Shown here: piece after piece, positions 1 to 64,000 of the stretch
How positions within the stretch are numbered: the stretch's first letter is position 1
Layout: each line of letters begins with the position of its first letter
Assembly (NCBI GenBank): GCA_944320995.1
Contig: CALUJQ010000005.1
Span: 1-64,000, forward strand
Direction: 5' to 3'
Source: an uncultured Barnesiella sp.
GTDB taxonomy: Bacteria; Bacteroidota; Bacteroidia; Bacteroidales; Barnesiellaceae
Length of the DNA: 64,000 bases
The notes under the pieces: model-generated
Told to the model about the DNA's origin: nothing
The model's database searches: none
Seen by the model: the letters and a program-made list of their open reading frames with translations, nothing else
Translations under genes and position numbers: made by a program

Positions 1-416
1 AAAAATTTGCCAAGAAAGAGGGCCGTCAACCCCGTATCATGATTGCGAAGATGGGACAGGACGGTCACGACCGTGGAGCCAAAGTAGTAGCTACGGGATA
101 TGCCGACTGCGGTTTCGACGTGGATATGGGACCGTTGTTCCAGACTCCGGCCGAGGCTGCCCGCCAAGCCGTCGAGAACGACGTGCATGTATTGGGTGTC
201 TCTTCTTTGGCTGCCGGTCACAAGACACTGGTACCCCAAGTTATCGAAGAGTTGAAAAAGTTGGGCCGTGAAGACATCGTGGTAATTGCCGGTGGCGTTA
301 TTCCCGCACAAGACTACGACTTCCTCTACAAAGCCGGTGTGGCAGCAATCTTCGGCCCCGGTACTTCGGTAGCCAAGGCTGCTTGCCAAATACTCGAAAT
401 CCTTCTCGAAGAATAA
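1..416 (+). CDS. mutB: Methylmalonyl-CoA mutase large subunit, C-terminal part (partial)
   Basis: This is the 3' end of a gene that begins before the window; the reading frame is open from base 3 to the stop at 414-416. The visible part is the cobalamin-binding domain: it has the DxHxxG motif (GQDGHDRG) whose histidine ligates the cobalt of B12, and the Rossmann-like segments [11 protein letters not shown] and IAGGVIP. The enzyme interconverts succinyl-CoA and (R)-methylmalonyl-CoA in the cytoplasm, the step Bacteroidales use to make propionate. The start codon, the catalytic barrel and the small-subunit gene lie outside the window. Within family knowledge, only the large subunit keeps a functional B12 motif, so this is the large chain. 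Confidence 0.95.
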
Positions 417-442
417 TTGAGTCGGTAGAGTAAACCGTTTTG

Positions 443-482
443 GAACGCATGACCTCCTAACCTCGGTCATGCGTTCTTTTTA
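443..482 (+). terminator. Intrinsic terminator after the mutase gene
   Basis: A perfect 12-bp stem (443-454 with 465-476) is followed by a run of T from 477. It lies 26 bases after the mutase stop. Confidence 0.85.
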
Positions 483-569
483 TGATGAAAAAACGCCTCA
501 TTTATCGGTATAAAGAGACAGGTTGTATAGCATGGTAGAATTTATTTACACAAATGTGTATAATACTAA

Positions 570-600
570 TTTGTTGAATTAAGATTTATTTGTATATTTA
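570..600 (+). promoter_or_regulatory. Bacteroidota-type promoter for the M6 protease
   Basis: TTTG at 570-573 is separated by 19 bases from TATATTTA at 593-600, a 7/8 match to the TAnnTTTG box. Transcription would start near 605, about 20 bases before the ATG at 626. Confidence 0.55.
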
Positions 601-625
601 CCCACTTTTTCTAAACCCATAATAT

Positions 626-3232
626 ATGAAAAAAATTTTTATCTCATTGTGCGCAAGTACCTTCTTAGGGGTATCTTCGTTATTTGCCGTACCGGCAAGA
701 TCTATTCCTGTGACTGTTACTCAACCCGATGGGAGTGAGGTTACTGTCAAACTCGTGGGAGATGAGTTTGGGCATCATCGGGTAACCTCCGACGGGATTC
801 CGGTTGTCCGCTGTACCGATGGGTTCTATCGGTATGCCGAGTTGTCGTCGGCCGGATTGATCGTGGCCGGTGATGTAGTAGCCTGTGACGCACAGTTACG
901 TACGGCCTCGGAGAAAGCCTATCTCGAGCAGCTGTCCGGGCAACAAGTATCGCAAGAACTATTTGCTCGCCGTTCCTTGAAGAAACAGCAAAGGCAAGAC
1001 GCCAACATCCGCCGGGCAGCACAAGCCACCACGGGTGAAGAGGTTCACGGTTTAGTCCTGCTGGTCGAGTTCAGCGACAAGAAATTCAGTTCGGTCGGAA
1101 CGCAAGAGGCCTTTAACGATATGATGAACAAGGTCGGCTATGATTACAGAGGAGCCATCGGCAGTGCCCGCGACTATTTCATCGCTCAGTCGGGAGGCCA
1201 GTTCCAACCCACGTTCGATGTAGTAGGGCCCATTACACTCGACAATAACATGGCTTATTACGGAGCTAATAATGGATACGGAGAAGATCAACGCCCCGAA
1301 CAGATGATTATCGACGCTTGCAAAAAAGCCGATTCGATGGTCGATTTCACGATTTACGATCGAGATAACGACGGTTATGTCGATTTGGTATATGTGATTT
1401 ATGCCGGGTATGGCGAGTCGTCGGATATTGATGGCTCTTTGGAAGATACTATCTGGCCGCATGCCTACTGGATATATCAAGGAGCCGGCAAGTCGGTTTC
1501 GGTCGACGGGAAATACCTCGATGCTTATGCATGCTCGGCCGAACTTGCCGGTAATAGCGGGACCTATCGCGATGGTATCGGCTCGTTCTGCCACGAGTAC
1601 AGTCATACCTTGGGATTGCCCGATTTTTACGATACGACTGGTTCGTATAACCCTAATTACGGTATGAGTACATGGAGTTTGATGGATTACGGTTGCTACA
1701 ACGGACCCGACATGGACGGCGACGGTTATAGCGATGGCTCGGTACCTGTGGGCTATACGGCCTATGAGCGGGAATTCTGTGGCTGGCTCACTATCGAGGA
1801 ACTGACAGAACCCGCCACGATTACACTCGAAAATCTGGCCGATAGCAAAAAAGCCTATAAAATCGTTTCGAGCGACAAGAACCAATACTTCACACTCGAG
1901 AACCGTCAGCAAACCGGTTGGGACGAATATATGGCCGCTTCGGGCTTGATGATACTCAAAGTCGATTATAGTCAATCGGTGTGGGACAACAACACGGTCA
2001 ACAATACGGCTTCTCGCCAGCGTATGACTATCATGCCGGCCGACAATAAATGGAGTTATGAAAACGAGTATGGCGACCTCTATCCCTATAACGGAAACAA
2101 CTCTTTTACCGACACCAGCAGCCCGGCCGCAAAAACCAATACCGGCCTGTTGTTGGGAAAACCGGTAACCAATATTACACAGGCCAATGGGGTAATTACC
2201 TTTGATTTCATGGGGGGTGCCGACGCCGTGGTAGCACCTGTTGCCACGGCGGCTACCGAGGTAACTTCGACCGGATTTACGGCCAACTGGTCGCCGGTGG
2301 AGAATGCTGTCAGTTATACCCTTTATGTTGACCGTAAACTACCTTCGGCAGGAGGTGACATTCTGTTGTCGGAAGATTTTGCCAACTGTAAGAAATCCGA
2401 TCCCAATAATTTGGGTGGTACCAATTCGTTCAAAAATCTGAGCTCTGAATATTTCCAAACCCCGGGTTGGAGCGGTAAGTATCTATATACCGAAGTTGGG
2501 GAAATAAAGTTGGGTAACTCGTCGAATGGGGGAACATTGCGTACTCCCGCTATTGATCTGTCGGGGTGTGACGGTACGTTTACCGTGTGCTTCGATGCAA
2601 AAAAATATGGGAGTGATACGAGTGTTAAGATGAAAGTTTATCTGGAAGGCGATGAAGCCAATGCACAGACAACCAAATCGTTAGGAGAAAAGACGACTTA
2701 TACGATGACTTTCACGGGTGGAACAGCCGACAGTAAAATTATATTGGCTTCGATTTCAGACAGTGGGAAGAAAAGGGCCTACCTCGACAATATCGTGGTG
2801 TATAGTGGCGAGGTTCAGCCCGATGCTATGGCCAAACCGGCTGCCGATAATACCGAGTGGCCTATGGAGATAACGGGTATTACCGAGACCTCTTATATGT
2901 TCTCGAATCTCGATCGGGGTTATGTTTATTCCTATAAGGTGAAAGCCGTTAATGTCGATAACGAGGAGAGTGACTATTCCAATGTAGTGAAAGTAGATTT
3001 GAGCGAATCGACCGGAATTTGCGATCTGCCTGAGATGAGTGCCCGGATATATGCTGTTGACGGGAATATCGTGGTGGAAAGTGAAACCGTGCAGCCTGTC
3101 GAAGTAATTAACCTCATGGGACAGGTTGTGGTAACGTCCGAAGTAAGCGGTCGAGCCGTATTGTCGGTACCTGCCGCTGGTATTTATATCGTGCGTTGCG
3201 ATTCTATGGTGACTCGCTGCGTGGTACGATAA
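626..3232 (+). CDS. Secreted M6-family metalloprotease with C-terminal sorting domain
   Basis: 868-residue exported protein. Residues 1-21 form a signal peptide (MKKIFISLCASTFLGVSSLFA). An N-terminal prodomain-like region of about 135 residues is followed by an M6 (immune inhibitor A-like) protease domain with the zinc motif HEYSHTLGLPD: H323, E324 and H327, with D333 in the usual extended position. Asp-rich loops (DRDNDGYVD, DMDGDGYSD) look like calcium sites. From about residue 535 there is a fibronectin type III-like domain interrupted by a beta-rich insert (about 577-723). The last 65-75 residues (VINLMGQVVV, AAGIYIVR) resemble a type IX secretion sorting domain. The inference is a cell-surface or secreted zinc endopeptidase. 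It is monocistronic, with its own promoter and terminator. Substrate unknown. Confidence 0.88.
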   Translation: MKKIFISLCASTFLGVSSLFAVPARSIPVTVTQPDGSEVTVKLVGDEFGHHRVTSDGIPVVRCTDGFYRYAELSSAGLIVAGDVVACDAQLRTASEKAYLEQLSGQQVSQELFARRSLKKQQRQDANIRRAAQATTGEEVHGLVLLVEFSDKKFSSVGTQEAFNDMMNKVGYDYRGAIGSARDYFIAQSGGQFQPTFDVVGPITLDNNMAYYGANNGYGEDQRPEQMIIDACKKADSMVDFTIYDRDNDGYVDLVYVIYAGYGESSDIDGSLEDTIWPHAYWIYQGAGKSVSVDGKYLDAYACSAELAGNSGTYRDGIGSFCHEYSHTLGLPDFYDTTGSYNPNYGMSTWSLMDYGCYNGPDMDGDGYSDGSVPVGYTAYEREFCGWLTIEELTEPATITLENLADSKKAYKIVSSDKNQYFTLENRQQTGWDEYMAASGLMILKVDYSQSVWDNNTVNNTASRQRMTIMPADNKWSYENEYGDLYPYNGNNSFTDTSSPAAKTNTGLLLGKPVTNITQANGVITFDFMGGADAVVAPVATAATEVTSTGFTANWSPVENAVSYTLYVDRKLPSAGGDILLSEDFANCKKSDPNNLGGTNSFKNLSSEYFQTPGWSGKYLYTEVGEIKLGNSSNGGTLRTPAIDLSGCDGTFTVCFDAKKYGSDTSVKMKVYLEGDEANAQTTKSLGEKTTYTMTFTGGTADSKIILASISDSGKKRAYLDNIVVYSGEVQPDAMAKPAADNTEWPMEITGITETSYMFSNLDRGYVYSYKVKAVNVDNEESDYSNVVKVDLSESTGICDLPEMSARIYAVDGNIVVESETVQPVEVINLMGQVVVTSEVSGRAVLSVPAAGIYIVRCDSMVTRCVVR

Positions 3233-3256
3233 TTGTTTGAATTTTATATATCTATG

Positions 3257-3297
3257 AAGGCCGAAGCTGATTATCCCGGGTTTGGCCTTTTTTATTT
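3257..3297 (+). terminator. Terminator after the M6 protease
   Basis: The arm AAGGCC at 3257-3262 pairs with GGCCTT at 3284-3289, followed directly by a T-tract. It sits 25 bases after the protease stop. Confidence 0.65.
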
Positions 3298-3346
3298 CCA
3301 TGTCAAGGGACAGGGTAAAGTCATGCTCTAATTTTTGTTAGCACAG

Positions 3347-3377
3347 TTGGGAAAAAGAAAATGAATCGCTATATTTA
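3347..3377 (+). promoter_or_regulatory. Bacteroidota-type promoter
   Basis: TTG at 3347-3349 and TATATTTA at 3370-3377, 20 bases apart, just before the gene starting at 3401. The -7 box is identical to the one before the M6 protease. Confidence 0.5.
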
Positions 3378-3400
3378 CTTATCGAAAGTTGGAGCGAGCA

Positions 3401-3940
3401 ATGGAACCGAACGATTGGCAGGCGATTGTTGCAAAGCCTTGTAAAAAGGATTACATGATCGAGCAGGTTGTCGAGCGGGTACGACAAGACCCGAGGCTCG
3501 ACGAATTGTTGGCATTGGCGTTGGGCGAGGGGAGCGAAGCATTCAGGGCATCGCGTTGCGTCGAAATCGTTTATGAATGGGACAGAGTCCTCTTTTTGGA
3601 ATACAAGAACCGCTTTGTATCCGATTTGAGCAAGGCTGTCCATTATGGGGTGAGGCGCATATATGCCCACATGATGTGGTTCATGCTTAAACGCGGCGAA
3701 TACGACCCGACTCAGGAGGAGGCCGAACAACTGGCCCGGACGATTTGTGCATGGTGTATCGAACCGGGGGTAAAAGTTTCGGCACTGGTGTGGTACCTCT
3801 CTCTCCTGAATTGGCTTTCCGGTCGGGTCGAGTGGGCCGGCGATATGTTGTGGCAAATCGTGGAGCTGAACGATCTCGATTGCTCTCCCGGCATGAGGGC
3901 GCTGTTGAGGCGTATGCGTAAATCATTTAAAATTGCTTAA
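3401..3940 (+). CDS. Uncharacterised helical cytoplasmic protein
   Basis: 179 residues from the ATG at 3401. An in-frame TTG at 3389 would add four residues, but GGAG at 3391-3394 is better spaced for the ATG. There is no signal peptide or membrane segment. The chain is rich in Leu, Glu and Arg and reads as alternating amphipathic helices (for example EEAEQLARTICAWCIEPG), so an all-helical HEAT-like fold is a guess. I do not recognise the family. It has its own promoter, and the next gene on the strand is a lipoprotein 79 bases downstream with a separate -7 box. No functional claim can be made. Confidence 0.7.
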   Translation: MEPNDWQAIVAKPCKKDYMIEQVVERVRQDPRLDELLALALGEGSEAFRASRCVEIVYEWDRVLFLEYKNRFVSDLSKAVHYGVRRIYAHMMWFMLKRGEYDPTQEEAEQLARTICAWCIEPGVKVSALVWYLSLLNWLSGRVEWAGDMLWQIVELNDLDCSPGMRALLRRMRKSFKIA

Positions 3941-3977
3941 ATGTCGATGTTTCGCCCCGAGAACCTTTTGTTATGAT

Positions 3978-4012
3978 TACATTTGTAGAGGAAACCCGTG
4001 GTGAAAAGGAGG
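3978..4012 (+). promoter_or_regulatory. -7 box and strong Shine-Dalgarno of the lipoprotein gene
   Basis: TACATTTG at 3978-3985 matches TAnnTTTG exactly. AGGAGG at 4007-4012 is 7 bases from the ATG at 4020, an unusually canonical ribosome-binding site for this lineage. No clear -33 element was seen. Confidence 0.5.
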
Positions 4013-4019
4013 TTTTAAT

Positions 4020-5057
4020 ATGAAAAAGAGTTTGTATTTTACCGTTGCCGTTGTGCTATTGTTGAGCGGTTGCCGCTCGGTTTCGATGCTGTCGTTCGAT
4101 GTTTGGCGGCCGGCCAAGATAACTTTCCCGGTCGATATAGAACGAGTGACGGTTGTCAATAATTCGGTCGATCCCGAAGGGCGGGAAGGAAACCGGTATA
4201 AAGATATTTCGGAGAGAGAATATGAGTTGGAGATTTCACACGACAGCACAACGTACCGTTTGGCCGAATATATGGCAGTGGCTCTCTCCGATGCGCATTA
4301 TTTCCCCGAGGTTACGATTTTTTATGACGATTCCATTACGTTGCCCAAAAGCCTTTATCCGTTGTTGAATGAAGGGCAACTATCGGCGATAAGAGAAGAA
4401 ACCGAACACACGGCTGTGGTTACGCTCGATAAGACCGATATGGCTGTGAACATGGAGGATAATGCCCTGATCGGGACGATGGGCGAGACGGTTTATATGA
4501 CCGATCTTTCTGTGGCTACGACCCTGCATTTGCGCGTCTATTGGCCCGATAAGGTCGTGCCTTCTTCCGAGGTGGTCACCGACACGATTTATTGGCAATC
4601 GTTCGGATATACTCCCGACGAAGTACACAGTTCTTTACCTACAACCCCGGAATTTATTCAAGAGGCGATGAAAAATATTTCCACCCGGGTAAGAGACCTT
4701 TTTATCCCCCATGTGGATAATGTCGAGCGTTATATTTATACCTCTTCCAATCCGGCACTGAGCGATGCGTATGATTTCTGGCAACAGCAAAAGTACAAAG
4801 AGGCATCGTATTTGTGGGAGTATGTTTACGAAGAACAGAAAAACAAGACTTCACGGGCAATGGCCGCGGCCAATCTGGCGGTTTATTACGAGTTGTTCGA
4901 CAACTACACCAAGGCTATCGAGTGGGTGGACAAGTCGTTGGCCTTATTCAAAGAGAAATCGGACGGCGAAACTTCCGACATCGTCATGTTGCAGGACTAT
5001 CGGCGGCAATTGCTCGAACGGAAGACCGATAATTCGACCTTGCAGCAGCAGATGTAG
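4020..5057 (+). CDS. Outer-envelope lipoprotein with TPR-like C-terminus (DUF6340-like)
   Basis: 345 residues. The N-terminus is a lipoprotein signal (MKKSLYFTVAVVLLLSGC) with lipobox LSGC and the acylated Cys near residue 18. A mixed alpha/beta middle region is followed, from about residue 240, by helical pairs typical of tetratricopeptide repeats (SYLWEYVYEEQ, AMAAANLAVYYELFDNYTKAIEWVDKSLALF). It resembles Bacteroidales lipoproteins placed in DUF6340; that assignment is from memory and not checked. The role is probably protein-protein interaction at the envelope. The start is fixed by the strong Shine-Dalgarno and the lipobox. A hairpin terminator follows, shared with the convergent gene at 5157. 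Confidence 0.75.
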   Translation: MKKSLYFTVAVVLLLSGCRSVSMLSFDVWRPAKITFPVDIERVTVVNNSVDPEGREGNRYKDISEREYELEISHDSTTYRLAEYMAVALSDAHYFPEVTIFYDDSITLPKSLYPLLNEGQLSAIREETEHTAVVTLDKTDMAVNMEDNALIGTMGETVYMTDLSVATTLHLRVYWPDKVVPSSEVVTDTIYWQSFGYTPDEVHSSLPTTPEFIQEAMKNISTRVRDLFIPHVDNVERYIYTSSNPALSDAYDFWQQQKYKEASYLWEYVYEEQKNKTSRAMAAANLAVYYELFDNYTKAIEWVDKSLALFKEKSDGETSDIVMLQDYRRQLLERKTDNSTLQQQM

Positions 5058-5087
5058 CAGCGGGGGAGTATCTCTGTATGATAAACG

Positions 5088-5141
5088 ATTCGGCGGAAGA
5101 ACTGGTATGGATAGCCAGCCTCCCGCCGAATACGTTTTTTA
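5088..5141 (+). terminator. Terminator between convergent lipoprotein genes
   Basis: ATTCGGCGG (5088-5096) pairs with CCGCCGAAT (5123-5131), with an inner CTGG/CCAG stem, followed by TACGTTTTTTA. The T-tract favours the + strand transcript, but the stem could also serve the minus gene. Confidence 0.6.
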
Positions 5142-5156
5142 TGAAGCGTGTTTTTG

Positions 5157-5702
5157 TCAGCGTTCGAACGATACGGTCACACTGCCCGAGCCTACGGCGG
5201 CAGCCAGCCCCGAAGGGTTGTCTATACGACCTATGCGGGTGTAGCTGTACGAGGTGGAGAACGTCTTGTAGAAGAGTACTACGCACGACGAGCCGTAAAG
5301 CATCAGGTCGCCCGTCTGTATCGTGCCGGGCGATGAGGCTTGGGTAGGCAGGCTTTGGTCGAGGTAGGCATACTTCTCGTTACTGTTCAGTTCGTGCATC
5401 GAGAGGGTGAGCGGCAGCAGGGCGGCAAAAGCATGGGCCGTAGCGTTATCTTCGAGGGTTGCCGTGAAGGTCGAGGTCCCTATCTTCAGCGTCAGGGTCA
5501 TGGCTTGTTCGGGTGTTTCGGTGTTGTTGTCATCATTGTCATCATTATTATCGCCGGGAGTCTCACCCGCATCGTCGCCGGTTCCTCCGGTCAAACTGCC
5601 TCCCGTTGTTGTGGACATGGGGTTGTCGTTGCGGTCGCAGGCCGTGAATGCAAGGCACGACATCGCGGCGAGTAGGGCTATTGTCAGGAACAGAGGTTTC
5701 AT
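5157..5702 (-). CDS. Lipoprotein with cyclophilin-like domain
   Basis: 181 residues. The signal ends in a lipobox (AFTAC, Cys near residue 22). A low-complexity Gly/Asp/Asn/Thr linker of about 40 residues (DDAGETPGDNNDDNDDNN) precedes a domain matching the cyclophilin-like 2 family: TLKIGTSTFTATLEDNATA, FAALLPLTLSMHELN, and the hallmark GDLMLYGSSCVVLFYKTF followed by YTRIGRID. Such domains have a cyclophilin-type barrel but normally lack the proline-isomerase residues; some bind flavin or sugar-like ligands, and no activity is assured here. The Asp-rich linker would hold the domain away from the membrane. It lies 19 bases downstream of the acetyltransferase gene and may be co-transcribed with it. 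Confidence 0.85.
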   Translation of the reverse strand: MKPLFLTIALLAAMSCLAFTACDRNDNPMSTTTGGSLTGGTGDDAGETPGDNNDDNDDNNTETPEQAMTLTLKIGTSTFTATLEDNATAHAFAALLPLTLSMHELNSNEKYAYLDQSLPTQASSPGTIQTGDLMLYGSSCVVLFYKTFSTSYSYTRIGRIDNPSGLAAAVGSGSVTVSFER

Positions 5703-5721
5703 CGCACGGTGTTTTATCGGG

Positions 5722-6294
5722 TTATTCTTGGGTCTCGATAGTCCGTATCACCCGGGCCGGTACACCTCCCACGATAGTGTTGGGAGCAACATCTTTGGTC
5801 ACGACGGCACCGGCAGCTACCACGGCGTTGTCGCCGATAGTAACTCCTTGCAGAATAGTGGCGTTAGCCCCTACCCATACATTCCGCCCCAATACGATAG
5901 GGGCGGGGTAAGTCGTTTTGCGGTCGCTGGGGGCGAGCCCGTGGTTGAGGGTGGCAAACACCACGCCGTGCCCTATTTGGCATCCGTCGCCGAGGGTGAC
6001 TCCGCCGTGGTCTTGAAAGTGACAGCAAGCGTTGATGAATACCTCGTTGCCTATGTGAAGGTTTTTCCCGAAATCGGCATACAACGGAGGGAAAACCCGT
6101 ACCGTATCCGGTATGGGTTTTCCGGTAAGTCGAGCGAGCAGTTCACGTACCTCGTCGGGAGTGTGGTACGAGCCGTTCAGCTGGCAAGTGATCTGTCGGG
6201 CTTCGTTGCTCATTTCGTTCATGAATGCCCCTATCTCAGGGCCGCACAGCGGCTTGCGCTCGGCCGCATGTTGTAGAAATTCGTCGAGAGTCAT
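5722..6294 (-). CDS. Maltose/galactoside O-acetyltransferase-family enzyme (LbetaH)
   Basis: 190 residues, the usual length for the LacA/Maa/NodL family of acetyl-CoA-dependent sugar O-acetyltransferases. It has the N-terminal helical maltose-acetyltransferase-like segment (CGPEIGAFMNEMSNEAR), then left-handed beta-helix hexapeptide repeats (IGNEVFINACCHF, LGDGCQIGHGVVF, LGRNVWVGANATI, IGDNAVVAAGAVV, IVGGVPARVIR). The catalytic histidine is in TLNHGL, and the Asn and His around the active site are kept. It acts in the cytoplasm on an unknown sugar or nodulation-factor-like acceptor. It ends 19 bases before the lipoprotein gene and begins 5 bases after the stop of the hydrolase at 6300, so these three minus genes probably form an operon. 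Confidence 0.9.
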   Translation of the reverse strand: MTLDEFLQHAAERKPLCGPEIGAFMNEMSNEARQITCQLNGSYHTPDEVRELLARLTGKPIPDTVRVFPPLYADFGKNLHIGNEVFINACCHFQDHGGVTLGDGCQIGHGVVFATLNHGLAPSDRKTTYPAPIVLGRNVWVGANATILQGVTIGDNAVVAAGAVVTKDVAPNTIVGGVPARVIRTIETQE

Positions 6295-6299
6295 ACCGG

Positions 6300-7310
6300 T
6301 TATTTTAAATAGAGGCGGAAAAACGATTCGATTTTGTCAAACGGAATTAGGGCACGGTTGTCGTAGAGGTCAACGTGTGAGGCTCCGGGGATAATCATCA
6401 ACTCTTTGTTTTCGCCTTTCAGTTTCTTGAACGCATCTTCACTGAAATAGCGGGAGTGTGCTTTTTCGCCGTGAATCATGAGCACGGCGCTACGAATTTC
6501 GTCGCTGTATGTGAGCAGGGGCGTGTTGATAAACGACAGTGCCGAGGTGATGTTCCAGCCGTTGTTGGAGTTGAGCGAACGTTTGTGGTAGCCGCGCGGA
6601 GTCTTGTAATAGGCATAGTAATCTTTTACGAATTGCGGGGCATCGTCGGGTAGGGGATCTATCACGCCGCCGGCGAGGGCGTATGAGCCATTCTTGGCGT
6701 CGGCCGTGCGTTGTGCATTGAGCTGTTTGCGCAGTTCATAGCGTTGGTCGGCATCCATCGAATCGAAATACCCGTTGGCATTGACACGGCTCATATCATA
6801 CATCGTGACGGTTACGGTTGCCTTAATGCGGGTATCGATAGCTGCGGCATTGAGAGCCATACCGCCCCAGCCGCATATCCCTAAGATACCGATACGACCG
6901 GGATCTACATCGCTTCGTGTAGAAAGGAAATCGACAGCCGCACAGAAATCCTCGGTATTGATGTCGGGAGAGGCCACGTAACGGGGTTCACCTCCGCTCT
7001 CGCCTGTATAGGAGGGGTCGAATGCGATGGTAAGGAATCCACGCTCGGCCAAGGTTTGGGCATAAAGGCCCGAAGCCTGTTCTTTCACGGCACCGAAGGG
7101 GCCCGATACGGCAATCGCGGGCAGTTTCCCTTCGGCATTTTTTGGAAGATACATATCGGCTGCGAGTGTGATTCCGAACCGGTTTTTGAACTGTACACGC
7201 TCGACGGTTACACTTTCGCTCGGTGCGAATGTCTTGTCGTTTTCTTGGGCATAAATCATATTCATTGCTAAACTTAAAAACAGGGTGAAAATAAAAATTC
7301 TTGTATTCAT
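6300..7310 (-). CDS. Secreted alpha/beta hydrolase, YcjY-like
   Basis: 336 residues from the ATG at 7310; an upstream in-frame start at 7340 adds ten residues before an obvious signal peptide (MNTRIFIFTLFLSLAMNMIYAQ) and is less likely. The nucleophile elbow is GICGWGG, with Cys where most alpha/beta hydrolases have Ser, as in dienelactone-hydrolase-like and YcjY proteins. Other marks are DPSYTGESGG, the acid-bearing loop after SAVLMIHGEKAHS, and the late His in GASHVDLYD. The role is probably a periplasmic or surface ester, thioester or peptide hydrolase; the substrate cannot be inferred. A TAACTTTG box lies 28 bases upstream. It is probably the first gene of an operon with the acetyltransferase and the cyclophilin-like lipoprotein. 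Confidence 0.85.
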   Translation of the reverse strand: MNTRIFIFTLFLSLAMNMIYAQENDKTFAPSESVTVERVQFKNRFGITLAADMYLPKNAEGKLPAIAVSGPFGAVKEQASGLYAQTLAERGFLTIAFDPSYTGESGGEPRYVASPDINTEDFCAAVDFLSTRSDVDPGRIGILGICGWGGMALNAAAIDTRIKATVTVTMYDMSRVNANGYFDSMDADQRYELRKQLNAQRTADAKNGSYALAGGVIDPLPDDAPQFVKDYYAYYKTPRGYHKRSLNSNNGWNITSALSFINTPLLTYSDEIRSAVLMIHGEKAHSRYFSEDAFKKLKGENKELMIIPGASHVDLYDNRALIPFDKIESFFRLYLK

Positions 7311-7337
7311 GAGTGTGTAATGAATGGTTTCTCGAAA

Positions 7338-7345
7338 CAAAGTTA
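7338..7345 (-). promoter_or_regulatory. -7 promoter box for the YcjY-like hydrolase
   Basis: TAACTTTG on the minus strand (7345 to 7338) matches TAnnTTTG exactly and places transcription start near 7332, about 22 bases before the ATG at 7310. The -33 element is not convincing. Confidence 0.45.
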
Positions 7346-7407
7346 GAAGAAAAGCCCGACGGGAGTTGTATATAAATTCCTGAATCTTATACCAAAATCT
7401 TGGTTTG

Positions 7408-7513
7408 TATCTTTGTGTACGACAAATATCGGCTCAACAACGAAGCCCAAACAGTAGCCGAAGCGGCCGGCTGTTTGGGCCTATTGGGTTGAGACCGGAA
7501 CCGGTCTTGTTAT
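7408..7513 (+). ncRNA. Candidate small structured RNA with own -7 box and terminator
   Basis: A TATCTTTG box at 7408-7415 points away from both flanking minus-strand genes and opens into about 95 bases with no good ORF. This stretch holds a 10-bp stem (7445-7454 with 7471-7480) enclosing a smaller hairpin (7457-7460 with 7464-7467). A final 6-bp hairpin (7492-7497 with 7502-7507) with a GAAC loop is followed by a T-rich tail. A longer-range pairing (7433-7438 with 7488-7493) would overlap the base of the terminal hairpin. I recognise no RNA family. The -33 element is weak, and the hairpins could instead be a terminator for the minus genes, though no T-run follows on that strand. Confidence 0.45.
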
Positions 7514-7533
7514 TTCAAACGTAGGTTTACCCG

Positions 7534-8217
7534 TTAGTCGAAATGTACATTGGGATTCATCTCGGCCGGTGAATGCCAGCGAATGCCATAGTCGTGAAAG
7601 AGAATGTTTCGCAGTGTTGACCAGTATTCAAAACAGAAACCCATGCCGCGGGGCACATCGGCCAATAGGGCATAGGCTTTCTCTTCGGCCTCGGCAATCA
7701 CTTCTTCGTATTCGGCTGTCCACTCTATGGGGTCTTTGCGAAGATGGCCTGTCTCTTCAATGTCGTCAAACCGTTTTTGGTCGGCAGCCATGATGTTGAG
7801 CGAATAGCGCATAATCTCGTCGTTGAGCGGGTCGATACCCATCTCCAAATCTTCGGCCCGTTTGTCATCGATGCCGGCAATGGCGTCGCGCTCGATCTCC
7901 ATAAGTCGCAGACTGAGGCGAGGGTGGTCGTAGAGTACCTTTCGGGCCCTGTGACATACATTGGCCCCCATTACCCGTTTCTCTTCCGATTCGATGATCG
8001 TAGGCATGTATTTGACGATTTCCCGGCACAGCGCAACATTTTTCCATGCCGGCCCTAAGTCCATAACATACTCTTCGCACAGTAGCGCGTCGGCACAGAC
8101 CAATTCGCATATGGCATCGGCATTCCCCGCATCTTTTTTGAGTATGTCGAGTTGCTGCCGCCTTATCTCTTCCAAATCGGCAATGTGATATATTTTCCCG
8201 TCTATTTCTTGAGCCAT
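7534..8217 (-). CDS. Uncharacterised acidic helical protein
   Basis: 227 residues, no signal peptide and no membrane segment. The sequence is acidic and mostly helical (IADLEEIRRQQLDILKK, VIAEAEEKAYALLADVP), with several Cys and a Trp/Phe-rich C-terminal stretch (MGFCFEYWSTLRNILFHDYGIRWHSPAEMNP). I do not recognise a characterised family. It begins 27 bases after the stop of the TPR-like gene at 8245, so the two are probably one transcript and may work as a pair. A short repeated-helix architecture similar to its neighbour is possible but not demonstrable by eye. Confidence 0.7.
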   Translation of the reverse strand: MAQEIDGKIYHIADLEEIRRQQLDILKKDAGNADAICELVCADALLCEEYVMDLGPAWKNVALCREIVKYMPTIIESEEKRVMGANVCHRARKVLYDHPRLSLRLMEIERDAIAGIDDKRAEDLEMGIDPLNDEIMRYSLNIMAADQKRFDDIEETGHLRKDPIEWTAEYEEVIAEAEEKAYALLADVPRGMGFCFEYWSTLRNILFHDYGIRWHSPAEMNPNVHFD

Positions 8218-8244
8218 GGTTGAAACAGTTAAAAGGTTGGACGT

Positions 8245-9528
8245 TTATATTTCAATGTCATATTGACGAGCGATTGCTTCGTACCGGGCGATTTCTTGAG
8301 GGTCGGCATGCTCTTCCTCGAGCATGTTGAGATAGGCGATTATGGAGAGCCGATGACCTTTCTCGGCAGCCAAACTGTATTGGAAGACAGCCGTTTTGTG
8401 GAAATTCTCGGACCGTTTGGTATCGCCTTCGTTTTGAACAATGCTCGAGGCAATATCGCAAATCCACCCCATGTAATAGTGACACCAAAGCGAATCGGCA
8501 TCGAGACCTTTCTGCATGAAATCCATGAATCCGTCGTCGAAAAAACTCATGCCGTTTCTGATGAAATGGTTCATCAGCACCAGCCCGAGAATCTCGTAAC
8601 TCTCTTCCGTATCCGAGTGCTCATCGTAATACTTCGAGAGCATCTCGGCATATTCGGCCATTCGAGCATCCTTCTCCTGATCTTCCATATCGGCCAACCA
8701 GTCGTTAAGAAGATTTTGACCTTTGATGAGCAACCCTTCCCATGCTCCGTCGGCAATCATCTGTTCAAGCACTTCGTCGGCCATTTTCTCTTTGTGGCGG
8801 AATCCATAGCGGGCAATGGCGTCGAAGATACCCATGTCGGCTCCATTCTCGCGGGCAATGGCGGCATAACGGCAGGCCAGCCCGATGTCGCCTGTATAAG
8901 TGGCTGCGTGGACCGTCGAGTTGAGTATCGACATCAAGAGTTTTTCGGTGCGATGTTCCAAGGCGAGCATTTTGCTGGCAGCCCATTGCAAATAGCGCAG
9001 GGCATACTCCATATTGACATTTTCATACATCGGAATCATGAACATCCGGCCGATGTTGTATGCGGCAAGTGCTCGATATTCCGGCCAAATATTTTCGTTA
9101 TCGACGACCGATTGGTATAGCTGCGTTGCGTCGGCGAGAAATCCGTCTCCTTCCGAATCCTTATCGGATAGGAATATCCAATGGTCGGGATTGGCCAACC
9201 AGTCGGCCGCCTTTAATGCCGATTTATAGTCACCGGCTTTGCCTTTTTCTTTCCAGACCAGAACTTCGCTATATTCGTTTTCAAAATCCTCCTCTGTTTC
9301 GTTTCCCGATTCGTCGAGTGCCGCTTGGCACTTGTTGTATTGGTCGCGGGCGGCATAGATAAGATCGGTGAAATCTTCATCGAGCTCCCTCAGCTTTTGC
9401 AGCTCGAAGTAGTCGTTCCAAGCCTGTTGCGCCATGGCGAGCGCCTCTTTGTATCGTCCTTCGTTGAATAGTGAACCACTGGCACTCAATGATTCTATGG
9501 CACTTTTTTTCAATTCGAGTTTGTTCAT
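8245..9528 (-). CDS. Uncharacterised TPR/Sel1-like repeat protein
   Basis: 427 residues, cytoplasmic by appearance (no signal). The N-terminus reads as a TPR (SGSLFNEGRYKEALAMAQQAWNDYFELQ). Later segments resemble Sel1/TPR pairs (YRALAAYNIGRMFMIPMYENVNMEYALRYLQWA; LAAEKGHRLSIIAYLNMLEEEHADPQEIARYEAIARQ). Such repeats bind other proteins; no catalytic motif is visible. The gene starts a two-gene operon with the protein ending at 7534. A TAAATTTG box lies about 100 bases upstream, giving a long leader. Function unknown; the pair deserves comparison with other genomes. Confidence 0.75.
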   Translation of the reverse strand: MNKLELKKSAIESLSASGSLFNEGRYKEALAMAQQAWNDYFELQKLRELDEDFTDLIYAARDQYNKCQAALDESGNETEEDFENEYSEVLVWKEKGKAGDYKSALKAADWLANPDHWIFLSDKDSEGDGFLADATQLYQSVVDNENIWPEYRALAAYNIGRMFMIPMYENVNMEYALRYLQWAASKMLALEHRTEKLLMSILNSTVHAATYTGDIGLACRYAAIARENGADMGIFDAIARYGFRHKEKMADEVLEQMIADGAWEGLLIKGQNLLNDWLADMEDQEKDARMAEYAEMLSKYYDEHSDTEESYEILGLVLMNHFIRNGMSFFDDGFMDFMQKGLDADSLWCHYYMGWICDIASSIVQNEGDTKRSENFHKTAVFQYSLAAEKGHRLSIIAYLNMLEEEHADPQEIARYEAIARQYDIEI

Positions 9529-9626
9529 GATATTTTATTTAAGGGTTAAAGGGTTGTAGGGAGCGTCTTAATTTTATAATGCAAAAAACAAACAGTTCCC
9601 TTTTTATCATAATGCCTAAAAGTACG

Positions 9627-9634
9627 CAAATTTA
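9627..9634 (-). promoter_or_regulatory. -7 promoter box for the TPR-like operon
   Basis: TAAATTTG on the minus strand (9634 to 9627), an exact TAnnTTTG match. It implies a leader of roughly 90 bases before the ATG at 9528. Confidence 0.4.
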
Positions 9635-9802
9635 TTGTATGATACATGATTTTTTGGAAAAAAATTGTGTTGTAGCGGCAAACAAGGTACGAAAAGTAGG
9701 AATGCAAGTCAGAGCCTTAACAAGTTGTGCCGAGTGAATGTGTTTGATGGATTGCAGTCTTGATTTTGTTTCGGGGTTCGCTCGGGAGATTTGTTCGCCA
9801 AA

Positions 9803-9838
9803 TAAAAAACGCCCGGAAGAAAGCCTTCCGGGCGTTTT
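9803..9838 (-). terminator. Terminator of pgk
   Basis: AACGCCCGGAAG and CTTCCGGGCGTT form a GC-rich stem (9809-9820 with 9825-9836). On the minus strand it is followed by TTTTTTATT. It lies about 25 bases after the pgk stop. Confidence 0.85.
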
Positions 9839-9862
9839 CAACGGTTATTTATTGTACCGGAA

Positions 9863-11125
9863 TTAGCCTTGGATAGCAGCGATACCGGGCAATACTTTGC
9901 CTTCGATAGCTTCGAGCAGAGCACCGCCGCCGGTCGATACATAAGAAACTTTGTCGGCCAGTCCGAACTTGTTTACACAAGCCACCGAGTCGCCACCGCC
10001 TACAAGCGAGAAGGCTCCGTTCTTGGTAGCTTCTACGATAGCCTCGGCAACGGCACGCGAACCCGATGTGAAGTTGTCGAATTCGAATACGCCCGTCGGG
10101 CCGTTCCACAAAATAGTTTTCGATTTTTTGATTACGTCGGCAAAGAGAGCTTCCGATTTAGGACCGATGTCCATACCCTCCCAACCGTCGGGGATTTCGT
10201 TTACGTTGCAGAAATCGGTATTGGCGTCGTTCGAGAAGTCGTCGGCGATTTTGGCGTCAACGGCCAAAACGAGATTTACGTTGTTGGCTTTGGCTTTTTC
10301 GATTAGTTCGAGAGCGAGGTCGAGTTTGTCGTCTTCGCAGATCGAGTTTCCGATTTTACCGCCCAATGCTTTGGTGAAGGTATAGGTCATACCGCCGGCG
10401 ATAATCAAGTTATCGACTTTGGTCAACAGGTTCTCGATGATGTCGATTTTCGAAGAGACTTTCGAGCCACCCATGATGGCGGTGAAGGGACGAACCATCT
10501 CTTTCATGACTTTGTCAACGGCAGCAACCTCTTTACCCATCAGGTAACCGAACATTTTGTTTTCGGGGGTGAAGTATTCGGCCATCAATGCCGTCGAAGC
10601 GTGAGCCCGGTGAGCCGTACCGAAAGCGTCGTTTACATAAGCGTCGGCCAAGCTGGCGAGTTCTTTGGTAAATTCTTTTTGGCTGGCTTTAATGGCTTTT
10701 TTGGCAGCGGCTTTTTCTTCGTCGCTGGCGTCTTCGGCCAAGCCTCTGGGTTTGCCTTCTTCTTCGGCGTGGAAGCGGAGGTTTTCGAGCAACAGCACTT
10801 CGCCCGGTTTCAAGGCGGCGGCGGCAGCTTGAGCTTTTTCGCCTACACAGTCCTCAACGAATTTTACTTCGGTACCCAGCAATTCGCTCAAATGGGCAAC
10901 GATATGACGCAGGGAGAATTTATCTTCGGGTCCTTTTTTGGGACGTCCCAAGTGAGAACCGATGATGAGGCTTCCGCCATCGGCCAAGATTTTTTTCAAC
11001 GTAGGCAATGCTTTTACCATACGAGTGTCGTCGGTGATGTTAAAGTTCTCATCGAGAGGAACATTAAAATCTACGCGCACAAATGCCTTTTTGCCGGCAA
11101 AATTGTAATTGTCAAGTGTTTGCAT
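9863..11125 (-). CDS. pgk: Phosphoglycerate kinase
   Basis: 420 residues, a little longer than the 390-400 of many bacterial enzymes but normal for Bacteroidota. It transfers phosphate from 1,3-bisphosphoglycerate to ADP in glycolysis, in the cytoplasm. The N-terminal substrate domain has RVDFNVPLD and GSHLGRPKG-type motifs (here [12 protein letters not shown]). The linker has [12 protein letters not shown]. The nucleotide domain has [30 protein letters not shown] and the glycine-rich [13 protein letters not shown]. An Ala/Lys/Glu-rich insertion near residues 125-155 ([17 protein letters not shown]) explains the extra length. It is monocistronic, with a TAAATTTG box 39 bases before the ATG and a strong terminator. 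Confidence 0.98.
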
Positions 11126-11163
11126 ATCGGTTAATATTTAGTATGTAACTCGTTTACTTTTGG

Positions 11164-11171
11164 CAAATTTA
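11164..11171 (-). promoter_or_regulatory. -7 promoter box for pgk
   Basis: TAAATTTG on the minus strand (11171 to 11164). Expected transcription start is near 11158, giving a leader of about 30 bases. Confidence 0.45.
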
Positions 11172-11221
11172 GGTAAAAATCGATTATCTTTTTACTATTA
11201 AATGCTATTTTCTTCAAAAAA

Positions 11222-12052
11222 TCAGAGTAATCCTTTGCTGTGCAGGAGGTGTTCCATCTCGTATTGCACTTTCAAAGCCTCTTCGCGGGCCGCTTCGGCA
11301 AACTTGTGGTCGGTGGCGGCATAAATGATTTTGCGCGAGGAGTTGACAAGCAGGCCGCACTCGCTGTTCATGCCGTAGGTGGCTACCTCTTCGAGGCTTC
11401 CGCCTTGCGCACCTACGCCCGGGACCAATAGGAAGTTGTGCGGTACTATGCGGCGCACGTCTTCAAACAGTTTGCCTTGTGTGGCGCCCACGACAAACAT
11501 CAATTGCTCGTCCGAAGCCCATGATTGTGCCGTGCGCATCACCTTTTCGAAGAGGCGTTCGCCGTTGGCATCGGCGGTCAATTGGAAGTCGTGCGACCCC
11601 TTGTTTGAAGTGAGCCCCAGCAGAATGACCCATTTGTCGGGATACCCGAGGAATGGTTTTACGCTGTCTTCCCCCATATATGGAGCTACGGTCACGGCGT
11701 CGAGGTCGAGGTGGCAGAAGAAACTGCGGGCATACATCTCAGAGGTGTTGCCGATGTCGCCTCGTTTGGCATCGGCGATGATAAATTGGTCGGGATAATT
11801 CTCCCGGATATAGCGTACAGTCTTTTCAAAGGCAATCCACCCCTCTACGCCCATGCTTTCGTAAAAAGCCAAGTTGGGTTTGTAGGCTACGCAAAGGTCG
11901 GCCGTGGCGTCGATAATCGCCTTGTTGAAAGCGAATATCGGTTCCTTCTCTTGTTTCAAGTGAGAAGGGATCTTTTCTATATCGGTATCCAATCCTACAC
12001 AGAGGAAAGATTTCTTACGTTTGATATTTTCAAACAGTTGTTTTTTGTTCAT
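11222..12052 (-). CDS. pyrF: Orotidine 5'-phosphate decarboxylase (long, type 2)
   Basis: 276 residues, the longer subfamily of OMP decarboxylases. It makes UMP from OMP, the last step of pyrimidine synthesis. The catalytic Asp-Lys-Asp cluster is DAKRGD at 94-99 (Lys96), followed by IGNTSEMYA. The phosphate-binding loop is [10 protein letters not shown], and the N-terminal LCVGLDTD carries the substrate aspartate. The gene starts 12 bases after the prfA stop and is almost certainly translated from the same message. Coupling a release factor to a pyrimidine gene is a vicinity effect with no obvious functional link. Confidence 0.96.
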
Positions 12053-12064
12053 GATATGTGGGGA

Positions 12065-13177
12065 TTATAGTTCGCTCTCTTTCAATCTTTCGGCATTTTC
12101 GGCTACGATGAGGTGGTCGATGCAATCTTGTATGTCGCCGTCCATAAAGGCTGCCAAGTTGTAGATGGTGTAGTTGATGCGGTGGTCGGTGATACGTCCT
12201 TGCGGGTAGTTGTAGGTGCGAATCTTGGCCGACCGGTCGCCGGTCGATACCATGGTCTTGCGCCGGCTGGCAATATCGTCGATGTATTTTTGATGCTCTT
12301 TGTCGTAAATGAACGAGCGCAGCCGGGAGAGAGCCCGCTCCTTGTTTTTGGGTTGGTCCCGAGTCTCGGTACATTCGATGAGAATCTCTTCCGACATGCC
12401 GGTGTTGGGGTTTTTCCAAATGTATCTCAATCGCACGCCCGATTCCACCTTGTTTACATTTTGCCCGCCTGCACCGCTCGACCGGAAGGTATCCCACTTG
12501 ATTTCGCCTTCGTTGATTTCTACGTCGAACTCTTCGGCCTCGGGCAATACGGCTACCGTGGCAGCCGAGGTGTGTACACGTCCTTGCGTTTCGGTGGCGG
12601 GAACACGTTGTACGCGGTGTACACCCGATTCATATTTGAGTGTGCCATATACGTTGTCGCCCGTTACGGTGAAGATGATCTCCTTATACCCGCCCGAGGC
12701 ACCTTCGCTGTAACTGCTTACCTCGGCTTTCCATCCTTTGGCTTCGCAATATTTGGCATACATGCGGAAAAGGTCGCCGGCAAAGATAGCCGCTTCGTCG
12801 CCACCCGTTCCGCCCCGTATCTCCACGATGGCATTTTTGCTGTCTTCCGGGTCGGCCGGGACCAATAGCAGTTTTATCTCTTCTTCGAGTTGCGGAAGTT
12901 GTGCCGAGCAAGTTTCAAGTTCTTCTTTGGCCATTTCGCGCATTTCGGGGTCGGTTTCGGTTTCAAGCAAGTTGCGCGATTCGGCGATGCCGTTGAGCAG
13001 TTGTTTATAACGTTTGGCAGCTTCGGATATTTTCTCGAGATCGCGGTATTCTTTGGTGAGTTTGACAAACCGTTTCATATCGCCGATAACGGCGGGGTCG
13101 GTGATCAATGTCCCTATTTCTTCGAATCGGATAAGTAAACCCTCTAATTTTTCTAATAGTGAAGTTTGTTCGCTCAT
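12065..13177 (-). CDS. prfA: Peptide chain release factor 1
   Basis: 370 residues from the ATG at 13177 (MSEQTSLLEK). The frame stays open upstream to 13396, but that extension has no release-factor character and runs back across the glgP terminator, so it is rejected. Domain 2 contains the PxT stop-codon reading motif (PAT, 193-195) that marks RF1 (UAA/UAG) rather than RF2. The GGQ motif that triggers peptidyl-tRNA hydrolysis is at 237-239 in SGAGGQNVNK. The N-terminal helical hairpin is of normal length. A TATCTTTG box is 23 bases upstream. It forms an operon with pyrF. Confidence 0.97.
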   Translation of the reverse strand: MSEQTSLLEKLEGLLIRFEEIGTLITDPAVIGDMKRFVKLTKEYRDLEKISEAAKRYKQLLNGIAESRNLLETETDPEMREMAKEELETCSAQLPQLEEEIKLLLVPADPEDSKNAIVEIRGGTGGDEAAIFAGDLFRMYAKYCEAKGWKAEVSSYSEGASGGYKEIIFTVTGDNVYGTLKYESGVHRVQRVPATETQGRVHTSAATVAVLPEAEEFDVEINEGEIKWDTFRSSGAGGQNVNKVESGVRLRYIWKNPNTGMSEEILIECTETRDQPKNKERALSRLRSFIYDKEHQKYIDDIASRRKTMVSTGDRSAKIRTYNYPQGRITDHRINYTIYNLAAFMDGDIQDCIDHLIVAENAERLKESEL

Positions 13178-13199
13178 CAGGTTGTTTTTGCTTTTAGCG

Positions 13200-13207
13200 C
13201 AAAGATA
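13200..13207 (-). promoter_or_regulatory. -7 promoter box for prfA-pyrF
   Basis: TATCTTTG on the minus strand (13207 to 13200), an exact TAnnTTTG match 23 bases before the prfA ATG. This supports the shorter prfA start. Confidence 0.5.
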
Positions 13208-13390
13208 CGAATTTCGCTCGATTTTTCTTAGCGGAGGGCTTGAAAAGATGACTCGGCATAGAACATTGCTCTTTGGAGAGAAAAAGCCTGTGCCGAGCCA
13301 CCCGATATACAGAGTAGTAGTTCGGGGGTAAAACAAGCATGGTTTCGGAATGTTTACCTCAAAACGAAACTTAACTTGATTTAACTGGAT

Positions 13391-13430
13391 ATACAAAAGC
13401 CGGGCATGGTGATGTGCCCGGCTTTTGTAT
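13391..13430 (-). terminator. Terminator of the glycogen synthase-glgP operon
   Basis: A perfect 16-bp stem (13391-13406 with 13415-13430) lies 15 bases after the glgP stop. The T-rich arm TTTTGTAT is in the stem itself, so it can act on both strands. Confidence 0.85.
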
Positions 13431-13445
13431 AGTGAACAGTATGGG

Positions 13446-16001
13446 TTAGAACCAACGGACGTATGCCAAATCTTGACGATGAGGCAGGTCGGGATTCTTG
13501 GGATACATGCGGAACGAATAACGGAATACGCCCGAATCGTTCAGTTGGTAACGCAGTTTGTAGGTTACTTTGGTTCCTTCGGTTTGAACCGGTTTCATTT
13601 CGAGTGTCTTGTACGGTTCGGTGTTACCTTCTTCTACGTTGGCGATGACGAGCTCTACACCCAGACAGTTGCCCAGTCCCTTGTTATCGAGGACGACGCT
13701 CATTTCATACTCTTCGCCTACGTGAGGATTATAAAGCAGCCCGTCGGGAATGGAAACCGAGCAGATTTCGATTTCGTTCCATTTGGTTACAAATTCCTCT
13801 TTCCAAGCCGCAATCTCTTTCGCTTTGGCAAAATCGTTGGCTTTCAACAGTTTTGTGCGTTTCCCTTCTTTCAGATAGAAGCGGTTGACATAGTCGTTCA
13901 ACATGCGTTCCATCGTGAACTCAGGCGCGATTTTGGCGATAGAATTTTTGATATACTGTATCCATTCGGGCGAATAGCCTTTGCTGTTTTTGGCAAAATA
14001 GAGGGGTACGATTTGGTTTTCGAGCATCGAGTAGATGGTTGCCGCGTCGAGTTTATCTTGCTGGCTTTGGTCTTGGAAGGTGCGTTTTTCGGTCAATGCC
14101 CAGCCAGCACCCTCTTTGTAACCTTCGTACCACCAACCGTCGAGCACCGAGAAGTTGAGCACACCGTTCATTTCGGCTTTTTCGCCCGACGTTCCGGAGG
14201 CTTCCAACGGACGGGTAGGGGTATTCAACCAAATGTCCACACCCGAGATAAGCCGTTTGGCTACTTTCATATCGTAGTTTTCGAGGAAGATGATTTTCCC
14301 GAGGAATTCGGGCATGCGCGAAATTTCCACAATCCGTTTGATCAAACCTTGTCCGGCGCCATCGGCGGGGTGAGCTTTTCCCGAGAAGATGAATTGTACC
14401 GGGTAATTGGGGTTGTTTACGATTTTCGACAGACGTTCGAGGTCGGTAAACAACAAGTGGGCACGTTTATAGGTGGCGAAACGGCGTGCAAATCCGATCA
14501 GCAAGGCGTTGGGATTGATTTTTTCGAGTACCGAGACGATACGTGAGGGGTCGCCTTGATTCTTCAACCAAGTCTCCCGGAAGTCGTCCTTTACGAATTT
14601 TACGAATTTGTTTTTCAGAGTCTGTCTGATGTTCCAGATAACTTCATCGTCCACATCATAAATCTTCTCCCACATTTTAGGGTCGGATTGATGGTGCATA
14701 AATTCAGGGCCGAAAGTCTTTATATAAAATTCTTTCCATTCCGAAGCGGCCCAAGTGGGCATGTGAACTCCGTTGGTCACATAGCCTACGTGCAATTCGT
14801 CGGGGCTGTATCCTTTCCAAATCGGTTGGAACATCTTTTGCGACACTTTACCGTGCAACCAACTTACGCCATTGACCTCTTGGCACGTGTTGCAAGCAAA
14901 CACGCTCATCGAGAATTTCTCATTCGTGTCGGGATTTTCACGACCCATATTCATCAGGTCTTTCCATTCGATACCCAATTTTGCGGGGAAATCGCCCATG
15001 TATTTCCCGAAGAGAGATTCGTCGAAGTAGTCGTGACCGGCAGGAACAGGGGTGTGTACCGTATAGAGCGAAGAGGCACGCACGACCTCGAGAGCTTCGT
15101 TGAATTTCAAATTTCCGTTTTGTACATAGTCAACCAAGCGCTGTACGTTCAACAGTGCGGCATGGCCCTCGTTGCAGTGGTACAAATCGGTTTTGATCCC
15201 CAATTTGTTCAGCATGAGAATACCGCCTATACCCAAGAGGTACTCTTGTTTCATGCGGTTTTCCCAGTCGCCGCCATAGAGTTGGTAGGTAATGGGGCGG
15301 TCCCACTCGCTGTTCGAGTCGAGGTCGGTATCGAGCAGATACAATTTTATGCGACCTACGTTTACCCGCCAAATGTGGGCATAGACGATGCGGCCGGGGT
15401 AGGGTACTTCGAGGACCATGGGGCGACCGTCTTTTTCGGTCATTTGCTCGATAGGCAATTGGTTGAAGTTCTGGGCTTCATAGTTGGCGATCTGTTGCCC
15501 GTCCATCGACAAAGTTTGTGTAAAATAGCCGTAACGATAGAGGAATCCGACGGCTGTCATATCGACATTGCTGTCGCTGGCCTCTTTCAGGTAGTCGCCG
15601 GCCAAAATACCGAGACCCCCCGAGTAGATTTTCAATACATGGCTCAATCCGTATTCCATGCTGAAATAGGAGATCGAGGGGACATCTTTGCGTTTGGGAG
15701 TATTGATATATTTCTCGAATGTTTCATACACCTCTTTAATATTGTGCATGATTTGTTTGTCCTTGGTTATCTCTTCGAGCCGTTCGTACCCGATACGTTG
15801 CAGAAATAAAACCGGATTCTCATGAACCGATTTCCATAAATCTTTATCTATTGATTTAAACAAGTTTTTGGCTTCGCTGTTCCATGACCACCATAGGTTC
15901 TTGGCCAAGACTGCCAAACATTTCAATTCTGCCGGAACTTGCGATTTTACCGTTATGTCACGCCAGTTCGGAGTGTTTGTGTTGCTTACTTGTACTTTCA
16001 T
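13446..16001 (-). CDS. glgP: Alpha-glucan (glycogen) phosphorylase, short bacterial/archaeal type
   Basis: 851 residues. It belongs to the GT35 subgroup with an N-terminal DUF3417-like segment ([17 protein letters not shown]) found in Thermotoga and Bacteroidota phosphorylases. It releases glucose 1-phosphate from alpha-1,4-glucans using pyridoxal phosphate. Visible motifs are [45 protein letters not shown], and the PLP-lysine region [15 protein letters not shown] with the lysine at about residue 608. The gene follows the GT3 glycogen synthase by 25 bases in one operon, so synthesis and breakdown of storage glycogen would be expressed together. No branching or debranching enzyme is in this window. 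Confidence 0.95.
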
Positions 16002-16026
16002 AATAGAAATAGTTATTATAGTATGT

Positions 16027-17679
16027 TTATTTTCGTAATGATGCTTTTTTCAATGCGATGTGAAATGCTTTTGTATAATGGATAATAAAATGTTTCCATT
16101 CGGCTTCGAGCGACACGTTTGTCGCTGCTTGGGATATTTTTTCCCGTTGCGCTTTCCCACAGTGGCTGAGGGCCAATAGAGAGTCGGCCAATTCTTCCGA
16201 TACCTCCACAAAGTTCATATCACTGCGGTGGAGGACTTTCACCCCCGATTGTTTCACCCCCTGTTCCTTCCGACTGTTTATCCATTGCCCGAATCCCGAC
16301 AAATCGGTTGTGATCGTGGGTATACCGAATGCTATACTTTCCAACGGGGTATATCCCCACGGTTCGTAATACGACGGGAATGCCGTAGCATCTAACCCTA
16401 TCAACAAATCGTAATACGAAAGGTTGGCTATACCGTCGTCGCCGGTTAGGTAAGAAGGTATGAAAATGATTTTCAATTGGCTGTCGGCCTTGTTGTTGAG
16501 GTTGAGGAAATGTATTTGGTTCACCACCTTGTCATCGTCGTAATTGAAAAGCGTGTGGGTGATAAACGGGTCGCGCAGGGGTGTCGATTCGAAGCCCAAG
16601 GTTTCCAATCTTTTTTGCAGATCGGTTCGGGCTTGGTTCACCCAAGCAGGGACTAAGATGAAAGCTACGATTTCTCTACCCGAATCGGAACTTTGTGAAA
16701 TCCTCTTCATGGCATCGATAAAGAGATCGATACCTTTATTCTTGTATTCATACCGGCCCGAGGTCGCAATGAGGTATGCGTTTTTCTCGGGGCGTTTCCC
16801 GGTCAAGGCTTCGACAATGTCGCAAAGGCGCTTGCGGGCTATTTTGCGTTTTGCCTTGTATTCCTCTTCGGCCGGGACAAAATTTTGTTCAAACCCGTTG
16901 GGAGTTACCACGTCGGGTTTACGGCCTAATAGTTGCGTACACTCTTTGGCGGTAATTTCGCTTACGGTAGTAAAACAATCGGCTTCAATGGCGGCTGTTT
17001 TTTCCAGCGAGTGTTTCGATACGATGTTCAGCTCTTCGGCCATTTGGTCGCCGTTGTATCCCGCCAGATAGTCGTATAACGGTTTGCCGTTGCCGGCAAT
17101 CGAACGTCCTATCGATGTGGCATGGGTCGTGAAGAGTGTGGCTACTTGTGGCAGGGTGTATTTGATATGGAGCAATCCCATGCCTGTGGTCCATTCGTTG
17201 AAATGGGCAACGATGTTGAATTTGTCTCCTTGGATAAACTTGTAGAAACTCTCGATAACCAGAGCCGAGGCGTATGCAAATATACACGACTCGTCGTAAT
17301 CGCCGTATGCCGGTAGGGAGTTTACACCGTATCGATTCCACATTTCGCCATATAAATCGTTTTTATACGGATATAACGATTGATAATCAACCAATATGAC
17401 TATCGGTCGGCCCGGAATATTCCAGCGACCTACCTTCACTTTCATATTTTGAGGTAAAGAAGCTTGGCGTTGCCAATCTTTCAAGAGTGTTTTTGACCGT
17501 GAAAAATAGGGTGAAGGTTTATTCCCCCATATATCCGGCCCTATAAAGATGATTTTATCTTTATATAGTTTTTGAAGTGTTTTGGCTTTCGTGGAAAGAA
17601 CAGTATAGATACCCCCCACTTTGTTGCAAACCTCCCAACTTACTTCAAATATATAATCAGGTGCGAATTGCTTCTCCAT
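16027..17679 (-). CDS. Glycogen synthase, GT3 (eukaryotic-like) family
   Basis: 550 residues. The N-terminal signature [22 protein letters not shown] is that of GT3 glycogen synthases (the yeast/animal type) and not bacterial GlgA. GT3 enzymes use UDP-glucose and extend alpha-1,4-glucan. Other matching stretches are [53 protein letters not shown], and the C-terminal donor-site region [32 protein letters not shown] with the conserved Glu pair of GT-B retaining enzymes. It lacks the long regulatory extensions of eukaryotic forms. A TAACTTTG box is 43 bases upstream. The operon continues with glgP. Confidence 0.93.
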
Positions 17680-17721
17680 GATAGCTATGAATCATTAACT
17701 ATTGTTTTGCAATAGAGGCCG

Positions 17722-17729
17722 CAAAGTTA
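17722..17729 (-). promoter_or_regulatory. -7 promoter box for the glycogen operon
   Basis: TAACTTTG on the minus strand (17729 to 17722), 43 bases before the GT3 start codon. Confidence 0.45.
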
Positions 17730-17955
17730 TAAAAATATTTGGTAACTTCGAGATAAAAAAAAGATTTTTACAGTTTCGTTTTTCGAGTAATTCCCTATTT
17801 CGGGGTGGTGGAATTTTTTTATTTTCTCTGTTGTGAAAGGTTTTTTTTCTGCTTTTATCTCTTTTCCGAAAATTAAAAGATACCCGATTTTTTTTCAACA
17901 TCGACTTTTATTGTCGTATTTATAGCGTGAGTTCCAAAAAAATTAAGCACGCTTG

Positions 17956-17986
17956 TTTTTTCTGCATTCGACTTTCACTATCTTTG
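17956..17986 (+). promoter_or_regulatory. Promoter for the operon starting at 18085
   Basis: TATCTTTG at 17979-17986 is an exact -7 match. A TTTT/TTGTTTT stretch at 17953-17960 lies at about the right distance for a -33 element. It gives a leader of about 90 bases. Confidence 0.5.
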
Positions 17987-18084
17987 CATAAGATAAGATA
18001 TGACCCTGTCCAGTCAAATTTGGAGATTCCGTTTCTCATTTGTCTTCGAGGGCCTATTGTATAATCTAAAAAAAATAGATAGTT

Positions 18085-18366
18085 ATGGCAAACAAAAGAA
18101 TGTTGAAAAAAGAGATTAACTACGTTGCCGGTGAATTGTTGTCGGAATGTTTGTTTCATAAATACCTTATCCCCGATGTCGATGCCGAGAAAGTCGATGC
18201 CCTGATGGGTAAGATTATAGGGATTCAGGACGATTTCCTCTGCCGGGTAAGTGCCAATGGCGACAAGGATCCCAAGAAGGTGAAGTTTTATTATAAAAAA
18301 CTTCGTGCCGACTTCGACGCGGCGATAGATGGAGTCTTTGAAGATTTGGCAGCTCTTAACGGATAA
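18085..18366 (+). CDS. Small uncharacterised protein
   Basis: 93 residues, no signal or membrane segment, charged and helical (LKKEINYVAGELLSECLFHKY, KKVKFYYKKLRADFDAAIDGVFEDLAALN). It resembles small conserved Bacteroidales proteins with no known role. It is followed after 8 bases by the PlsC-like gene, so it is probably the first gene of an operon, and translation of the next gene may be coupled through the shared AAGGG near its stop. Confidence 0.75.
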   Translation: MANKRMLKKEINYVAGELLSECLFHKYLIPDVDAEKVDALMGKIIGIQDDFLCRVSANGDKDPKKVKFYYKKLRADFDAAIDGVFEDLAALNG

Positions 18367-18374
18367 GGGTGAAT

Positions 18375-18923
18375 ATGAAACAGGCTATCAGTGCCTCGAT
18401 TTTGAAAGCATTGGGGTGGAAAGTGAAAGTTTCGGTCCCCGATTTCCCAAAATGTGTCATTTGTGTAGCTCCCCATACGAGCAACTGCGATTTCTTCCTT
18501 GGGAAACTGGCCTATCTCTCCATCGGCCGCTATGCCGGTTTTATGATGAAAAAGGAGTGGTTTTTCCCTCCGTTGGGCGCTTTGCTGAAATCGATGGGAG
18601 GTGTGCCCATAAGCCGGGAGAAACATACCGATTTGGTGGCACAACTGGTCGGTGAGTTTAATCGGCGCAGCCGTTTTGCGATAGCGGTTACTCCCGAGGC
18701 TACCCGCCGGGCCAATGCCGATTGGAAAAAGGGATTCTATTATATCGCACAAGGTGCGAATGTCCCTATCGTATTGGCCTATATCGACTATGGTAAAAAG
18801 GAGATAGGTATCGAACGGGTCTTTACCCCCACAGGCGATGTCGAGGCCGATATACGGGCTATCAAGTTGTATTATAAAGACTTTCAAGGCCGAAACCCGG
18901 AGAATTTTGTAACGGGATTGTAA
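18375..18923 (+). CDS. PlsC-like glycerol-3-phosphate/lyso-lipid acyltransferase
   Basis: 182 residues from the ATG at 18375; a GTG two codons earlier (18369) is possible, but AAGGG at 18365-18369 suits the ATG. The acyltransferase motif H(x4)D appears as PHTSNCDF, with the second-block-like residues GGVPISREKHTD and the third block VTPEATRR. The family moves acyl chains from acyl-ACP or acyl-CoA onto glycerophosphate-type acceptors at the inner membrane. The protein is shorter than classical PlsC (about 240) and lacks a clear membrane anchor, which places it with a short Bacteroidota subgroup. The acceptor is unknown. It lies in an operon with the genes on either side. Confidence 0.85.
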   Translation: MKQAISASILKALGWKVKVSVPDFPKCVICVAPHTSNCDFFLGKLAYLSIGRYAGFMMKKEWFFPPLGALLKSMGGVPISREKHTDLVAQLVGEFNRRSRFAIAVTPEATRRANADWKKGFYYIAQGANVPIVLAYIDYGKKEIGIERVFTPTGDVEADIRAIKLYYKDFQGRNPENFVTGL

Positions 18924-18975
18924 TTGGTCAAGAGCCCTCTTTTAGAGAGTATAGCTCTTTTTATTTCATTAGAAT

Positions 18976-19761
18976 ATGAGCGATTCTTTGCGCGTTGCGT
19001 TGTTGCAGACCGATATTGCGTGGGAGGACAAACTGTCCAATTTGGAAGCCTGCGAGACTTTGCTTTCTCGTCTTGCGGGACGATGCGATATTGCCGTTTT
19101 CCCCGAGATGTTTACTACCGGATTTTCCATGCGTGCCGAGGCGTTGTCTGAACCCGTCACCGGCCCTACGGTGACGGCCTTGAAACATTGGGCGGTCGTG
19201 TATGGCATGGCCGTAGCCGGCAGTTTCATTGCTCGGGAGGGTGACGAGTGTTTCAACCGGGGCTTTTTTATCCAGCCCGATGGGGTGGAATACTATTACG
19301 ACAAACGGCATCTTTTCCGTATGGGTGAAGAAGGAACGCATTTTGTCGCCGGGAAACGGCGCTTGGTGATTAATTACAAGGGATGGAATATCAGCCTGCT
19401 CATTTGTTACGATTTGCGTTTTCCCGTATGGTGTCGGAATGTGGATAACGAGTATGATCTCCTGTTGTTTGTGGCCAACTGGCCCCAATCGCGGGCCTAT
19501 GCGTGGCGCAGCCTGCTGGTGGCGCGGGCCATCGAGAATGCGGCATACGTCTGTGGCGTGAACCGTGTGGGGGAGGATAATACGGCGATGTCGTATCGGG
19601 GCGATACTCTTGCGGTGGGGACGAAAGGGGAGATTCTCGCCGAGGCCGAACCTTTTGTCCCGGGAGTCGTGGAGGTGGAATTCGATTTGTCGAAGTTGCG
19701 TTCGTTCCGCGAAAAGTTCCCTGTGTGGCGCGATGCCGACGACTTCTCTTTGATTCTCTAA
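18976..19761 (+). CDS. Carbon-nitrogen hydrolase, omega-amidase/YafV-like
   Basis: 261 residues, the size of the nitrilase-superfamily omega-amidases (YafV/Nit2). These hydrolyse alpha-keto acid amides such as 2-oxoglutaramate and act in methionine salvage or metabolite repair. The Glu-Lys-Cys triad is visible: Glu in FPEMFTTGF, Lys in YYDKRHLFRM, Cys in LLICYDLRFPVW. The later motifs ANWPQSRAYAWRSLLVARAIEN and GVNRVGED are also typical. It is the third gene of the unit starting at 18085, 52 bases after the acyltransferase, and ends at a strong bidirectional terminator. Confidence 0.93.
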   Translation: MSDSLRVALLQTDIAWEDKLSNLEACETLLSRLAGRCDIAVFPEMFTTGFSMRAEALSEPVTGPTVTALKHWAVVYGMAVAGSFIAREGDECFNRGFFIQPDGVEYYYDKRHLFRMGEEGTHFVAGKRRLVINYKGWNISLLICYDLRFPVWCRNVDNEYDLLLFVANWPQSRAYAWRSLLVARAIENAAYVCGVNRVGEDNTAMSYRGDTLAVGTKGEILAEAEPFVPGVVEVEFDLSKLRSFREKFPVWRDADDFSLIL

Positions 19762-19792
19762 ACGTTTGACTGTAACCCTGTCCCGATAAAAA

Positions 19793-19831
19793 GGCAGTAG
19801 CCCGGAAACGGGCTACTGCCAACGTTTTTTT
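19793..19831 (+). terminator. Bidirectional terminator
   Basis: A perfect 12-bp stem (19793-19804 with 19809-19820) with a GAAA tetraloop, then AACG and seven T. It separates the convergent genes ending at 19761 and 19876. Confidence 0.9.
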
Positions 19832-19875
19832 GTGGAATATGATGTATGTGTGTTCGTCCTTTTAGTTACGGCTGC

Positions 19876-20271
19876 CTATTCTCCCTTTTTCTCTCGTAAC
19901 TTGCATTCCCAAATAACACCTTTGTTTTTGGCCCCTTTGAAAAAGGCATTGACGGCCTCTCTTCTTTGCGGGGGCATCAATCCTCCCGCTTTCAGATAGA
20001 CTTTCCCCTCTTGGTCATAAACGACCGTGGTGCTTTTGTCAAAGGCCCCGGGTGTAGGACAATAAACAGCATAGTAGTTTTCGCCCTCTTTTTCGAAGAG
20101 CGTAATCTGGCACTCGGTATCCCGCAACCCTTTTACGCGATCTTTCAGCCATGCAATTTCATCGACGGGATTATTCAGCTCGGGATTTTTCTCTATCACG
20201 TATTTGCTGCTTGAACAAGCGAATAACAGTAAACAGCAGCATATCAGACTACAATATTTTATGACTTTCAT
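19876..20271 (-). CDS. Small lipoprotein downstream of an ABC exporter
   Basis: 131 residues. The N-terminus is a Cys-rich lipoprotein signal (YCSLICCCLLLFAC) with lipobox LFAC and Ser residues after it. The mature part is a small alpha/beta domain (ECQITLFEKEGENYYAVYCPTPG, STTVVYDQEGKVYLKAGG) with no recognised family. It starts 12 bases after the permease stop, so it is the third gene of the ABC operon. A role as an envelope partner of that transporter is inferred only from position. Confidence 0.75.
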   Translation of the reverse strand: MKVIKYCSLICCCLLLFACSSSKYVIEKNPELNNPVDEIAWLKDRVKGLRDTECQITLFEKEGENYYAVYCPTPGAFDKSTTVVYDQEGKVYLKAGGLMPPQRREAVNAFFKGAKNKGVIWECKLREKKGE

Positions 20272-20283
20272 GGCAGTAAGTAA

Positions 20284-21627
20284 TTAGGCTTTGTAACGTA
20301 TCCATTTGATCATCTCTTTATAGCTGGGCTTTTTGCCATACATGAGAATGCCCACCCGATAGATTCGTCCGGCTATCCAAGCCAGCCCGATGGCCGACCC
20401 GTAGAGGATTATCATCGATAACGCCAACTCCCATGTAGAGACTCCGAATGGTATGCGCACCATCATGACGATGGGTGAGGTGAAAGGTATCATCGAACAC
20501 CACATGGCCAGCGGCCCGTCGGGATTTTCGGCACTGAAAATGCCGGCATAGAGGGCAAAGATGATAATAAAGGTAATGGGAATCATGAATTGCTGTGTGT
20601 CCGACTCGTTATCGACAGCCGACCCGATGGCGGCAAAAAGCGAAGCGTAAAGGATATAGCCGCCGATAAAGAAGAACACGAAACAGATGAGCAACTGGGT
20701 GATGTTGATGCTATCCATGAGCCGTTGTATCTCTTGCGCGATTCCCGTTTCTCCTACGGCCAACTGGGCGGCATCGGCCCCGTTCATGCCTCCGGCCATG
20801 GCTGTCATGCCTTCGATACTGGCGGCATCGGGAGTCCCGCCCAACGAGAAGATTGCTCCGGCCGATATAAGTATGCCGGCAATGAAGAGAATCCATATAC
20901 CCAGTTGCGTGAGTCCTACCAGCCCGATGCTTACGATTTTGCCGATCATCAGTTCAAACGGTTTGACCGATGAAACCATCACTTCGACGATACGGTTGGT
21001 TTTTTCTTGCATGACACTCGACATTACCTGCCCGCCGTAGAGCATGAGGAACATGTAGATAATGAGTGTCATGGCCATGCCGATGACCATCACCATCTCC
21101 GACGAGGTTTGTGTTTCGGCACCGTCTTCTTCCAGTCGTATGGTGTCGATCGAGAGATTCACGTCCGACTCGTCGATGATTTGTTGGATATTGGGAATGT
21201 TGTAGGAGAGCAGTTTCTCGTTTTTCAGGAACTCTTCCATTTGGGTTTTAATCATCAACTCGCAACTGTTGGTAATCTGTTTTTGCGAGTAGATGGTCAT
21301 GCCGCTGGGGTTGTCCAGCAGGTTGCCTTTGATGATGACATAGGCATAGGGTTGCGAGTCGCCGTCTCGCATCTGCGACGGGGTGAATGTCCCTTGGGTA
21401 TAGGTAAACTGGTACTCTTCCGAGTCTTGGTATATACCTTCGTAAAGTCCCGTTTGGTCGATAATGGCGATTTGCCGGGTCTCGTCGCTCGACAGTTGTG
21501 CGAGCCAAATAGGGGCGAAAATGAGAGCTACCATAATGATGGGCGAGAGAATCGTCATGAGAATGAACGATTTCTTTTGTACGCGGGTGAGATATTCCCG
21601 TTCTATGATAAGCGATATTTTACTCAT
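20284..21627 (-). CDS. ABC exporter permease, NatB/ABC-2 type
   Basis: 447 residues. One membrane helix near residues 23-45 (FILMTILSPIIMVALIFAPIW) precedes a large extracytoplasmic domain (to about residue 175). About five more membrane segments follow (MVMVIGMAMTLIIYMFLMLYG; LGIWILFIAGILISAG; LLICFVFFFIGGYILYASLFA; FIIIFALYAGIFSA; ELALSMIILYGSAIGLAWIAG). This is the NatB/YhaP layout of ABC-2 permeases linked to sodium or drug export. The motif GGQVMSSVMQEKTNRIVEVMVSSVKPFELMIGKI is diagnostic of the coupling region. It follows the ATPase by 16 bases. Confidence 0.92.
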   Translation of the reverse strand: MSKISLIIEREYLTRVQKKSFILMTILSPIIMVALIFAPIWLAQLSSDETRQIAIIDQTGLYEGIYQDSEEYQFTYTQGTFTPSQMRDGDSQPYAYVIIKGNLLDNPSGMTIYSQKQITNSCELMIKTQMEEFLKNEKLLSYNIPNIQQIIDESDVNLSIDTIRLEEDGAETQTSSEMVMVIGMAMTLIIYMFLMLYGGQVMSSVMQEKTNRIVEVMVSSVKPFELMIGKIVSIGLVGLTQLGIWILFIAGILISAGAIFSLGGTPDAASIEGMTAMAGGMNGADAAQLAVGETGIAQEIQRLMDSINITQLLICFVFFFIGGYILYASLFAAIGSAVDNESDTQQFMIPITFIIIFALYAGIFSAENPDGPLAMWCSMIPFTSPIVMMVRIPFGVSTWELALSMIILYGSAIGLAWIAGRIYRVGILMYGKKPSYKEMIKWIRYKA

Positions 21628-21643
21628 GATGCGGTGTTTTTAG

Positions 21644-22573
21644 CTAAGCGTTTTGTTTTTCTTCGAGGGCCGATTCGCCGACTGTTTCAATAAAAATTTC
21701 GTTCATGGTGGGGAGAATCTCTTCAAATCCTGCAATTTGGCATTGCTGTGTGAGCAGGGTGATAAGTTCGTTGTTGCTCATGTGGGGGTCGCGTTTGCGC
21801 AGGGTGTAGGCGTGTCCCCGATGAATGGGGTGTGCATGGGTGATCTCGTAAAGGTCGTTGCTTTGCAACTCGCCTTGCTGAACTTCGATTTTGAAGAGAT
21901 GTTTTTTGTGTTGTTCGCGAATCTCGGCTACCTCTCCTTGCAGCACCGCGTGCGAGCGGTTGATGAGGGTGATTTCGTCGCACAACTCCTCGACCGAACC
22001 CATGTTGTGGGTCGAGAAGATAATGGTAGCTCCGTTGTCGCGCATCTCGAGAATCTCTTGTTTCAGCAAGTTGGCGTTCACCGGGTCGAATCCGCTGAAC
22101 GGTTCGTCGAAAATCAACAACTCGGGACGGTGCATCACGGTGGTGATGAACTGTATCTTTTGTTGCATGCCTTTCGACAACTCTTCGATTTTTTTCTTCT
22201 CCCAGCCTTTGATGTCAAACTTTCCCAGCCAATATTTCATACGCTCCTTGGCATCGTTTTTCGACAACCCTTTTAGTTGGGCCAAATACAAGATCTGTTC
22301 GCCTACCTTCATCTTTTTATAAAGGCCCCGCTCCTCGGGCAGGTAGCCGATATGCTCCACGTCGGAGGGGTGTAACGGGCGGTCGTTTATCAGCACTTCG
22401 CCTTCGTCGGGCGCTGTAATTTGGTTGATGATGCGAATCAATGTCGTTTTGCCCGCTCCATTGGGGCCCAATAGCCCGTAAATGCCGTTGCGGGGAACCT
22501 TTATGGTAACGTTGTCGAGCGCGCGGTGGGTTGCATATTGCTTGACAATGTGGTTGGCTTCGAGGTAATACAT
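21644..22573 (-). CDS. ABC transporter ATP-binding protein, NatA type
   Basis: 309 residues. Walker A is GPNGAGKTT, the Q-loop lies near PEERGLYKKM, the signature is LSKGMQQKIQ, Walker B is LLIFDEPFSG, and the switch His is in FSTHNMGS. The C-terminal 90 residues (HKKHLFKIEVQQGELQ onward) form the extra domain common in NatA/YhaQ-like ATPases. With the permease downstream it makes an ABC-2 exporter whose substrate cannot be read from sequence. It is the first gene of the operon and has a good promoter. Confidence 0.93.
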   Translation of the reverse strand: MYYLEANHIVKQYATHRALDNVTIKVPRNGIYGLLGPNGAGKTTLIRIINQITAPDEGEVLINDRPLHPSDVEHIGYLPEERGLYKKMKVGEQILYLAQLKGLSKNDAKERMKYWLGKFDIKGWEKKKIEELSKGMQQKIQFITTVMHRPELLIFDEPFSGFDPVNANLLKQEILEMRDNGATIIFSTHNMGSVEELCDEITLINRSHAVLQGEVAEIREQHKKHLFKIEVQQGELQSNDLYEITHAHPIHRGHAYTLRKRDPHMSNNELITLLTQQCQIAGFEEILPTMNEIFIETVGESALEEKQNA

Positions 22574-22607
22574 GTTTCGATTTAAATTGTGTTTGTGATT
22601 ATTGAAG

Positions 22608-22639
22608 CAAAGGAATATAAAAATTTTTGATTATGCAAA
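22608..22639 (-). promoter_or_regulatory. Promoter of the ABC exporter operon
   Basis: On the minus strand TTTG (22639 to 22636) is separated by 20 bases from TTCCTTTG (22615 to 22608), a 7/8 match to the -7 box. Start of transcription is about 30 bases before the ATG. Confidence 0.5.
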
Positions 22640-22692
22640 AGAAATGATAAAATTTTATCGTTTTTCGATAAATAAATATTGAATTGTATCAT

Positions 22693-24936
22693 TTATTTGG
22701 GTGAAACGATACGGTCGCCTATCTGTTTGGCGAGGGTGGTACGCAGGTTGTTCAACTCGACGTTCTGTTCCATGAGTTCGAGTATTTTCTGGTCGTCTTT
22801 GTTTTGCGCCGCCTCTTTCAGTTGTTTTTGTATCTGTTTGATATTTTGTTCGAGAATAGCATTTTTCAATTCGTAGATGGCGCGCGGGATTAACTCCCAT
22901 AATTTTTCACTTTCGGTTTCGACCTTTTGGTATTTGGTATGTACTTTGCTGAGCTGGTATTTTTCGCTCACCAGATCGACGGCCAGCAGACTGATCTGGG
23001 TATCGGGGTAGGTGGTGAAATAGCGTTCGAGAAAATTGGTTTCGAAACTCTCTATTTTCTCTTCCATTTCCCGGTCGAGCTCTTCTTGCGCTTCGGTCTC
23101 TTTTTTTTGTTTGTCGGCAATATCGCCGCTTTCCAAGCGGATTCGGTCGATGGTTTCTCGAAGCCGTTTCCGGGTTTCGTCTTTCAGGTTCTCACGCAGT
23201 TCTGCGATTTGCGCTTGGGCGTGTTCCCGTTGTTGTAAGGTCAACTCTATGACATGCTTGTATAGCGGGTTGTTGAATTCGATGTGGTCGATCGATAGCT
23301 CCTCGAAAATGTACTCACATACTTTTTGCCACGAGCCGGGTGTGGTTTCAAACAGGTTACGATACCCATATCGTACGATGTAGCGGACCAATTCCCGCTC
23401 GTACTTTTCCAAAGGCGAGACTTTCGCCCGCCGGGACGTTGCACCGGCAATGGATATTTCGTCCCTTGTATCGCTCGATGCAGGCATCTCTGCGAGGGTA
23501 TGGGGAGGGGGTAATTCCGAGTCGGAGGGCTGAGCCTCGGCGGTTTGGCTTTCGGCGTGAGTTTGTTGGGTTGCCGGTTGTGACGAAGTTTCGTGGGATT
23601 GATATTTATCCCGGGCGAACTGCTGTTCGGCCCGTTGGGCTCTCATCTTGTTCAATTCGGAGAGAAGCACAGATTCGTCGATTTGCAACAGCCGGCTGCA
23701 CTCTTGCACATACACCGAACGCACGATGGCGTCGGGGATCAATGAAATGCTTTGTACGATGTTCGAGATAATCCCGGCCCGTTTGATCGGGTCTTCACCG
23801 GCATCTTCCAGCAGCAGTTGAGTTTTGAACCGGATAAAATCGGTCTCGTGCGATTTGATATAGCGGGTGAACGATTCGGCGCTTTGGCTTTTGGAGAACG
23901 AGTCGGGGTCTTCTCCGTCGGGTAGGAGTACCACTTTGATATTGAGCCCTTCTTGAAGAATAAGGTCGATACCTCGCAACGAGGCTTTTATACCGGCGGC
24001 ATCGCCGTCGTAGAGGACCGTTATATTTTCGGTGAAACGGCGTATCAACCGTATTTGCCCCGGAGTCAGCGCCGTACCCGAAGAGGCAACGACATTCTCT
24101 ATACCTGATTGATGCATGGAGAGGACATCGGTGTAACCCTCCACCAGATAGCAGCACTTCTCTTTTTCAATAGCCCGTTTGGCTTGGAATATGCCATACA
24201 ACTCGTTGCTTTTGTGGTAAATATCCGACTCGGGCGAATTGAAATATTTGCTTATTTTTACCCCCGATTTGAGAATGCGGCCACCGAAAGCGACCACTTT
24301 CCCCGATACGCTATACACCGGGAACATGACCCGCCCTGCAAACAAGTCATAAATGCGGTCGTTCTGTCCTTCCCGGCAGAGCCCCGTTTTGAGCAGGTAA
24401 TCGATTTTGTATCCCCGTTTCAGGGCTTCTTGGGCGAGAGCATCGCGTTTTTCGGGTGAGTAGCCCAACCCGAATTTGCGGATAATATCTTCGTTGAATC
24501 CTCTTTCCTTGAAATAGGCCAATCCTACGGTACGGCCTTCGTCGGTTTTCAGTAGCGATTTGCTGAAAAATTCTTGGGCGAAAGCGTTGATGATAAACAT
24601 GCTCTCGCGGTCGCTCCTTTTCTGTTTCTCTTCGTCGGTAAGCTCTTTTTCGTGAACTTCGATATTGTACTTCTTGGCCAAGTATTTCAAGGCTTCGTAG
24701 TAGGAGAGCTGCTCATGTTCCATGATGAAATGAATGGCGCTTCCGCCTTTCCCGCAACTGAAACATTTGCACACACCTTTGGACTGCGATACGCTGAACG
24801 ACGGCGTTTTGTCGTCGTGAAACGGGCACAACCCCCAATAATTGGCCCCTCGCCGGCGTAGGCTGACGAAGTCCGATACTACCTCTACAATGTCGGTAGC
24901 TGCCATAATTTTATCGATGGTCGCTTGGTCTATCAT
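22693..24936 (-). CDS. dnaG: DNA primase
   Basis: 747 residues from the ATG at 24936 (MIDQATIDKI, the usual DnaG start); a GTG at 24957 would add seven residues. It makes RNA primers for replication. The zinc-binding domain has C37, H40, C58 and C61 (CPFH, CFSC). The RNA polymerase core runs over DLFAGRVMFPVY, and the TOPRIM residues are in LVEGYTDVL and YDGDAAG. A low-complexity Gln/Ser/Pro/Glu linker of about 70 residues precedes the C-terminal helicase-binding domain, which is very charged. The protein is longer than the E. coli enzyme (581) because of this linker and tail, as is usual in Bacteroidales. Confidence 0.97.
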   Translation of the reverse strand: MIDQATIDKIMAATDIVEVVSDFVSLRRRGANYWGLCPFHDDKTPSFSVSQSKGVCKCFSCGKGGSAIHFIMEHEQLSYYEALKYLAKKYNIEVHEKELTDEEKQKRSDRESMFIINAFAQEFFSKSLLKTDEGRTVGLAYFKERGFNEDIIRKFGLGYSPEKRDALAQEALKRGYKIDYLLKTGLCREGQNDRIYDLFAGRVMFPVYSVSGKVVAFGGRILKSGVKISKYFNSPESDIYHKSNELYGIFQAKRAIEKEKCCYLVEGYTDVLSMHQSGIENVVASSGTALTPGQIRLIRRFTENITVLYDGDAAGIKASLRGIDLILQEGLNIKVVLLPDGEDPDSFSKSQSAESFTRYIKSHETDFIRFKTQLLLEDAGEDPIKRAGIISNIVQSISLIPDAIVRSVYVQECSRLLQIDESVLLSELNKMRAQRAEQQFARDKYQSHETSSQPATQQTHAESQTAEAQPSDSELPPPHTLAEMPASSDTRDEISIAGATSRRAKVSPLEKYERELVRYIVRYGYRNLFETTPGSWQKVCEYIFEELSIDHIEFNNPLYKHVIELTLQQREHAQAQIAELRENLKDETRKRLRETIDRIRLESGDIADKQKKETEAQEELDREMEEKIESFETNFLERYFTTYPDTQISLLAVDLVSEKYQLSKVHTKYQKVETESEKLWELIPRAIYELKNAILEQNIKQIQKQLKEAAQNKDDQKILELMEQNVELNNLRTTLAKQIGDRIVSPK

Positions 24937-25420
24937 ACCGGTTTTGTTTCGCCCCACGAAGATAGTTATTTCTTCACGATAATGATTCGTTTACATTATA
25001 TTTTTCTATCGGCAGGGGATTATAGGGAAATATGATTCTTATCGAAAGGAATTTACTAAAAATAGATGTCCGATTATTAAATAATGTTTTAAGATAAGAT
25101 TTTTTAGCCGAATCTTTTGTACACGACTCAAAAATGTCATACATTTGCAGCGTGTTTTTCATAGTATTAGATTTAAGGTTAATGAAGATTGGTTGTCGCG
25201 AGACAACCTTTTCTTTTTTTATACCATTCCCCTCATACCTCTTTCTTTCAGCATCATAATCTTGTTTGAGATACACGATGTTTTCTCTACCGATTCGATT
25301 ATAAATTTCAAAATAAAATTATTTTTACTATTTTTTTTTACGAATAGTTGTTGAATATGCTATAATATTTTTTTTGTGAAAAATATATTTTAATTTGAAT
25401 AATAATTAAAACAAATTGAC
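24937..25420. other. AT-rich gene-free gap with a possible small RNA
   Basis: 484 bases between divergent dnaG and the secreted-protein gene at 25421. It holds the candidate short transcript at 25116-25220, then about 200 very AT-rich bases with T-runs that probably include the promoter of the downstream gene (weak TTAATTTG at 25390-25397). The minus ORF 24974-25276 overlaps all this and looks random. Confidence 0.55.
25116..25220 (+). ncRNA. Candidate short RNA: full promoter, then intrinsic terminator within 70 bases
   Basis: TTTG at 25116-25119 is exactly 20 bases from TACATTTG at 25140-25147, one of the best promoters in the window. About 45 bases after the expected start near 25154, a 7-bp stem (25191-25197 with 25202-25208, loop GCGA) is followed by a T-rich tract to 25220. 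The product would be a 60-70-base RNA. A 25-codon ORF starting at 25182 runs through the hairpin and is not credible as a protein. It may be an independent small RNA or an attenuated leader of the gene at 25421, 200 bases on. Confidence 0.5.
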
Positions 25421-26680
25421 ATGAAAAGATTTACTTTTTTAGTAGTTGCCGCATTGTTTATGAATGTAGGTTTCGCTCAGTCATTTACACCCGCGAAAGA
25501 TGCGAAAGCGCTTACTCATAGAGCGGTAGGGAAGAGAACTCAATCTCCATTGAAAACCAGTGGGTTTAAACAATCGTCTGCCGAATTGGGCATTGCCAAA
25601 GAGAATTGGACATTGCCAGAAAGAAAACCGGCACAAACGTCGGCATTGCCAATTCCGGTTGCTTTGCCTGCTACTAATGTTAGTGATGTCTATTTTGAAG
25701 CAAATTGGGATTCCGTCTCGGGGGTAGATGCGTATCAAGTAGAAGTTTATAGAACATTTGAAACGACAGTCGATACGACTATTATTGTTTTGGCAGAAGA
25801 CTTTTTCTTTGCAGAAGCTCAAGAAGAAGAGTATTCTGGCTATTTGGATTATTATTGTTATCGTGCCGATTGGTATCTTGTAAATGGTTTTGTGGGAGAT
25901 CGCTCGATTATCCTTCCTAAGGAGTCTTCAGAGGGTTGGTCTCAATTAGAGACTCCTTATTTGGATTTGAACGGTATGGAAGACTCAGATTCCACCCTTG
26001 TGATGAATCTCATTGCAAAAGGAGCTATCAACGATAAATTAATCCTTGGATACTATTATTATGATGATGACGAAAATTTCGTAGATGTAACTTTGGGTGC
26101 TCTTACATTTGAAGAAACTGATATAGTTGCAAATATTCCTCTTAAAGAAATACCATTACGCCCTGATGTAGTTTTTTATTTATGTACCGATTCTGAGATG
26201 TTTGTGAATAGTGATGATATAACTATTTATTCCGTGGTAATTGCTCAGCCAGTCCCGGCGGGAACGGAATTGTATAGATTCCATGATTATAAGCAGACTT
26301 ATACATCACCTGTTCCATTCTTTACGATGGAGAAGAATACCGACGCGGTGAATGTGACGGATAAGTTTGAGTATCTCGTATGTTCTTTTGTTCTTGATGA
26401 TTCTGGTTATTATATCACTGCTCGCTCCGATCCGTCGAATGTGATAGAAGTAGAAGTCAGCAGTGCTGTCGAAGGGTTGAAAGCTGTAAACGAAAAAATC
26501 TTCGTACACGACAATTTGCATGTCGTATTGGAGAAACCGACGGCAATAAATGTGTATAATATGGCTGGTGTATTGGTGGTAAGTTGTCAGGGTATTGAAG
26601 GCGACAACGAGATCGCATTGCCCTCATCGGGAGCCTACATCGTGAAAGCCGGCAATACAGTTGCCAAAGTCATGAAATAG
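25421..26680 (+). CDS. Secreted protein with Fn3-like and T9SS-type C-terminal domains
   Basis: 419 residues with a signal peptide (MKRFTFLVVAALFMNVGFAQ). After a basic low-complexity segment, a fibronectin III-like strand pattern appears (ATNVSDVYFEANWDSVSGVDAYQVEVYR), then an acidic beta-rich domain. The last 65 residues (LHVVLEKPTAINVYNMAGVLVVS, LPSSGAYIVKAGNTVAKVMK) match the type IX sorting-domain pattern. No enzyme motif is visible; it may be an adhesin or binding protein. The coding sequence is clearly more AT-rich than its neighbours, with many TAT, GAT and TTT codons, and it has a long AT-rich leader, which is compatible with recent transfer. Confidence 0.82.
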   Translation: MKRFTFLVVAALFMNVGFAQSFTPAKDAKALTHRAVGKRTQSPLKTSGFKQSSAELGIAKENWTLPERKPAQTSALPIPVALPATNVSDVYFEANWDSVSGVDAYQVEVYRTFETTVDTTIIVLAEDFFFAEAQEEEYSGYLDYYCYRADWYLVNGFVGDRSIILPKESSEGWSQLETPYLDLNGMEDSDSTLVMNLIAKGAINDKLILGYYYYDDDENFVDVTLGALTFEETDIVANIPLKEIPLRPDVVFYLCTDSEMFVNSDDITIYSVVIAQPVPAGTELYRFHDYKQTYTSPVPFFTMEKNTDAVNVTDKFEYLVCSFVLDDSGYYITARSDPSNVIEVEVSSAVEGLKAVNEKIFVHDNLHVVLEKPTAINVYNMAGVLVVSCQGIEGDNEIALPSSGAYIVKAGNTVAKVMK

Positions 26681-26700
26681 TTTTTTGTCGATATAGTATA

Positions 26701-26735
26701 AAGAAAGGCTTTCGGGTTACCCGAAAGCCTTTCTT
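26701..26735 (+). terminator. Bidirectional terminator between convergent genes
   Basis: A perfect 16-bp stem (26701-26716 with 26720-26735), T-rich on the 3' arm in both directions. It lies 20 bases after the stop at 26680 and 24 bases after the lpdA stop. Confidence 0.85.
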
Positions 26736-26759
26736 GTGTGATGTGAAATCGAATCTGTG

Positions 26760-28109
26760 TTAAAATTCGCGGGCACACTCCTGCACGACTTCCGACAACG
26801 TGGGGTGGGCGTGTACCATCTCTTTCAGTTGTGAGACGGTAGTATGCCGGGCCATCAGCGCGGAAACCTCCTGTATCAAGTCGGCGGCGTGAGCCCCGAA
26901 GATATGACCTCCGATAATCGCTCCGTTTTCGTTGGCGATTAGTTTGCACAAACCATCGGGTTCACCCATGCTCACAGCCTTGCCATTGGCTCGGAACAGC
27001 GATTTTTTGGCGGTGAAAGCGATCCCCCGCTGTTTGCACTCCTCTTCGGTAAGCCCTACCATACCGGCCTCGGGACGTGTGAATACCGCAGAAGGAATGA
27101 TGTCGAGATTGATATGGTTGTCGCGGCCGAGTATTTGGTCGATGACTTTCCTCCCTTGGAACGAGGCGGCATGAGCCAGCATGCAACGCCCATTTACGTC
27201 GCCTATGGCATAGACACCGTCGATGTTGGTCCGCAAGGAGTCGTCGGTTTCGATGCCCTTCGGGGTATAATGTACACCGGCTTCGTCCAATCCTATGCCC
27301 TCGATTCTCGGGCTTCGTCCTACGGCGATAAGGACCTTGTCGGCCGTAACCGAGCAATCTTGGTTTTTCCATGTGTAGTGTACCGTGAGGCCCGGTTCGG
27401 TTTGTTCGATGGAGGTCACGGCCGCTTGGTTGAAAAATTCGAGTCCTCGTTTGGTTAAAGCCTGTTTCAACCGTTTGCTTATATCGCTGTCGAAGTTGGG
27501 AAGTATCTCTTTGGCGTATTCCAACAAGGTGACTTGGCTGCCGAAACTGCGGAATACCGAGGCAAATTCGAGCCCGATAACCCCGGCTCCTACGATGCAG
27601 AGCCGTTCGGGGATATGGTCGATGTCGAGCATCTCGGTCGAGGTGAGTACGCCGGGCAGGTTGCACCCCTCGATGGGAGGAATCTTAGCCGTCGAACCGG
27701 TGGCGATGAGTATGTGTGCGGCGGTATATTCCACGCCTTCGTCGGTCGTTACAGTATGGGCGTCGAGCAGACGGGCCCTCTGGGGGACATAGGTAATAAG
27801 TTTGTGTTTCAACAGGAATTCAATGCCCGATGTCAGTTGGTTTACTACCTCGTTTTTCCGTTCAACCACGCGCCCGAAGTCTATTTCGTGCGAGGCGATG
27901 CGAATCCCCAATCCTTCGCTTTCGGCGATGGTTTCGGCCGCTTCGGCGCTCCGGCAGAAACATTTGGTGGGGATACACCCCTCGTGCAGACAGGTCCCAC
28001 CCGCTTTGCGCTCTTCGAAGAGGGTGACGCTCAATCCGTTTTTGGCGGCATAGAGAGCCGTTTCGTAACCGCCGGGGCCGGCTCCGATAATGATTATGTC
28101 GCTGTTCAT
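26760..28109 (-). CDS. lpdA: Dihydrolipoyl dehydrogenase (E3 / glycine cleavage L protein)
   Basis: 449 residues from the ATG at 28109 (MNSDIIIIGAGPGGYE); the upstream extension to 28151 lies inside the terminator hairpin and is rejected. FAD is bound by GAGPGGYETALYAA, the redox disulphide is GGTCLHEGCIPTK, NAD+ is bound by IVGAGVIGLEFASVF, and the His-Glu pair is in HAHPTLSEVVQE at the C-terminus. It reoxidises dihydrolipoyl groups of GcvH or of 2-oxoacid dehydrogenases. It sits just downstream of gcvPB on the same strand, but a strong hairpin terminator ends only 11 bases before its start codon. Confidence 0.96.
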   Translation of the reverse strand: MNSDIIIIGAGPGGYETALYAAKNGLSVTLFEERKAGGTCLHEGCIPTKCFCRSAEAAETIAESEGLGIRIASHEIDFGRVVERKNEVVNQLTSGIEFLLKHKLITYVPQRARLLDAHTVTTDEGVEYTAAHILIATGSTAKIPPIEGCNLPGVLTSTEMLDIDHIPERLCIVGAGVIGLEFASVFRSFGSQVTLLEYAKEILPNFDSDISKRLKQALTKRGLEFFNQAAVTSIEQTEPGLTVHYTWKNQDCSVTADKVLIAVGRSPRIEGIGLDEAGVHYTPKGIETDDSLRTNIDGVYAIGDVNGRCMLAHAASFQGRKVIDQILGRDNHINLDIIPSAVFTRPEAGMVGLTEEECKQRGIAFTAKKSLFRANGKAVSMGEPDGLCKLIANENGAIIGGHIFGAHAADLIQEVSALMARHTTVSQLKEMVHAHPTLSEVVQECAREF

Positions 28110-28120
28110 TGTCGTGTATG

Positions 28121-28176
28121 AATAAAAAATCGGAGAAGGGGAGGGAAGCACAAACGGTGCTTTCCCCGCTCTCCGA
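28121..28176 (-). terminator. Terminator or attenuator between gcvPB and lpdA
   Basis: On the minus strand CGGAG, GGGG and GCAC pair with GTGC, CCCC and CTCCG, with small internal bulges, followed by ATTTTTTATT. The tract ends about 11 bases before the lpdA ATG, leaving no room for a separate promoter in between. Confidence 0.75.
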
Positions 28177-28191
28177 TAAAAAAATAAATGT

Positions 28192-29649
28192 TTAATAGTT
28201 CAAATCTCTAAACCGAAGAATGGGATTCTTGGCGGCAGTGGTTTCGTCGAGCCGTCTCACCGGAGTGACATGCGGCGCGCTCTTCACCATCTCGGGGTCG
28301 TCGATGGCCTCGCGGGCAACCCTTCTCATCACCTCGATAAATTCGTCGAGAGTTTCTTTCGATTCGGTTTCGGTTGGTTCGATCATGATGGATTGGTGGA
28401 ACAACAGCGGGAAATAGATGGTAGGTGCATGGTAGCCATAGTCGAGCAGACGTTTGGCAATATCGAGTGTCGTTACTCCCGTCGATTTGTCGAGCAATCC
28501 ATCGAATACGAATTCGTGTTTGCAAATGCCTTCGATAGGCAGGTAGTAGCAGTCTTTAAGCGAATCTTTCACGTAGTTGGCATTGAGTGTGGCCAATTCG
28601 CCGGCATGTTTCAGATTCTCTTTGCCCAGCGAGAGGATATAGGCGTATGCCCGCATCATCACCCCGAAGTTGCCGAAGAAACCCGATACGCTGCCTATGC
28701 TGTCGTCATGGCCTTCGATGGCGTACCGGTCGCCTTTCTTGACCACTCTCGGGCGGGGCAGATAATCGACCAAAACTGCGGCTACACCCACAGGTCCGCT
28801 GCCGGGGCCACCTCCGCCGTGGGGCGTGGAGAATGTCTTGTGCAGGTTGATGTGCATGATGTCGAAGCCCATGTCGCCGGGACGGCAACGACCCAACAGC
28901 GGGTTGAGGTTGGCACCGTCGTAGTAGAGCAATCCGCCGCAACCGTGCACCAATTGGGCGATTCGGGGAATCTCTTTTTCGAAGATACCCAACGTATTGG
29001 GATTGGTCATCATGATGCCGGCAATCGTGTCGTCGAGCAACGGTTCGAGTTTATCGACATCGATGGTCCCGTCGGGAGTCGAGGGAACCTCGACGATTTC
29101 CAGTCCGCACACGGCGGCGCTGGCCGGATTGGTCCCGTGGGCGCTGTCGGGTACGATTACTTTGGTCCGCTTCGAATCACCGCGCTTGATATGGTATTGA
29201 CGCATGAGCATCAATCCGGTCAACTCACCGTGGGCTCCGGCGAAGGGATTGAGCGTGAATTCGGCCAGACCCGAAATCTCCGACAAGGCTTGTGCCAATT
29301 CGTAGTAAAGCCGCAGAGCCCCTTGTACACTCTCTTCCGATTGCATGGGGTGCAGTGCGGTGAACGACTCCATCGAGGCCATCTCTTCGTTGATTTTCGG
29401 GTTGTACTTCATGGTGCAGGAGCCCAGCGGATAGAATCCGGTCTCGACACCGAAGTTTTTGTTCGATACGTTGGTATAGTGGCGCACGACATCGAGTTCG
29501 CTCACTTCGGGCAATTCGGCAGGCGTTTCCCGGCACAGCGATTGGGGAAGGTCGGCCAGCGAGTAATTGCCAAAATCGTTTTGGGGCAGGGCATAGCCTA
29601 TGCGTCCCGGTTTCGAAATTTCGAAAATAAGTTTGTTGTAATATTTCAT
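28192..29649 (-). CDS. gcvPB: Glycine dehydrogenase (decarboxylating) subunit 2
   Basis: 485 residues. This is the PLP-binding half of a split P protein. The cofactor lysine is in HINLHKTFSTPHGGGGPGSGPVG, followed by the typical glycine-rich loop. Other stretches are GSCTMKYNPKINEE and LFHQSIMIEPTETESKETLDEF. With GcvPA it decarboxylates glycine and passes the aminomethyl group to lipoyl-GcvH. The gene starts 3 bases after the gcvPA stop. It is the last gene of the main gcv unit before the hairpin. Confidence 0.97.
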   Translation of the reverse strand: MKYYNKLIFEISKPGRIGYALPQNDFGNYSLADLPQSLCRETPAELPEVSELDVVRHYTNVSNKNFGVETGFYPLGSCTMKYNPKINEEMASMESFTALHPMQSEESVQGALRLYYELAQALSEISGLAEFTLNPFAGAHGELTGLMLMRQYHIKRGDSKRTKVIVPDSAHGTNPASAAVCGLEIVEVPSTPDGTIDVDKLEPLLDDTIAGIMMTNPNTLGIFEKEIPRIAQLVHGCGGLLYYDGANLNPLLGRCRPGDMGFDIMHINLHKTFSTPHGGGGPGSGPVGVAAVLVDYLPRPRVVKKGDRYAIEGHDDSIGSVSGFFGNFGVMMRAYAYILSLGKENLKHAGELATLNANYVKDSLKDCYYLPIEGICKHEFVFDGLLDKSTGVTTLDIAKRLLDYGYHAPTIYFPLLFHQSIMIEPTETESKETLDEFIEVMRRVAREAIDDPEMVKSAPHVTPVRRLDETTAAKNPILRFRDLNY

Positions 29650-29652
29650 GGC

Positions 29653-30981
29653 TTATCCCTCCTGTTCGATTAGTGATACCAGATTGTCTATCTCTTCACG
29701 CGTGCGTTTTTCGGTGACGCAGAACAGGAGTGCATTCTCGTTCCCCGATACCGGGGTACCGGCCAAGAAACCTTTTTCTTCGAGATGTTTCATCAATACG
29801 TCCCGGTTTAGCGAGGTATTTACGGCAAACTCTTTCAAGAACGGTTTGTCGTAGCAGAGCGAGAATTTCCCGGTGGCCAGCAGTTTGTCGCACAGGTAGT
29901 GCGCGCCGGCGTATGATTTCTCGTTGACTTCGCGCAGTCCCTGTTTACCCATGAGAGCCATATAGATGGTTACATACAGTGCCATGAGCGACTGGTTGGA
30001 ACAGATGTTGCTGTTGGCCTTTTGGCGGCGTATGTGTTGCTCGCGGGCTTGCAGGGTGAGGACAAAGGCGCGTTTGCCATCGACGTCGGTCGTGGCGCCG
30101 ACGATACGTCCCGGCAATTTACGCACCAAGTCGCGGGTAGCAGCGAGATAACCCACGTAAGGGCCTCCGAAATTCAACGGCATGCCCAGCGATTGGCCGT
30201 CGCCGCAGGCAATATCGGCACCCCATTCGCCCGGTGTTTTCAGAACGGCCATCGCCGAAGGGTCGGCATAGACGATGAAGAGCGATTTGTGAGCGTGAGC
30301 CGTGTCGGCAAAACCGGTGAAGTCCTCGATAATGCCGTAACGGTTGGGGGTGCTTACCATGACTCCGGCTACATCGTCGGCTGCGAGCATTTGTTCCATG
30401 ACGGCTTTGTCGGTAACACCCTCTTTTTCGGGAATACATTCGAGTGTCACCCCGTGGAAACGGGCATAGGTCTCAACTACGGCGATAGCCCGTTCGTTCA
30501 GAGTCTGCGAAACAATCACCTTGTTGCGCTTCTTGGCGTGGGCAACGGCCATGAGCATAGCCTCGGCCGCTGCGGTGGCACCGTCGTACATCGAAGCGTT
30601 GCAGCACTCCATACCGGTAAGCTCGCAAATCATGCTTTGGAACTCGAATATATATTGCAATGTTCCTTGCGAGATTTCGGGTTGGTAGGGGGTATAGGCC
30701 GTGAGGAACTCCGAGCGGGAGATAAGTTGACCGATTACGGCTGGCGAATAGTGGTCATAGGCACCGCCTCCGGCAAAAGAGATGAGCGGGCGGTTCTGTG
30801 CGCCCAGACTTTTGAAATAGGCTCTTACCTCGTCTTCCGACATCGATTTTTTCAAATTATACTCTTTGTCGAAACGAATGCCCTCCGGAATTTCGGCATA
30901 GAGGTCGTCGAGCGACGACACACCTATCCGCCCCAGCATTTCGGCAATATCCGATTCGGTATGCGGGAAGTATTTATACAT
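29653..30981 (-). CDS. gcvPA: Glycine dehydrogenase (decarboxylating) subunit 1
   Basis: 442 residues, the N-terminal half of the split P protein, which pairs with GcvPB to make the alpha2beta2 glycine decarboxylase. Diagnostic stretches are YFPHTESDIAEMLGRIG, SFAGGGAYDHYSPAVI, TAYTPYQPEISQGTLQYIFEFQ, and GPYVGYLAATRDLVRKLPGRIVG. The catalytic PLP lysine is in the other subunit. It lies 18 bases after gcvH and 3 bases before gcvPB. Confidence 0.97.
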   Translation of the reverse strand: MYKYFPHTESDIAEMLGRIGVSSLDDLYAEIPEGIRFDKEYNLKKSMSEDEVRAYFKSLGAQNRPLISFAGGGAYDHYSPAVIGQLISRSEFLTAYTPYQPEISQGTLQYIFEFQSMICELTGMECCNASMYDGATAAAEAMLMAVAHAKKRNKVIVSQTLNERAIAVVETYARFHGVTLECIPEKEGVTDKAVMEQMLAADDVAGVMVSTPNRYGIIEDFTGFADTAHAHKSLFIVYADPSAMAVLKTPGEWGADIACGDGQSLGMPLNFGGPYVGYLAATRDLVRKLPGRIVGATTDVDGKRAFVLTLQAREQHIRRQKANSNICSNQSLMALYVTIYMALMGKQGLREVNEKSYAGAHYLCDKLLATGKFSLCYDKPFLKEFAVNTSLNRDVLMKHLEEKGFLAGTPVSGNENALLFCVTEKRTREEIDNLVSLIEQEG

Positions 30982-30999
30982 GATGTTCTCCTCCGTCGA

Positions 31000-31377
31000 T
31001 TATTCGCAAATAGCTTTGTAAGCCTCGGCGTCCATAAGGTTTTTCAACTCGGTTTCGTCGCTGATTTTCACTTTGCAGATCCAGTTTCCGAAAGCGTCTT
31101 CGTTCAGCAACTCGGGTTTGTCTTCCAGAGCTTCGTTTATTTCTACCACGACACCGCTGATAGGCGACAGCAAATCGCTGGCCGCTTTCACACTCTCGAC
31201 GGCACCGAACTCTTCGCCTTGGTTCAACTCGTCGTCCACTTCGGGAAGATCGACATATACTACGCTGCCCAGTTGATGTTGTGCATAGTCGGTGATACCG
31301 ATATAGCCAAATTCGCCTTCCACTTTCAACCATTCGTGTGATTCGGAATAATAAAGTCCGTCCAATACTGTACTCAT
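31000..31377 (-). CDS. gcvH: Glycine cleavage system H protein
   Basis: 125 residues, the normal length. The lipoyl-lysine is K64 in ESVKAASDLLSP. The protein shuttles the aminomethyl group between the P, T and L proteins in the cytoplasm. The flanking beta strands (YIGITDYAQHQLGSVVYVDLPEV and ISGVVVEINEAL) complete the lipoyl-domain fold. Lipoylation could come from the ligase encoded two genes upstream in the same operon. Confidence 0.98.
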   Translation of the reverse strand: MSTVLDGLYYSESHEWLKVEGEFGYIGITDYAQHQLGSVVYVDLPEVDDELNQGEEFGAVESVKAASDLLSPISGVVVEINEALEDKPELLNEDAFGNWICKVKISDETELKNLMDAEAYKAICE

Positions 31378-31407
31378 AATTGTCTATTTTTTAAGTTGTC
31401 GATAAAA

Positions 31408-32502
31408 TCATTTTTTATAATTCTTTTCGTAGAAACGCTTTTTTACGACCGTCCCTTTGAAAAATTTCTTGCGGATATGTATTTCCACCTCGGTCCCCAG
31501 TGTGGCGTATGCACTGTCGATAAGAGCCATGCACACACTCTTGCCGGTCGATATGGAGTTGTACCCGGTGGTGACGCTGCCGATCACTTTGCCGTCGGCA
31601 TACACTTCGTAACCGCTGCGGGGAATGGCTTTGTCGGCCAACTCTATCCCTACGATTTTCCGTTTTACCCCTTCGGCTTTTTGCAGGGCGACAGCCTCCC
31701 GGCCGATAAACTCCTCTTTATCGAGTTTGACAAACATGCCCAATCCCGCTTCGATGGGAGTAATCTCTTTTTCGAGTTCGTGCCCGTAGAGGGGTAGTCC
31801 TACTTCGAAACGCAGGGTGTCTCGGCAACCCAATCCGCAGGGGAGTACTTTTTTCGATGCCACCAGCGTGTCCCATACCCGGTTGATAAAGGCATGGCTT
31901 CCGTATAGTTCGAATCCGTCTTCTCCCGTGTATCCGGTACGCGATACGATAATGGTTTCGCCGTCGCACTCGATCTCTTTGCAAGTGTAGAAGAGCAAAT
32001 CTTTGACATCGAGGTGCAACAGAGCCTCTATGCAGGCCTCGGCTTGGGGGCCTTGTACGGCCACTTCGCCGTAGTAGTCCGACTGGTTCTCGATTTTCAA
32101 GTCATAACCGGCACTATGTTCCACAATCCATTGGTGGTCTTTGGCGATGTTCGAGGCGTTTACCACGAGGAAAAAACGTTCGTCGCCCATTTTGTAAACC
32201 AGTAGGTCGTCAACCGTACCACCCTCGGGGTAGAGCATCATGCCGTAGAAGATTTTCCCCGGTTCGGCACCCCGAATATCGTTGGTAAAGATATGGTTGA
32301 TGTAACGCTCGCTATCGGGCCCGGTAATGAGGATTTCGCCCATGTGCGAAACGTCGAATATTCCGGCGGCATGGCGCACGGCATTATGCTCTTCGATAAT
32401 ACTCGTATATTCGATAGGCATGTCGAATCCTCCGAAAGGCATCATCTTTGCGCCCAAGTCGAGGTGCTTCTGGTGCAGGCAGGTTTTTAATATATCTTCC
32501 AT
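31408..32502 (-). CDS. gcvT: Glycine cleavage system T protein (aminomethyltransferase)
   Basis: 364 residues from the ATG at 32502 (MEDILKTCLHQKH); an in-frame TTG at 32508 is less likely. It transfers the aminomethyl carbon to tetrahydrofolate and releases ammonia. Visible family segments are GGFDMPIEYTSIIEEH, the folate-site Asp region GTVDDLLVYKM, SRTGYTGEDGFELY, and GLGCRDTLRFEVGLPLYGHEL. It lies 11 bases after the lipoate ligase and 30 bases before gcvH. Confidence 0.97.
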   Translation of the reverse strand: MEDILKTCLHQKHLDLGAKMMPFGGFDMPIEYTSIIEEHNAVRHAAGIFDVSHMGEILITGPDSERYINHIFTNDIRGAEPGKIFYGMMLYPEGGTVDDLLVYKMGDERFFLVVNASNIAKDHQWIVEHSAGYDLKIENQSDYYGEVAVQGPQAEACIEALLHLDVKDLLFYTCKEIECDGETIIVSRTGYTGEDGFELYGSHAFINRVWDTLVASKKVLPCGLGCRDTLRFEVGLPLYGHELEKEITPIEAGLGMFVKLDKEEFIGREAVALQKAEGVKRKIVGIELADKAIPRSGYEVYADGKVIGSVTTGYNSISTGKSVCMALIDSAYATLGTEVEIHIRKKFFKGTVVKKRFYEKNYKK

Positions 32503-32513
32503 AATCAACTTTT

Positions 32514-33503
32514 TTATGATGGATTTTTAGTAGGGTTGTCGAATAGAATGGCGACGAAGTGTTTGCGGTCGAGCCGGCGTATGTAATTCTCGATAGGGAT
32601 TCTGTCGAGAACCTGCCCTATGGATTGTGGCGAGAAGGGTATCTCCCGGAATTTATCCAAAAACTCTTCCATTTCACCAATAGGGAAATAGTCGCCCATC
32701 AGGTTCATCGATTTGATGATGCCGTTTTTTATTTCGAGCCGTATCTCTATTTCGCCGGCTTCGCCGTACCCACGCCGTATCAAAGTATATCGGGGGTTGT
32801 TTCCCAATATCCATTCGTCACGTAGATATTCCTTTTCGATTTCTTCGATTTTCCCGATTTCTTCGGGCGATAGACACTCCTCTGTGCGGCAGAGCGACGA
32901 GCGCATAAATCGCTTGAACTCTTCGATGTCGATGTCGAGATACTCTTTGAGGTTGGTAACCCGCTTGCGTACCGACTCTATCCCTTTGGTGAGGAGTTTT
33001 TCGTTATTGGGCGTAATGGCCCGTACCAACGCTTCGAGGTCGGTATCGAAGAGCATGGTCCCGTGTACGATGCTTCGCCCTGCGGTACGGTAAAAGGCGT
33101 TGCCCGATACCTTCTTCCCTTCGACCAGAATATCGTTTCTTCCCGACGATACCGCGTTTACCCCCAGTTTGTTCAATGTGTGGGCGATGAGTTGCAGATA
33201 GCGGTCAAAGGTGAAGGCGACATTGAAATCGTCGGTAATATAGGAAAACATGATATTGCTGAAATCGGCATAGACACACCCGCCGCCCGATTTGCGGCGA
33301 TAGTACTCTATGCCGTGGGAGCGGATATAATCCATGTTGATTTCGTTTTCCATCAACTGGTTTCTACCGAAAATGACCGAGGGATTGACCTGCCACATGA
33401 AGAAGCAATCTTCGCCGGTGCGGTGACGGGCTATGTATTCTTCCATAGCTAAGTAGAACGACAAGCGGCGAACTGCTTTATCCGGCAGGGCGATATATCT
33501 CAT
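32514..33503 (-). CDS. lplA: Lipoate--protein ligase
   Basis: 329 residues. The catalytic domain has the family motif RRKSGGGCVYAD, the lysine-containing loop SGRNDILVEGKKVSGNAFY, and HGTMLFD. The C-terminal 80 residues form the accessory domain of LplA. It activates free lipoate with ATP and attaches it to acceptor lysines, here probably GcvH. It is the first gene of the gcv operon, so the lipoate-dependent pathway and its lipoylating enzyme are made together. A TAAATTTG box is 30 bases upstream. No glycine riboswitch was seen in the short leader. Confidence 0.95.
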   Translation of the reverse strand: MRYIALPDKAVRRLSFYLAMEEYIARHRTGEDCFFMWQVNPSVIFGRNQLMENEINMDYIRSHGIEYYRRKSGGGCVYADFSNIMFSYITDDFNVAFTFDRYLQLIAHTLNKLGVNAVSSGRNDILVEGKKVSGNAFYRTAGRSIVHGTMLFDTDLEALVRAITPNNEKLLTKGIESVRKRVTNLKEYLDIDIEEFKRFMRSSLCRTEECLSPEEIGKIEEIEKEYLRDEWILGNNPRYTLIRRGYGEAGEIEIRLEIKNGIIKSMNLMGDYFPIGEMEEFLDKFREIPFSPQSIGQVLDRIPIENYIRRLDRKHFVAILFDNPTKNPS

Positions 33504-33532
33504 AGGTATCAGGTCAACAAAATTGTACCTTA

Positions 33533-33540
33533 CAAATTTA
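33533..33540 (-). promoter_or_regulatory. -7 promoter box for the lplA-gcv operon
   Basis: TAAATTTG on the minus strand (33540 to 33533), 29 bases before the lplA ATG. The leader is about 20-25 bases, too short for a riboswitch. Confidence 0.45.
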
Positions 33541-33698
33541 AGGTATTCTTTTGAAAAGGAAGATAGGTTGACCCGAATTTTTCGAGAATTTTATAGGGTA
33601 CGATTAGAATAGGGTTGTCACATGGACATTCTTCCCGCTTTCTTGCGAAAACCGGAAGAGGGATTTGCCCCGGCCGTTATCCCGTTACCTCTTTATAT

Positions 33699-34763
33699 TT
33701 AGTGGTTCACTTGATTGATGGTGTGTCCGGTCAAATATTGGCGTAGGTTATCGACTGCGATTCCCATCAACCGTTGTCGGGCTTCGAACGTGGCCCATGC
33801 GATGTGCGGGGTGATATGACAGTTGCGTGCCTGTATGAGCGGATTGTCGGCGCGGGGAGGTTCCTGCGACAGCACGTCCACTCCCGCAGCTTTGATACGC
33901 CCGCTGTTCAAGGCGTCGGCCAAATCCTGTTCGTTGATAAGGGGGCCTCGACCGGTATTGATTACGATAGCCGTGGGCTTCATGAGTGAAATCGACTCCC
34001 GGTTGATGAGGTTGCGGGTGGAGTCGGTCAACGGGCAGTGCAGTGTGATGACATCGCTCTTGGCGAGTAACTCCTCCAACGTCACGGGTTCGACATAGTC
34101 GGGTAATGCCTCTTTGCTTTTCGAGGTTTTGGCCAGCACCTTCATGCCGAATGCGTGTGCGATGCGGGCTACGGTACGGCCTATGTTACCGAATCCGATG
34201 ATACCGATACTCTTCCCGGCCAACTCGAAAATGGGACTTTTCAAGAAACAGAAGTCTTTGCAACCGGCCCATTCGCCGGCTTTTACACTCTGGGAGTGGT
34301 TGGCGACGTCGCTGGCAATGTTGAGCAGGTGGGCAAATACCATTTGAGCTACCGATTCGCTGCTGTAAGCCGGGATGTTGGTGACAACGATGCCCTGTTT
34401 TTTGGCAGCCTCGGTATCGACGATATTGTACCCGGTGGCCAATACCCCGATGTAGCGCAGGTGGGGGAGTTGTTCCAATGTCTTTTCGGACAACGGTGTT
34501 TTGTTGGTCAAGACGATTTCGGCGTCTGCCGCCCGCGGGACGATTTCGTCGGGTGCGGTACGGTCATACACGGTGAGTTCGCCCAACTCGGCCATATCCT
34601 CCCACGAAAGATCGCCGGGGTTCAGTCCGTATCCGTCAAGTGCCACAATGCGATAGGCTTTGCGTTTCTCTTCGGTGGTATTTTCAGTCGTTTTTTTCAA
34701 CTCCTCCCACGATACTTCACCCTCTTTTACTTTGTATCCTTCGGTTATTTTCCACTCTTTCAT
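33699..34763 (-). CDS. D-2-hydroxyacid dehydrogenase (hydroxypyruvate/glycerate type) with N-terminal extension
   Basis: 354 residues against about 318 for the usual family member. The standard enzyme begins near residue 37 (YRIVALDGYGLNPGDLSWED). It then shows the NAD-binding motif GFGNIGRTVARIAHAFG, the Arg site VINTGRGPLINE, the Glu in VDVLSQEPP and the catalytic His in HITPHIAWAT. It reduces a 2-oxoacid such as hydroxypyruvate with NAD(P)H. The first 36 residues are extra and contain GYKVKEGEVSWEEL, which echoes the first block of the enzyme. No internal ATG replaces the first one before the core. The gene starts 10 bases after lon and is probably co-transcribed. Confidence 0.9.
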   Translation of the reverse strand: MKEWKITEGYKVKEGEVSWEELKKTTENTTEEKRKAYRIVALDGYGLNPGDLSWEDMAELGELTVYDRTAPDEIVPRAADAEIVLTNKTPLSEKTLEQLPHLRYIGVLATGYNIVDTEAAKKQGIVVTNIPAYSSESVAQMVFAHLLNIASDVANHSQSVKAGEWAGCKDFCFLKSPIFELAGKSIGIIGFGNIGRTVARIAHAFGMKVLAKTSKSKEALPDYVEPVTLEELLAKSDVITLHCPLTDSTRNLINRESISLMKPTAIVINTGRGPLINEQDLADALNSGRIKAAGVDVLSQEPPRADNPLIQARNCHITPHIAWATFEARQRLMGIAVDNLRQYLTGHTINQVNH

Positions 34764-34773
34764 AGCTCGCAGT

Positions 34774-37263
34774 TTATTTGATTTCTATCGCATTTTTTAC
34801 CTTCTCGTCGGTCAAGGCTATTTTCAAGACTTCGGCAATATTCTTCACATAGTGGAATGTGAGTCCCTTCAAATAGGTCTCTTTGATTTCCTCTATATCC
34901 TTGCGGTTCTCCTCCGAGAGTATGATGTCGTGTATGCCGGCCCGTTTAGCCGCCAATATCTTTTCTTTGATACCTCCCACGGGAAGCACTTTCCCGCGCA
35001 GGGTGATTTCGCCCGTCATGGCCAAGTGGTCTTTTACCTTGCGTTGGGTGAAGGTCGAGGCCAACGAGGTGACCATCGTGATACCCGCCGAGGGGCCGTC
35101 TTTGGGTATGGCCCCTTCGGGAACATGGATATGCACCGCCCATTTGTCAAAGATGTCTTCGTCGATACCCAGCAACGAGGCATGCGATTTGATATATTGC
35201 AAGGCGATAATGGCCGATTCTTTCATCACGTCGCCCAAGTTGCCGGTAAGGGTGAGTTTTTCGCCTTTCGATTTGCTCAGGCTCGACTCGACAAAGAGGA
35301 TTTCACCGCCCACGGCCGTCCATGCCAAGCCCGTTACCACGCCGGCGTAATCGTTGTTTTCGTATTTATCCCGGCTATATTCCTGTACGCCCAGATATTC
35401 GTGCAGGTCGTCCAGCGAGAGGGTGGGGTTGTACTCTTTGCCCGAAGCCTTCATGCGGGCAATTTTCCGCATGATGCGGGCGATTTTTTTATCCAGTTCG
35501 CGCACTCCCGATTCACGGGTATATTGTTCGACGATGGCCGCCATCACCTTCTTGGGAATGACCGCATCGCCCTCTTTCAACCCGTGGTTTTCGAGTTGCT
35601 TGGGTACGAGGTGGCGGCGTCCGATTTCGATTTTCTCTTCGAGGATATATCCGCTTATATCGATCAACTCCATACGGTCGAGCAGGGGTTGGGAGATGGT
35701 GTTGAGGTTGTTGGCCGTGGCGATAAAGAGTATTTTCGACAAGTCGTAATCGATGTCGATATAGTTGTCGTGGAACGCGTTGTTTTGTTCGGGGTCGAGC
35801 ACTTCGAGCAGAGCCGAAGCGGGGTCGCCCTTGAAGTCGTTCCCTATTTTGTCTATTTCGTCCAAAACGAATACCGGATTGGAACTTTTGGCTTTGATGA
35901 GCCCTTGTATAATACGGCCGGGCATAGCCCCGATATAGGTGCGTCGGTGTCCCCGTATTTCGGCTTCGTCGTGCAATCCGCCCAGAGATATGCGTATGTA
36001 TTGTCGGTTCAAAGCCTCGGCAATTGATTTCCCCAGCGAGGTTTTCCCTACTCCCGGAGGACCGTAGAGGCAGATGATGGGCGATTTCATGTCGCCACGC
36101 AGTTTCAATACGGCCAAATGTTCGATGATACGTTCCTTGACCTTTTCCAGCCCGTAGTGGTCTTTGTCCAGTTGTCTCTGTACGTGGTTGAGGTTGAAAT
36201 TGTCTTGGGTGTATTCGTTCCACGGCAATTCGAGCAGCGTGTCGAGGTAGGAATATTGTACCGAGAAGTCGGGCGATTGCGGGTGCAACCGTTCGAGTTT
36301 GCGCATCTCTTTCTCAAAAATTTCGGCGGTTTTGGCATCCCACTTCTTTTTCTCGGCCCGTTCGCGCAGTTCCTGAATGTCTTGGTCCTGCATGCTTCCG
36401 CCCAGTTCTTCCTGTATGGTGCGGATTTGCTGCTGCAAGAAATGTTCCCGCTGTTGCTGGTTCAGGTCTTCGCGGGTTTTGGATTGTATGTCGGCTTTGA
36501 TTTGCAACAGTTGAGCTTCTTGGGTGAGCATCTCGTAGAGTTTGAACAATCGGTCTTTGATGTTGCCGATGTTCAATAACTCCTGTTTCTGGCTGGCCGA
36601 AAGGGGAATGTTGGCCGCCAAAAAATTGATCAGATAGTGCGCATTGTCGATGTTGCGTATGGCAAAAATCAACTCCTTGGCCTGTTCGCCGATATTTTTC
36701 AACAACTCGAAAGTCAAGTCTTTCAAAGCCGATACCAAGGCTTCGAACTCCTTGTCGCCGGCTTCGGGTAAAATTTCGTTTCCCAGCGACACGTTGGCCC
36801 GCATGTAGGGAAATGTCTCGGTCACTTCGTCGATACGGAACCGTTTCATCTTCCCTTGCAGAATCACCGTTGTGCTGTCGTCGGGCATTTCGAGTATTTT
36901 GATAATTTCGCTGATAACGCCTATGTGGTATAAATCGTCTTTCCCCGGGTCCTCGACGGCGGCGTCGCGTTGGCAGACGACCCCGATAGGGAGATGGTTG
37001 TTCTGGGCATCCTTTACCAACTGCAACGATTTGGGCCGGCCCACATTAACGGGGATAGCTACTCCCGGGAATAATACCATATTCCGTAATGCAAGAATAG
37101 GTAACCCATTTGTATTCAATGTCTTGCATTCCGAATCGTTTTGCCCCGATATTTCGGTGAACAGAGGCATGATCGAAGGCGTATTTTCGTCGTTTTCGCA
37201 AATCATATAATTGTTCTTAGGTGTTTTATTAATATTGACATTTTGGCAGGTCGTGTTTGACAT
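34774..37263 (-). CDS. lon: ATP-dependent protease Lon (La)
   Basis: 829 residues from 37263; an in-frame ATG at 37206 (MICENDEN) would give an 810-residue form and cannot be excluded. It degrades misfolded and regulatory proteins in the cytoplasm. The N-terminal substrate domain starts at [14 protein letters not shown]. Walker A is [13 protein letters not shown], Walker B is [11 protein letters not shown], and the sensor region is [10 protein letters not shown]. The Ser-Lys dyad is S725 in [11 protein letters not shown] and the Lys in [25 protein letters not shown] box 56 bases upstream suits either start. The 2-hydroxyacid dehydrogenase gene follows. Confidence 0.97.
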
Positions 37264-37318
37264 TTTTTACAAGTCACGACCTTCTCCATTGTTTTATTTA
37301 ATTGTGCAACTCGCGTGC

Positions 37319-37326
37319 CAAAGTTA
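37319..37326 (-). promoter_or_regulatory. -7 promoter box for lon
   Basis: TAACTTTG on the minus strand (37326 to 37319), with a partial TTTCG at the -33 distance. Start of transcription is expected near 37313. Confidence 0.45.
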
Positions 37327-37397
37327 CGCAAATAAGAGGGCAATGTCGAAATTATTATGTTTTTTTGTTTATTTTGCAGTCGGAATCGCTTTCGGCT

Positions 37398-38111
37398 ATG
37401 GCAAACTCATATTTTCAGTTCAAACAGTTCACGATTTATCAGGAACGTGCCGCCATGCGGGTCGGTACCGATGGCGTGTTGTTGGGGGCTTGGAGCCGTG
37501 TAGAGCCGTCGCGCCGTATTTTGGATGTCGGGACGGGAACAGGTCTGATCGCCATTATGGCAGCCCAGCGTTCTTTGGCTCGAATCGATGCCGTAGAGTT
37601 GGATTTCGGCGCAGCGTGCGATGCTGCCCGTAATGTGCAACTCTCGCCGTGGGGCGACCGGATAACGGTCTATTGTACCGATTTCTGCAACTTTTACCAA
37701 AAGGATAGCGTTCCCCGTTATCATCATATAGTATCCAATCCACCCTATTTTGTAGAATCTCTGCTTCCTCCCGACCAAAAGCGGGAAAAGGCTCGTCACA
37801 CCGGTTCGCTCGATTACGAAATTTTGTTCGAAGGGGCTTCGCGGTTGTTGTTGCCAGAGGGCCGTTTGTCATTAATCGCCCCAGCCGATATGGAGGAGTA
37901 TCTTCTCTTTGTCGCCATGTTGTATGGATTTTATCCCGTGAGGTTTACTTATGTCTCGGGTATTTGGGGGCGAGCCCCCAAACGGCTCCTGTCGGAGTGG
38001 AGTATGCGGCGAAATCCATTGGAAACCAATCTCTTGTCTATTGAAAAGAAAGGAATCGGATATACGGCCGAATATGTGGCGCTCACCCGTGACTTTTATT
38101 TGAAAATGTAG
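37398..38111 (+). CDS. trmN6: tRNA1(Val) adenine-37 N6-methyltransferase-like
   Basis: 237 residues from the ATG at 37398 (MANSYFQFKQFTIYQE); the open frame upstream to 37302 reads into the divergent lon promoter and is rejected. It is an SAM-dependent Rossmann methyltransferase: motif I is LDVGTGTGLIAIMAAQR, the acidic residue is in IDAVELD, and the amino-adenine site is NPPYF. The opening FKQFTIYQERAAMRVGTDGVLLGAW is typical of YfiC/TrmN6. The likely product is m6A37 in a tRNA. It is divergent from lon and monocistronic. Confidence 0.92.
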   Translation: MANSYFQFKQFTIYQERAAMRVGTDGVLLGAWSRVEPSRRILDVGTGTGLIAIMAAQRSLARIDAVELDFGAACDAARNVQLSPWGDRITVYCTDFCNFYQKDSVPRYHHIVSNPPYFVESLLPPDQKREKARHTGSLDYEILFEGASRLLLPEGRLSLIAPADMEEYLLFVAMLYGFYPVRFTYVSGIWGRAPKRLLSEWSMRRNPLETNLLSIEKKGIGYTAEYVALTRDFYLKM

Positions 38112-38187
38112 TTTCCGGAACAAATGCAATATCCTGCGTGTTATAGGATTGTAGTTTTATAAAAGTACAATCTAAAAACAAATCGTT

Positions 38188-38742
38188 ATGGATATTGAAA
38201 CAATTTATTTTTGGGGTAAGACCAAGTATTGGTGGACTCTGATCGTGGTCGGGCTGTTGATGATTCCTTGCGGATTCTGGTTATGGTCCCAACCGATGCT
38301 GGGATATGAAATTCTGTCGATGTTGTTGGGGTGGCTTTTGATTCTTTTCGGGGTCGTTCAACTTATCGTGTCGGGTAATGTGAAACAAAAAATTCGAGGG
38401 TGGGGCTGGTGGCTCGCCGGGGGGATTATCGATATTCTCATCGGGTTTATATTGGTAGGAAATCTCTCATTCAGCGAGACGGTGTTGCCCTTCTTTTTCG
38501 CTTTTATATTTTTGTATAAAGGCATTTCCAACCTGTTCTCGGCTTTCAGCATGATCTCTGTCTACAAGTATTGGTGGGTGTATCTCATCAACGGATTATT
38601 GTTGTCGATTCTTGGATTCCTTTTTTTCTCGCTACCTTTTATGGCGACATATTCCATTGTCTTTTTGTGTGCGGCGGCGTTTATCTATTGGGGTGTTTCG
38701 CTCCTTCTTTTCGGGTACTCTTTACGTCCGGTAAAAAAATAA
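38188..38742 (+). CDS. HdeD/DUF308-family membrane protein
   Basis: 184 residues with six predicted membrane segments in three hairpin pairs (WWTLIVVGLLMIPCGFWLW; ILSMLLGWLLILFGVVQLIV; WWLAGGIIDILIGFILVG; VLPFFFAFIFLYKGISNLF; WVYLINGLLLSILGFLFFSL; YSIVFLCAAAFIYWGVSLLL). This matches the HdeD/DUF308 layout, whose members are linked to acid or general stress in enterobacteria; the role in Bacteroidota is unknown. It is followed by a terminator 28 bases after the stop. Confidence 0.88.
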   Translation: MDIETIYFWGKTKYWWTLIVVGLLMIPCGFWLWSQPMLGYEILSMLLGWLLILFGVVQLIVSGNVKQKIRGWGWWLAGGIIDILIGFILVGNLSFSETVLPFFFAFIFLYKGISNLFSAFSMISVYKYWWVYLINGLLLSILGFLFFSLPFMATYSIVFLCAAAFIYWGVSLLLFGYSLRPVKK

Positions 38743-38770
38743 CGGAAAAGTCGCCGGTGACGAATATAGG

Positions 38771-38801
38771 GCGTTCTCCATTGGGTGGAGGACGCTTTTT
38801 T
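38771..38801 (+). terminator. Terminator after the HdeD-like gene
   Basis: GCGTTCTCC (38771-38779) pairs with GGAGGACGC (38786-38794, one G-T pair), followed by seven T. Confidence 0.85.
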
Positions 38802-38854
38802 TGTTTAAGTGAGTTAAAAGCCTTGAAGAGTGTTTTCTATAAGCGAGAAAAAAG

Positions 38855-38862
38855 TATATTTG
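38855..38862 (+). promoter_or_regulatory. -7 promoter box for the Ser-rich protein and FadL-like operon
   Basis: TATATTTG, an exact TAnnTTTG match. It gives a leader of about 130 bases to the ATG at 38999. Confidence 0.5.
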
Positions 38863-38998
38863 TAGAAAATTAAAGGTTTTAAATGCAGCATTTAGCGTGT
38901 TTTTAGACTCTTTATTACAAAAGCCATTAAACTATTGACAGAAAGAGAAGTCTAATAGATATAATTTCAATAGAGTATAAGATTAAGGAGAAATGATT

Positions 38999-40369
38999 AT
39001 GAAAACAAAAAGATTTGCCCTGTTGATTATATTGTCGATGTTGATGACGGGTTTTGCCGGAGCAAACTCGTACATAATCGAAGATGATATTTATTATAAT
39101 CCCGACGATAAGAATCCCATCGTAGAAAAGAAAGCCAAAGAAGAGGCTGCCCAAGCCACGCTTCAAGAACAGACTCCTGTTCAGAAAACGTTGATGGTGA
39201 CATCGAACAACACGTTTCGAGATGTCGATGAGTACAACCGTCGCGGCGAGTCGTCCGATATGACACTCAACGACGTGGCTGCCAACCAAACCGAGGACTA
39301 TGTACAATACAATGTCGTCGATGAAAATGGCGACGATGGCTACTATTTGAACGGGTTTACCGGTTCCGAATCGGACTATGAATATGCTTTGCGCATACGC
39401 CGTTTCCACAATCCCAAGTTTGTCGTTTCGGTAAGCGATCCTTTCTATTCCGATATTTATTTCCTTGATAATAACGATTGGAATGTCTATATTTCGGACA
39501 ATTACGCATGGGTAACCCCGACATGGACAAACCCGTGGTATTGGGATTATATGTGGACTCCCTATTCCTACACCAGTTGGTCGTGGCGTTGGAGTTTAGG
39601 CCCGTGGAGTTTCTCCTACGGTTATGATCCCTTCTATCGCTGGGGTGGATATTGGGGTAGTTATTGGGGGTGGAATTCGTGGTACTGCTCACCTTTCTAT
39701 CACCACCATTATTATCACCACAGCCCTTATTACTATAACCGACCGTATTATGGATGGAATCGTCCATCGCGTCCGCAATATACGCCTAACGGCCGTCAAC
39801 CGAATCGTTACGGTGGCAGTGCCGTCTCTTCGGGAAGTTCGGCTTCGACAAGTGGAAGACGTGCAACCGTGGGGACCTCGTCTTCGGCAACAACGACCGC
39901 TCGTCGTACTGCCGGGAACGTAACCTCGTCGTCGGGCAACAACAGTTCGCAAACGGTAAATGGCGTGCGCACCAATCGAGGAACGGTTATCAATAACAGC
40001 TCTTCATCGAGCGGAAACCGAGGGTATAGTTTCGAGAGTGTCAATTCGTCCCGCCGGGGTTCGGCCTCTTCATCGAGCGGTGTTACTGTACCATCGAGCA
40101 ATCAAAGCAGGAGACAGACTACGATTAACAACTCGACCGGTTCTTCGAATCGAAGCTATAACCGTGCCGGAACGACCAGCGGGCGCAGTACATCGACCTA
40201 CAACAACAGATCGTCATCGTCCAATCGCAGCAGTTCGAGTTTCTCGAACAGTTCTTCGTCGAGTCGCCGTTCTTCCGGTAGCTATTCGGCTCCTTCATCG
40301 TCTTCATCGTCGAGAGGAAGCAGTGGAACGACCTCTCGCGGAAGTGGTGGCCGAGGTGGACGTAGATAA
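38999..40369 (+). CDS. Exported W/Y/H-rich protein with Ser/Arg/Asn-rich basic tail
   Basis: 456 residues from the ATG at 38999, which is 8 bases after AAGGAG; an ATG two codons earlier is also in frame. It has a signal peptide (MKTKRFALLIILSMLMTGFAGA). Residues about 160-260 are extremely rich in Trp, Tyr, Gly and His (SWSWRWSLGPW, HHHYYHHSPYYYN). From about 274 to the end the chain is nearly all Ser, Arg, Asn, Gly and Thr (for example SSSSSRRSSGSY), without acidic residues and strongly basic. It reads as an intrinsically disordered or aggregating envelope or matrix protein. Aromatic-rich proteins of this look occur in Bacteroidota, but I know of no function. The FadL-like gene follows 35 bases later, probably in the same operon. 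Confidence 0.8.
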   Translation: MKTKRFALLIILSMLMTGFAGANSYIIEDDIYYNPDDKNPIVEKKAKEEAAQATLQEQTPVQKTLMVTSNNTFRDVDEYNRRGESSDMTLNDVAANQTEDYVQYNVVDENGDDGYYLNGFTGSESDYEYALRIRRFHNPKFVVSVSDPFYSDIYFLDNNDWNVYISDNYAWVTPTWTNPWYWDYMWTPYSYTSWSWRWSLGPWSFSYGYDPFYRWGGYWGSYWGWNSWYCSPFYHHHYYHHSPYYYNRPYYGWNRPSRPQYTPNGRQPNRYGGSAVSSGSSASTSGRRATVGTSSSATTTARRTAGNVTSSSGNNSSQTVNGVRTNRGTVINNSSSSSGNRGYSFESVNSSRRGSASSSSGVTVPSSNQSRRQTTINNSTGSSNRSYNRAGTTSGRSTSTYNNRSSSSNRSSSSFSNSSSSSRRSSGSYSAPSSSSSSRGSSGTTSRGSGGRGGRR

Positions 40370-40404
40370 ACAGAATGTGAATTTTCAAGTGAGAAATTAG
40401 CGAT

Positions 40405-42048
40405 ATGAAAAACGTGAAATATATTTTGGCATTGACCGCTCTTTGGAGCGGTTCGATGCTTTTCGGGCAAGGGGTTATCGATGCATTGAAGTATTCTCAA
40501 CAAGACATTCGGGGTACAGCCCGTTATATGGGTATGGCCGGAGCGTTCGGCGCTTTGGGCGGGGATATTACGACATTGAGTCAAAATCCGGCCGGTATAG
40601 GCGTGTATCGGAACTCCGATATTTCCGCCACCATCGACCTCTCCAATCAGGTGAGCTCGGTGAATACTGCCGGGAATAAGTATTCCGACAATAAATTTAG
40701 TGTCGCTTGTAATAATTTTGGAGTCGTTTGGGCGATTCGGTTCAATCAAGAAGCGTTGAAAAATTTGGATTTCGGTTTCGCATACAATAAGCAGAAATCG
40801 TTCGATCGTACCTACAAGACCGGTTATGCAGGCATTACCAATGGCAGTTCCTTGTCGAGTTATATCGCTCAGTTATCCGGAGGATACTCGGCCAACGATT
40901 TTTCTTATCCCGAAAATTCGGGCAGTAGTTTTAATCCCTACGACAATAGCCCGTGGCTGAATGTATTGGGTTATCAGTCCTATTTGATCAACCCCAAAAC
41001 GGCAAATGGGACCGAGTGGAGTGGTATCGTGGGAAACGGTACGGTAGCTTCGGGCGATCTCTTTGTCCGTGAAAAAGGCTCTATCGACGAGTACAATTTC
41101 AATATGGGCGGTAATATTTACAACGTATTTTATTGGGGCATAGGCATAACCGTGACCGATTTCTCGTATGACATTCAAAGCGGATATGGCGAGGAGTTTA
41201 CCGGCGGATATCTTCCCGACGACGCCGGCGTGATAGGTACGGCCAATACAGATGGGTGGTATCTGATGCAAAACGTGTTGAGCACGAGAGGGTCGGGGAT
41301 AAAAGCCAATCTGGGTGTCATTATGAGGGCAACCGACAACTTCCGGTTGGGCTTTGCATTCCACACTCCCAATTATTATAAGATGACCGATACCTATTCG
41401 GCTTTTGTAAAATATGATTTCAATAGAGGAACTACTTCCTACAATGATGTAGCCGAAACTCCGGGCGGCAGTTACAGCTACGAATTTGAATCGCCGTGGC
41501 GTATGATCGCCAGTGCCGCCTATGTGTTCGGGCAGAGTGGAATTTTGAGTTTCGATTACGAATATACGGCAAGCAACAGTATGTCATTTGACGACCCGTA
41601 TTCCATCGATGCTTTCTATAAAACGAACCAAGAGATCACGGAAATGGTTTCACCCATGCACACGTTCAAAGTGGGAGGCGAGTTCCGTGTTACCCCGCAA
41701 GTGAGTGCCCGTTTGGGATATGCCTATCAAACCTCGCCTGTAAAGTCGCAGTACCGGTCGGGACACGAAATACCAACGGCAGGAACCCTCACCCAGTTTA
41801 CATTGGATCGGGCGACCAACTATTTTACCGTGGGGTTGGGATATCGATTTGCCAATGTATATGTAGATGTTGCTTATATGCACCGCTATCGTCGTAGCGA
41901 ACTATTCCCGTTCTCCCCGCTGCCTGCCGAGACAGAGAACCCATACAATCCCGATCAAACGGAATCTACATTGGCAGTCTCTCCTCAGATATCCACGCTT
42001 GCCGATCATAATAATTCGTTTGTCTTGACGATGGGTGTGAAATTCTAA
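40405..42048 (+). CDS. Outer-membrane transport protein, OmpP1/FadL/TodX family
   Basis: 547 residues with a signal peptide (MKNVKYILALTALWSGSMLFGQ). The hatch-like N-terminus has the family pattern ARYMGMAGAFGALGGDITTLSQNPAGIGVYRNSD (NPAG motif). The rest consists of alternating amphipathic beta strands ending in the C-terminal FVLTMGVKF with terminal Phe, as expected for a 14-strand barrel. Family members import long-chain fatty acids or other hydrophobic compounds across the outer membrane. It lies in an operon with the Ser-rich exported protein upstream and is closed by a good terminator. Confidence 0.92.
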   Translation: MKNVKYILALTALWSGSMLFGQGVIDALKYSQQDIRGTARYMGMAGAFGALGGDITTLSQNPAGIGVYRNSDISATIDLSNQVSSVNTAGNKYSDNKFSVACNNFGVVWAIRFNQEALKNLDFGFAYNKQKSFDRTYKTGYAGITNGSSLSSYIAQLSGGYSANDFSYPENSGSSFNPYDNSPWLNVLGYQSYLINPKTANGTEWSGIVGNGTVASGDLFVREKGSIDEYNFNMGGNIYNVFYWGIGITVTDFSYDIQSGYGEEFTGGYLPDDAGVIGTANTDGWYLMQNVLSTRGSGIKANLGVIMRATDNFRLGFAFHTPNYYKMTDTYSAFVKYDFNRGTTSYNDVAETPGGSYSYEFESPWRMIASAAYVFGQSGILSFDYEYTASNSMSFDDPYSIDAFYKTNQEITEMVSPMHTFKVGGEFRVTPQVSARLGYAYQTSPVKSQYRSGHEIPTAGTLTQFTLDRATNYFTVGLGYRFANVYVDVAYMHRYRRSELFPFSPLPAETENPYNPDQTESTLAVSPQISTLADHNNSFVLTMGVKF

Positions 42049-42071
42049 GTGACACGAAGAATTTATTTTGA

Positions 42072-42106
42072 AAGAGCGACTTAAAAACCAAGTCGCTCTT
42101 TTGTTT
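42072..42106 (+). terminator. Terminator after the FadL-like gene
   Basis: AAGAGCGACTT (42072-42082) pairs with AAGTCGCTCTT (42090-42100), then TTGTTTTTT. The tail overlaps the -33 element of the next promoter. Confidence 0.85.
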
Positions 42107-42132
42107 TTTATGGAAAGAAATACATATCTTTG
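42100..42132 (+). promoter_or_regulatory. Promoter of the Pif1-TPR helicase gene
   Basis: TTTG at 42100-42103 and TATCTTTG at 42125-42132, 21 bases apart, both exact. Transcription would start about 20 bases before the ATG at 42160. Confidence 0.65.
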
Positions 42133-42159
42133 AAAAGATATGGGAATCGTTGCCGCCTG

Positions 42160-44181
42160 ATGGAAGAGAATTTTGTAATAGATACCGAGAATAAAGAGTT
42201 TCAAGATGCGTTGAGCCTTGTCCGCTATACTTCGCAGTCGATTTTTTTGACGGGGAAGGCCGGCACGGGCAAATCGACATTCCTCCGGTATGTATGCGAG
42301 CATGTCAAAAAGAAACATGTCGTGTTGGCTCCTACCGGTGTGGCGGCAATCAATGTGGGCGGCAGCACCATTCATTCCTTTTTCAAGATGCCGTTCCGTC
42401 CCATGCTGCCCGATGACCCCGATTTGAGCCTTACCGACGGACGCATTTACAACTTGTTGAAATACAACAAAAAGCAACGACAGATTTTGCGGGAAGTGGA
42501 GTTGGTTATTATCGATGAAATTTCGATGGTCCGTGCCGACATGATCGACTTCATAGACCGGGTGTTGCGCGTCTTTTCGGGGAATATGAGATTTCCGTTC
42601 GGAGGCAAGCAACTATTGCTGGTAGGCGACATTTATCAGTTGGAACCGGTGGTGACAGCCGATATGCGCGATATTCTCAGCCGGTTTTATCCCAATGCCT
42701 ATTTTTTTTCGGCCCGCGTGTTTAGAGAGATAACGCTGGTCCCTATCGAGTTGCAGAATGTATATCGCCAGCAGGACGCACATTTCGTCAATCTGTTGGA
42801 TAAGATAAGGAACAATACGGCTACCCGCGAGGAATTGGATTTGCTGAACAGCCGGTATATTCCCGGCGGGACCGATACGCTTACAGACGACTTCTCCGTT
42901 ACGCTGGCAACCCGCAGGGACCAAGTCGATTATATCAATGAAACCCGTCTCTCCCGGCTTTCGGGCGACGAGCATACCTTTATGGGCGAGATTAAGGGCG
43001 ATTTCCCCGAAGGCAGTCTGCCCACATCGTTGGAGTTGATTTTGAGGCCCGGGGCGCAAATCATGTTTATCAAAAACGATCCCGAGCGCCGATGGGTAAA
43101 TGGCACGATAGGCATAGTCTCTGAAATAACGCCCGATGATAAGATCGAGGTCTTTCTCGAATCGGGTGAAAGCTATGAGTTGGAGCGTTGTGTGTGGGAG
43201 AATATCAAGTACACCTACAACGAGAAAGAGAAGAGCATCGAAGAGACCGTATTGGGAACTTTCGTCCAGTACCCTGTGCGTTTGGCATGGGCTGTTACCG
43301 TGCATAAAAGTCAGGGATTGACCTTCAACAAAGTCGTGATCGATTTTACCGGAGGGGCATTTGCCGGTGGGCAGACTTATGTGGCTTTGAGCCGTTGCAA
43401 ATCGTTGGAGGGAATCGAGCTCCGCAAGCCGATTACGCACCGTGATATATTTGTCAACCCCGATGTGGTGCGATTCAGCAAGGGATTCAATAATCGGCAG
43501 TTGATCGAGCAATCGTTGAAACTGGCGCAAGCCGACCGTCTCTATGCCGATACCGTAAAGGCCTTCGATGCCGGTGATTTCGATACGATGCTGCAAAGTT
43601 TCTTCCAAGCCATTCACACGAGGTACGATATAGAGAAACCTATCGTCAAGCGGTTTATACGGAGAAAATTGGGTGTGATCAATCAACTGAAAAACAAAAA
43701 TAAAGAGTTGCGGCAAGCTCTTGCCGACAAGGAGTCTGTTTTGCGCAAATATGCGTATGAATATTATTTGTTGGGGAATGAATGTATCACCAAGGCCAAG
43801 GATGTCCGGGCCGCTTTGGCCAATTTCGACAAAGCCCTGTCGCTCGATCCCACGTTGGTCGATGCGTGGGTGAGAAAAGGCATTACCCTCGAAGATGGAG
43901 GCGATGAGCATGAAGCGATGGCGTGTTATAACGAGGCATTGCGGTTGAGCCCGTTGAGCTTCAAAGCGCTCTACAATCGGGGGAAACTCCGTTATAAACA
44001 AGGCGATTACGAGTCGGCACTCTCCGATTTTGCAAAAGCCGTAAAGCAAAAGCCGTTGCATGCTACCGCTCACGACCGGCTCGGCGACACGTTCATAAAG
44101 TTGGATATGCCCGATATGGCAGCTCGTCATTGGGCTATTGCCGAAGAATTACGAGAGAAAAAACAACAGAATAAGCACTAA
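42160..44181 (+). CDS. Pif1/RecD-like helicase with C-terminal TPR domain
   Basis: 673 residues from the ATG at 42160. The earlier TTG at 42130 lies inside the -7 box and is rejected. The P-loop is TGKAGTGKST (31-40), Walker B is VIIDEISM (D119, E120), and motif III is LLLVGDIYQLEPV. The late motifs TVHKSQGLTFNKVVID and TYVALSRCKSLEGI belong to the Pif1-type superfamily 1B helicases. From about residue 535, after a basic coiled segment, three TPRs follow (ALANFDKALSLDPTLVDAWVRKG; AMACYNEALRLSPLSFKALYNRG; ALSDFAKAVKQKPLHATAHDRLG). The helicase would unwind DNA 5'-3' and the TPRs recruit a partner. This helicase-TPR arrangement is known in Bacteroidetes annotation, but its role is not established. 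It may be co-transcribed with the AsmA-like gene. Confidence 0.92.
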   Translation: MEENFVIDTENKEFQDALSLVRYTSQSIFLTGKAGTGKSTFLRYVCEHVKKKHVVLAPTGVAAINVGGSTIHSFFKMPFRPMLPDDPDLSLTDGRIYNLLKYNKKQRQILREVELVIIDEISMVRADMIDFIDRVLRVFSGNMRFPFGGKQLLLVGDIYQLEPVVTADMRDILSRFYPNAYFFSARVFREITLVPIELQNVYRQQDAHFVNLLDKIRNNTATREELDLLNSRYIPGGTDTLTDDFSVTLATRRDQVDYINETRLSRLSGDEHTFMGEIKGDFPEGSLPTSLELILRPGAQIMFIKNDPERRWVNGTIGIVSEITPDDKIEVFLESGESYELERCVWENIKYTYNEKEKSIEETVLGTFVQYPVRLAWAVTVHKSQGLTFNKVVIDFTGGAFAGGQTYVALSRCKSLEGIELRKPITHRDIFVNPDVVRFSKGFNNRQLIEQSLKLAQADRLYADTVKAFDAGDFDTMLQSFFQAIHTRYDIEKPIVKRFIRRKLGVINQLKNKNKELRQALADKESVLRKYAYEYYLLGNECITKAKDVRAALANFDKALSLDPTLVDAWVRKGITLEDGGDEHEAMACYNEALRLSPLSFKALYNRGKLRYKQGDYESALSDFAKAVKQKPLHATAHDRLGDTFIKLDMPDMAARHWAIAEELREKKQQNKH

Positions 44182-44190
44182 AAATTGACT

Positions 44191-46836
44191 ATGATGAACA
44201 AGGGTTTGAAAACTGGATTGAAGATTACCGGGATAACCGTAGCGGTTATTGTGGTATTGATGTTGCTTTTACCTTTTATGTTTAAAGACAAGGTGATGAC
44301 AATCGTGAAGAACGAAGCCAACGAAATGTTGAATGCCAAACTCGATTTTGAGTCGCTCGACATTAGTTTCTTTTCGCATTTCCCAAAAGCCTCGATCGAG
44401 TTGAACGGACTTTCACTCTCGGGCATAGGCGATTTTGAGGGCGACACCTTGGTGTCGGCCCGGTCGATAGATGTGGCGGTGAATGTGATGAGCCTCTTTG
44501 GCGACGAGGGCTTCGATGTCAATTATGTCGTGTTGGACAAACCTTCGGTAAAGGCGGTAAAACTGGCCGACGGTCGGGTGAACTGGGATATTATGAAACC
44601 CGATACGGTAGCCGAGGAGGTACCGGCCGAGGAGGAGGGTGAATCTTCTTTCCGCTTGAAATTGAAGAACCTCAAAATCTCCGATGCCACGATAGTCTAT
44701 ATGGATGACTCGACCCACATGCAGTTCTATACCGATAAATTCAATTTGAAATTGTCGGGCGACATGAGTGCCGATGTGACCGATATAGATAGCAGGCTCT
44801 CTTGCGAGAATATCTATTTTGCGATGGGCGGAGTCTCTTATTTGAAACAAGCCGAAGCCCGGGCCAAGTTGACTCTCTCGGCCGATTTGAAGAATAACAA
44901 GTTTACATTGAAAGAAAACTCATTGAGCCTCAATGCTATTGTGTTGAATCTCGACGGTTGGGTCGCCCTTCTTGACAATGGCGCTATGGATATGGATTTG
45001 AAAATCAACACACCCGAGATTAATTTCAAGGAGATACTTTCGCTAATCCCGGCCATATACCAAAACAATTTCGACAAGTTGCGTACTACGGGCAATATGT
45101 CGCTCACGGCCTTTGCCAAAGGTCGCATGGAGGGCGATACGTTGCCGCAATTCGGGTTGTCGCTCGGGGTGAAAGATGCTACCTTCAATTACGAAGGTAT
45201 GCCGGCTTCGGTCGATGGTATCAACATCACAGCCTCGGTGAGCAATCCGGGCGGCGATTTGGACAAGACGCTCGTCGATGTGTCGGAGTTCCGTTTTTCC
45301 ATGTTGGGCAATCCTTTCAAGGCCACCTTCTATGCCTCCACACCCATCTCCGATTTGAATTTCAAGGCAACGGCCGACGGAACGATTCATTTGGGTAAGG
45401 TGAAAGATATTTATCCGTTGGGCGATTCGATAAGTTTGAGCGGTATAGTCACGACCGATTTGCAATTGGCCGGTCGCATGTCCGATGTCGAGAAAGAGAA
45501 TTATGAGAAAATCAAGGGTGCAGGTACACTCTCGGTTGCCGATATGGATTTGGTGATGAAAGGATTGCCGGCCGTTTCGGTGAAACAGGCAAGAGCTTCC
45601 ATTTCGGCGCAGGCCATGTCGTTGTCGCAGCTCGATGTGAAGGTAGGGCAGAGCGACATACAAGCTCGTGGCTCTTTGTCGAACTACTTGGCTTATGTCA
45701 TGAAGAACGAGACTTTGAGGGGTACGCTTACCGTCACCTCGTCGCTGCTCGACTTGAATGAGTTGATGGGCGATTCTGAATCGGCCGACGAGAATGAAGC
45801 CGACGCCGATACGACGGCCCTCTCGGTTATCGAAGTACCCAAGAATCTCGATTTGACGCTCAATGCCGATTTCAAAAAGATACTTTTCCAAAAGATGGTA
45901 CTCGATAATGTGAAGGGAAAATTGTTGGTTGCCGACGGGGCCGTGCGCATGACGCCGCTCAGTTTGAATGCTTTCGGCGGCTCGATGGTAGCCAACGGTG
46001 TCTATTCTACGGCCGAGAGTGTGGCGACTCCACGTGTCAATTTCGATTTGAACATACAGAAAGCCTCTTTTGAAAAGACCTTCGACCAGTTGGATATGGT
46101 GCAACAGATTGTCCCGATTTTCCAGAAAACGGGAGGAACATACTCGGTACAACTCGATTTGCAGTCGAACTTGGATAGCCAAATGTCGCCCGATTTAAAT
46201 TCGCTTACTGCCCGGGGTGTCATTCAGTCCAACGATATAAAGATACAGAATGTCGAAGTGTTCAACCAGTTGGCAACCTTGTTGAAAAACGACAAATTCA
46301 AAAATATCGAAGCCAAGGATTTGAAGATTTCGTTTGAAATCGAGGATGGAAAGGTAAAGACTTCGCCTTTCGATATAAAATTGGGCAATATCACCATGAA
46401 TCTTTCGGGTGTCACGGGGCTTGACCAGACCATCGATTATGCCGCAAAAATCAATATCCCGGGCGCCGGGGCGTTGAGCAATGTATCGGCAACGATTGGC
46501 GGCACTTTTACCAAGCCTTCGATTAAGTTGAATACCGAGGAAGTCGTTAAGGAGGTGGTAACCAATGTGGTCGCTTCGAAAGTGCTGGGTGTCGATGCCG
46601 AAGATGTAGAGGCGCAGAAAGCCGCGATTCGCAAACAAGCCGAGGAGGCTGGGAACAAGTTGATTGCGACGGCTCAGTCCGAAAGCGATAAATTAGTCGC
46701 CAAGGCATCGAATCCGTTGGCAAAGGTTGCCGCCCAAGCCGCCGGTAAAAAGTTGGTTGATGAGGCCGAGAAGCAGGCCCAAAAACTGAAAGATGAGGCC
46801 GAGAAACTCATAGAAAAACAGTATGGCGCTCAGTAA
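44191..46836 (+). CDS. AsmA-family envelope protein
   Basis: 881 residues. The start is the ATG at 44191 (or 44194); a TTG at 44185 is less likely. One N-terminal membrane helix (ITGITVAVIVVLMLLLPFMF, about residues 12-33) anchors a long periplasmic domain of repeated beta strands. AsmA features are DFESLDISFFSHFPKASIELNGLSLSG near the start and SGVTGLDQTIDYAAKINIPGAGA late in the chain. AsmA/TamB-like proteins form hydrophobic grooves that move phospholipids between membranes. The C-terminus has a charged Ala/Glu/Lys coiled coil (KLVDEAEKQAQKLKDEAEKLIEKQ). It begins 9 bases after the helicase stop and ends at a strong terminator. Confidence 0.9.
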   Translation: MMNKGLKTGLKITGITVAVIVVLMLLLPFMFKDKVMTIVKNEANEMLNAKLDFESLDISFFSHFPKASIELNGLSLSGIGDFEGDTLVSARSIDVAVNVMSLFGDEGFDVNYVVLDKPSVKAVKLADGRVNWDIMKPDTVAEEVPAEEEGESSFRLKLKNLKISDATIVYMDDSTHMQFYTDKFNLKLSGDMSADVTDIDSRLSCENIYFAMGGVSYLKQAEARAKLTLSADLKNNKFTLKENSLSLNAIVLNLDGWVALLDNGAMDMDLKINTPEINFKEILSLIPAIYQNNFDKLRTTGNMSLTAFAKGRMEGDTLPQFGLSLGVKDATFNYEGMPASVDGINITASVSNPGGDLDKTLVDVSEFRFSMLGNPFKATFYASTPISDLNFKATADGTIHLGKVKDIYPLGDSISLSGIVTTDLQLAGRMSDVEKENYEKIKGAGTLSVADMDLVMKGLPAVSVKQARASISAQAMSLSQLDVKVGQSDIQARGSLSNYLAYVMKNETLRGTLTVTSSLLDLNELMGDSESADENEADADTTALSVIEVPKNLDLTLNADFKKILFQKMVLDNVKGKLLVADGAVRMTPLSLNAFGGSMVANGVYSTAESVATPRVNFDLNIQKASFEKTFDQLDMVQQIVPIFQKTGGTYSVQLDLQSNLDSQMSPDLNSLTARGVIQSNDIKIQNVEVFNQLATLLKNDKFKNIEAKDLKISFEIEDGKVKTSPFDIKLGNITMNLSGVTGLDQTIDYAAKINIPGAGALSNVSATIGGTFTKPSIKLNTEEVVKEVVTNVVASKVLGVDAEDVEAQKAAIRKQAEEAGNKLIATAQSESDKLVAKASNPLAKVAAQAAGKKLVDEAEKQAQKLKDEAEKLIEKQYGAQ

Positions 46837-46860
46837 CCGTCGGTGATAGCCGGTAAAGAA

Positions 46861-46901
46861 AAAGACGCTCCGTTGAATCGTTTTCAACGGAGCGTCTTTT
46901 T
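46861..46901 (+). terminator. Bidirectional terminator
   Basis: A 17-bp stem (46861-46877 with 46883-46899) with a short loop and TTTTT at the 3' arm. It separates the convergent AsmA-like and DUF362 genes. Confidence 0.9.
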
Positions 46902-46921
46902 AGGGGGGATAAAATCCCGGG

Positions 46922-48040
46922 TTATACCGTAATCAATTCGTATTCCATGGAACCGAGCCCTATTTTCTGGGCATGATTGAGCCCCGCCTGCCAATTGGTG
47001 TCGGGGTGCATCAGGTGGAATTTGTCGGCGCCTTCGAGATGCTCGTGCGGGTGTTTCTCGGTAAGGCAACTTCCGGCGATGGCCGGAGCGGCGATGACCA
47101 TATCGGCACAGGCTTTGTCCAAAGCAACGGGATCGAACGAAGCCAATATGCCCAAGTCGGGGATAATGGCGGCGTCGTTGTGGTTCCAGCAGTCGCATTC
47201 GGGCGAAACGTTCATGATGAAACTGATGTGGAAATGGGGCTTGTCTTTGAGCACAGCCTGTGTATATTCGGCGATTTTGTAGTTGAGACGTTCCGACGTG
47301 TCATATTCACCCATGACGGCGGCTTCATGCTGGCACAGGGCCACACATTGCCCGCAACCCACGCATTTGTCGTAATCGATAACGGCCTTGCGGTCTTGAT
47401 TCAGGTGTATGGCATCATGAGCACAATGTTTCACGCAGACGTTGCAGCCTTTGCAGTTGTCGATTTCGATTTTGGGTTGTGAGTTACAATGGAGTTCCAG
47501 TTTCCCGCCTACGCTCGCACCTCCCATACCCAAGTTTTTCAATGCTCCGCCAAAGCCCGACTGTTCGTGTCCTTTGAAGTGAGTCATTGATATGACGATG
47601 TCGGCATCGGCCAAAGCCGAACCGATTTTAGGCGCTTTGCAATACTCTCCACCGAGAGGAATCTCGCGGTATTCGGTTCCCTTCAATCCGTCGGCAATGA
47701 TTACTTGGCATTGCGCCGAAATAGGGTTGAACCCGTTTTCCATCGCGCTTTGCAGATGATCGACAGCGTTGGCCCTCCGTCCCGAGTAGAGCGTGTTGCA
47801 GTCGGTAAGGAACGGTTTTGCCCCCCACGATCGCAACAGGTTGGCCAATCGGGCCGCGTAGTTCGGGCGGATATAGGCCAAGTTGCCCGGTTCGCCGAAG
47901 TGTATTTTTATGGCCACGAATTGGTCCTTGAAGTCTATACTCTCGATTCCCGCACGTTTGATAAGCCGCTCCATCTTGTCGAGCAGGTTGCTCGATGGTG
48001 TGGTGTGCAAGTTGGTAAAGAATACTTTTGATTTATCCAT
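46922..48040 (-). CDS. DUF362 protein with two 4Fe-4S clusters
   Basis: 372 residues from the ATG at 48040 (MDKSKVFFTNLHTTP); the upstream frame to 48139 crosses the promoter box. The DUF362 domain occupies most of the chain (IHFGEPGNLAYIRPNYAARL, DIVISMTHFKGHEQSGFGGALKNLGMG). Two ferredoxin-type motifs, CKGCNVCVKHC and CVGCGQCVALC, are inserted near residues 190-240. Such proteins are cytoplasmic iron-sulphur proteins of unknown electron partner, common in anaerobes. A TATTTTTG box lies about 97 bases upstream. It is monocistronic. Confidence 0.9.
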   Translation of the reverse strand: MDKSKVFFTNLHTTPSSNLLDKMERLIKRAGIESIDFKDQFVAIKIHFGEPGNLAYIRPNYAARLANLLRSWGAKPFLTDCNTLYSGRRANAVDHLQSAMENGFNPISAQCQVIIADGLKGTEYREIPLGGEYCKAPKIGSALADADIVISMTHFKGHEQSGFGGALKNLGMGGASVGGKLELHCNSQPKIEIDNCKGCNVCVKHCAHDAIHLNQDRKAVIDYDKCVGCGQCVALCQHEAAVMGEYDTSERLNYKIAEYTQAVLKDKPHFHISFIMNVSPECDCWNHNDAAIIPDLGILASFDPVALDKACADMVIAAPAIAGSCLTEKHPHEHLEGADKFHLMHPDTNWQAGLNHAQKIGLGSMEYELITV

Positions 48041-48136
48041 AGAAGTTTGTTTTAAGTTTAGCAGTCGTGAAGTACAAACGGAATGTGGCAGATCGTAACG
48101 GCCTCTGTCGGTAGCTTTTCCGATTTGTATATGAAG

Positions 48137-48144
48137 CAAAAATA
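48137..48144 (-). promoter_or_regulatory. -7 promoter box for the DUF362 gene
   Basis: TATTTTTG on the minus strand (48144 to 48137). The leader would be about 90 bases. No clear -33 element was seen. Confidence 0.35.
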
Positions 48145-48229
48145 CGAAAAAAATATCGGCGTATGATTATCTTTTTTCTTGTTTTTGTTGAATAAAATTT
48201 ATTTTATAATAAATAAAATTGAATTTGTT

Positions 48230-48261
48230 TTTGTTGTTATTCAATATCTGTGTTATATTTG
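48230..48261 (+). promoter_or_regulatory. Promoter of the hydrolase-DUF2089-YIP1 operon
   Basis: TTTG at 48230-48233 and TATATTTG at 48254-48261, 20 bases apart, both exact. Transcription starts about 20 bases before the ATG at 48287. Confidence 0.65.
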
Positions 48262-48286
48262 TATGGAATAAAAATTGAAGTTGACT

Positions 48287-49255
48287 ATGAAACAGTTCCT
48301 ATGTATGAGCTTGTTGTTTTTGAGTTTGCTACCGGCGGTGGGGTGGGCGGCAACCGAACAGGCCGTATCGCTGGATACCCCCACAGGTACGATAAACGGG
48401 AAGCTATTGATTCCCGATGCCGAACGCCCTCCGGTAGTTTTGTTGATTGCCGGCTCGGGACCCACCGATATGGACGGGAATACGGTATCGGGGAGTTTGT
48501 CGATAAAGAACAACTCGTTGAAATTGTTGGCCGAGGGGTTAGCCCGGCAAGGCATAGCCACCTTGCGCTACGACAAACGAGGTATCGCTTCGAGTGCGTC
48601 GGCCGGGAAATCCGAGACTACCATGCGTTTTGAAGATTATGTGGACGATGCGGCGGATTGGATTACATGGTTGGGCCGGGAAACCCGTTTTTCCGGCATA
48701 TATGTGCTGGGGCACAGCGAAGGTGCGTTGATAGGCATGTTGGCTTGTTTGAAGAATACGAATACGAATGTGAAAGGATTTATCTCGCTGGCTGGAGCCG
48801 GATATCCGGCTTATGCCCTTATCGAAGAGCAAATGGCCGGGCAGCCGGCCGAGGTGCGGGCGTTGGTAAAATCGATCAACGATTCGTTACAGAAGGGCCA
48901 GTGTGTTTCAAATGTTCCCATGGGCTTGATGGCTTTGTTCCGTCCGTCGGTACAGCCCTATCTTATTTCGTGGTACCGGTACGATCCCGGGTCGGTTATC
49001 TCGAATCTGCGCTTGCCGGTGCTTATCATACAAGGCGACCGTGATATACAGGTCTCGGTGAAAAATGCCGAACGGTTACGGTTGTCGCAACGCCGGGCGC
49101 GCTTGCAGATTATAGAGAATATGAATCATGTGTTGAAGATGTGCGAATCGACCGATGCCGCCGCACAACAGGCTACTTATACCAACCCCGATTTACCCGT
49201 TTCGGAACAATTGATAACGACGATTGAAAAATTTATAAAAAATGACAACCAGTGA
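48287..49255 (+). CDS. Exported alpha/beta hydrolase
   Basis: 322 residues from the ATG at 48287; in-frame TTG codons at 48275 and 48281 are less likely given the promoter at 48230-48261. It has a signal peptide (MKQFLCMSLLFLSLLPAVGWA). The alpha/beta-hydrolase fold is shown by LIAGSGPTDMDGN (oxyanion region), RYDKRGIASS, the nucleophile elbow GHSEGA, the acid region VLIIQGDRDIQVS, and the late His in ENMNHVLK. The substrate is unknown, probably an ester or peptide in the periplasm. Its 3' end overlaps the DUF2089 gene by 14 bases, so translation is coupled. Confidence 0.88.
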   Translation: MKQFLCMSLLFLSLLPAVGWAATEQAVSLDTPTGTINGKLLIPDAERPPVVLLIAGSGPTDMDGNTVSGSLSIKNNSLKLLAEGLARQGIATLRYDKRGIASSASAGKSETTMRFEDYVDDAADWITWLGRETRFSGIYVLGHSEGALIGMLACLKNTNTNVKGFISLAGAGYPAYALIEEQMAGQPAEVRALVKSINDSLQKGQCVSNVPMGLMALFRPSVQPYLISWYRYDPGSVISNLRLPVLIIQGDRDIQVSVKNAERLRLSQRRARLQIIENMNHVLKMCESTDAAAQQATYTNPDLPVSEQLITTIEKFIKNDNQ

Positions 49256-49529
49256 AATGAAGAAAAAATTGCCGTTACGGTGCCCGGCTTGCGATGCTTC
49301 GCTCAAAGTGTCGAAGATGGTATGCAGCCGTTGCGATACCGAGGTCTCTGGAGAATTTGAATTACCTGCCTTGACACATCTTACCGAGGAGGAACAGCGC
49401 TTTATGCTCGAATTTGTCAAGGCGAGCGGCAGCCTTAAAGATATGGCCAAGCAGATGGGGGTGAGCTATCCGACGGTGCGGAATTATTTGGACGACTTGA
49501 TTGACAAATTGAACAATATGGAGGAGTGA
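49242..49529 (+). CDS. DUF2089 zinc-ribbon/HTH protein
   Basis: 95 residues. Two CxxC pairs (CPAC and CSRC) form a zinc ribbon near residues 14-31. They are followed by a helix-turn-helix-like C-terminal part (LTEEEQRFMLEFVKASGSLKDMAKQMGVSYPTVRNYLDDLIDKL). This is the DUF2089 architecture. The HTH suggests DNA binding, so it may regulate its own operon or neighbours. It overlaps the hydrolase by 14 bases and its stop TGA shares a base with the ATG of the next gene. Confidence 0.9.
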   Translation: MTTSEMKKKLPLRCPACDASLKVSKMVCSRCDTEVSGEFELPALTHLTEEEQRFMLEFVKASGSLKDMAKQMGVSYPTVRNYLDDLIDKLNNMEE

Positions 49530-50119
49530 TGGAGAAGATATTGAAATTCGTGAAAAATCCCTTTTATCGGGTAGCGGGGTACGCTGCGCTTGTGTGGGGA
49601 GTAGCCGGGATCGTTGTTTCGACGGCAATAGCCTATTGTGGGGGAGTCCATTTCCACGGATTGCTGCATTATGGTGGTGCGCCCAACGGGTCATGGTGGT
49701 GTTTTGTCGTGGAGCATTTGGCGGTTTGGTTGGTTCCTGCGGTATTGATTTACCTTGCGAGCCTTTTTGCCAGCCGTTCACACGTGAGGCCGGTCGATGT
49801 GTTGGGAACGGTTGCTTTTGCCCAGTTGCCGTTTGTGTTGCTCTCGCTGTTTATGGCTTTACCTCCGATGAGCGGGATTATGTCGATACAATCGTTGCAG
49901 GACGTCGAGCAACTCCTTTCCGATACAAGTTGGATTCTTACGGTCGTGTGGATAGGCGCGGTAGGACTGCTTATGGCCATTTGGGTGCTGTATTGGATTT
50001 TTCGAGCCATATCGGTCGCCTGTAATTTGAAAGGTCGCAACCTGTGGATAGTTTTTATCATCGGTGTTTTTGGCGGCGATTTGCTTTGCCGTTATCTGAT
50101 AGGGTTGTGTTATTATTGA
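49529..50119 (+). CDS. YIP1-family integral membrane protein
   Basis: 196 residues from the ATG at 49529, which overlaps the preceding TGA (TGATG); GAGGAG lies just upstream. It starts with the family opening FVKNPFYRVAG and has about five membrane segments (YAALVWGVAGIVVSTAIAYCGG; LAVWLVPAVLIYLASLFAS; LGTVAFAQLPFVLLSLFMALP; LTVVWIGAVGLLMAIWVLYWIF; IVFIIGVFGGDLLCRYLIGL). YIP1-domain proteins of bacteria have no settled function. Coupled expression with DUF2089 suggests a regulator-membrane protein pair. Confidence 0.82.
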   Translation: MEKILKFVKNPFYRVAGYAALVWGVAGIVVSTAIAYCGGVHFHGLLHYGGAPNGSWWCFVVEHLAVWLVPAVLIYLASLFASRSHVRPVDVLGTVAFAQLPFVLLSLFMALPPMSGIMSIQSLQDVEQLLSDTSWILTVVWIGAVGLLMAIWVLYWIFRAISVACNLKGRNLWIVFIIGVFGGDLLCRYLIGLCYY

Positions 50120-50149
50120 GCCTGAAAAAGAGATACGTATGTAAAAGAG

Positions 50150-50192
50150 TGAAGCGGCTGTCGTTGAACCGATAGACCGCTCCGCTTTCGTG
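50150..50192. terminator. Weak hairpin between convergent operons
   Basis: AGCGG and CCGCT with a TGTCG/CGATA inner stem between 50155 and 50184, then CCGCTTTCGT. The T-tract is poor. It may serve the convergent ends at 50119 and 50214. Confidence 0.35.
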
Positions 50193-50213
50193 TGTCGTAT
50201 GAGAGAGTTTTAG

Positions 50214-50684
50214 CTATAAGTTTTGGGTCAGGCTCTGCAATTTATTGATTGAGATGTTTCCCGATAATTGTATGAGGACCAGTTCTTCGCCGTTTTCGTC
50301 GATTACCATAATCAGTTCCTTGACCTTTTTATCGGTTTGGGGAAGTATGTAGAAACTTACAGTCTCGTCGTCATCTTTGACTTTCATCAATTCTTCGTAG
50401 GGGGCTTTTCGGAATACGGCACACTCTTTTCGTATTTGGGCAATCATGTTGGCATTGTCCTCACATGTGAGAATCTGAATGCGGTCGAGTTCGTTGATGA
50501 CGCTTTTCAAATCCAATGCCTCCAATTCCAGTTGTCCTTCGGGCATCATGTTCAACAAGGTTTTAGAGATATTGACATAGGTGATACCCTTTTGGTCGGC
50601 AAATTTCTCAAAGACGTTGTCCCCGGCATTTGCCGAAAGCAGGCCGATTGCGGTCAGTAGGAAAATATGAACGATACGTTTCAT
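50214..50684 (-). CDS. DUF4252 exported protein (second copy)
   Basis: 156 residues with a signal peptide (MKRIVHIFLLTAIGLLSANA). The mature part matches DUF4252: FEKFADQKGITYVNISKTLLNMMP, the central Leu/Asp-rich helix, and the late strand pattern KELIMVIDENGEELVLIQLSGNISINKLQSL. DUF4252 proteins of Bacteroidota are small periplasmic or lipoprotein partners encoded beside ECF sigma factors; function unknown. It begins 2 bases after the anti-sigma stop. A paralogue lies at the head of the same operon, but the two share only the family pattern. Confidence 0.88.
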   Translation of the reverse strand: MKRIVHIFLLTAIGLLSANAGDNVFEKFADQKGITYVNISKTLLNMMPEGQLELEALDLKSVINELDRIQILTCEDNANMIAQIRKECAVFRKAPYEELMKVKDDDETVSFYILPQTDKKVKELIMVIDENGEELVLIQLSGNISINKLQSLTQNL

Positions 50685-50686
50685 GG

Positions 50687-51187
50687 TTATTCGTATTTGA
50701 AATGTTTATTGATGATTTTATTTGTTTTTGAAAATCCTTGTTGGGCTTGTTGCCACTGTTCGGTTCCTTTGTTCAGTTTTTGTGAGACGAGCAACAAAGC
50801 CCGTTGAGCCTCGGCGCAAGCGTATAATTCCTGTTCACTGAGTGTGGGCGTGGCGGGCTGGCGGGTAAAGTAGAGCCCGGCAGCCGAGGCTAATATCAAC
50901 GCTGCTGCAACCCCGCTTATCCATCGCCATACAGGAGCGAAAACCCGTCGATTCTTCTGTCCCTGTTCGGGGAGTCGGTCTATGAACGACGACATTCGGG
51001 TTTCCAACCCTTCGGGAATTCGATTGGCGTGGTCGGGCAGAAGCGCAAGGATTATACGTTTTTCATCGTGAAACTCTTGCGGAACCTCATGGGTAGCCAG
51101 ATAGTCTCTCAATACTTGCTCTTCACCGTCGGATAAGTATCCTTCAAAGAAGGCATCTATTTGTTTGCGTAACTCCTGAACTGTCAT
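50687..51187 (-). CDS. Anti-sigma factor-like single-pass membrane protein
   Basis: 166 residues. An N-terminal cytoplasmic domain (to about residue 88) is followed by one membrane helix (WISGVAAALILASAAGLYF) and a short periplasmic tail (YACAEAQRALLLVSQKLNKGTEQWQQAQQGF). This layout and the 4-base overlap with the ECF sigma gene identify it as the cognate anti-sigma factor by context; no zinc-binding ZAS motif is visible. It would hold the sigma factor at the inner membrane until a periplasmic signal arrives, possibly through the DUF4252 proteins. Confidence 0.75.
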   Translation of the reverse strand: MTVQELRKQIDAFFEGYLSDGEEQVLRDYLATHEVPQEFHDEKRIILALLPDHANRIPEGLETRMSSFIDRLPEQGQKNRRVFAPVWRWISGVAAALILASAAGLYFTRQPATPTLSEQELYACAEAQRALLLVSQKLNKGTEQWQQAQQGFSKTNKIINKHFKYE

Positions 51188-51681
51188 ATCTTTTGAATAA
51201 AGAGTTCTCTAATTGTTTTTCTTGCCCGGGAAAGGAGTACCCTGATGTGGACGCTGCTCAATCCCGTTTCGCTTTCGATTTCTTCGGCGCTGCGTTCCTC
51301 AAAATGTTTCAGCATCAATACCCGGCGTTGCTGTTCGGGAAGTTGCTCGATGAGGTGCAGCAGAATACCCATATCTTCTTTGAGTTCCAGAGCCTCGTCG
51401 GGTTGTGGTGCCGTTTCGGTTTTTTGCATCAATTCCTGTTCGTTGTCGAAGCCAATAGCAGGCTGCTTTAACCGGTCGAGGCACAAATGCTTTACGATGG
51501 TGAGCGCATAGGCTTCGTCGTTCTCTATGGAGTCGAGTATATCCCGTTTTTCCCACAATTTCAAGTAGGCGTTTTGTACCATATCTTCGGCGTCATATTC
51601 ATTGCCCAGATACCGGAAGGCGATGCGATACATTCTCTTATGAGATGGCAAGAATCGTATTTTGAATTCTTGGTGAGTCAT
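51184..51681 (-). CDS. ECF-type RNA polymerase sigma factor
   Basis: 165 residues, normal for ECF sigma factors. Region 2 is seen in RIAFRYLGNEYDAEDMVQNAYLKLWEKRD, which binds the -10 element. Region 4 has the helix-turn-helix PEQQRRVLMLKHFEERSAEEIESETGLSSVHIRVLLSRARKTI, which binds the -35 element. The linker between them is short. The gene starts 7 bases after the upstream DUF4252 stop and overlaps the anti-sigma gene by 4 bases. An ECF-type promoter before the operon suggests autoregulation. Confidence 0.95.
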   Translation of the reverse strand: MTHQEFKIRFLPSHKRMYRIAFRYLGNEYDAEDMVQNAYLKLWEKRDILDSIENDEAYALTIVKHLCLDRLKQPAIGFDNEQELMQKTETAPQPDEALELKEDMGILLHLIEQLPEQQRRVLMLKHFEERSAEEIESETGLSSVHIRVLLSRARKTIRELFIQKI

Positions 51682-51688
51682 CTCTGGA

Positions 51689-52144
51689 CTATTTTTTGTC
51701 GTTAACCAACTCTTCCATTTGTTTGGGGTCTATATTGCCTTTGATTCGGATCAGGCTTATTTCAGACGGTTCGAGTGAGATGATGACCATCTCTCTGATT
51801 CTGTCTTTCTTGGTTTTCAGAAGGATTCGAGCCATCTCGTCATCTTCGTTGGTAGATACCATAGTTTCATATTCTCCGCTATTGCATCGGGTAATCAGGT
51901 TTTTGAATTTCTTATAGTCTTGTTCCGATAGTTGGTCGGCATTCAGAATCTCCATGGCCTTCACTCCTTTTAATTCGGGAGAGAAAGGTTTGAGCAGGTT
52001 CAAGGCAAATGAGTTGATGTTTATATTTTGTGCTTCGGGTATCCGGGCGATCGATTTCGATAGATTGTCGATGCAGTTGTCGGCAAAAAGGACCGATGAA
52101 TACCCCAACAGGGTAATGGCGATAAGTAGGCTTTTTGTTTTCAT
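51689..52144 (-). CDS. DUF4252 exported protein (first gene of the sigma operon)
   Basis: 151 residues from the ATG at 52144 (MKTKSLLIAITLLGYSSVLFA, a signal peptide). An earlier ATG at 52219 would place a basic 25-residue stretch in front and would fall at the predicted transcription start, so it is rejected. The mature domain resembles DUF4252 (SFALNLLKPFSPELKGVKAMEIL and REMVIISLEPSEISLIRIKGNIDPKQMEEL). It lies 7 bases before the sigma gene. Its paralogue is the last gene of the operon. A role in sensing or buffering the envelope signal for the sigma factor is inferred from the arrangement. Confidence 0.83.
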   Translation of the reverse strand: MKTKSLLIAITLLGYSSVLFADNCIDNLSKSIARIPEAQNININSFALNLLKPFSPELKGVKAMEILNADQLSEQDYKKFKNLITRCNSGEYETMVSTNEDDEMARILLKTKKDRIREMVIISLEPSEISLIRIKGNIDPKQMEELVNDKK

Positions 52145-52224
52145 GTGTTGGATTTTTTCAAGTAATTTTTTCTGTTTGTTGTTTTTTCCGTAAGCTACGC
52201 GTTTTCTTTCGGCTTTCATAAGGG

Positions 52225-52250
52225 AGACGAGTAACAGGTAAATATGTTAC
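52225..52250 (-). promoter_or_regulatory. Candidate ECF-dependent promoter with inverted repeat
   Basis: On the minus strand GTAAC (52250 to 52246) is separated by 16 bases from CGTCT (52229 to 52225), the spacing and core bases typical of ECF sigma promoters (AAC at -35, CGTC at -10). The 52231-52250 segment is also an inverted repeat (GTAACA with TGTTAC). It differs from the housekeeping TAnnTTTG pattern seen elsewhere and lies just before the sigma operon, with expected transcription start near 52218. Confidence 0.6.
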
Positions 52251-52261
52251 AGAAAAAATTG

Positions 52262-52303
52262 AAATCGGGCGAGAAAAATAGATACTATCCTCTCGCCCGA
52301 TTT
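52262..52303 (-). terminator. Terminator of the korDABC operon
   Basis: A 13-bp stem (52262-52274 with 52291-52303) lies 24 bases after the korC stop. On the minus strand it is followed by TTTCAATTTTTT. Confidence 0.8.
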
Positions 52304-52327
52304 ATGAATTTATTATAGTTCAGCAAC

Positions 52328-52870
52328 TTATGCTTTTTTTATAATTTCCATTCCTTTCAAGATTGCTTGCTCGTTTATAGGAATGAGATGGTGGTGGCGT
52401 TCGGGTAACGATTTTTTCAATCCTTTCAACACATTTTCCAAGCTCACCATGGGTTTCAGTTTAAGCAAACCGCCCAATACGATCATGTTCAAAGCCTTGA
52501 TGTTGTTCATTTCGATAGCGGCTTCCATGGCGTTGATGCGGTATATGTTGATGTCGGTACGCGTAGGAGGGTGATGGATTCCATATCCGTCGTAAATGAG
52601 AATTCCGCCCGGTTTGACTTTGCTTTCGAATTTTTCGAGCGAAGGTTGGTTCAGAATGACGGCAATATCGAATGCGTTCAATACCGGCGAACTGATACGC
52701 TCGTCGCTCAGTATGACTGTTACATTGGCTGTCCCGCCACGTTGTTCGGGCCCGTAAGAGGGCATCCATGTGACCTCTTTATCTTCCATCAGTCCGGAAT
52801 AGGCGAGAATCTTTCCCATGGATAGGACGCCTTGTCCTCCGAATCCTGCTATGATAATTTCTTCTTTCAT
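52328..52870 (-). CDS. korC: 2-oxoacid:ferredoxin oxidoreductase, gamma subunit
   Basis: 180 residues from the ATG at 52870 (MKEEIIIAGFGGQGVLSMG); the open frame upstream to 52957 overlaps korB in another frame. The opening GFGGQGVLSMGKILAYSG and SYGPEQRGGTANVTVILSD are hallmarks of the gamma chain of four-subunit 2-oxoglutarate (or branched 2-oxoacid) ferredoxin oxidoreductases. It is the last gene of korDABC, 19 bases after korB. Confidence 0.95.
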   Translation of the reverse strand: MKEEIIIAGFGGQGVLSMGKILAYSGLMEDKEVTWMPSYGPEQRGGTANVTVILSDERISSPVLNAFDIAVILNQPSLEKFESKVKPGGILIYDGYGIHHPPTRTDINIYRINAMEAAIEMNNIKALNMIVLGGLLKLKPMVSLENVLKGLKKSLPERHHHLIPINEQAILKGMEIIKKA

Positions 52871-52889
52871 GAGTCCGTCGTTTTTTTTA

Positions 52890-53651
52890 TTATACGTTTT
52901 TGAGGTCGCCCATCGGGTATTTGGCAAACATGTTCTCCTCCATCCATTTGTTGGCATTTACAGGGGTCATTTTCCACCCCGAGTTGCAAGTCGAGACAAC
53001 CTCTACCAGTGAGGTCCCTTTACCGGCCATGGCATTTTCAAAAGCCAATCGGATTGCCTTTTTAGCTTTGCGGATAGAGGCCGGTGTGTGTACGCTTTGC
53101 CGCGTGATATAGCAGGTCCCGTCCACCCGTTCTACCAATTCGGCGATACGCAGGGGGTAACCGTTCAAGGCGACGTTGCGGCCGTAGGGACAGGTCGATG
53201 TTACCATGCCTTCGAGGGTAGTGGGGGCCATTTGTCCGCCGGTCATTCCGTAGATGCCGTTATTGATAAAAATGATAACGATGTTTTCTCCCCGGTTGCA
53301 GGCGTGAATGGTCTCGGCCGTGCCGATAGCGGCCAAATCGCCGTCGCCTTGGTAGGTAAATACCATTTTCTTGGGATTGAGACGTTTGACGGCCGTAGCA
53401 ATGGCGGGAGCTCGTCCGTGGGCAGCTTCGATCCAGTCTATATCGAGGTAGTTGTAGGCGAATACGGCGCAACCTACCGGTGCGATGCCTATCGTATCTT
53501 CTTCGATACCCATTTCTTCGATGACTTCGGCAATGAGTTTATGTACTACTCCGTGGCTGCACCCGGGACAGTAGTGCATGGGATTGTCGTTCATCAGCCG
53601 AGGTTTCGTATAAACCAGATTTTCGGGCTTTATAATTTCGTTAATATCCAT
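52890..53651 (-). CDS. korB: 2-oxoacid:ferredoxin oxidoreductase, beta (TPP-binding) subunit
   Basis: 253 residues. The iron-sulphur/TPP subunit has CPGCSHGVVHKLIAEV, the diphosphate motif GDGDLAAIGTAETIHAC and the Asn-rich NNGIYGMTGGQMAPTT. It holds thiamine diphosphate and performs the oxidative decarboxylation of a 2-oxoacid to its acyl-CoA. The best match by eye is the 2-oxoglutarate enzyme, which would serve an incomplete reductive or oxidative TCA branch. It follows korA by 34 bases. Confidence 0.96.
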   Translation of the reverse strand: MDINEIIKPENLVYTKPRLMNDNPMHYCPGCSHGVVHKLIAEVIEEMGIEEDTIGIAPVGCAVFAYNYLDIDWIEAAHGRAPAIATAVKRLNPKKMVFTYQGDGDLAAIGTAETIHACNRGENIVIIFINNGIYGMTGGQMAPTTLEGMVTSTCPYGRNVALNGYPLRIAELVERVDGTCYITRQSVHTPASIRKAKKAIRLAFENAMAGKGTSLVEVVSTCNSGWKMTPVNANKWMEENMFAKYPMGDLKNV

Positions 53652-53685
53652 GTGCGTAAGATTTATGAACCGAAGGTTCGGATAT

Positions 53686-54765
53686 TTACATTAGTTTTTC
53701 TTTCAGAGCATTGAGAACTTCATCGGGAGTGGGGACGATACCGCCCAGACGTCCGAAGTGTTCGACTTTCACTTTGCCGTTGACTGCCAAACGGACGTCT
53801 TCGACCATTTGGCCGGCATTCAATTCGGCCGATAGGATACCCTTCACATGATTGGCGTGATTGGCAATTGCTTCCGAAGGGAAGGGCCACAAGGTAATAG
53901 GTCTCAACAGCCCTATTTTTAGCCCCTCTTCGGCAGCCAGTTCGATGGTCTTTTGGCAGATTCTCGACATGGAGCCGAATGCGACAATCAAGTAGTCGGC
54001 ATTTTCGCAATTGATCTCTTCGAAACGGATTTCGTTCTCGCTGATGCGTTTGTAAGTGGCTTGGAACCGAATATTGTTTTGTTCCATGATCGCCGGGTCG
54101 AGCTCGAGTGAGGTAATAACATTCCTTTTACGGCCTTTGGGCTTGCCCAACGTCGCCCATGGGTTTTGGGCTCTTATTTTCTCTTCTGTACGGCGTTTGC
54201 GGAAGGGTGGGAGAACCACTTTTTCCATCATTTGCCCGATGATTCCGTCGGCCAAAATGATAGCCGGATTACGATATTTAAAGGCAAGGTCAAAACCCAA
54301 TGCGACAAAATCGGCCATCTCTTGAACCGAAGCGGGAGCCAATGTAATCAAATGGTAGTCTCCATGCCCGCCGCCTTTTGTCGCTTGGAAATAGTCGGCT
54401 TGGCTCGGTTGTATGGTCCCGAGACCCGGGCCGCCCCGCATCACGTTCACGATTAAGCAGGGAAGTTCGGCCCCGGCCAAATAGGAAATACCCTCTTGTT
54501 TGAGACTGACACCGGGACTGGACGATGAGGTCATCACGGCTTTGCCGCAACTGGCCCCGCCATATACCATATTGATGGCGGCGACTTCGCTTTCGGCTTG
54601 CAATACGACCATACCGGTTGTCTCCCACGGCATTTCCTCCATGAGGGTTTCCATCACTTCCGACTGGGGGGTAATGGGGTATCCGAAATAACCGTCGGCT
54701 CCATAGCGTATGGCGGCGTGCGCTATCGCTTCGTTACCCTTCATCAGTTTTATATCTTCTTTCAT
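53686..54765 (-). CDS. korA: 2-oxoacid:ferredoxin oxidoreductase, alpha subunit
   Basis: 359 residues. Family stretches are LMKGNEAIAHAAIRYGADGYFGYPITPQSEVMETL, ASCGKAVMTSSSSPGVSLKQEGI, MRGGPGLGTIQPSQADYFQATKGGGHGDY, and VAFGSMSRICQKTIELAAEEG. It pairs with KorB around the TPP and CoA sites. It starts 28 bases after korD. Substrate choice between 2-oxoglutarate and other 2-oxoacids cannot be settled from sequence here. Confidence 0.96.
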   Translation of the reverse strand: MKEDIKLMKGNEAIAHAAIRYGADGYFGYPITPQSEVMETLMEEMPWETTGMVVLQAESEVAAINMVYGGASCGKAVMTSSSSPGVSLKQEGISYLAGAELPCLIVNVMRGGPGLGTIQPSQADYFQATKGGGHGDYHLITLAPASVQEMADFVALGFDLAFKYRNPAIILADGIIGQMMEKVVLPPFRKRRTEEKIRAQNPWATLGKPKGRKRNVITSLELDPAIMEQNNIRFQATYKRISENEIRFEEINCENADYLIVAFGSMSRICQKTIELAAEEGLKIGLLRPITLWPFPSEAIANHANHVKGILSAELNAGQMVEDVRLAVNGKVKVEHFGRLGGIVPTPDEVLNALKEKLM

Positions 54766-54793
54766 AATTAACGGATTTATAGAATTAAACCGG

Positions 54794-55021
54794 TTACAAT
54801 TTTACTTTATATACGGTGATACACCCGTCGGGACAAACGAGTCCACAACTTGCACATCCGATACAGGCATCGGGATTTTGCATAAAAGCATAATGATAAC
54901 CCTTGTCGTTAACTTCGGTCGGTTGTAAGGCCAAAACTTGGCAGGGACAGGCGGCTACACATAGTTCACACCCTTTGCAACGTTCTTTGTTAACAACAAC
55001 AGCACCTTTGATATTAGCCAT
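54794..55021 (-). CDS. korD: 2-oxoacid:ferredoxin oxidoreductase, delta (ferredoxin-like) subunit
   Basis: 75 residues with two 4Fe-4S motifs, CKGCELCVAACPC and CIGCASCGLVCPDGC. It carries electrons from KorB out to free ferredoxin. It is the first gene of the kor operon and has two overlapping TATATTTG boxes upstream. Confidence 0.95.
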   Translation of the reverse strand: MANIKGAVVVNKERCKGCELCVAACPCQVLALQPTEVNDKGYHYAFMQNPDACIGCASCGLVCPDGCITVYKVKL

Positions 55022-55042
55022 ACGATATTGTTTTTAGTTCCA

Positions 55043-55082
55043 CAAATATAGCAAATATATTTTTAAATTGATAGAGCGACAA
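55043..55082 (-). promoter_or_regulatory. Promoter(s) of the korDABC operon
   Basis: Two exact TATATTTG boxes on the minus strand (55050 to 55043 and 55059 to 55052). The outer one has TTG (55082 to 55080) at a 20-base spacing. That TTG sits inside the hairpin that ends the rnf operon. Confidence 0.55.
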
Positions 55083-55118
55083 GCAGTTTTTTTACTAAAC
55101 CGCCTGTCGCTCTAAATG
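55068..55118 (-). terminator. Probable terminator of the rnf operon
   Basis: TAGAGCGACA (55107-55116 on the complement) pairs with TGTCGCTCTA (55072-55081 on the complement), 10 bp, followed by TCAATTTAAAAAT. The T-tract is modest, and the hairpin is 124 bases after the rnfA stop. Confidence 0.5.
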
Positions 55119-55239
55119 CTTGATTCCTAAATTGATAGTTTGATTTGAAAAAATCCTTAGGATAGATAAAATATCACATTTTCAATGAATTATGTTTTAT
55201 AACATAATTTAATTGCCGGCGTTGCTTACAATTTGATAG

Positions 55240-55821
55240 TTACCCTATTTTTATTCCCGAGAAACCCATGAAGGCCATGGCCAATAATCCTGCCGCGATA
55301 AGGGCGATGGGTGTGCCTTGCATGGCTTTGGGTATGCGCGACAGACTCATTTGTTCGCGCATGCCGGCAAATAGGACCAAGGCCAGCGTAAATCCGATTG
55401 CCGTCGAGATGGCATAGACTGTGGCTTCGAGGAGCGACATGTTTTGTTGAATGACGATTAACGCCACGCCCAGAATCGTACAGTTTGTCGTAATCAAAGG
55501 AAGAAAAACGCCCAATGCCTGATACAACGAAGGCGCTATTTTTTTGATGATGATTTCGAGCAGTTGGACCAATGCGGCGATGACCAGTATGAAAACGATG
55601 GTTTGCATATAGTCGAGTTGCAAGGGCATCAACAGATAGTTTTGCAGCAGATAGGTGACGATGGTCGCTATGGTCATGACGAATGTCACGGCTGCGCCCA
55701 TGCCCAACGCCGAGTCGATGCGCTTGGAGACCCCGAGGAAGGGGCATATCCCTAAAAATTGAGAGAGGACGATGTTATTGACAAATATCGCGGTAATGAA
55801 TATCGAAATGTAGGTGAGCAT
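55240..55821 (-). CDS. rnfA: Rnf complex subunit A
   Basis: 193 residues with six membrane segments. The opening YISIFITAIFVNNIVLSQFLGICPFLGVSK is diagnostic of RnfA, with the Cys that helps bind an intramembrane cluster shared with RnfE. The inverted-topology pair RnfA/RnfE forms the core through which electrons pass. It is the last gene of the operon, 2 bases after rnfE. Confidence 0.96.
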   Translation of the reverse strand: MLTYISIFITAIFVNNIVLSQFLGICPFLGVSKRIDSALGMGAAVTFVMTIATIVTYLLQNYLLMPLQLDYMQTIVFILVIAALVQLLEIIIKKIAPSLYQALGVFLPLITTNCTILGVALIVIQQNMSLLEATVYAISTAIGFTLALVLFAGMREQMSLSRIPKAMQGTPIALIAAGLLAMAFMGFSGIKIG

Positions 55822-55823
55822 AG

Positions 55824-56408
55824 TTATCGAGTTTTAATGGCGTGGATAATGGCGATTAAGAAACCCAAGGCGATGAAGGCACCCGGCGCGAGAATAAAGA
55901 TGAGCGAACCGTATTCTTCGGGATAGACCGGTATCCCGAAGATGTGGCCTGTTCCCAAAAGTTCGCGTACACAGCCCAAAAGGGTGAGCGCAACCGTAAA
56001 TCCTAACCCGATACCCAATCCGTCGAAAAACGAATCGCCCGGGGTATGTTTGGCGGCGAAAGCCTCGGCCCGTCCCAACAGGATACAGTTTACCACAATT
56101 AGAGGAATGAAAAGCCCCAATGTATCGTATAAGTCGGGGAGATATGCCTGCATGCAGAGTTGCAAAATGGTTACGAAGGTGGCTATGATCACGATAAATG
56201 CGGGAATTCTCACTTTGTCGGGAATGATGTTTTTGGCCATCGAAATGACCACGTTGGAACAGATCAACACAAACAGGGTAGAAAGGCCCATGCCTAAGCC
56301 CCCCGAGGCCGAAGTTGTTGTCCCCAATGTGGGGCACATACCCAATAACAGCACAAATGTAGGGTTCTCTTTGATAAGCCCGTTTAAAAGAATCTTCGTT
56401 TTATTCAT
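55824..56408 (-). CDS. rnfE: Rnf complex subunit E
   Basis: 194 residues with six membrane segments. The opening NGLIKENPTFVLLLGMCPTLGTTTSASGGLGMG has the conserved Cys, and IPLIVVNCILLGRAEAFAAKHTPGDSFFDGLGIGLGFT is typical of RnfE/NqrD. It forms a pseudo-symmetric pair with RnfA. It overlaps the rnfG 3' end by 8 bases. Confidence 0.96.
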   Translation of the reverse strand: MNKTKILLNGLIKENPTFVLLLGMCPTLGTTTSASGGLGMGLSTLFVLICSNVVISMAKNIIPDKVRIPAFIVIIATFVTILQLCMQAYLPDLYDTLGLFIPLIVVNCILLGRAEAFAAKHTPGDSFFDGLGIGLGFTVALTLLGCVRELLGTGHIFGIPVYPEEYGSLIFILAPGAFIALGFLIAIIHAIKTR

Positions 56409-57009
56409 CTTTCCCTCCTTTCATCGTTTCGGCATAAGCCTTGTAAGCTGTCCGCACGGCCCCCAAAAAAGCTCTCGATGTGATTGTTGCCGCAGTGATG
56501 GCATCGACCTCACCCGATTCTTGCTTCACTTGCAGGTTGTTTTTTGCAGGGGATTTCCCGAGGATATTCTGGTCGTTTTTGGGGGTTCGGAACCATTCTC
56601 CCATTTTTGCCCCCAATCCGGGAGTCTCTTCGTGTTTCAGCACACGGTAATCCTTGATTGTCCCATCGGCGTTGAATCCTACAATGATGCGGATCTCCCC
56701 GCCGTAACCGGTGTTGTTGCTGCATTCGACGGCAGCTCCCGACAACCGGCCTTCTTTTTGGGCCGGATAGACAATCGCGGTTGTCTCGCCGTATTCGTTG
56801 CGTACGGTATAGGTTTGTTGCTCGTCTATCGGGGAGTTGTCATATTCGGGAATAACCTCTTGTATCGCTTTCTCCCGTCCGGCTTTTTCGGCACGGGCTA
56901 TGGGCTCTTCGGTCAATCGATGCGTATATCCCAGTAACCCTCCGGCTACGGCCGTTATGAGTGTAAGCGACCACAGCATGTTCCAAAATGTAGAATCTAT
57001 TTTCTTCAT
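56401..57009 (-). CDS. rnfG: Rnf complex subunit G
   Basis: 202 residues. One N-terminal membrane helix (FWNMLWSLTLITAVAGGLLGYT) is followed by an FMN-binding domain. The covalent FMN site is the second Thr of AITAATITS near residue 175 (the usual pattern is S/T-G-A-T-x-S/T), with Ala in place of Gly at the second position. Supporting motifs are GYGGEIRIIVGFNADGTI and HEETPGLGAKM. It relays electrons on the outer face of the complex. It lies between rnfD and rnfE. Confidence 0.95.
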   Translation of the reverse strand: MKKIDSTFWNMLWSLTLITAVAGGLLGYTHRLTEEPIARAEKAGREKAIQEVIPEYDNSPIDEQQTYTVRNEYGETTAIVYPAQKEGRLSGAAVECSNNTGYGGEIRIIVGFNADGTIKDYRVLKHEETPGLGAKMGEWFRTPKNDQNILGKSPAKNNLQVKQESGEVDAITAATITSRAFLGAVRTAYKAYAETMKGGKDE

Positions 57010-57011
57010 AT

Positions 57012-58007
57012 TTAAGCTCTCCCGAAACGTTTAGGTTTGATATAGTTATTGATAAGCGGCGTAAATGCGTTCATGATGAGTATGGCAAATGAAACGCCTT
57101 CGGGGTAACCGCCCCATTGGCGTATCACGACAGTCAGTATGCCGATGCCTATCCCATAGATAACCATTCCTTTTGAGGTCATGGGCGAGGTGACATAATC
57201 GGTGGCCATGTATATGGCTCCGAGTAGAAGTCCGCCCGACAGCAGTTGGATAAGGGCAAAATCGAAAGCCCCTTGCCAAATGTGGGCATCTTGCAGATTC
57301 CCGCCTTCTGCGCCGAGGCCCAAAGCCAAACTGAATAGAAAGACGGTTGCGAAAATCGAGACCGGGATATGCCAGCTGATAATTCGACGGTACAACAGGA
57401 AAGCGAATCCCAGCAACAGGGCGATTGCTCCCACTTCGCCCAGACTACCCCCTTGGTTGCCTATCCACAGGTTGGTTATATCGACTTGGTCTATCCATTG
57501 GTAACCCTCTTCTTTCAGTTTGGAGAGGAGCGTAGCTCCGGTTTCGGCATCGGTGTAGCTCCACCGCGAAGCCCCGGGCACAGGCCATTGGGTCATATAA
57601 GTAGGAAACGAGATAAGCAGGAATACCCGTCCTGCTAGCGCCGGATTGAAGAGGTTGTTCCCCAGTCCCCCGAACGCCATTTTGGTAATGCCTATGGCGG
57701 CGACAGCTCCGATGATGACGATCCATATCGGCAGGTTGGAGGGGAGGTTGAGTCCCAACAGGAAGCCGGTGAGGATTGCCGACCCGTTACCAATCGAGGG
57801 CTTCTCTTTCAGCAGGTATTTTTGTATGAGATACTCGATGATGACACACGAGAGTATGGACGAAAGGGTGACGATGAGTGCTCCGATTCCGAAGAAATAG
57901 AGCGAAACGGCAAATGCGGGCAATAGTGCGATGATGACATTGTACATGCATTGCGAGACGGTTAAGTTGCCGTGTATGTGAGGAGCAGGAGATACGGTTA
58001 GTTCCAT
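57012..58007 (-). CDS. rnfD: Rnf complex subunit D
   Basis: 331 residues with about eight to ten membrane segments. The covalent FMN threonine is in AETGATLL, matching the S/TGAT pattern. The family stretches GNGSAILTGFLLGLNLPSNLP, FGGLGNNLFNPALAGRVFLLISFP, and LLSGGLLLGAIYMATDYVTSPMTSKG are present. It takes part in sodium or proton pumping linked to electron flow. It lies 12 bases after rnfC and 2 bases before rnfG. Confidence 0.96.
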   Translation of the reverse strand: MELTVSPAPHIHGNLTVSQCMYNVIIALLPAFAVSLYFFGIGALIVTLSSILSCVIIEYLIQKYLLKEKPSIGNGSAILTGFLLGLNLPSNLPIWIVIIGAVAAIGITKMAFGGLGNNLFNPALAGRVFLLISFPTYMTQWPVPGASRWSYTDAETGATLLSKLKEEGYQWIDQVDITNLWIGNQGGSLGEVGAIALLLGFAFLLYRRIISWHIPVSIFATVFLFSLALGLGAEGGNLQDAHIWQGAFDFALIQLLSGGLLLGAIYMATDYVTSPMTSKGMVIYGIGIGILTVVIRQWGGYPEGVSFAILIMNAFTPLINNYIKPKRFGRA

Positions 58008-58019
58008 TTCGAAAATAGG

Positions 58020-59354
58020 TTATGATTGTTTTCTGGATCGTATGATTTGGTTGACCGCATTTTTCCCGATGCGTATATAGTCGAGAATGGGGCGGTTCGA
58101 TGGGCAGCTGTAAGCGCAGCAGCCACATTCGAGGCAGGCTGTAATCGATTCTTTCTCGGCCTTTTCGAACAGATGATTTTCCGACAATTTGGCCAAGAGA
58201 TAGGGCTCGAGTCCCATGGGACAAACCGAGACACATTTCCCGCAACGAATGCAAGGCGAGGGCGTGCCGCGGTGGGCATGACCCTCGTTCAATATCAAGA
58301 TACCGGAACACCCTTTGGGAATGGGGGCATCCAAGTTGGAAATCGCTTTCCCCATCATGGGGCCGCCGAGTATGACTTTCGAAGTATCGGACGGGAGACC
58401 ACCCGCTACCTCGATCAACTCGCGTATTGGCATGCCTAGCCTTACCCGGTAGTTTCCCGGGCGGGCTATTCCGTCGCCCGTTACCGTGACGATGCGGTCA
58501 ACCAGCGGCTTGTTTTTCTGCACGGCTTCATACACGGCAAAGGCTGTTCCCACGTTTTGGACGATGGCTCCGGTCGATACCGGCAGTGCGCCGTTGGCCA
58601 CTTGTTTGTGCAGTATGGCGTCGATAAGCTGTTTCTCTCCGCCTTGCGGGTATCGGGTGCGCAAGGCCACTATTTCGATGCCGGGATACTTTTTGGCCAT
58701 TTGTTCCAACAGCGCTATAGCATCTTTTTTGTTGTTTTCTATCCCGATATAGGCATGGTTGACGCCGATCGATTTCATGAGGATACGGCATCCGACGAGA
58801 ATCTGTTCGGGCGATTCGAGCATGAGAGCGTGGTCATCGGTGAGGTAGGGTTCGCACTCCGTGGCGTTGATGATAAGCACCGTGGGTTTGAATTCTTTGG
58901 GAGGCATCAGTTTCACATGCGTGGGGAAGGTTGCCCCTCCCAGTCCTACAATGCCGCTTTGGGTTATTTTCTGAATAATCTCTTCGGGCGACAACTCGAT
59001 TGTTTCGTTCAGTTCGGTCGAGCGGTCGATCGACTCTTCCCATTCGTCGCCGTTGGTATCGATGACGATAGTTGGGGTACATACGCCAAATGCGTTGGCT
59101 GCCTGATCGACTTTCGAGACTGTGCCCGACACGGGAGAGTGGATATTGGCCGAAACGAACCCGCCGGCTTCGGCAACGAGCGTTCCCACCTTTACGAGAT
59201 CGCCTTTCTTGACAATACATTTGGCCGGAGCCCCTATATGTTGGTTAAGCATTAAAGAGACTTGCCGGGGTATATCGACCATTGTTACGGGGCATTGGGC
59301 CGTCAACTTGTTTTCTTTCGGGTGTATGCCTCCTATGCGGAATGTTTTTAACAT
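58020..59354 (-). CDS. rnfC: Rnf complex subunit C
   Basis: 444 residues from the ATG at 59354 (MLKTFRIGGIHPKENK); the frame upstream to 59546 is inside rnfB in another frame. It has the NADH/FMN-binding motif GLGGATFPTHVKL, the INATECEPYLTDDH segment and two 4Fe-4S motifs CIRCGKCVSVCPMG and CLECGCCAYSCPSN. It is the cytoplasmic NAD-reducing subunit. The Lys-rich tail seen in some RnfC proteins is short here. It overlaps rnfB by 7 bases. Confidence 0.96.
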   Translation of the reverse strand: MLKTFRIGGIHPKENKLTAQCPVTMVDIPRQVSLMLNQHIGAPAKCIVKKGDLVKVGTLVAEAGGFVSANIHSPVSGTVSKVDQAANAFGVCTPTIVIDTNGDEWEESIDRSTELNETIELSPEEIIQKITQSGIVGLGGATFPTHVKLMPPKEFKPTVLIINATECEPYLTDDHALMLESPEQILVGCRILMKSIGVNHAYIGIENNKKDAIALLEQMAKKYPGIEIVALRTRYPQGGEKQLIDAILHKQVANGALPVSTGAIVQNVGTAFAVYEAVQKNKPLVDRIVTVTGDGIARPGNYRVRLGMPIRELIEVAGGLPSDTSKVILGGPMMGKAISNLDAPIPKGCSGILILNEGHAHRGTPSPCIRCGKCVSVCPMGLEPYLLAKLSENHLFEKAEKESITACLECGCCAYSCPSNRPILDYIRIGKNAVNQIIRSRKQS

Positions 59355-60190
59355 AATGCAGATTCTTTTTCTTCGGTTAAAACACTTGGGTTGTCTATCG
59401 TGTCGATCCGTATTGCATGGGTGGGGCAACCTTCGACACACTCTTTGCACAGCAGGCAAAGGCTGTCGTCGATATAGGCCAAATTGTCGGTAAGGGTGAT
59501 GGCCCCGTTCGGACAGTTTTTGGCGCATTTCCCGCACCCGATACAAGCTACGGAACAGGCTTTGCGGGCGATCGCCCCTTTGTCTTTGTTATTGCAGGCT
59601 ACATATATGCGGGTCTCTTGTTTCCTGCGCAGTTCGATGATGTTTCGGGGACAGGCTTTTACGCAAGACCCGCATGCAATGCAAATGTCGGGATTGATGC
59701 GGGGGAGCCGGGTGACGGGGTCCATGGTGATTCCCCCGAAATCGCAAGCGGCCGCACAGTCGCCTTCTCCCAAACAGCCGTAATTGCAGTTACTTTCGCC
59801 TGTGTAAAGTGCTGCCACTACTGCACAACTGTGCGCCCCCTCGTAATGGCTGGTACAGGGCCTGTTTTCACAAGTGCCGTTGCAACGGACCACGGCGATT
59901 CGGGGGGCTTGTTCGACGGCTTCCAAACCGAGGACAGGTGCAATTTTTTTCATGACTTCATTTCCGCCGACGGGGCATAACAGGCTGTCGAGCGAGGTGG
60001 CTTTGACACACTGTTCTGCAAAATTGCGACAGCCGGCATATCCGCAGCCTCCGCAATTCGCTCCCGGTAGAATAGACTCTATCTCGTCGATACGAGGGTC
60101 TTCTTCTACATGGAATTTTCGAGAAATAATGTAGAGCAGCGATGCGCTGACCAATCCGATAATACTTAATATGATGATTGCCGTTATCAT
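59348..60190 (-). CDS. rnfB: Rnf complex subunit B
   Basis: 280 residues. An N-terminal membrane helix (ITAIIILSIIGLVSASLLYIIS) is followed by the Fe-S domain LPGANCGGCGYAGCRNFAEQC and then four-cysteine ferredoxin motifs (CGSCVKACPRN, CIGCGKCAKNCPNG, CLLCKECVEGCPT). It accepts electrons from reduced ferredoxin. It is the second gene of the operon, 3 bases after rseC. Confidence 0.96.
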   Translation of the reverse strand: MITAIIILSIIGLVSASLLYIISRKFHVEEDPRIDEIESILPGANCGGCGYAGCRNFAEQCVKATSLDSLLCPVGGNEVMKKIAPVLGLEAVEQAPRIAVVRCNGTCENRPCTSHYEGAHSCAVVAALYTGESNCNYGCLGEGDCAAACDFGGITMDPVTRLPRINPDICIACGSCVKACPRNIIELRRKQETRIYVACNNKDKGAIARKACSVACIGCGKCAKNCPNGAITLTDNLAYIDDSLCLLCKECVEGCPTHAIRIDTIDNPSVLTEEKESALC

Positions 60191-60193
60191 AAG

Positions 60194-60619
60194 TTAATGG
60201 GACAAATGTTGTTTCAAGAAAAAGGTAAATTGTTTTTTCAACCGATTGCGGAAGAGATACAATATCGTGTAATAGATTGTCAAGACAACGAGGGCGCACA
60301 GTCCGGTGTAGAGTTCGCCGGCTCCTGTCGTTGAGGCAATGAACAGGGTGAGTATGATAAAAATCAACGGGAGGATAGCGGTGTATATAAGGGCTTTGTA
60401 TCCCGATGCCGCAGTCAGCGATACGATTACTTTGTCGCCCGGTTGTACGGCGAAACGGCCTTTCTCCACTTCGATGATTTTTTCTTTTTGATCGGCTGTC
60501 GTACACCACGAAGCGGCATGGCATTCGGCACAGGCCGAGCGTTGTGTGATGCGCACGAATACATGCGAGTCGGAAATTCCTGTTATGATACCTTCATGTT
60601 CTATGTCAGGCTGTTTCAT
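60194..60619 (-). CDS. rseC: RseC/MucC-family protein (SoxR-reducing system)
   Basis: 141 residues. A cytoplasmic Cys-containing part (CAECHAASWCTT, a C-x2-C-x5-C cluster) is followed by two membrane helices (ALIYTAILPLIFIILTLFIA and LCALVVLTIYYTILYLF). The family is associated with Rnf/Rsx in reducing SoxR in enterobacteria and is widely found next to Rnf operons. Here it is the first gene of the operon. The Cys cluster could bind a metal or cluster. Confidence 0.93.
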   Translation of the reverse strand: MKQPDIEHEGIITGISDSHVFVRITQRSACAECHAASWCTTADQKEKIIEVEKGRFAVQPGDKVIVSLTAASGYKALIYTAILPLIFIILTLFIASTTGAGELYTGLCALVVLTIYYTILYLFRNRLKKQFTFFLKQHLSH

Positions 60620-60722
60620 GCCATAGAAACTTTTAATGTGTGTGATTCAACAAAACTTTTTCTTCCGGTTTCTGTGCCGTCTCGTTTTTGGGAGGGGCTT
60701 ATTTTTACCGGTAAGGCACTCG

Positions 60723-61532
60723 TTAAAAATAAGAGTCGTATAGCTTTTTATATTTATCTTCCTTCTGAATATCCAAAATCCATCTATTCAGGCTGTCGAG
60801 CAATGTCGAATCGTTTTTCCGCAACGCCCATGATTGGAATTGGGTGAAACTGATGTCGGTATTACAGTCGAGTTGGGGATAATCTTTACTCATCTGTTCG
60901 GCAATGGCTTTGTCGCATACGGCAAAGCCTATTTCGCCCGTTGCTACCATCATGATGAGCTGTTCGGCTCCATAGGTCTCTTCCTCTTTGATATAAATCG
61001 TGTCGCCGATTTCACGGGCAAGGTTGTTGATACGCAGTCTGGTAGGGGCATCGCTGACGATATAGAGTGTTTCCCCTGCCAAATCGAGTTGATTACGGAT
61101 TAGCTTCTTGAACCCTTTCGATTCTTTCAGTTGGACCAACACTTGTTTGTTTAACTGAATGGGTACGGTAAAAGCTAAATCTTCTTTTATTTCGGAGGTT
61201 ACCGGCAATTGCCGGGCGATAATATCGTATTTCCCTGTTTTCAACCCTTCGATACTTTTGCTCAGGTTCACTTCGGGCGTGATTTCGAGCGCAAGTCCAC
61301 TGCGCTGGCCTATCATGCGAGCCAGCTCGTAATCAAATCCCGACAGGCTGTCGCCTTGCAGATAGTACGACAGAGGGGTATAATCGGTTACAATGCGTAA
61401 AACGCCATCGGCTTCGATCTCTTCGAATGTCCTCGGCCGGTAATCACTTTTGGGTCGTAACCAGATCATGATCCCGACAACGACAATCAACAGTGCAATA
61501 TAGATGGCTATGTGACGTTTTATCCTCTTCAT
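60723..61532 (-). CDS. Periplasmic solute-binding protein, SBP_bac_3 type
   Basis: 269 residues. It has one N-terminal membrane anchor (HIAIYIALLIVVVGIMIWL), then a type II periplasmic binding fold (LRIVTDYTPLSYYLQGDSLSGFDYELARMIGQRSGLALEI; IARQLPVTSEIKEDLAFTVPI; GEIGFAVCDKAIAEQM). It resembles the binding domain of MltF but lacks the lytic transglycosylase domain. It may bind amino acids or muropeptides. It starts 4 bases after the porin stop, so the two are likely one unit. No ABC permease is near. Confidence 0.85.
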   Translation of the reverse strand: MKRIKRHIAIYIALLIVVVGIMIWLRPKSDYRPRTFEEIEADGVLRIVTDYTPLSYYLQGDSLSGFDYELARMIGQRSGLALEITPEVNLSKSIEGLKTGKYDIIARQLPVTSEIKEDLAFTVPIQLNKQVLVQLKESKGFKKLIRNQLDLAGETLYIVSDAPTRLRINNLAREIGDTIYIKEEETYGAEQLIMMVATGEIGFAVCDKAIAEQMSKDYPQLDCNTDISFTQFQSWALRKNDSTLLDSLNRWILDIQKEDKYKKLYDSYF

Positions 61533-61536
61533 ACGG

Positions 61537-63495
61537 TTAATTTGAAAAATCTATGGACAAGCCCATTTGGAACATTCTGGGATTTAGCGGGTAATTGGGT
61601 AGCGAGAAATAGTTGTTTCCGCCGAACAACCCTTGGTTCACATGCGACATCATGACGAAGAAACGGGTCTGTTTCAGTTTCATGTTGATGTAGGCATTCA
61701 TGAATGGATAATTTCCCACTTCGATTTCGTTTTGGGTGTGAAAGGTGAGTGTGGCGGGTTGGAATGCTTCGCTCTTGTATTTTGTATAATAGCGGCAGTC
61801 GGCACCCAATTGTACATGCAGGACTTTGGCGATACGAAACAGGAGGTACATGTTGCTATATACGCTCAATTCGGGCAGGGGAATGATCGAGGGCTTGCTT
61901 GTCTTCTGGTAAACCACTTCGTTGTCCCAGTTGAATATCCCGAATTTGAAATTTTGGTTGAGCCGGGCATGGAATACCTGTATGATGGAACCCTCTTGTT
62001 GGGGCAGGCAGTTATTGTCGAAATAGATATAGTTTTGTATGTTTTCGATACCTACATTCAATTTGGTCCCCCAACGTTTTATGCTGAATTCTCCGCCCAC
62101 TCTCATGCGGCGGGTTTTTCCGAAATCGTTGTTCCAAATAAAATGGTTGGAGGTATATCGTTTATAAAAATAGGAGGGCTCGGTGTTTTTGAAAAATCCG
62201 TAGGCTTTTAATTGTACCGTATCTTTCCACAGCCTGAATTGGCTCCCGACATTGGCGGTGACGTCTATGTCGCCGATGATGGCGCCTGCCAGCCCGAACT
62301 TGCCGTTTACGTTATAGGTCAACAACTCTCCTTTCTGTTTGGAGAGCTCGCCTCCTACCCATAACAGGCTTTCTCCGTGTTTGCGGGGATTGGCTATGTT
62401 GGGGCGGGGGGTGAGGCCTTCTATCGTAGTTCCGGCAGAAAGCGTATCCCGAGGGAGTGTATAGTGGCGATATTCGTAGGTGGCGTAAGCCGCCAACCCC
62501 ATTTTGGCGTATTTGTTAAACCCTTCGAGAAGCGAGACCCCCACCGTGTTGCGTATGGATTGATACTGTGTTTCGTCGTTTGTCCCGCCGAGGTTCAGAT
62601 AGGTGTTGGCAAAAAAGGTCGTGTCTTCGGAAGCCGATTGGTTGACAAACCGGTGTTTGTTCGAATTGTATTCTATCGTGTGGATAATGCTGGTAACCGG
62701 GATAAAGGTGCGTATGACGGTAGTGTCTTGTTGTTCCTCTTGATAGAAGCCGAATTTATATCGCTGGGTAGCATAGTATTCCTGGCCTCGAATGCGGTTG
62801 TAGGCATCGGTCAAATTCGTGGGAATGGTACGGGTGTCGATGCTGGATTGTCCTCCTTGGACCTCCTCGGGATTGAGGATATAGGTGTCGTCTGTAATCC
62901 CTCCATTCTCTTGATTGACAAAATTATAGGTATTGAGGAAAAACTGTATGTCGTACCGGTCGCCCAAATAACTCCCGAAAATACTGTATGCCAAGTCTTT
63001 GGCTGCTTGATGCTGATAATTCCCCCGGGCCAAGATATAGTTTACGCTTGCTCCGATAGCTAACTTTTGGTTGAAATTGCCCGAAAAGACGGCTTTCAAA
63101 TCGTCTTGTGCGTTTTGTTTCGAGCCTCCGGTCAGGTAAGAAAGTTGTGTGAAGGGAATATGTGTGTTATAGAATTTCCATGTGGAGGCTGTCTGTATCC
63201 AATGGGAGAAAGGGTCTTTAAAGATAAACTCCGAGGGCAAAGGCCGGTCGAAGAATATTTTGGAGAGAGCCGCGGTTCCGAGGTTCCCGGTTGTTCCGTA
63301 GGCTGTTGAGTAGCTCGAAGGAATATCGGTACTGTAAAAGTTTCGCATCAGCGTATCCATGGGGACGTCGTATCGCAACCCCAATGGTTGGGTAATGCTC
63401 CATGCATAAGGTGCAGGAATATTTTGTTTTTTCTTTGCTCCTAAAAAAAGCGAACAAAAAAATACAGACAATATGATAATGCAGGCTTTCTTCAT
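61537..63495 (-). CDS. Putative outer-membrane porin (Bacteroidota putative-porin family)
   Basis: 652 residues from the ATG at 63495 (MKKACIIILSVFFCSLFLGAK, a signal peptide); an earlier in-frame start at 63525 crosses the -7 box and is rejected. The chain is dominated by amphipathic aromatic-edged beta strands (AAYATYEYRHYTL, HARLNQNFKFGIFNWDNEVVY) and ends in FQMGLSIDFSN, as in outer-membrane barrels. It resembles proteins annotated as putative porins in Bacteroidota. The gene for a periplasmic binding protein follows 4 bases later. The TATCTTTG box lies only 8 bases before the ATG, so the message is nearly leaderless. Confidence 0.82.
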   Translation of the reverse strand: MKKACIIILSVFFCSLFLGAKKKQNIPAPYAWSITQPLGLRYDVPMDTLMRNFYSTDIPSSYSTAYGTTGNLGTAALSKIFFDRPLPSEFIFKDPFSHWIQTASTWKFYNTHIPFTQLSYLTGGSKQNAQDDLKAVFSGNFNQKLAIGASVNYILARGNYQHQAAKDLAYSIFGSYLGDRYDIQFFLNTYNFVNQENGGITDDTYILNPEEVQGGQSSIDTRTIPTNLTDAYNRIRGQEYYATQRYKFGFYQEEQQDTTVIRTFIPVTSIIHTIEYNSNKHRFVNQSASEDTTFFANTYLNLGGTNDETQYQSIRNTVGVSLLEGFNKYAKMGLAAYATYEYRHYTLPRDTLSAGTTIEGLTPRPNIANPRKHGESLLWVGGELSKQKGELLTYNVNGKFGLAGAIIGDIDVTANVGSQFRLWKDTVQLKAYGFFKNTEPSYFYKRYTSNHFIWNNDFGKTRRMRVGGEFSIKRWGTKLNVGIENIQNYIYFDNNCLPQQEGSIIQVFHARLNQNFKFGIFNWDNEVVYQKTSKPSIIPLPELSVYSNMYLLFRIAKVLHVQLGADCRYYTKYKSEAFQPATLTFHTQNEIEVGNYPFMNAYINMKLKQTRFFVMMSHVNQGLFGGNNYFSLPNYPLNPRMFQMGLSIDFSN

Positions 63496-63502
63496 TAATT
63501 TG

Positions 63503-63510
63503 CAAAGATA
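63503..63510 (-). promoter_or_regulatory. -7 box for the putative porin, close to the start codon
   Basis: TATCTTTG on the minus strand (63510 to 63503). The ATG begins at 63495, leaving room for only a few untranslated bases. Confidence 0.5.
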
Positions 63511-63590
63511 AATAAAAGCCGGCAATTATAAACGATGTGTTTTTATATTTTGCCGACTTTTCAATCTTTTTCCTCTTATTTTCTACGACA

Positions 63591-64000
63591 TTAACGATTT
63601 TGGTAGAGATACCGCTTGATACTGCGTTTGGGTGTTTTCTCAAACTCTTCGTAATAAATTTTGAGCCGGGCTATCTGGCTGTAAGCGGGAAGTTCTTTGT
63701 TGAGCGCTGCGATATTCTCTTCCATCTGCGATTCCAAAGCGTGTCCCGAGAGGTTCGATTGTTGTGCATTTTCCAAATCGGGATAGACGAGGGCGACCAG
63801 TTTGTCTTCCTGTTCCACGATGAGTGATTCGCACACATAGGGCATGTTGTTCAGGCGATCCTCGATCTCTTCGGGATAGATGTTTTGCCCCGAAGGTCCT
63901 AATATCATGTTTTTGTTGCGGCCTCTCAAATAGACGAACCCGTCGGAATCGATCGTGCACAAGTCTCCGGTTTTCATCCAGCCGTCGTCGGTAAATATGG
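63591..64000 (-). CDS. AMP-forming acyl-CoA synthetase, C-terminal part (partial)
   Basis: The frame is open to the window edge, so only the last 136 or so codons are seen. The segment FTDDGWMKTGDLCTIDSDGFVYLRGRNKNMIL is the A7/A8 hinge region of the ANL superfamily (acyl-CoA and related ligases), with the Asp that binds the ribose and the hinge residue after GR. The end carries EEFEKTPKRSIKRYLY with the A10 lysine region. Family knowledge says it activates a fatty acid or related acid as an acyl-AMP and then an acyl-CoA. The substrate-binding half is outside the window. Confidence 0.93.
   Translation of the reverse strand, partial: IFTDDGWMKTGDLCTIDSDGFVYLRGRNKNMILGPSGQNIYPEEIEDRLNNMPYVCESLIVEQEDKLVALVYPDLENAQQSNLSGHALESQMEENIAALNKELPAYSQIARLKIYYEEFEKTPKRSIKRYLYQNR

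Follow-up and report, generated by a model that had tools for sequence, protein, structure and literature searches.

The operon and its genes

Four tightly packed genes on the minus strand of the window (the whole 64-kb stretch of DNA that was analysed, from an uncultured Barnesiella species) encode an exported DUF4252 protein (D1), a σ factor of the extracytoplasmic function (ECF) type, an anti-σ factor and a second exported DUF4252 protein (D2). A sequence-only reading had proposed this arrangement, and the ORF list of the window and the Pfam matches bear it out. The genes and the signals that precede them are as follows:

52262..52303, minus strand: intrinsic terminator-like hairpin of the upstream 2-oxoacid oxidoreductase genes (-24.7 kcal/mol, z -6.1)
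52246..52250, minus strand: -35-type box GTAAC (TGTAACA in context), conserved in Barnesiella; GTnAY in 76/86 family loci
52225..52229, minus strand: -10-type box CGTCT, exactly 16 nt after GTAAC; only a spacer of 16 is enriched
51689..52144, minus strand: D1, exported DUF4252 protein, first gene of the operon (151 aa; signal peptide ~1-21; Pfam 68.4 bits)
51184..51681, minus strand: ECF σ factor of the PG0214/GFO_1088 family, NF058625 (165 aa; 172.5 bits)
50687..51187, minus strand: single-pass anti-σ factor (166 aa, N-in; ~58-residue periplasmic tail)
50214..50684, minus strand: D2, exported DUF4252 protein, last gene of the operon (156 aa; Pfam 97.9 bits)

The σ gene overlaps the start of the anti-σ gene by 4 nt. 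Where does the first gene begin? The D1 ORF as listed spans 51689-52219, but its homologues in other Barnesiella species, mostly 151 aa long, begin at the ATG equivalent to 52144, behind a 5' leader of ~75 nt; by chance the frame stays open for a further 25 codons, to 52219, but these are not conserved in relatives, and D1 is therefore taken to start at 52144. A leader peptide initiated from the ATG at 52219 was considered and rejected: the corresponding ORFs of relatives differ in both length and sequence. On the upstream side, the hairpin is predicted to insulate the operon from the preceding oxidoreductase genes; it ends just upstream of the promoter, and D1 should therefore head the transcript. 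Close relatives carry a similar CG-rich/T-rich text ahead of the GTAAC box. Convergent with the operon, on the plus strand at 49242-50119, the gene for a DUF2089 zinc-ribbon/HTH regulator overlaps that for a Yip1-domain membrane protein.

The σ/anti-σ pair and the DUF4252 proteins

The σ protein has the Sigma70 r2 and r4 matches (Pfam) of an ECF factor. It matches NF058625 over residues 1-164, well above the curated cut-off of 130 bits, and scores 104.9 bits against the TIGR02985 Bacteroidetes sigma-70 subfamily, below the curated cut-off of 126.4. The layout of the NF058625 family, in which an anti-σ gene lies directly downstream of the σ gene and is followed by DUF4252, is found at the window operon. 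The anti-σ protein contains one hydrophobic segment (~89-107), in keeping with the single-pass topology first suggested for it, and is oriented N-in because four positive charges lie on the N side of this segment vs one on the C side. It weakly matches the NF052375 anti-σ model, and its tail carries an AxAExQxALxLVSxxLNxG-like motif that is recognisable across the phylum. The AlphaFold2 model of the anti-σ was poor (pLDDT 50) and was not used.

Both D1 and D2 exceed the gathering cut-off of Pfam DUF4252 (PF14060; 23.9 bits), share ~21% identity and begin with signal-peptide-like N termini that lack a lipobox; the description of two divergent exported DUF4252 proteins thus stands. A lipobox-like motif is present in nine Flavobacteriaceae-type second DUF4252 copies and in two DUF6108 proteins (see below). 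D2 scores 93.6 bits against the GFO_1090 equivalog model (NF058626), short of the curated cut-off of 150, and is thus related to, but not filed as, a GFO_1090 equivalog.

Sequence searches with D1 or D2 found no solved DUF4252 structure; a match of D1 to PCNA (3k4x; E 6e-4), in which no stretch passes alone, was taken as chance. The AlphaFold2 model of D2 (pLDDT 80, pTM 0.74) is adequate for a structure search, and its best structural matches are DcrB, the Eag chaperones EagT6 and SciW, PsbP and Mog1, a fold group that supplies many of the top Z-scored rows. The scores (best Foldseek E 6.7e-4, TM ~0.33; best Z 6.4) lie in a range compatible with a common arrangement, and the resemblance of the model can serve as a pointer to an envelope or chaperone role but not as evidence for it.

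A promoter that stays with the operon

The sequence-only reading had placed an ECF-type promoter, GTAAC-N16-CGTCT, at 52250-52225, and this is the sole occurrence of GTAAC-N16-CGTC on either strand of the 64 kb. Transcription would be expected to start near 52219-52216. The promoter is the best-supported feature of the operon. All Barnesiella genomes searched have DUF4252 upstream of σ and the anti-σ gene downstream, with D2 next where the contig reaches (the stretch fetched for G008 stops short of D2), and six of the nine have a third DUF4252 gene between D1 and σ. GTAAC-N16-CGTC precedes the first DUF4252 gene in 9/9 Barnesiella genomes and is found in more distant loci too; when a DUF4252 gene is added, the position of the promoter relative to σ moves from ~-560 to ~-1000. 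Both the gene order and the upstream motif, the two features that had been singled out for a check on relatives, are thus conserved in the Barnesiella genomes examined.

Across Bacteroidota, GTnAY-N16-CGTY lies before the first gene of the operon in 76 of 86 σ-family loci, the window operon included; when spacers of 8-25 were scanned over the same loci, other lengths gave 0-7 matches, and the shuffled mean was 0.7. The ten exceptions are mostly near matches by inspection, with one changed base or a spacer of 17. In all 17 loci with an upstream DUF4252 gene, the motif precedes the first DUF4252 gene, and in 0/17 is it found between DUF4252 and σ. Autoregulation from an ECF-type promoter, as originally proposed, is strongly supported by this pattern: both boxes and their spacing are conserved phylum-wide, and the promoter stays before the first gene despite the inserted DUF4252.

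The layout common in other families is σ, anti-σ, DUF4252; where there is a second DUF4252 gene, it comes last in Flavobacteriaceae-like genomes and precedes σ in several Bacteroidales. A quick tree with long branches tentatively suggests that the upstream copy had at least two origins. At several loci in which σ is the first gene (L097, L099, L100, L103 and others), its ATG lies only ~11 nt past CGTC, and the transcript may therefore be nearly leaderless.

An apparently narrow regulon, with DUF4252 in cis and in trans

How many genes does this σ factor control? The strict form of the motif, TGTAACA-N15-CGTCY, occurs at the window-type operon in 9/9 Barnesiella genomes. One further strict site, before a transglutaminase-like gene, is found in each of G002 and G003 only; it was rejected as a σ target, probably not being one, because it overlaps a housekeeping-type TATATTTG box, which leaves no other detectable strict target in the genus. 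Sites with one mismatch show no excess over a reversed-pattern control in four Barnesiella genomes, and a wider Barnesiella regulon built on such sites was rejected. The regulon thus appears narrow in Barnesiella, as judged by motif searches that need near-consensus sites; a wider regulon of weak sites is possible. In other genomes, family-type promoter sites lie before an ABC-transporter ATPase gene (L216 1500 minus), a small membrane protein gene (L215 1500 plus) and another σ gene (L201 1500 minus), all possible extra targets.

DUF4252 genes are recurrent predicted targets outside the operon as well. Among 17 orphan DUF4252 loci in other Bacteroidales genomes, six are preceded by the motif, at 49-73 nt from the start: 6/10 in σ-bearing genomes vs 0/7 in genomes without the σ factor (one-sided hypergeometric 210/12376 = 0.017). 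This split is made by σ over the curated cut-off and replaces one made at a stricter σ threshold (6/8 vs 0/9).

DUF4252 as a probable partner of the σ/anti-σ pair

In 198 genomes of the order, 118 of 140 DUF4252 genes lie within 5 kb of a gene for a PG0214/GFO_1088-family σ factor. The two occur together in 73 genomes and are both absent from 113, leaving 12 discordant cases (3 with σ only, 9 with DUF4252 only); the p value of 7e-40 overstates independence because the genomes are related by descent. Seen from the σ side, a Pfam DUF4252 lies within 5 kb at 76 of 92 order-wide loci. The σ/anti-σ core can do without DUF4252, since the remaining 16/92 loci are without a nearby Pfam DUF4252 and some anti-σ factors have HEAT repeats instead. 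The latter are anti-σ factors of the same σ family in other families of bacteria, whose long C-terminal tail is made of HEAT repeats according to Pfam (L141 666-1505, L143 2003-2767); the long tail of a further one (L150 2006-2782) is similar by eye, and none of the three fetched stretches contains DUF4252.

In a single genome, G152, one ORF (L107 630-1535, minus strand) joins the anti-σ to a DUF4252-like domain at its periplasmic end. There is no signal peptide between the two parts, as expected if the domain reaches the periplasm via the membrane segment of the anti-σ. A clean profile gives the domain moderate support (E 1.3e-5) and is used in place of an earlier value of 2e-17, which was obtained with a profile into which the fusion sequence itself had been drawn. 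Because Pfam makes no DUF4252 call on this domain, the ORF is probably, not certainly, a natural anti-σ-DUF4252 fusion. Co-localisation, co-occurrence, trans genes with the same promoter and this one probable fusion together support a functional tie between DUF4252 and the σ/anti-σ pair.

A probable envelope-response module with feedback

What would such an operon do? The reading that we consider fairly probable is an autoregulated envelope-response module with DUF4252 as its main output, probably feeding back on the anti-σ. In the resting state, the single-pass anti-σ would keep σ at the inner membrane; a putative envelope signal would free σ to bring RNA polymerase to GTAAC-N16-CGTCT before D1, and D1, σ, anti-σ and D2 would be made as one transcript. 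More σ would give positive feedback and more anti-σ negative feedback. The main product of the switch would be exported DUF4252, a protein that would be active in the periplasm or envelope and would most likely also reset or tune the anti-σ by way of its periplasmic tail; DUF4252 might sense or buffer the signal, as the sequence-only reading had supposed. There are precedents for such a part: in RseA/RseB with RpoE and in CpxA/CpxP, a periplasmic protein encoded with the switch tunes a membrane-bound regulator. The likeness of DUF4252 to RseB or CpxP is a functional analogy, with no sequence relation claimed, and the hint that DUF4252 may act on the anti-σ is the G152 fusion.

DUF4252 may instead be a pure effector, envelope-protecting or chaperone-like, that makes no direct contact with the anti-σ; homeostasis would then be indirect, repair removing the signal. 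This is distinctly less probable, if still quite credible. DUF4252 genes outside the operon also carry the promoter, and within the Barnesiella operon DUF4252 copies multiply up to three, as they would for an output; the folds that the D2 model weakly resembles include several envelope or chaperone proteins, and the lipobox-like motifs noted above would also suit an effector. However, DUF4252 is found mostly beside this σ/anti-σ pair and is probably fused to the anti-σ in one genome, which exceeds what a mere effector would need. A feedback role remains the most likely addition to its role as output.

Two further alternatives concern the control of the operon, and both are very unlikely. Most Bacteroides genes use housekeeping promoters (PMC7366714), and a TAnnTTTG promoter could be the main driver here, with the GTAAC/CGTCT pair incidental; however, a scan of 52450-52144 found no exact TAnnTTTG, in agreement with the original claim that the promoter is of another type, and GTAAC-N16-CGTC is kept at a fixed spacing in all Barnesiella relatives. 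Slimmer still is the chance that a repressor or activator controls the operon from the GTAACA/TGTTAC inverted repeat reported to overlap the promoter: the palindrome is indeed present at 52250-52231 in the source species, but its right arm, TGTTAC, is missing in 9/9 relatives (eight other Barnesiella species and L052), and the repeat, probably a product of chance, was therefore dropped as an operator.

Relation to known systems

The locus is a further member of a known, uncharacterised σ family: its closest known counterparts are the PG0214/GFO_1088 σ factors with their GFO_1090/GFO_1091 DUF4252 neighbours (NF058625, NF058626, NF058619; Porphyromonas gingivalis PG_0214-0218 and PG_0985-0987). 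With these it shares a σ factor over the curated cut-off, the order σ, anti-σ, DUF4252, and a D2 that matches GFO_1090 below the cut-off. The Barnesiella locus differs in that an extra DUF4252 gene (two in 6/9 species) precedes σ, with the promoter before it, whereas in Flavobacteriaceae-type genomes the extra copy comes last.

Two published expression data sets are consistent with an operon, although the mechanism lies outside the subject of both papers. In Prevotella bivia, the genes PREBIDRAFT_RS05890-RS05910, annotated in locus-tag order as DUF4252, hypothetical, σ, DUF4252 and DUF4252, are arranged like the Barnesiella operons that contain three DUF4252 genes, and each of them is decreased by 3.0 to 4.0 (in the units of the table) in a triple-species biofilm; the locus appears there as rows of an expression table, its promoter and mechanism not being analysed (PMC11410844). 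In a PG_0686 mutant of P. gingivalis, expression of PG_0214-0218 and PG_0985-0987 goes up together, and further with H2O2 (PMC10101095).

Another Bacteroidales ECF σ/anti-σ pair, EcfO-Reo of Bacteroides and Phocaeicola, is described as responding to envelope stress and as inducing NigD proteins, which are exported or located at the surface (PMC13114119). By that description the Barnesiella pair is set apart from it: Reo spans both membranes and its targets are NigD genes, whereas the Barnesiella anti-σ, of 166 aa, has a single membrane segment and DUF4252 genes are the predicted targets.

What is added here is the promoter and regulon evidence; an earlier published prediction of the promoter is possible. 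This gives DUF4252 a precise handle: one ECF σ family with a defined promoter repeatedly targets it, both in cis and in trans, and the former orphan domain can now be tested as a component of an envelope-response circuit widespread in Bacteroidota. The GTAAC/CGTC promoter offers a ready reporter for finding the signal.

A second switch in the same cells

Most Barnesiella genomes contain a second operon of the same σ family in which the third gene encodes DUF6108, not DUF4252. At the locus L039 (G000:C39:14000-26180) it consists of:

5919-6422, minus strand: σ factor
5462-5926, minus strand: anti-σ factor
5001-5462, minus strand: DUF6108 protein

Its promoter, GTTAC-N16-CGTTA, is conserved, and TGTTACAAA-N13-CGTTA occurs exactly once in 7/9 Barnesiella genomes. 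There thus appear to be two switches with separate single-copy promoters, and we infer that each of the two σ factors reads only its own. Homology of DUF6108 to DUF4252 was considered and rejected: it emerged from an iterated profile only, and neither a clean profile nor a profile-profile comparison (probability 1.8%) supported it.

A broader reading, which we offer tentatively and hold to be less likely than not, would make DUF4252 both the dedicated output and the feedback partner, in the periplasm, of a phylum-wide family of nearly closed-loop σ switches, in which each σ factor has essentially one genomic promoter, its own; paralogous switches in one cell (GTAAC/CGTC vs GTTAC/CGTTA of the DUF6108 operon) would then be insulated by matched changes in both boxes. 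The two Barnesiella switches, with their distinct single-copy promoters, would be a natural example of insulated σ circuits.

Adjoining the second operon (L039 7843-8397, minus strand; also L043 and L044) are another ECF σ gene and a gene for an anti-σ-like protein of 424-445 aa, a length that recalls the double-membrane-spanning type.
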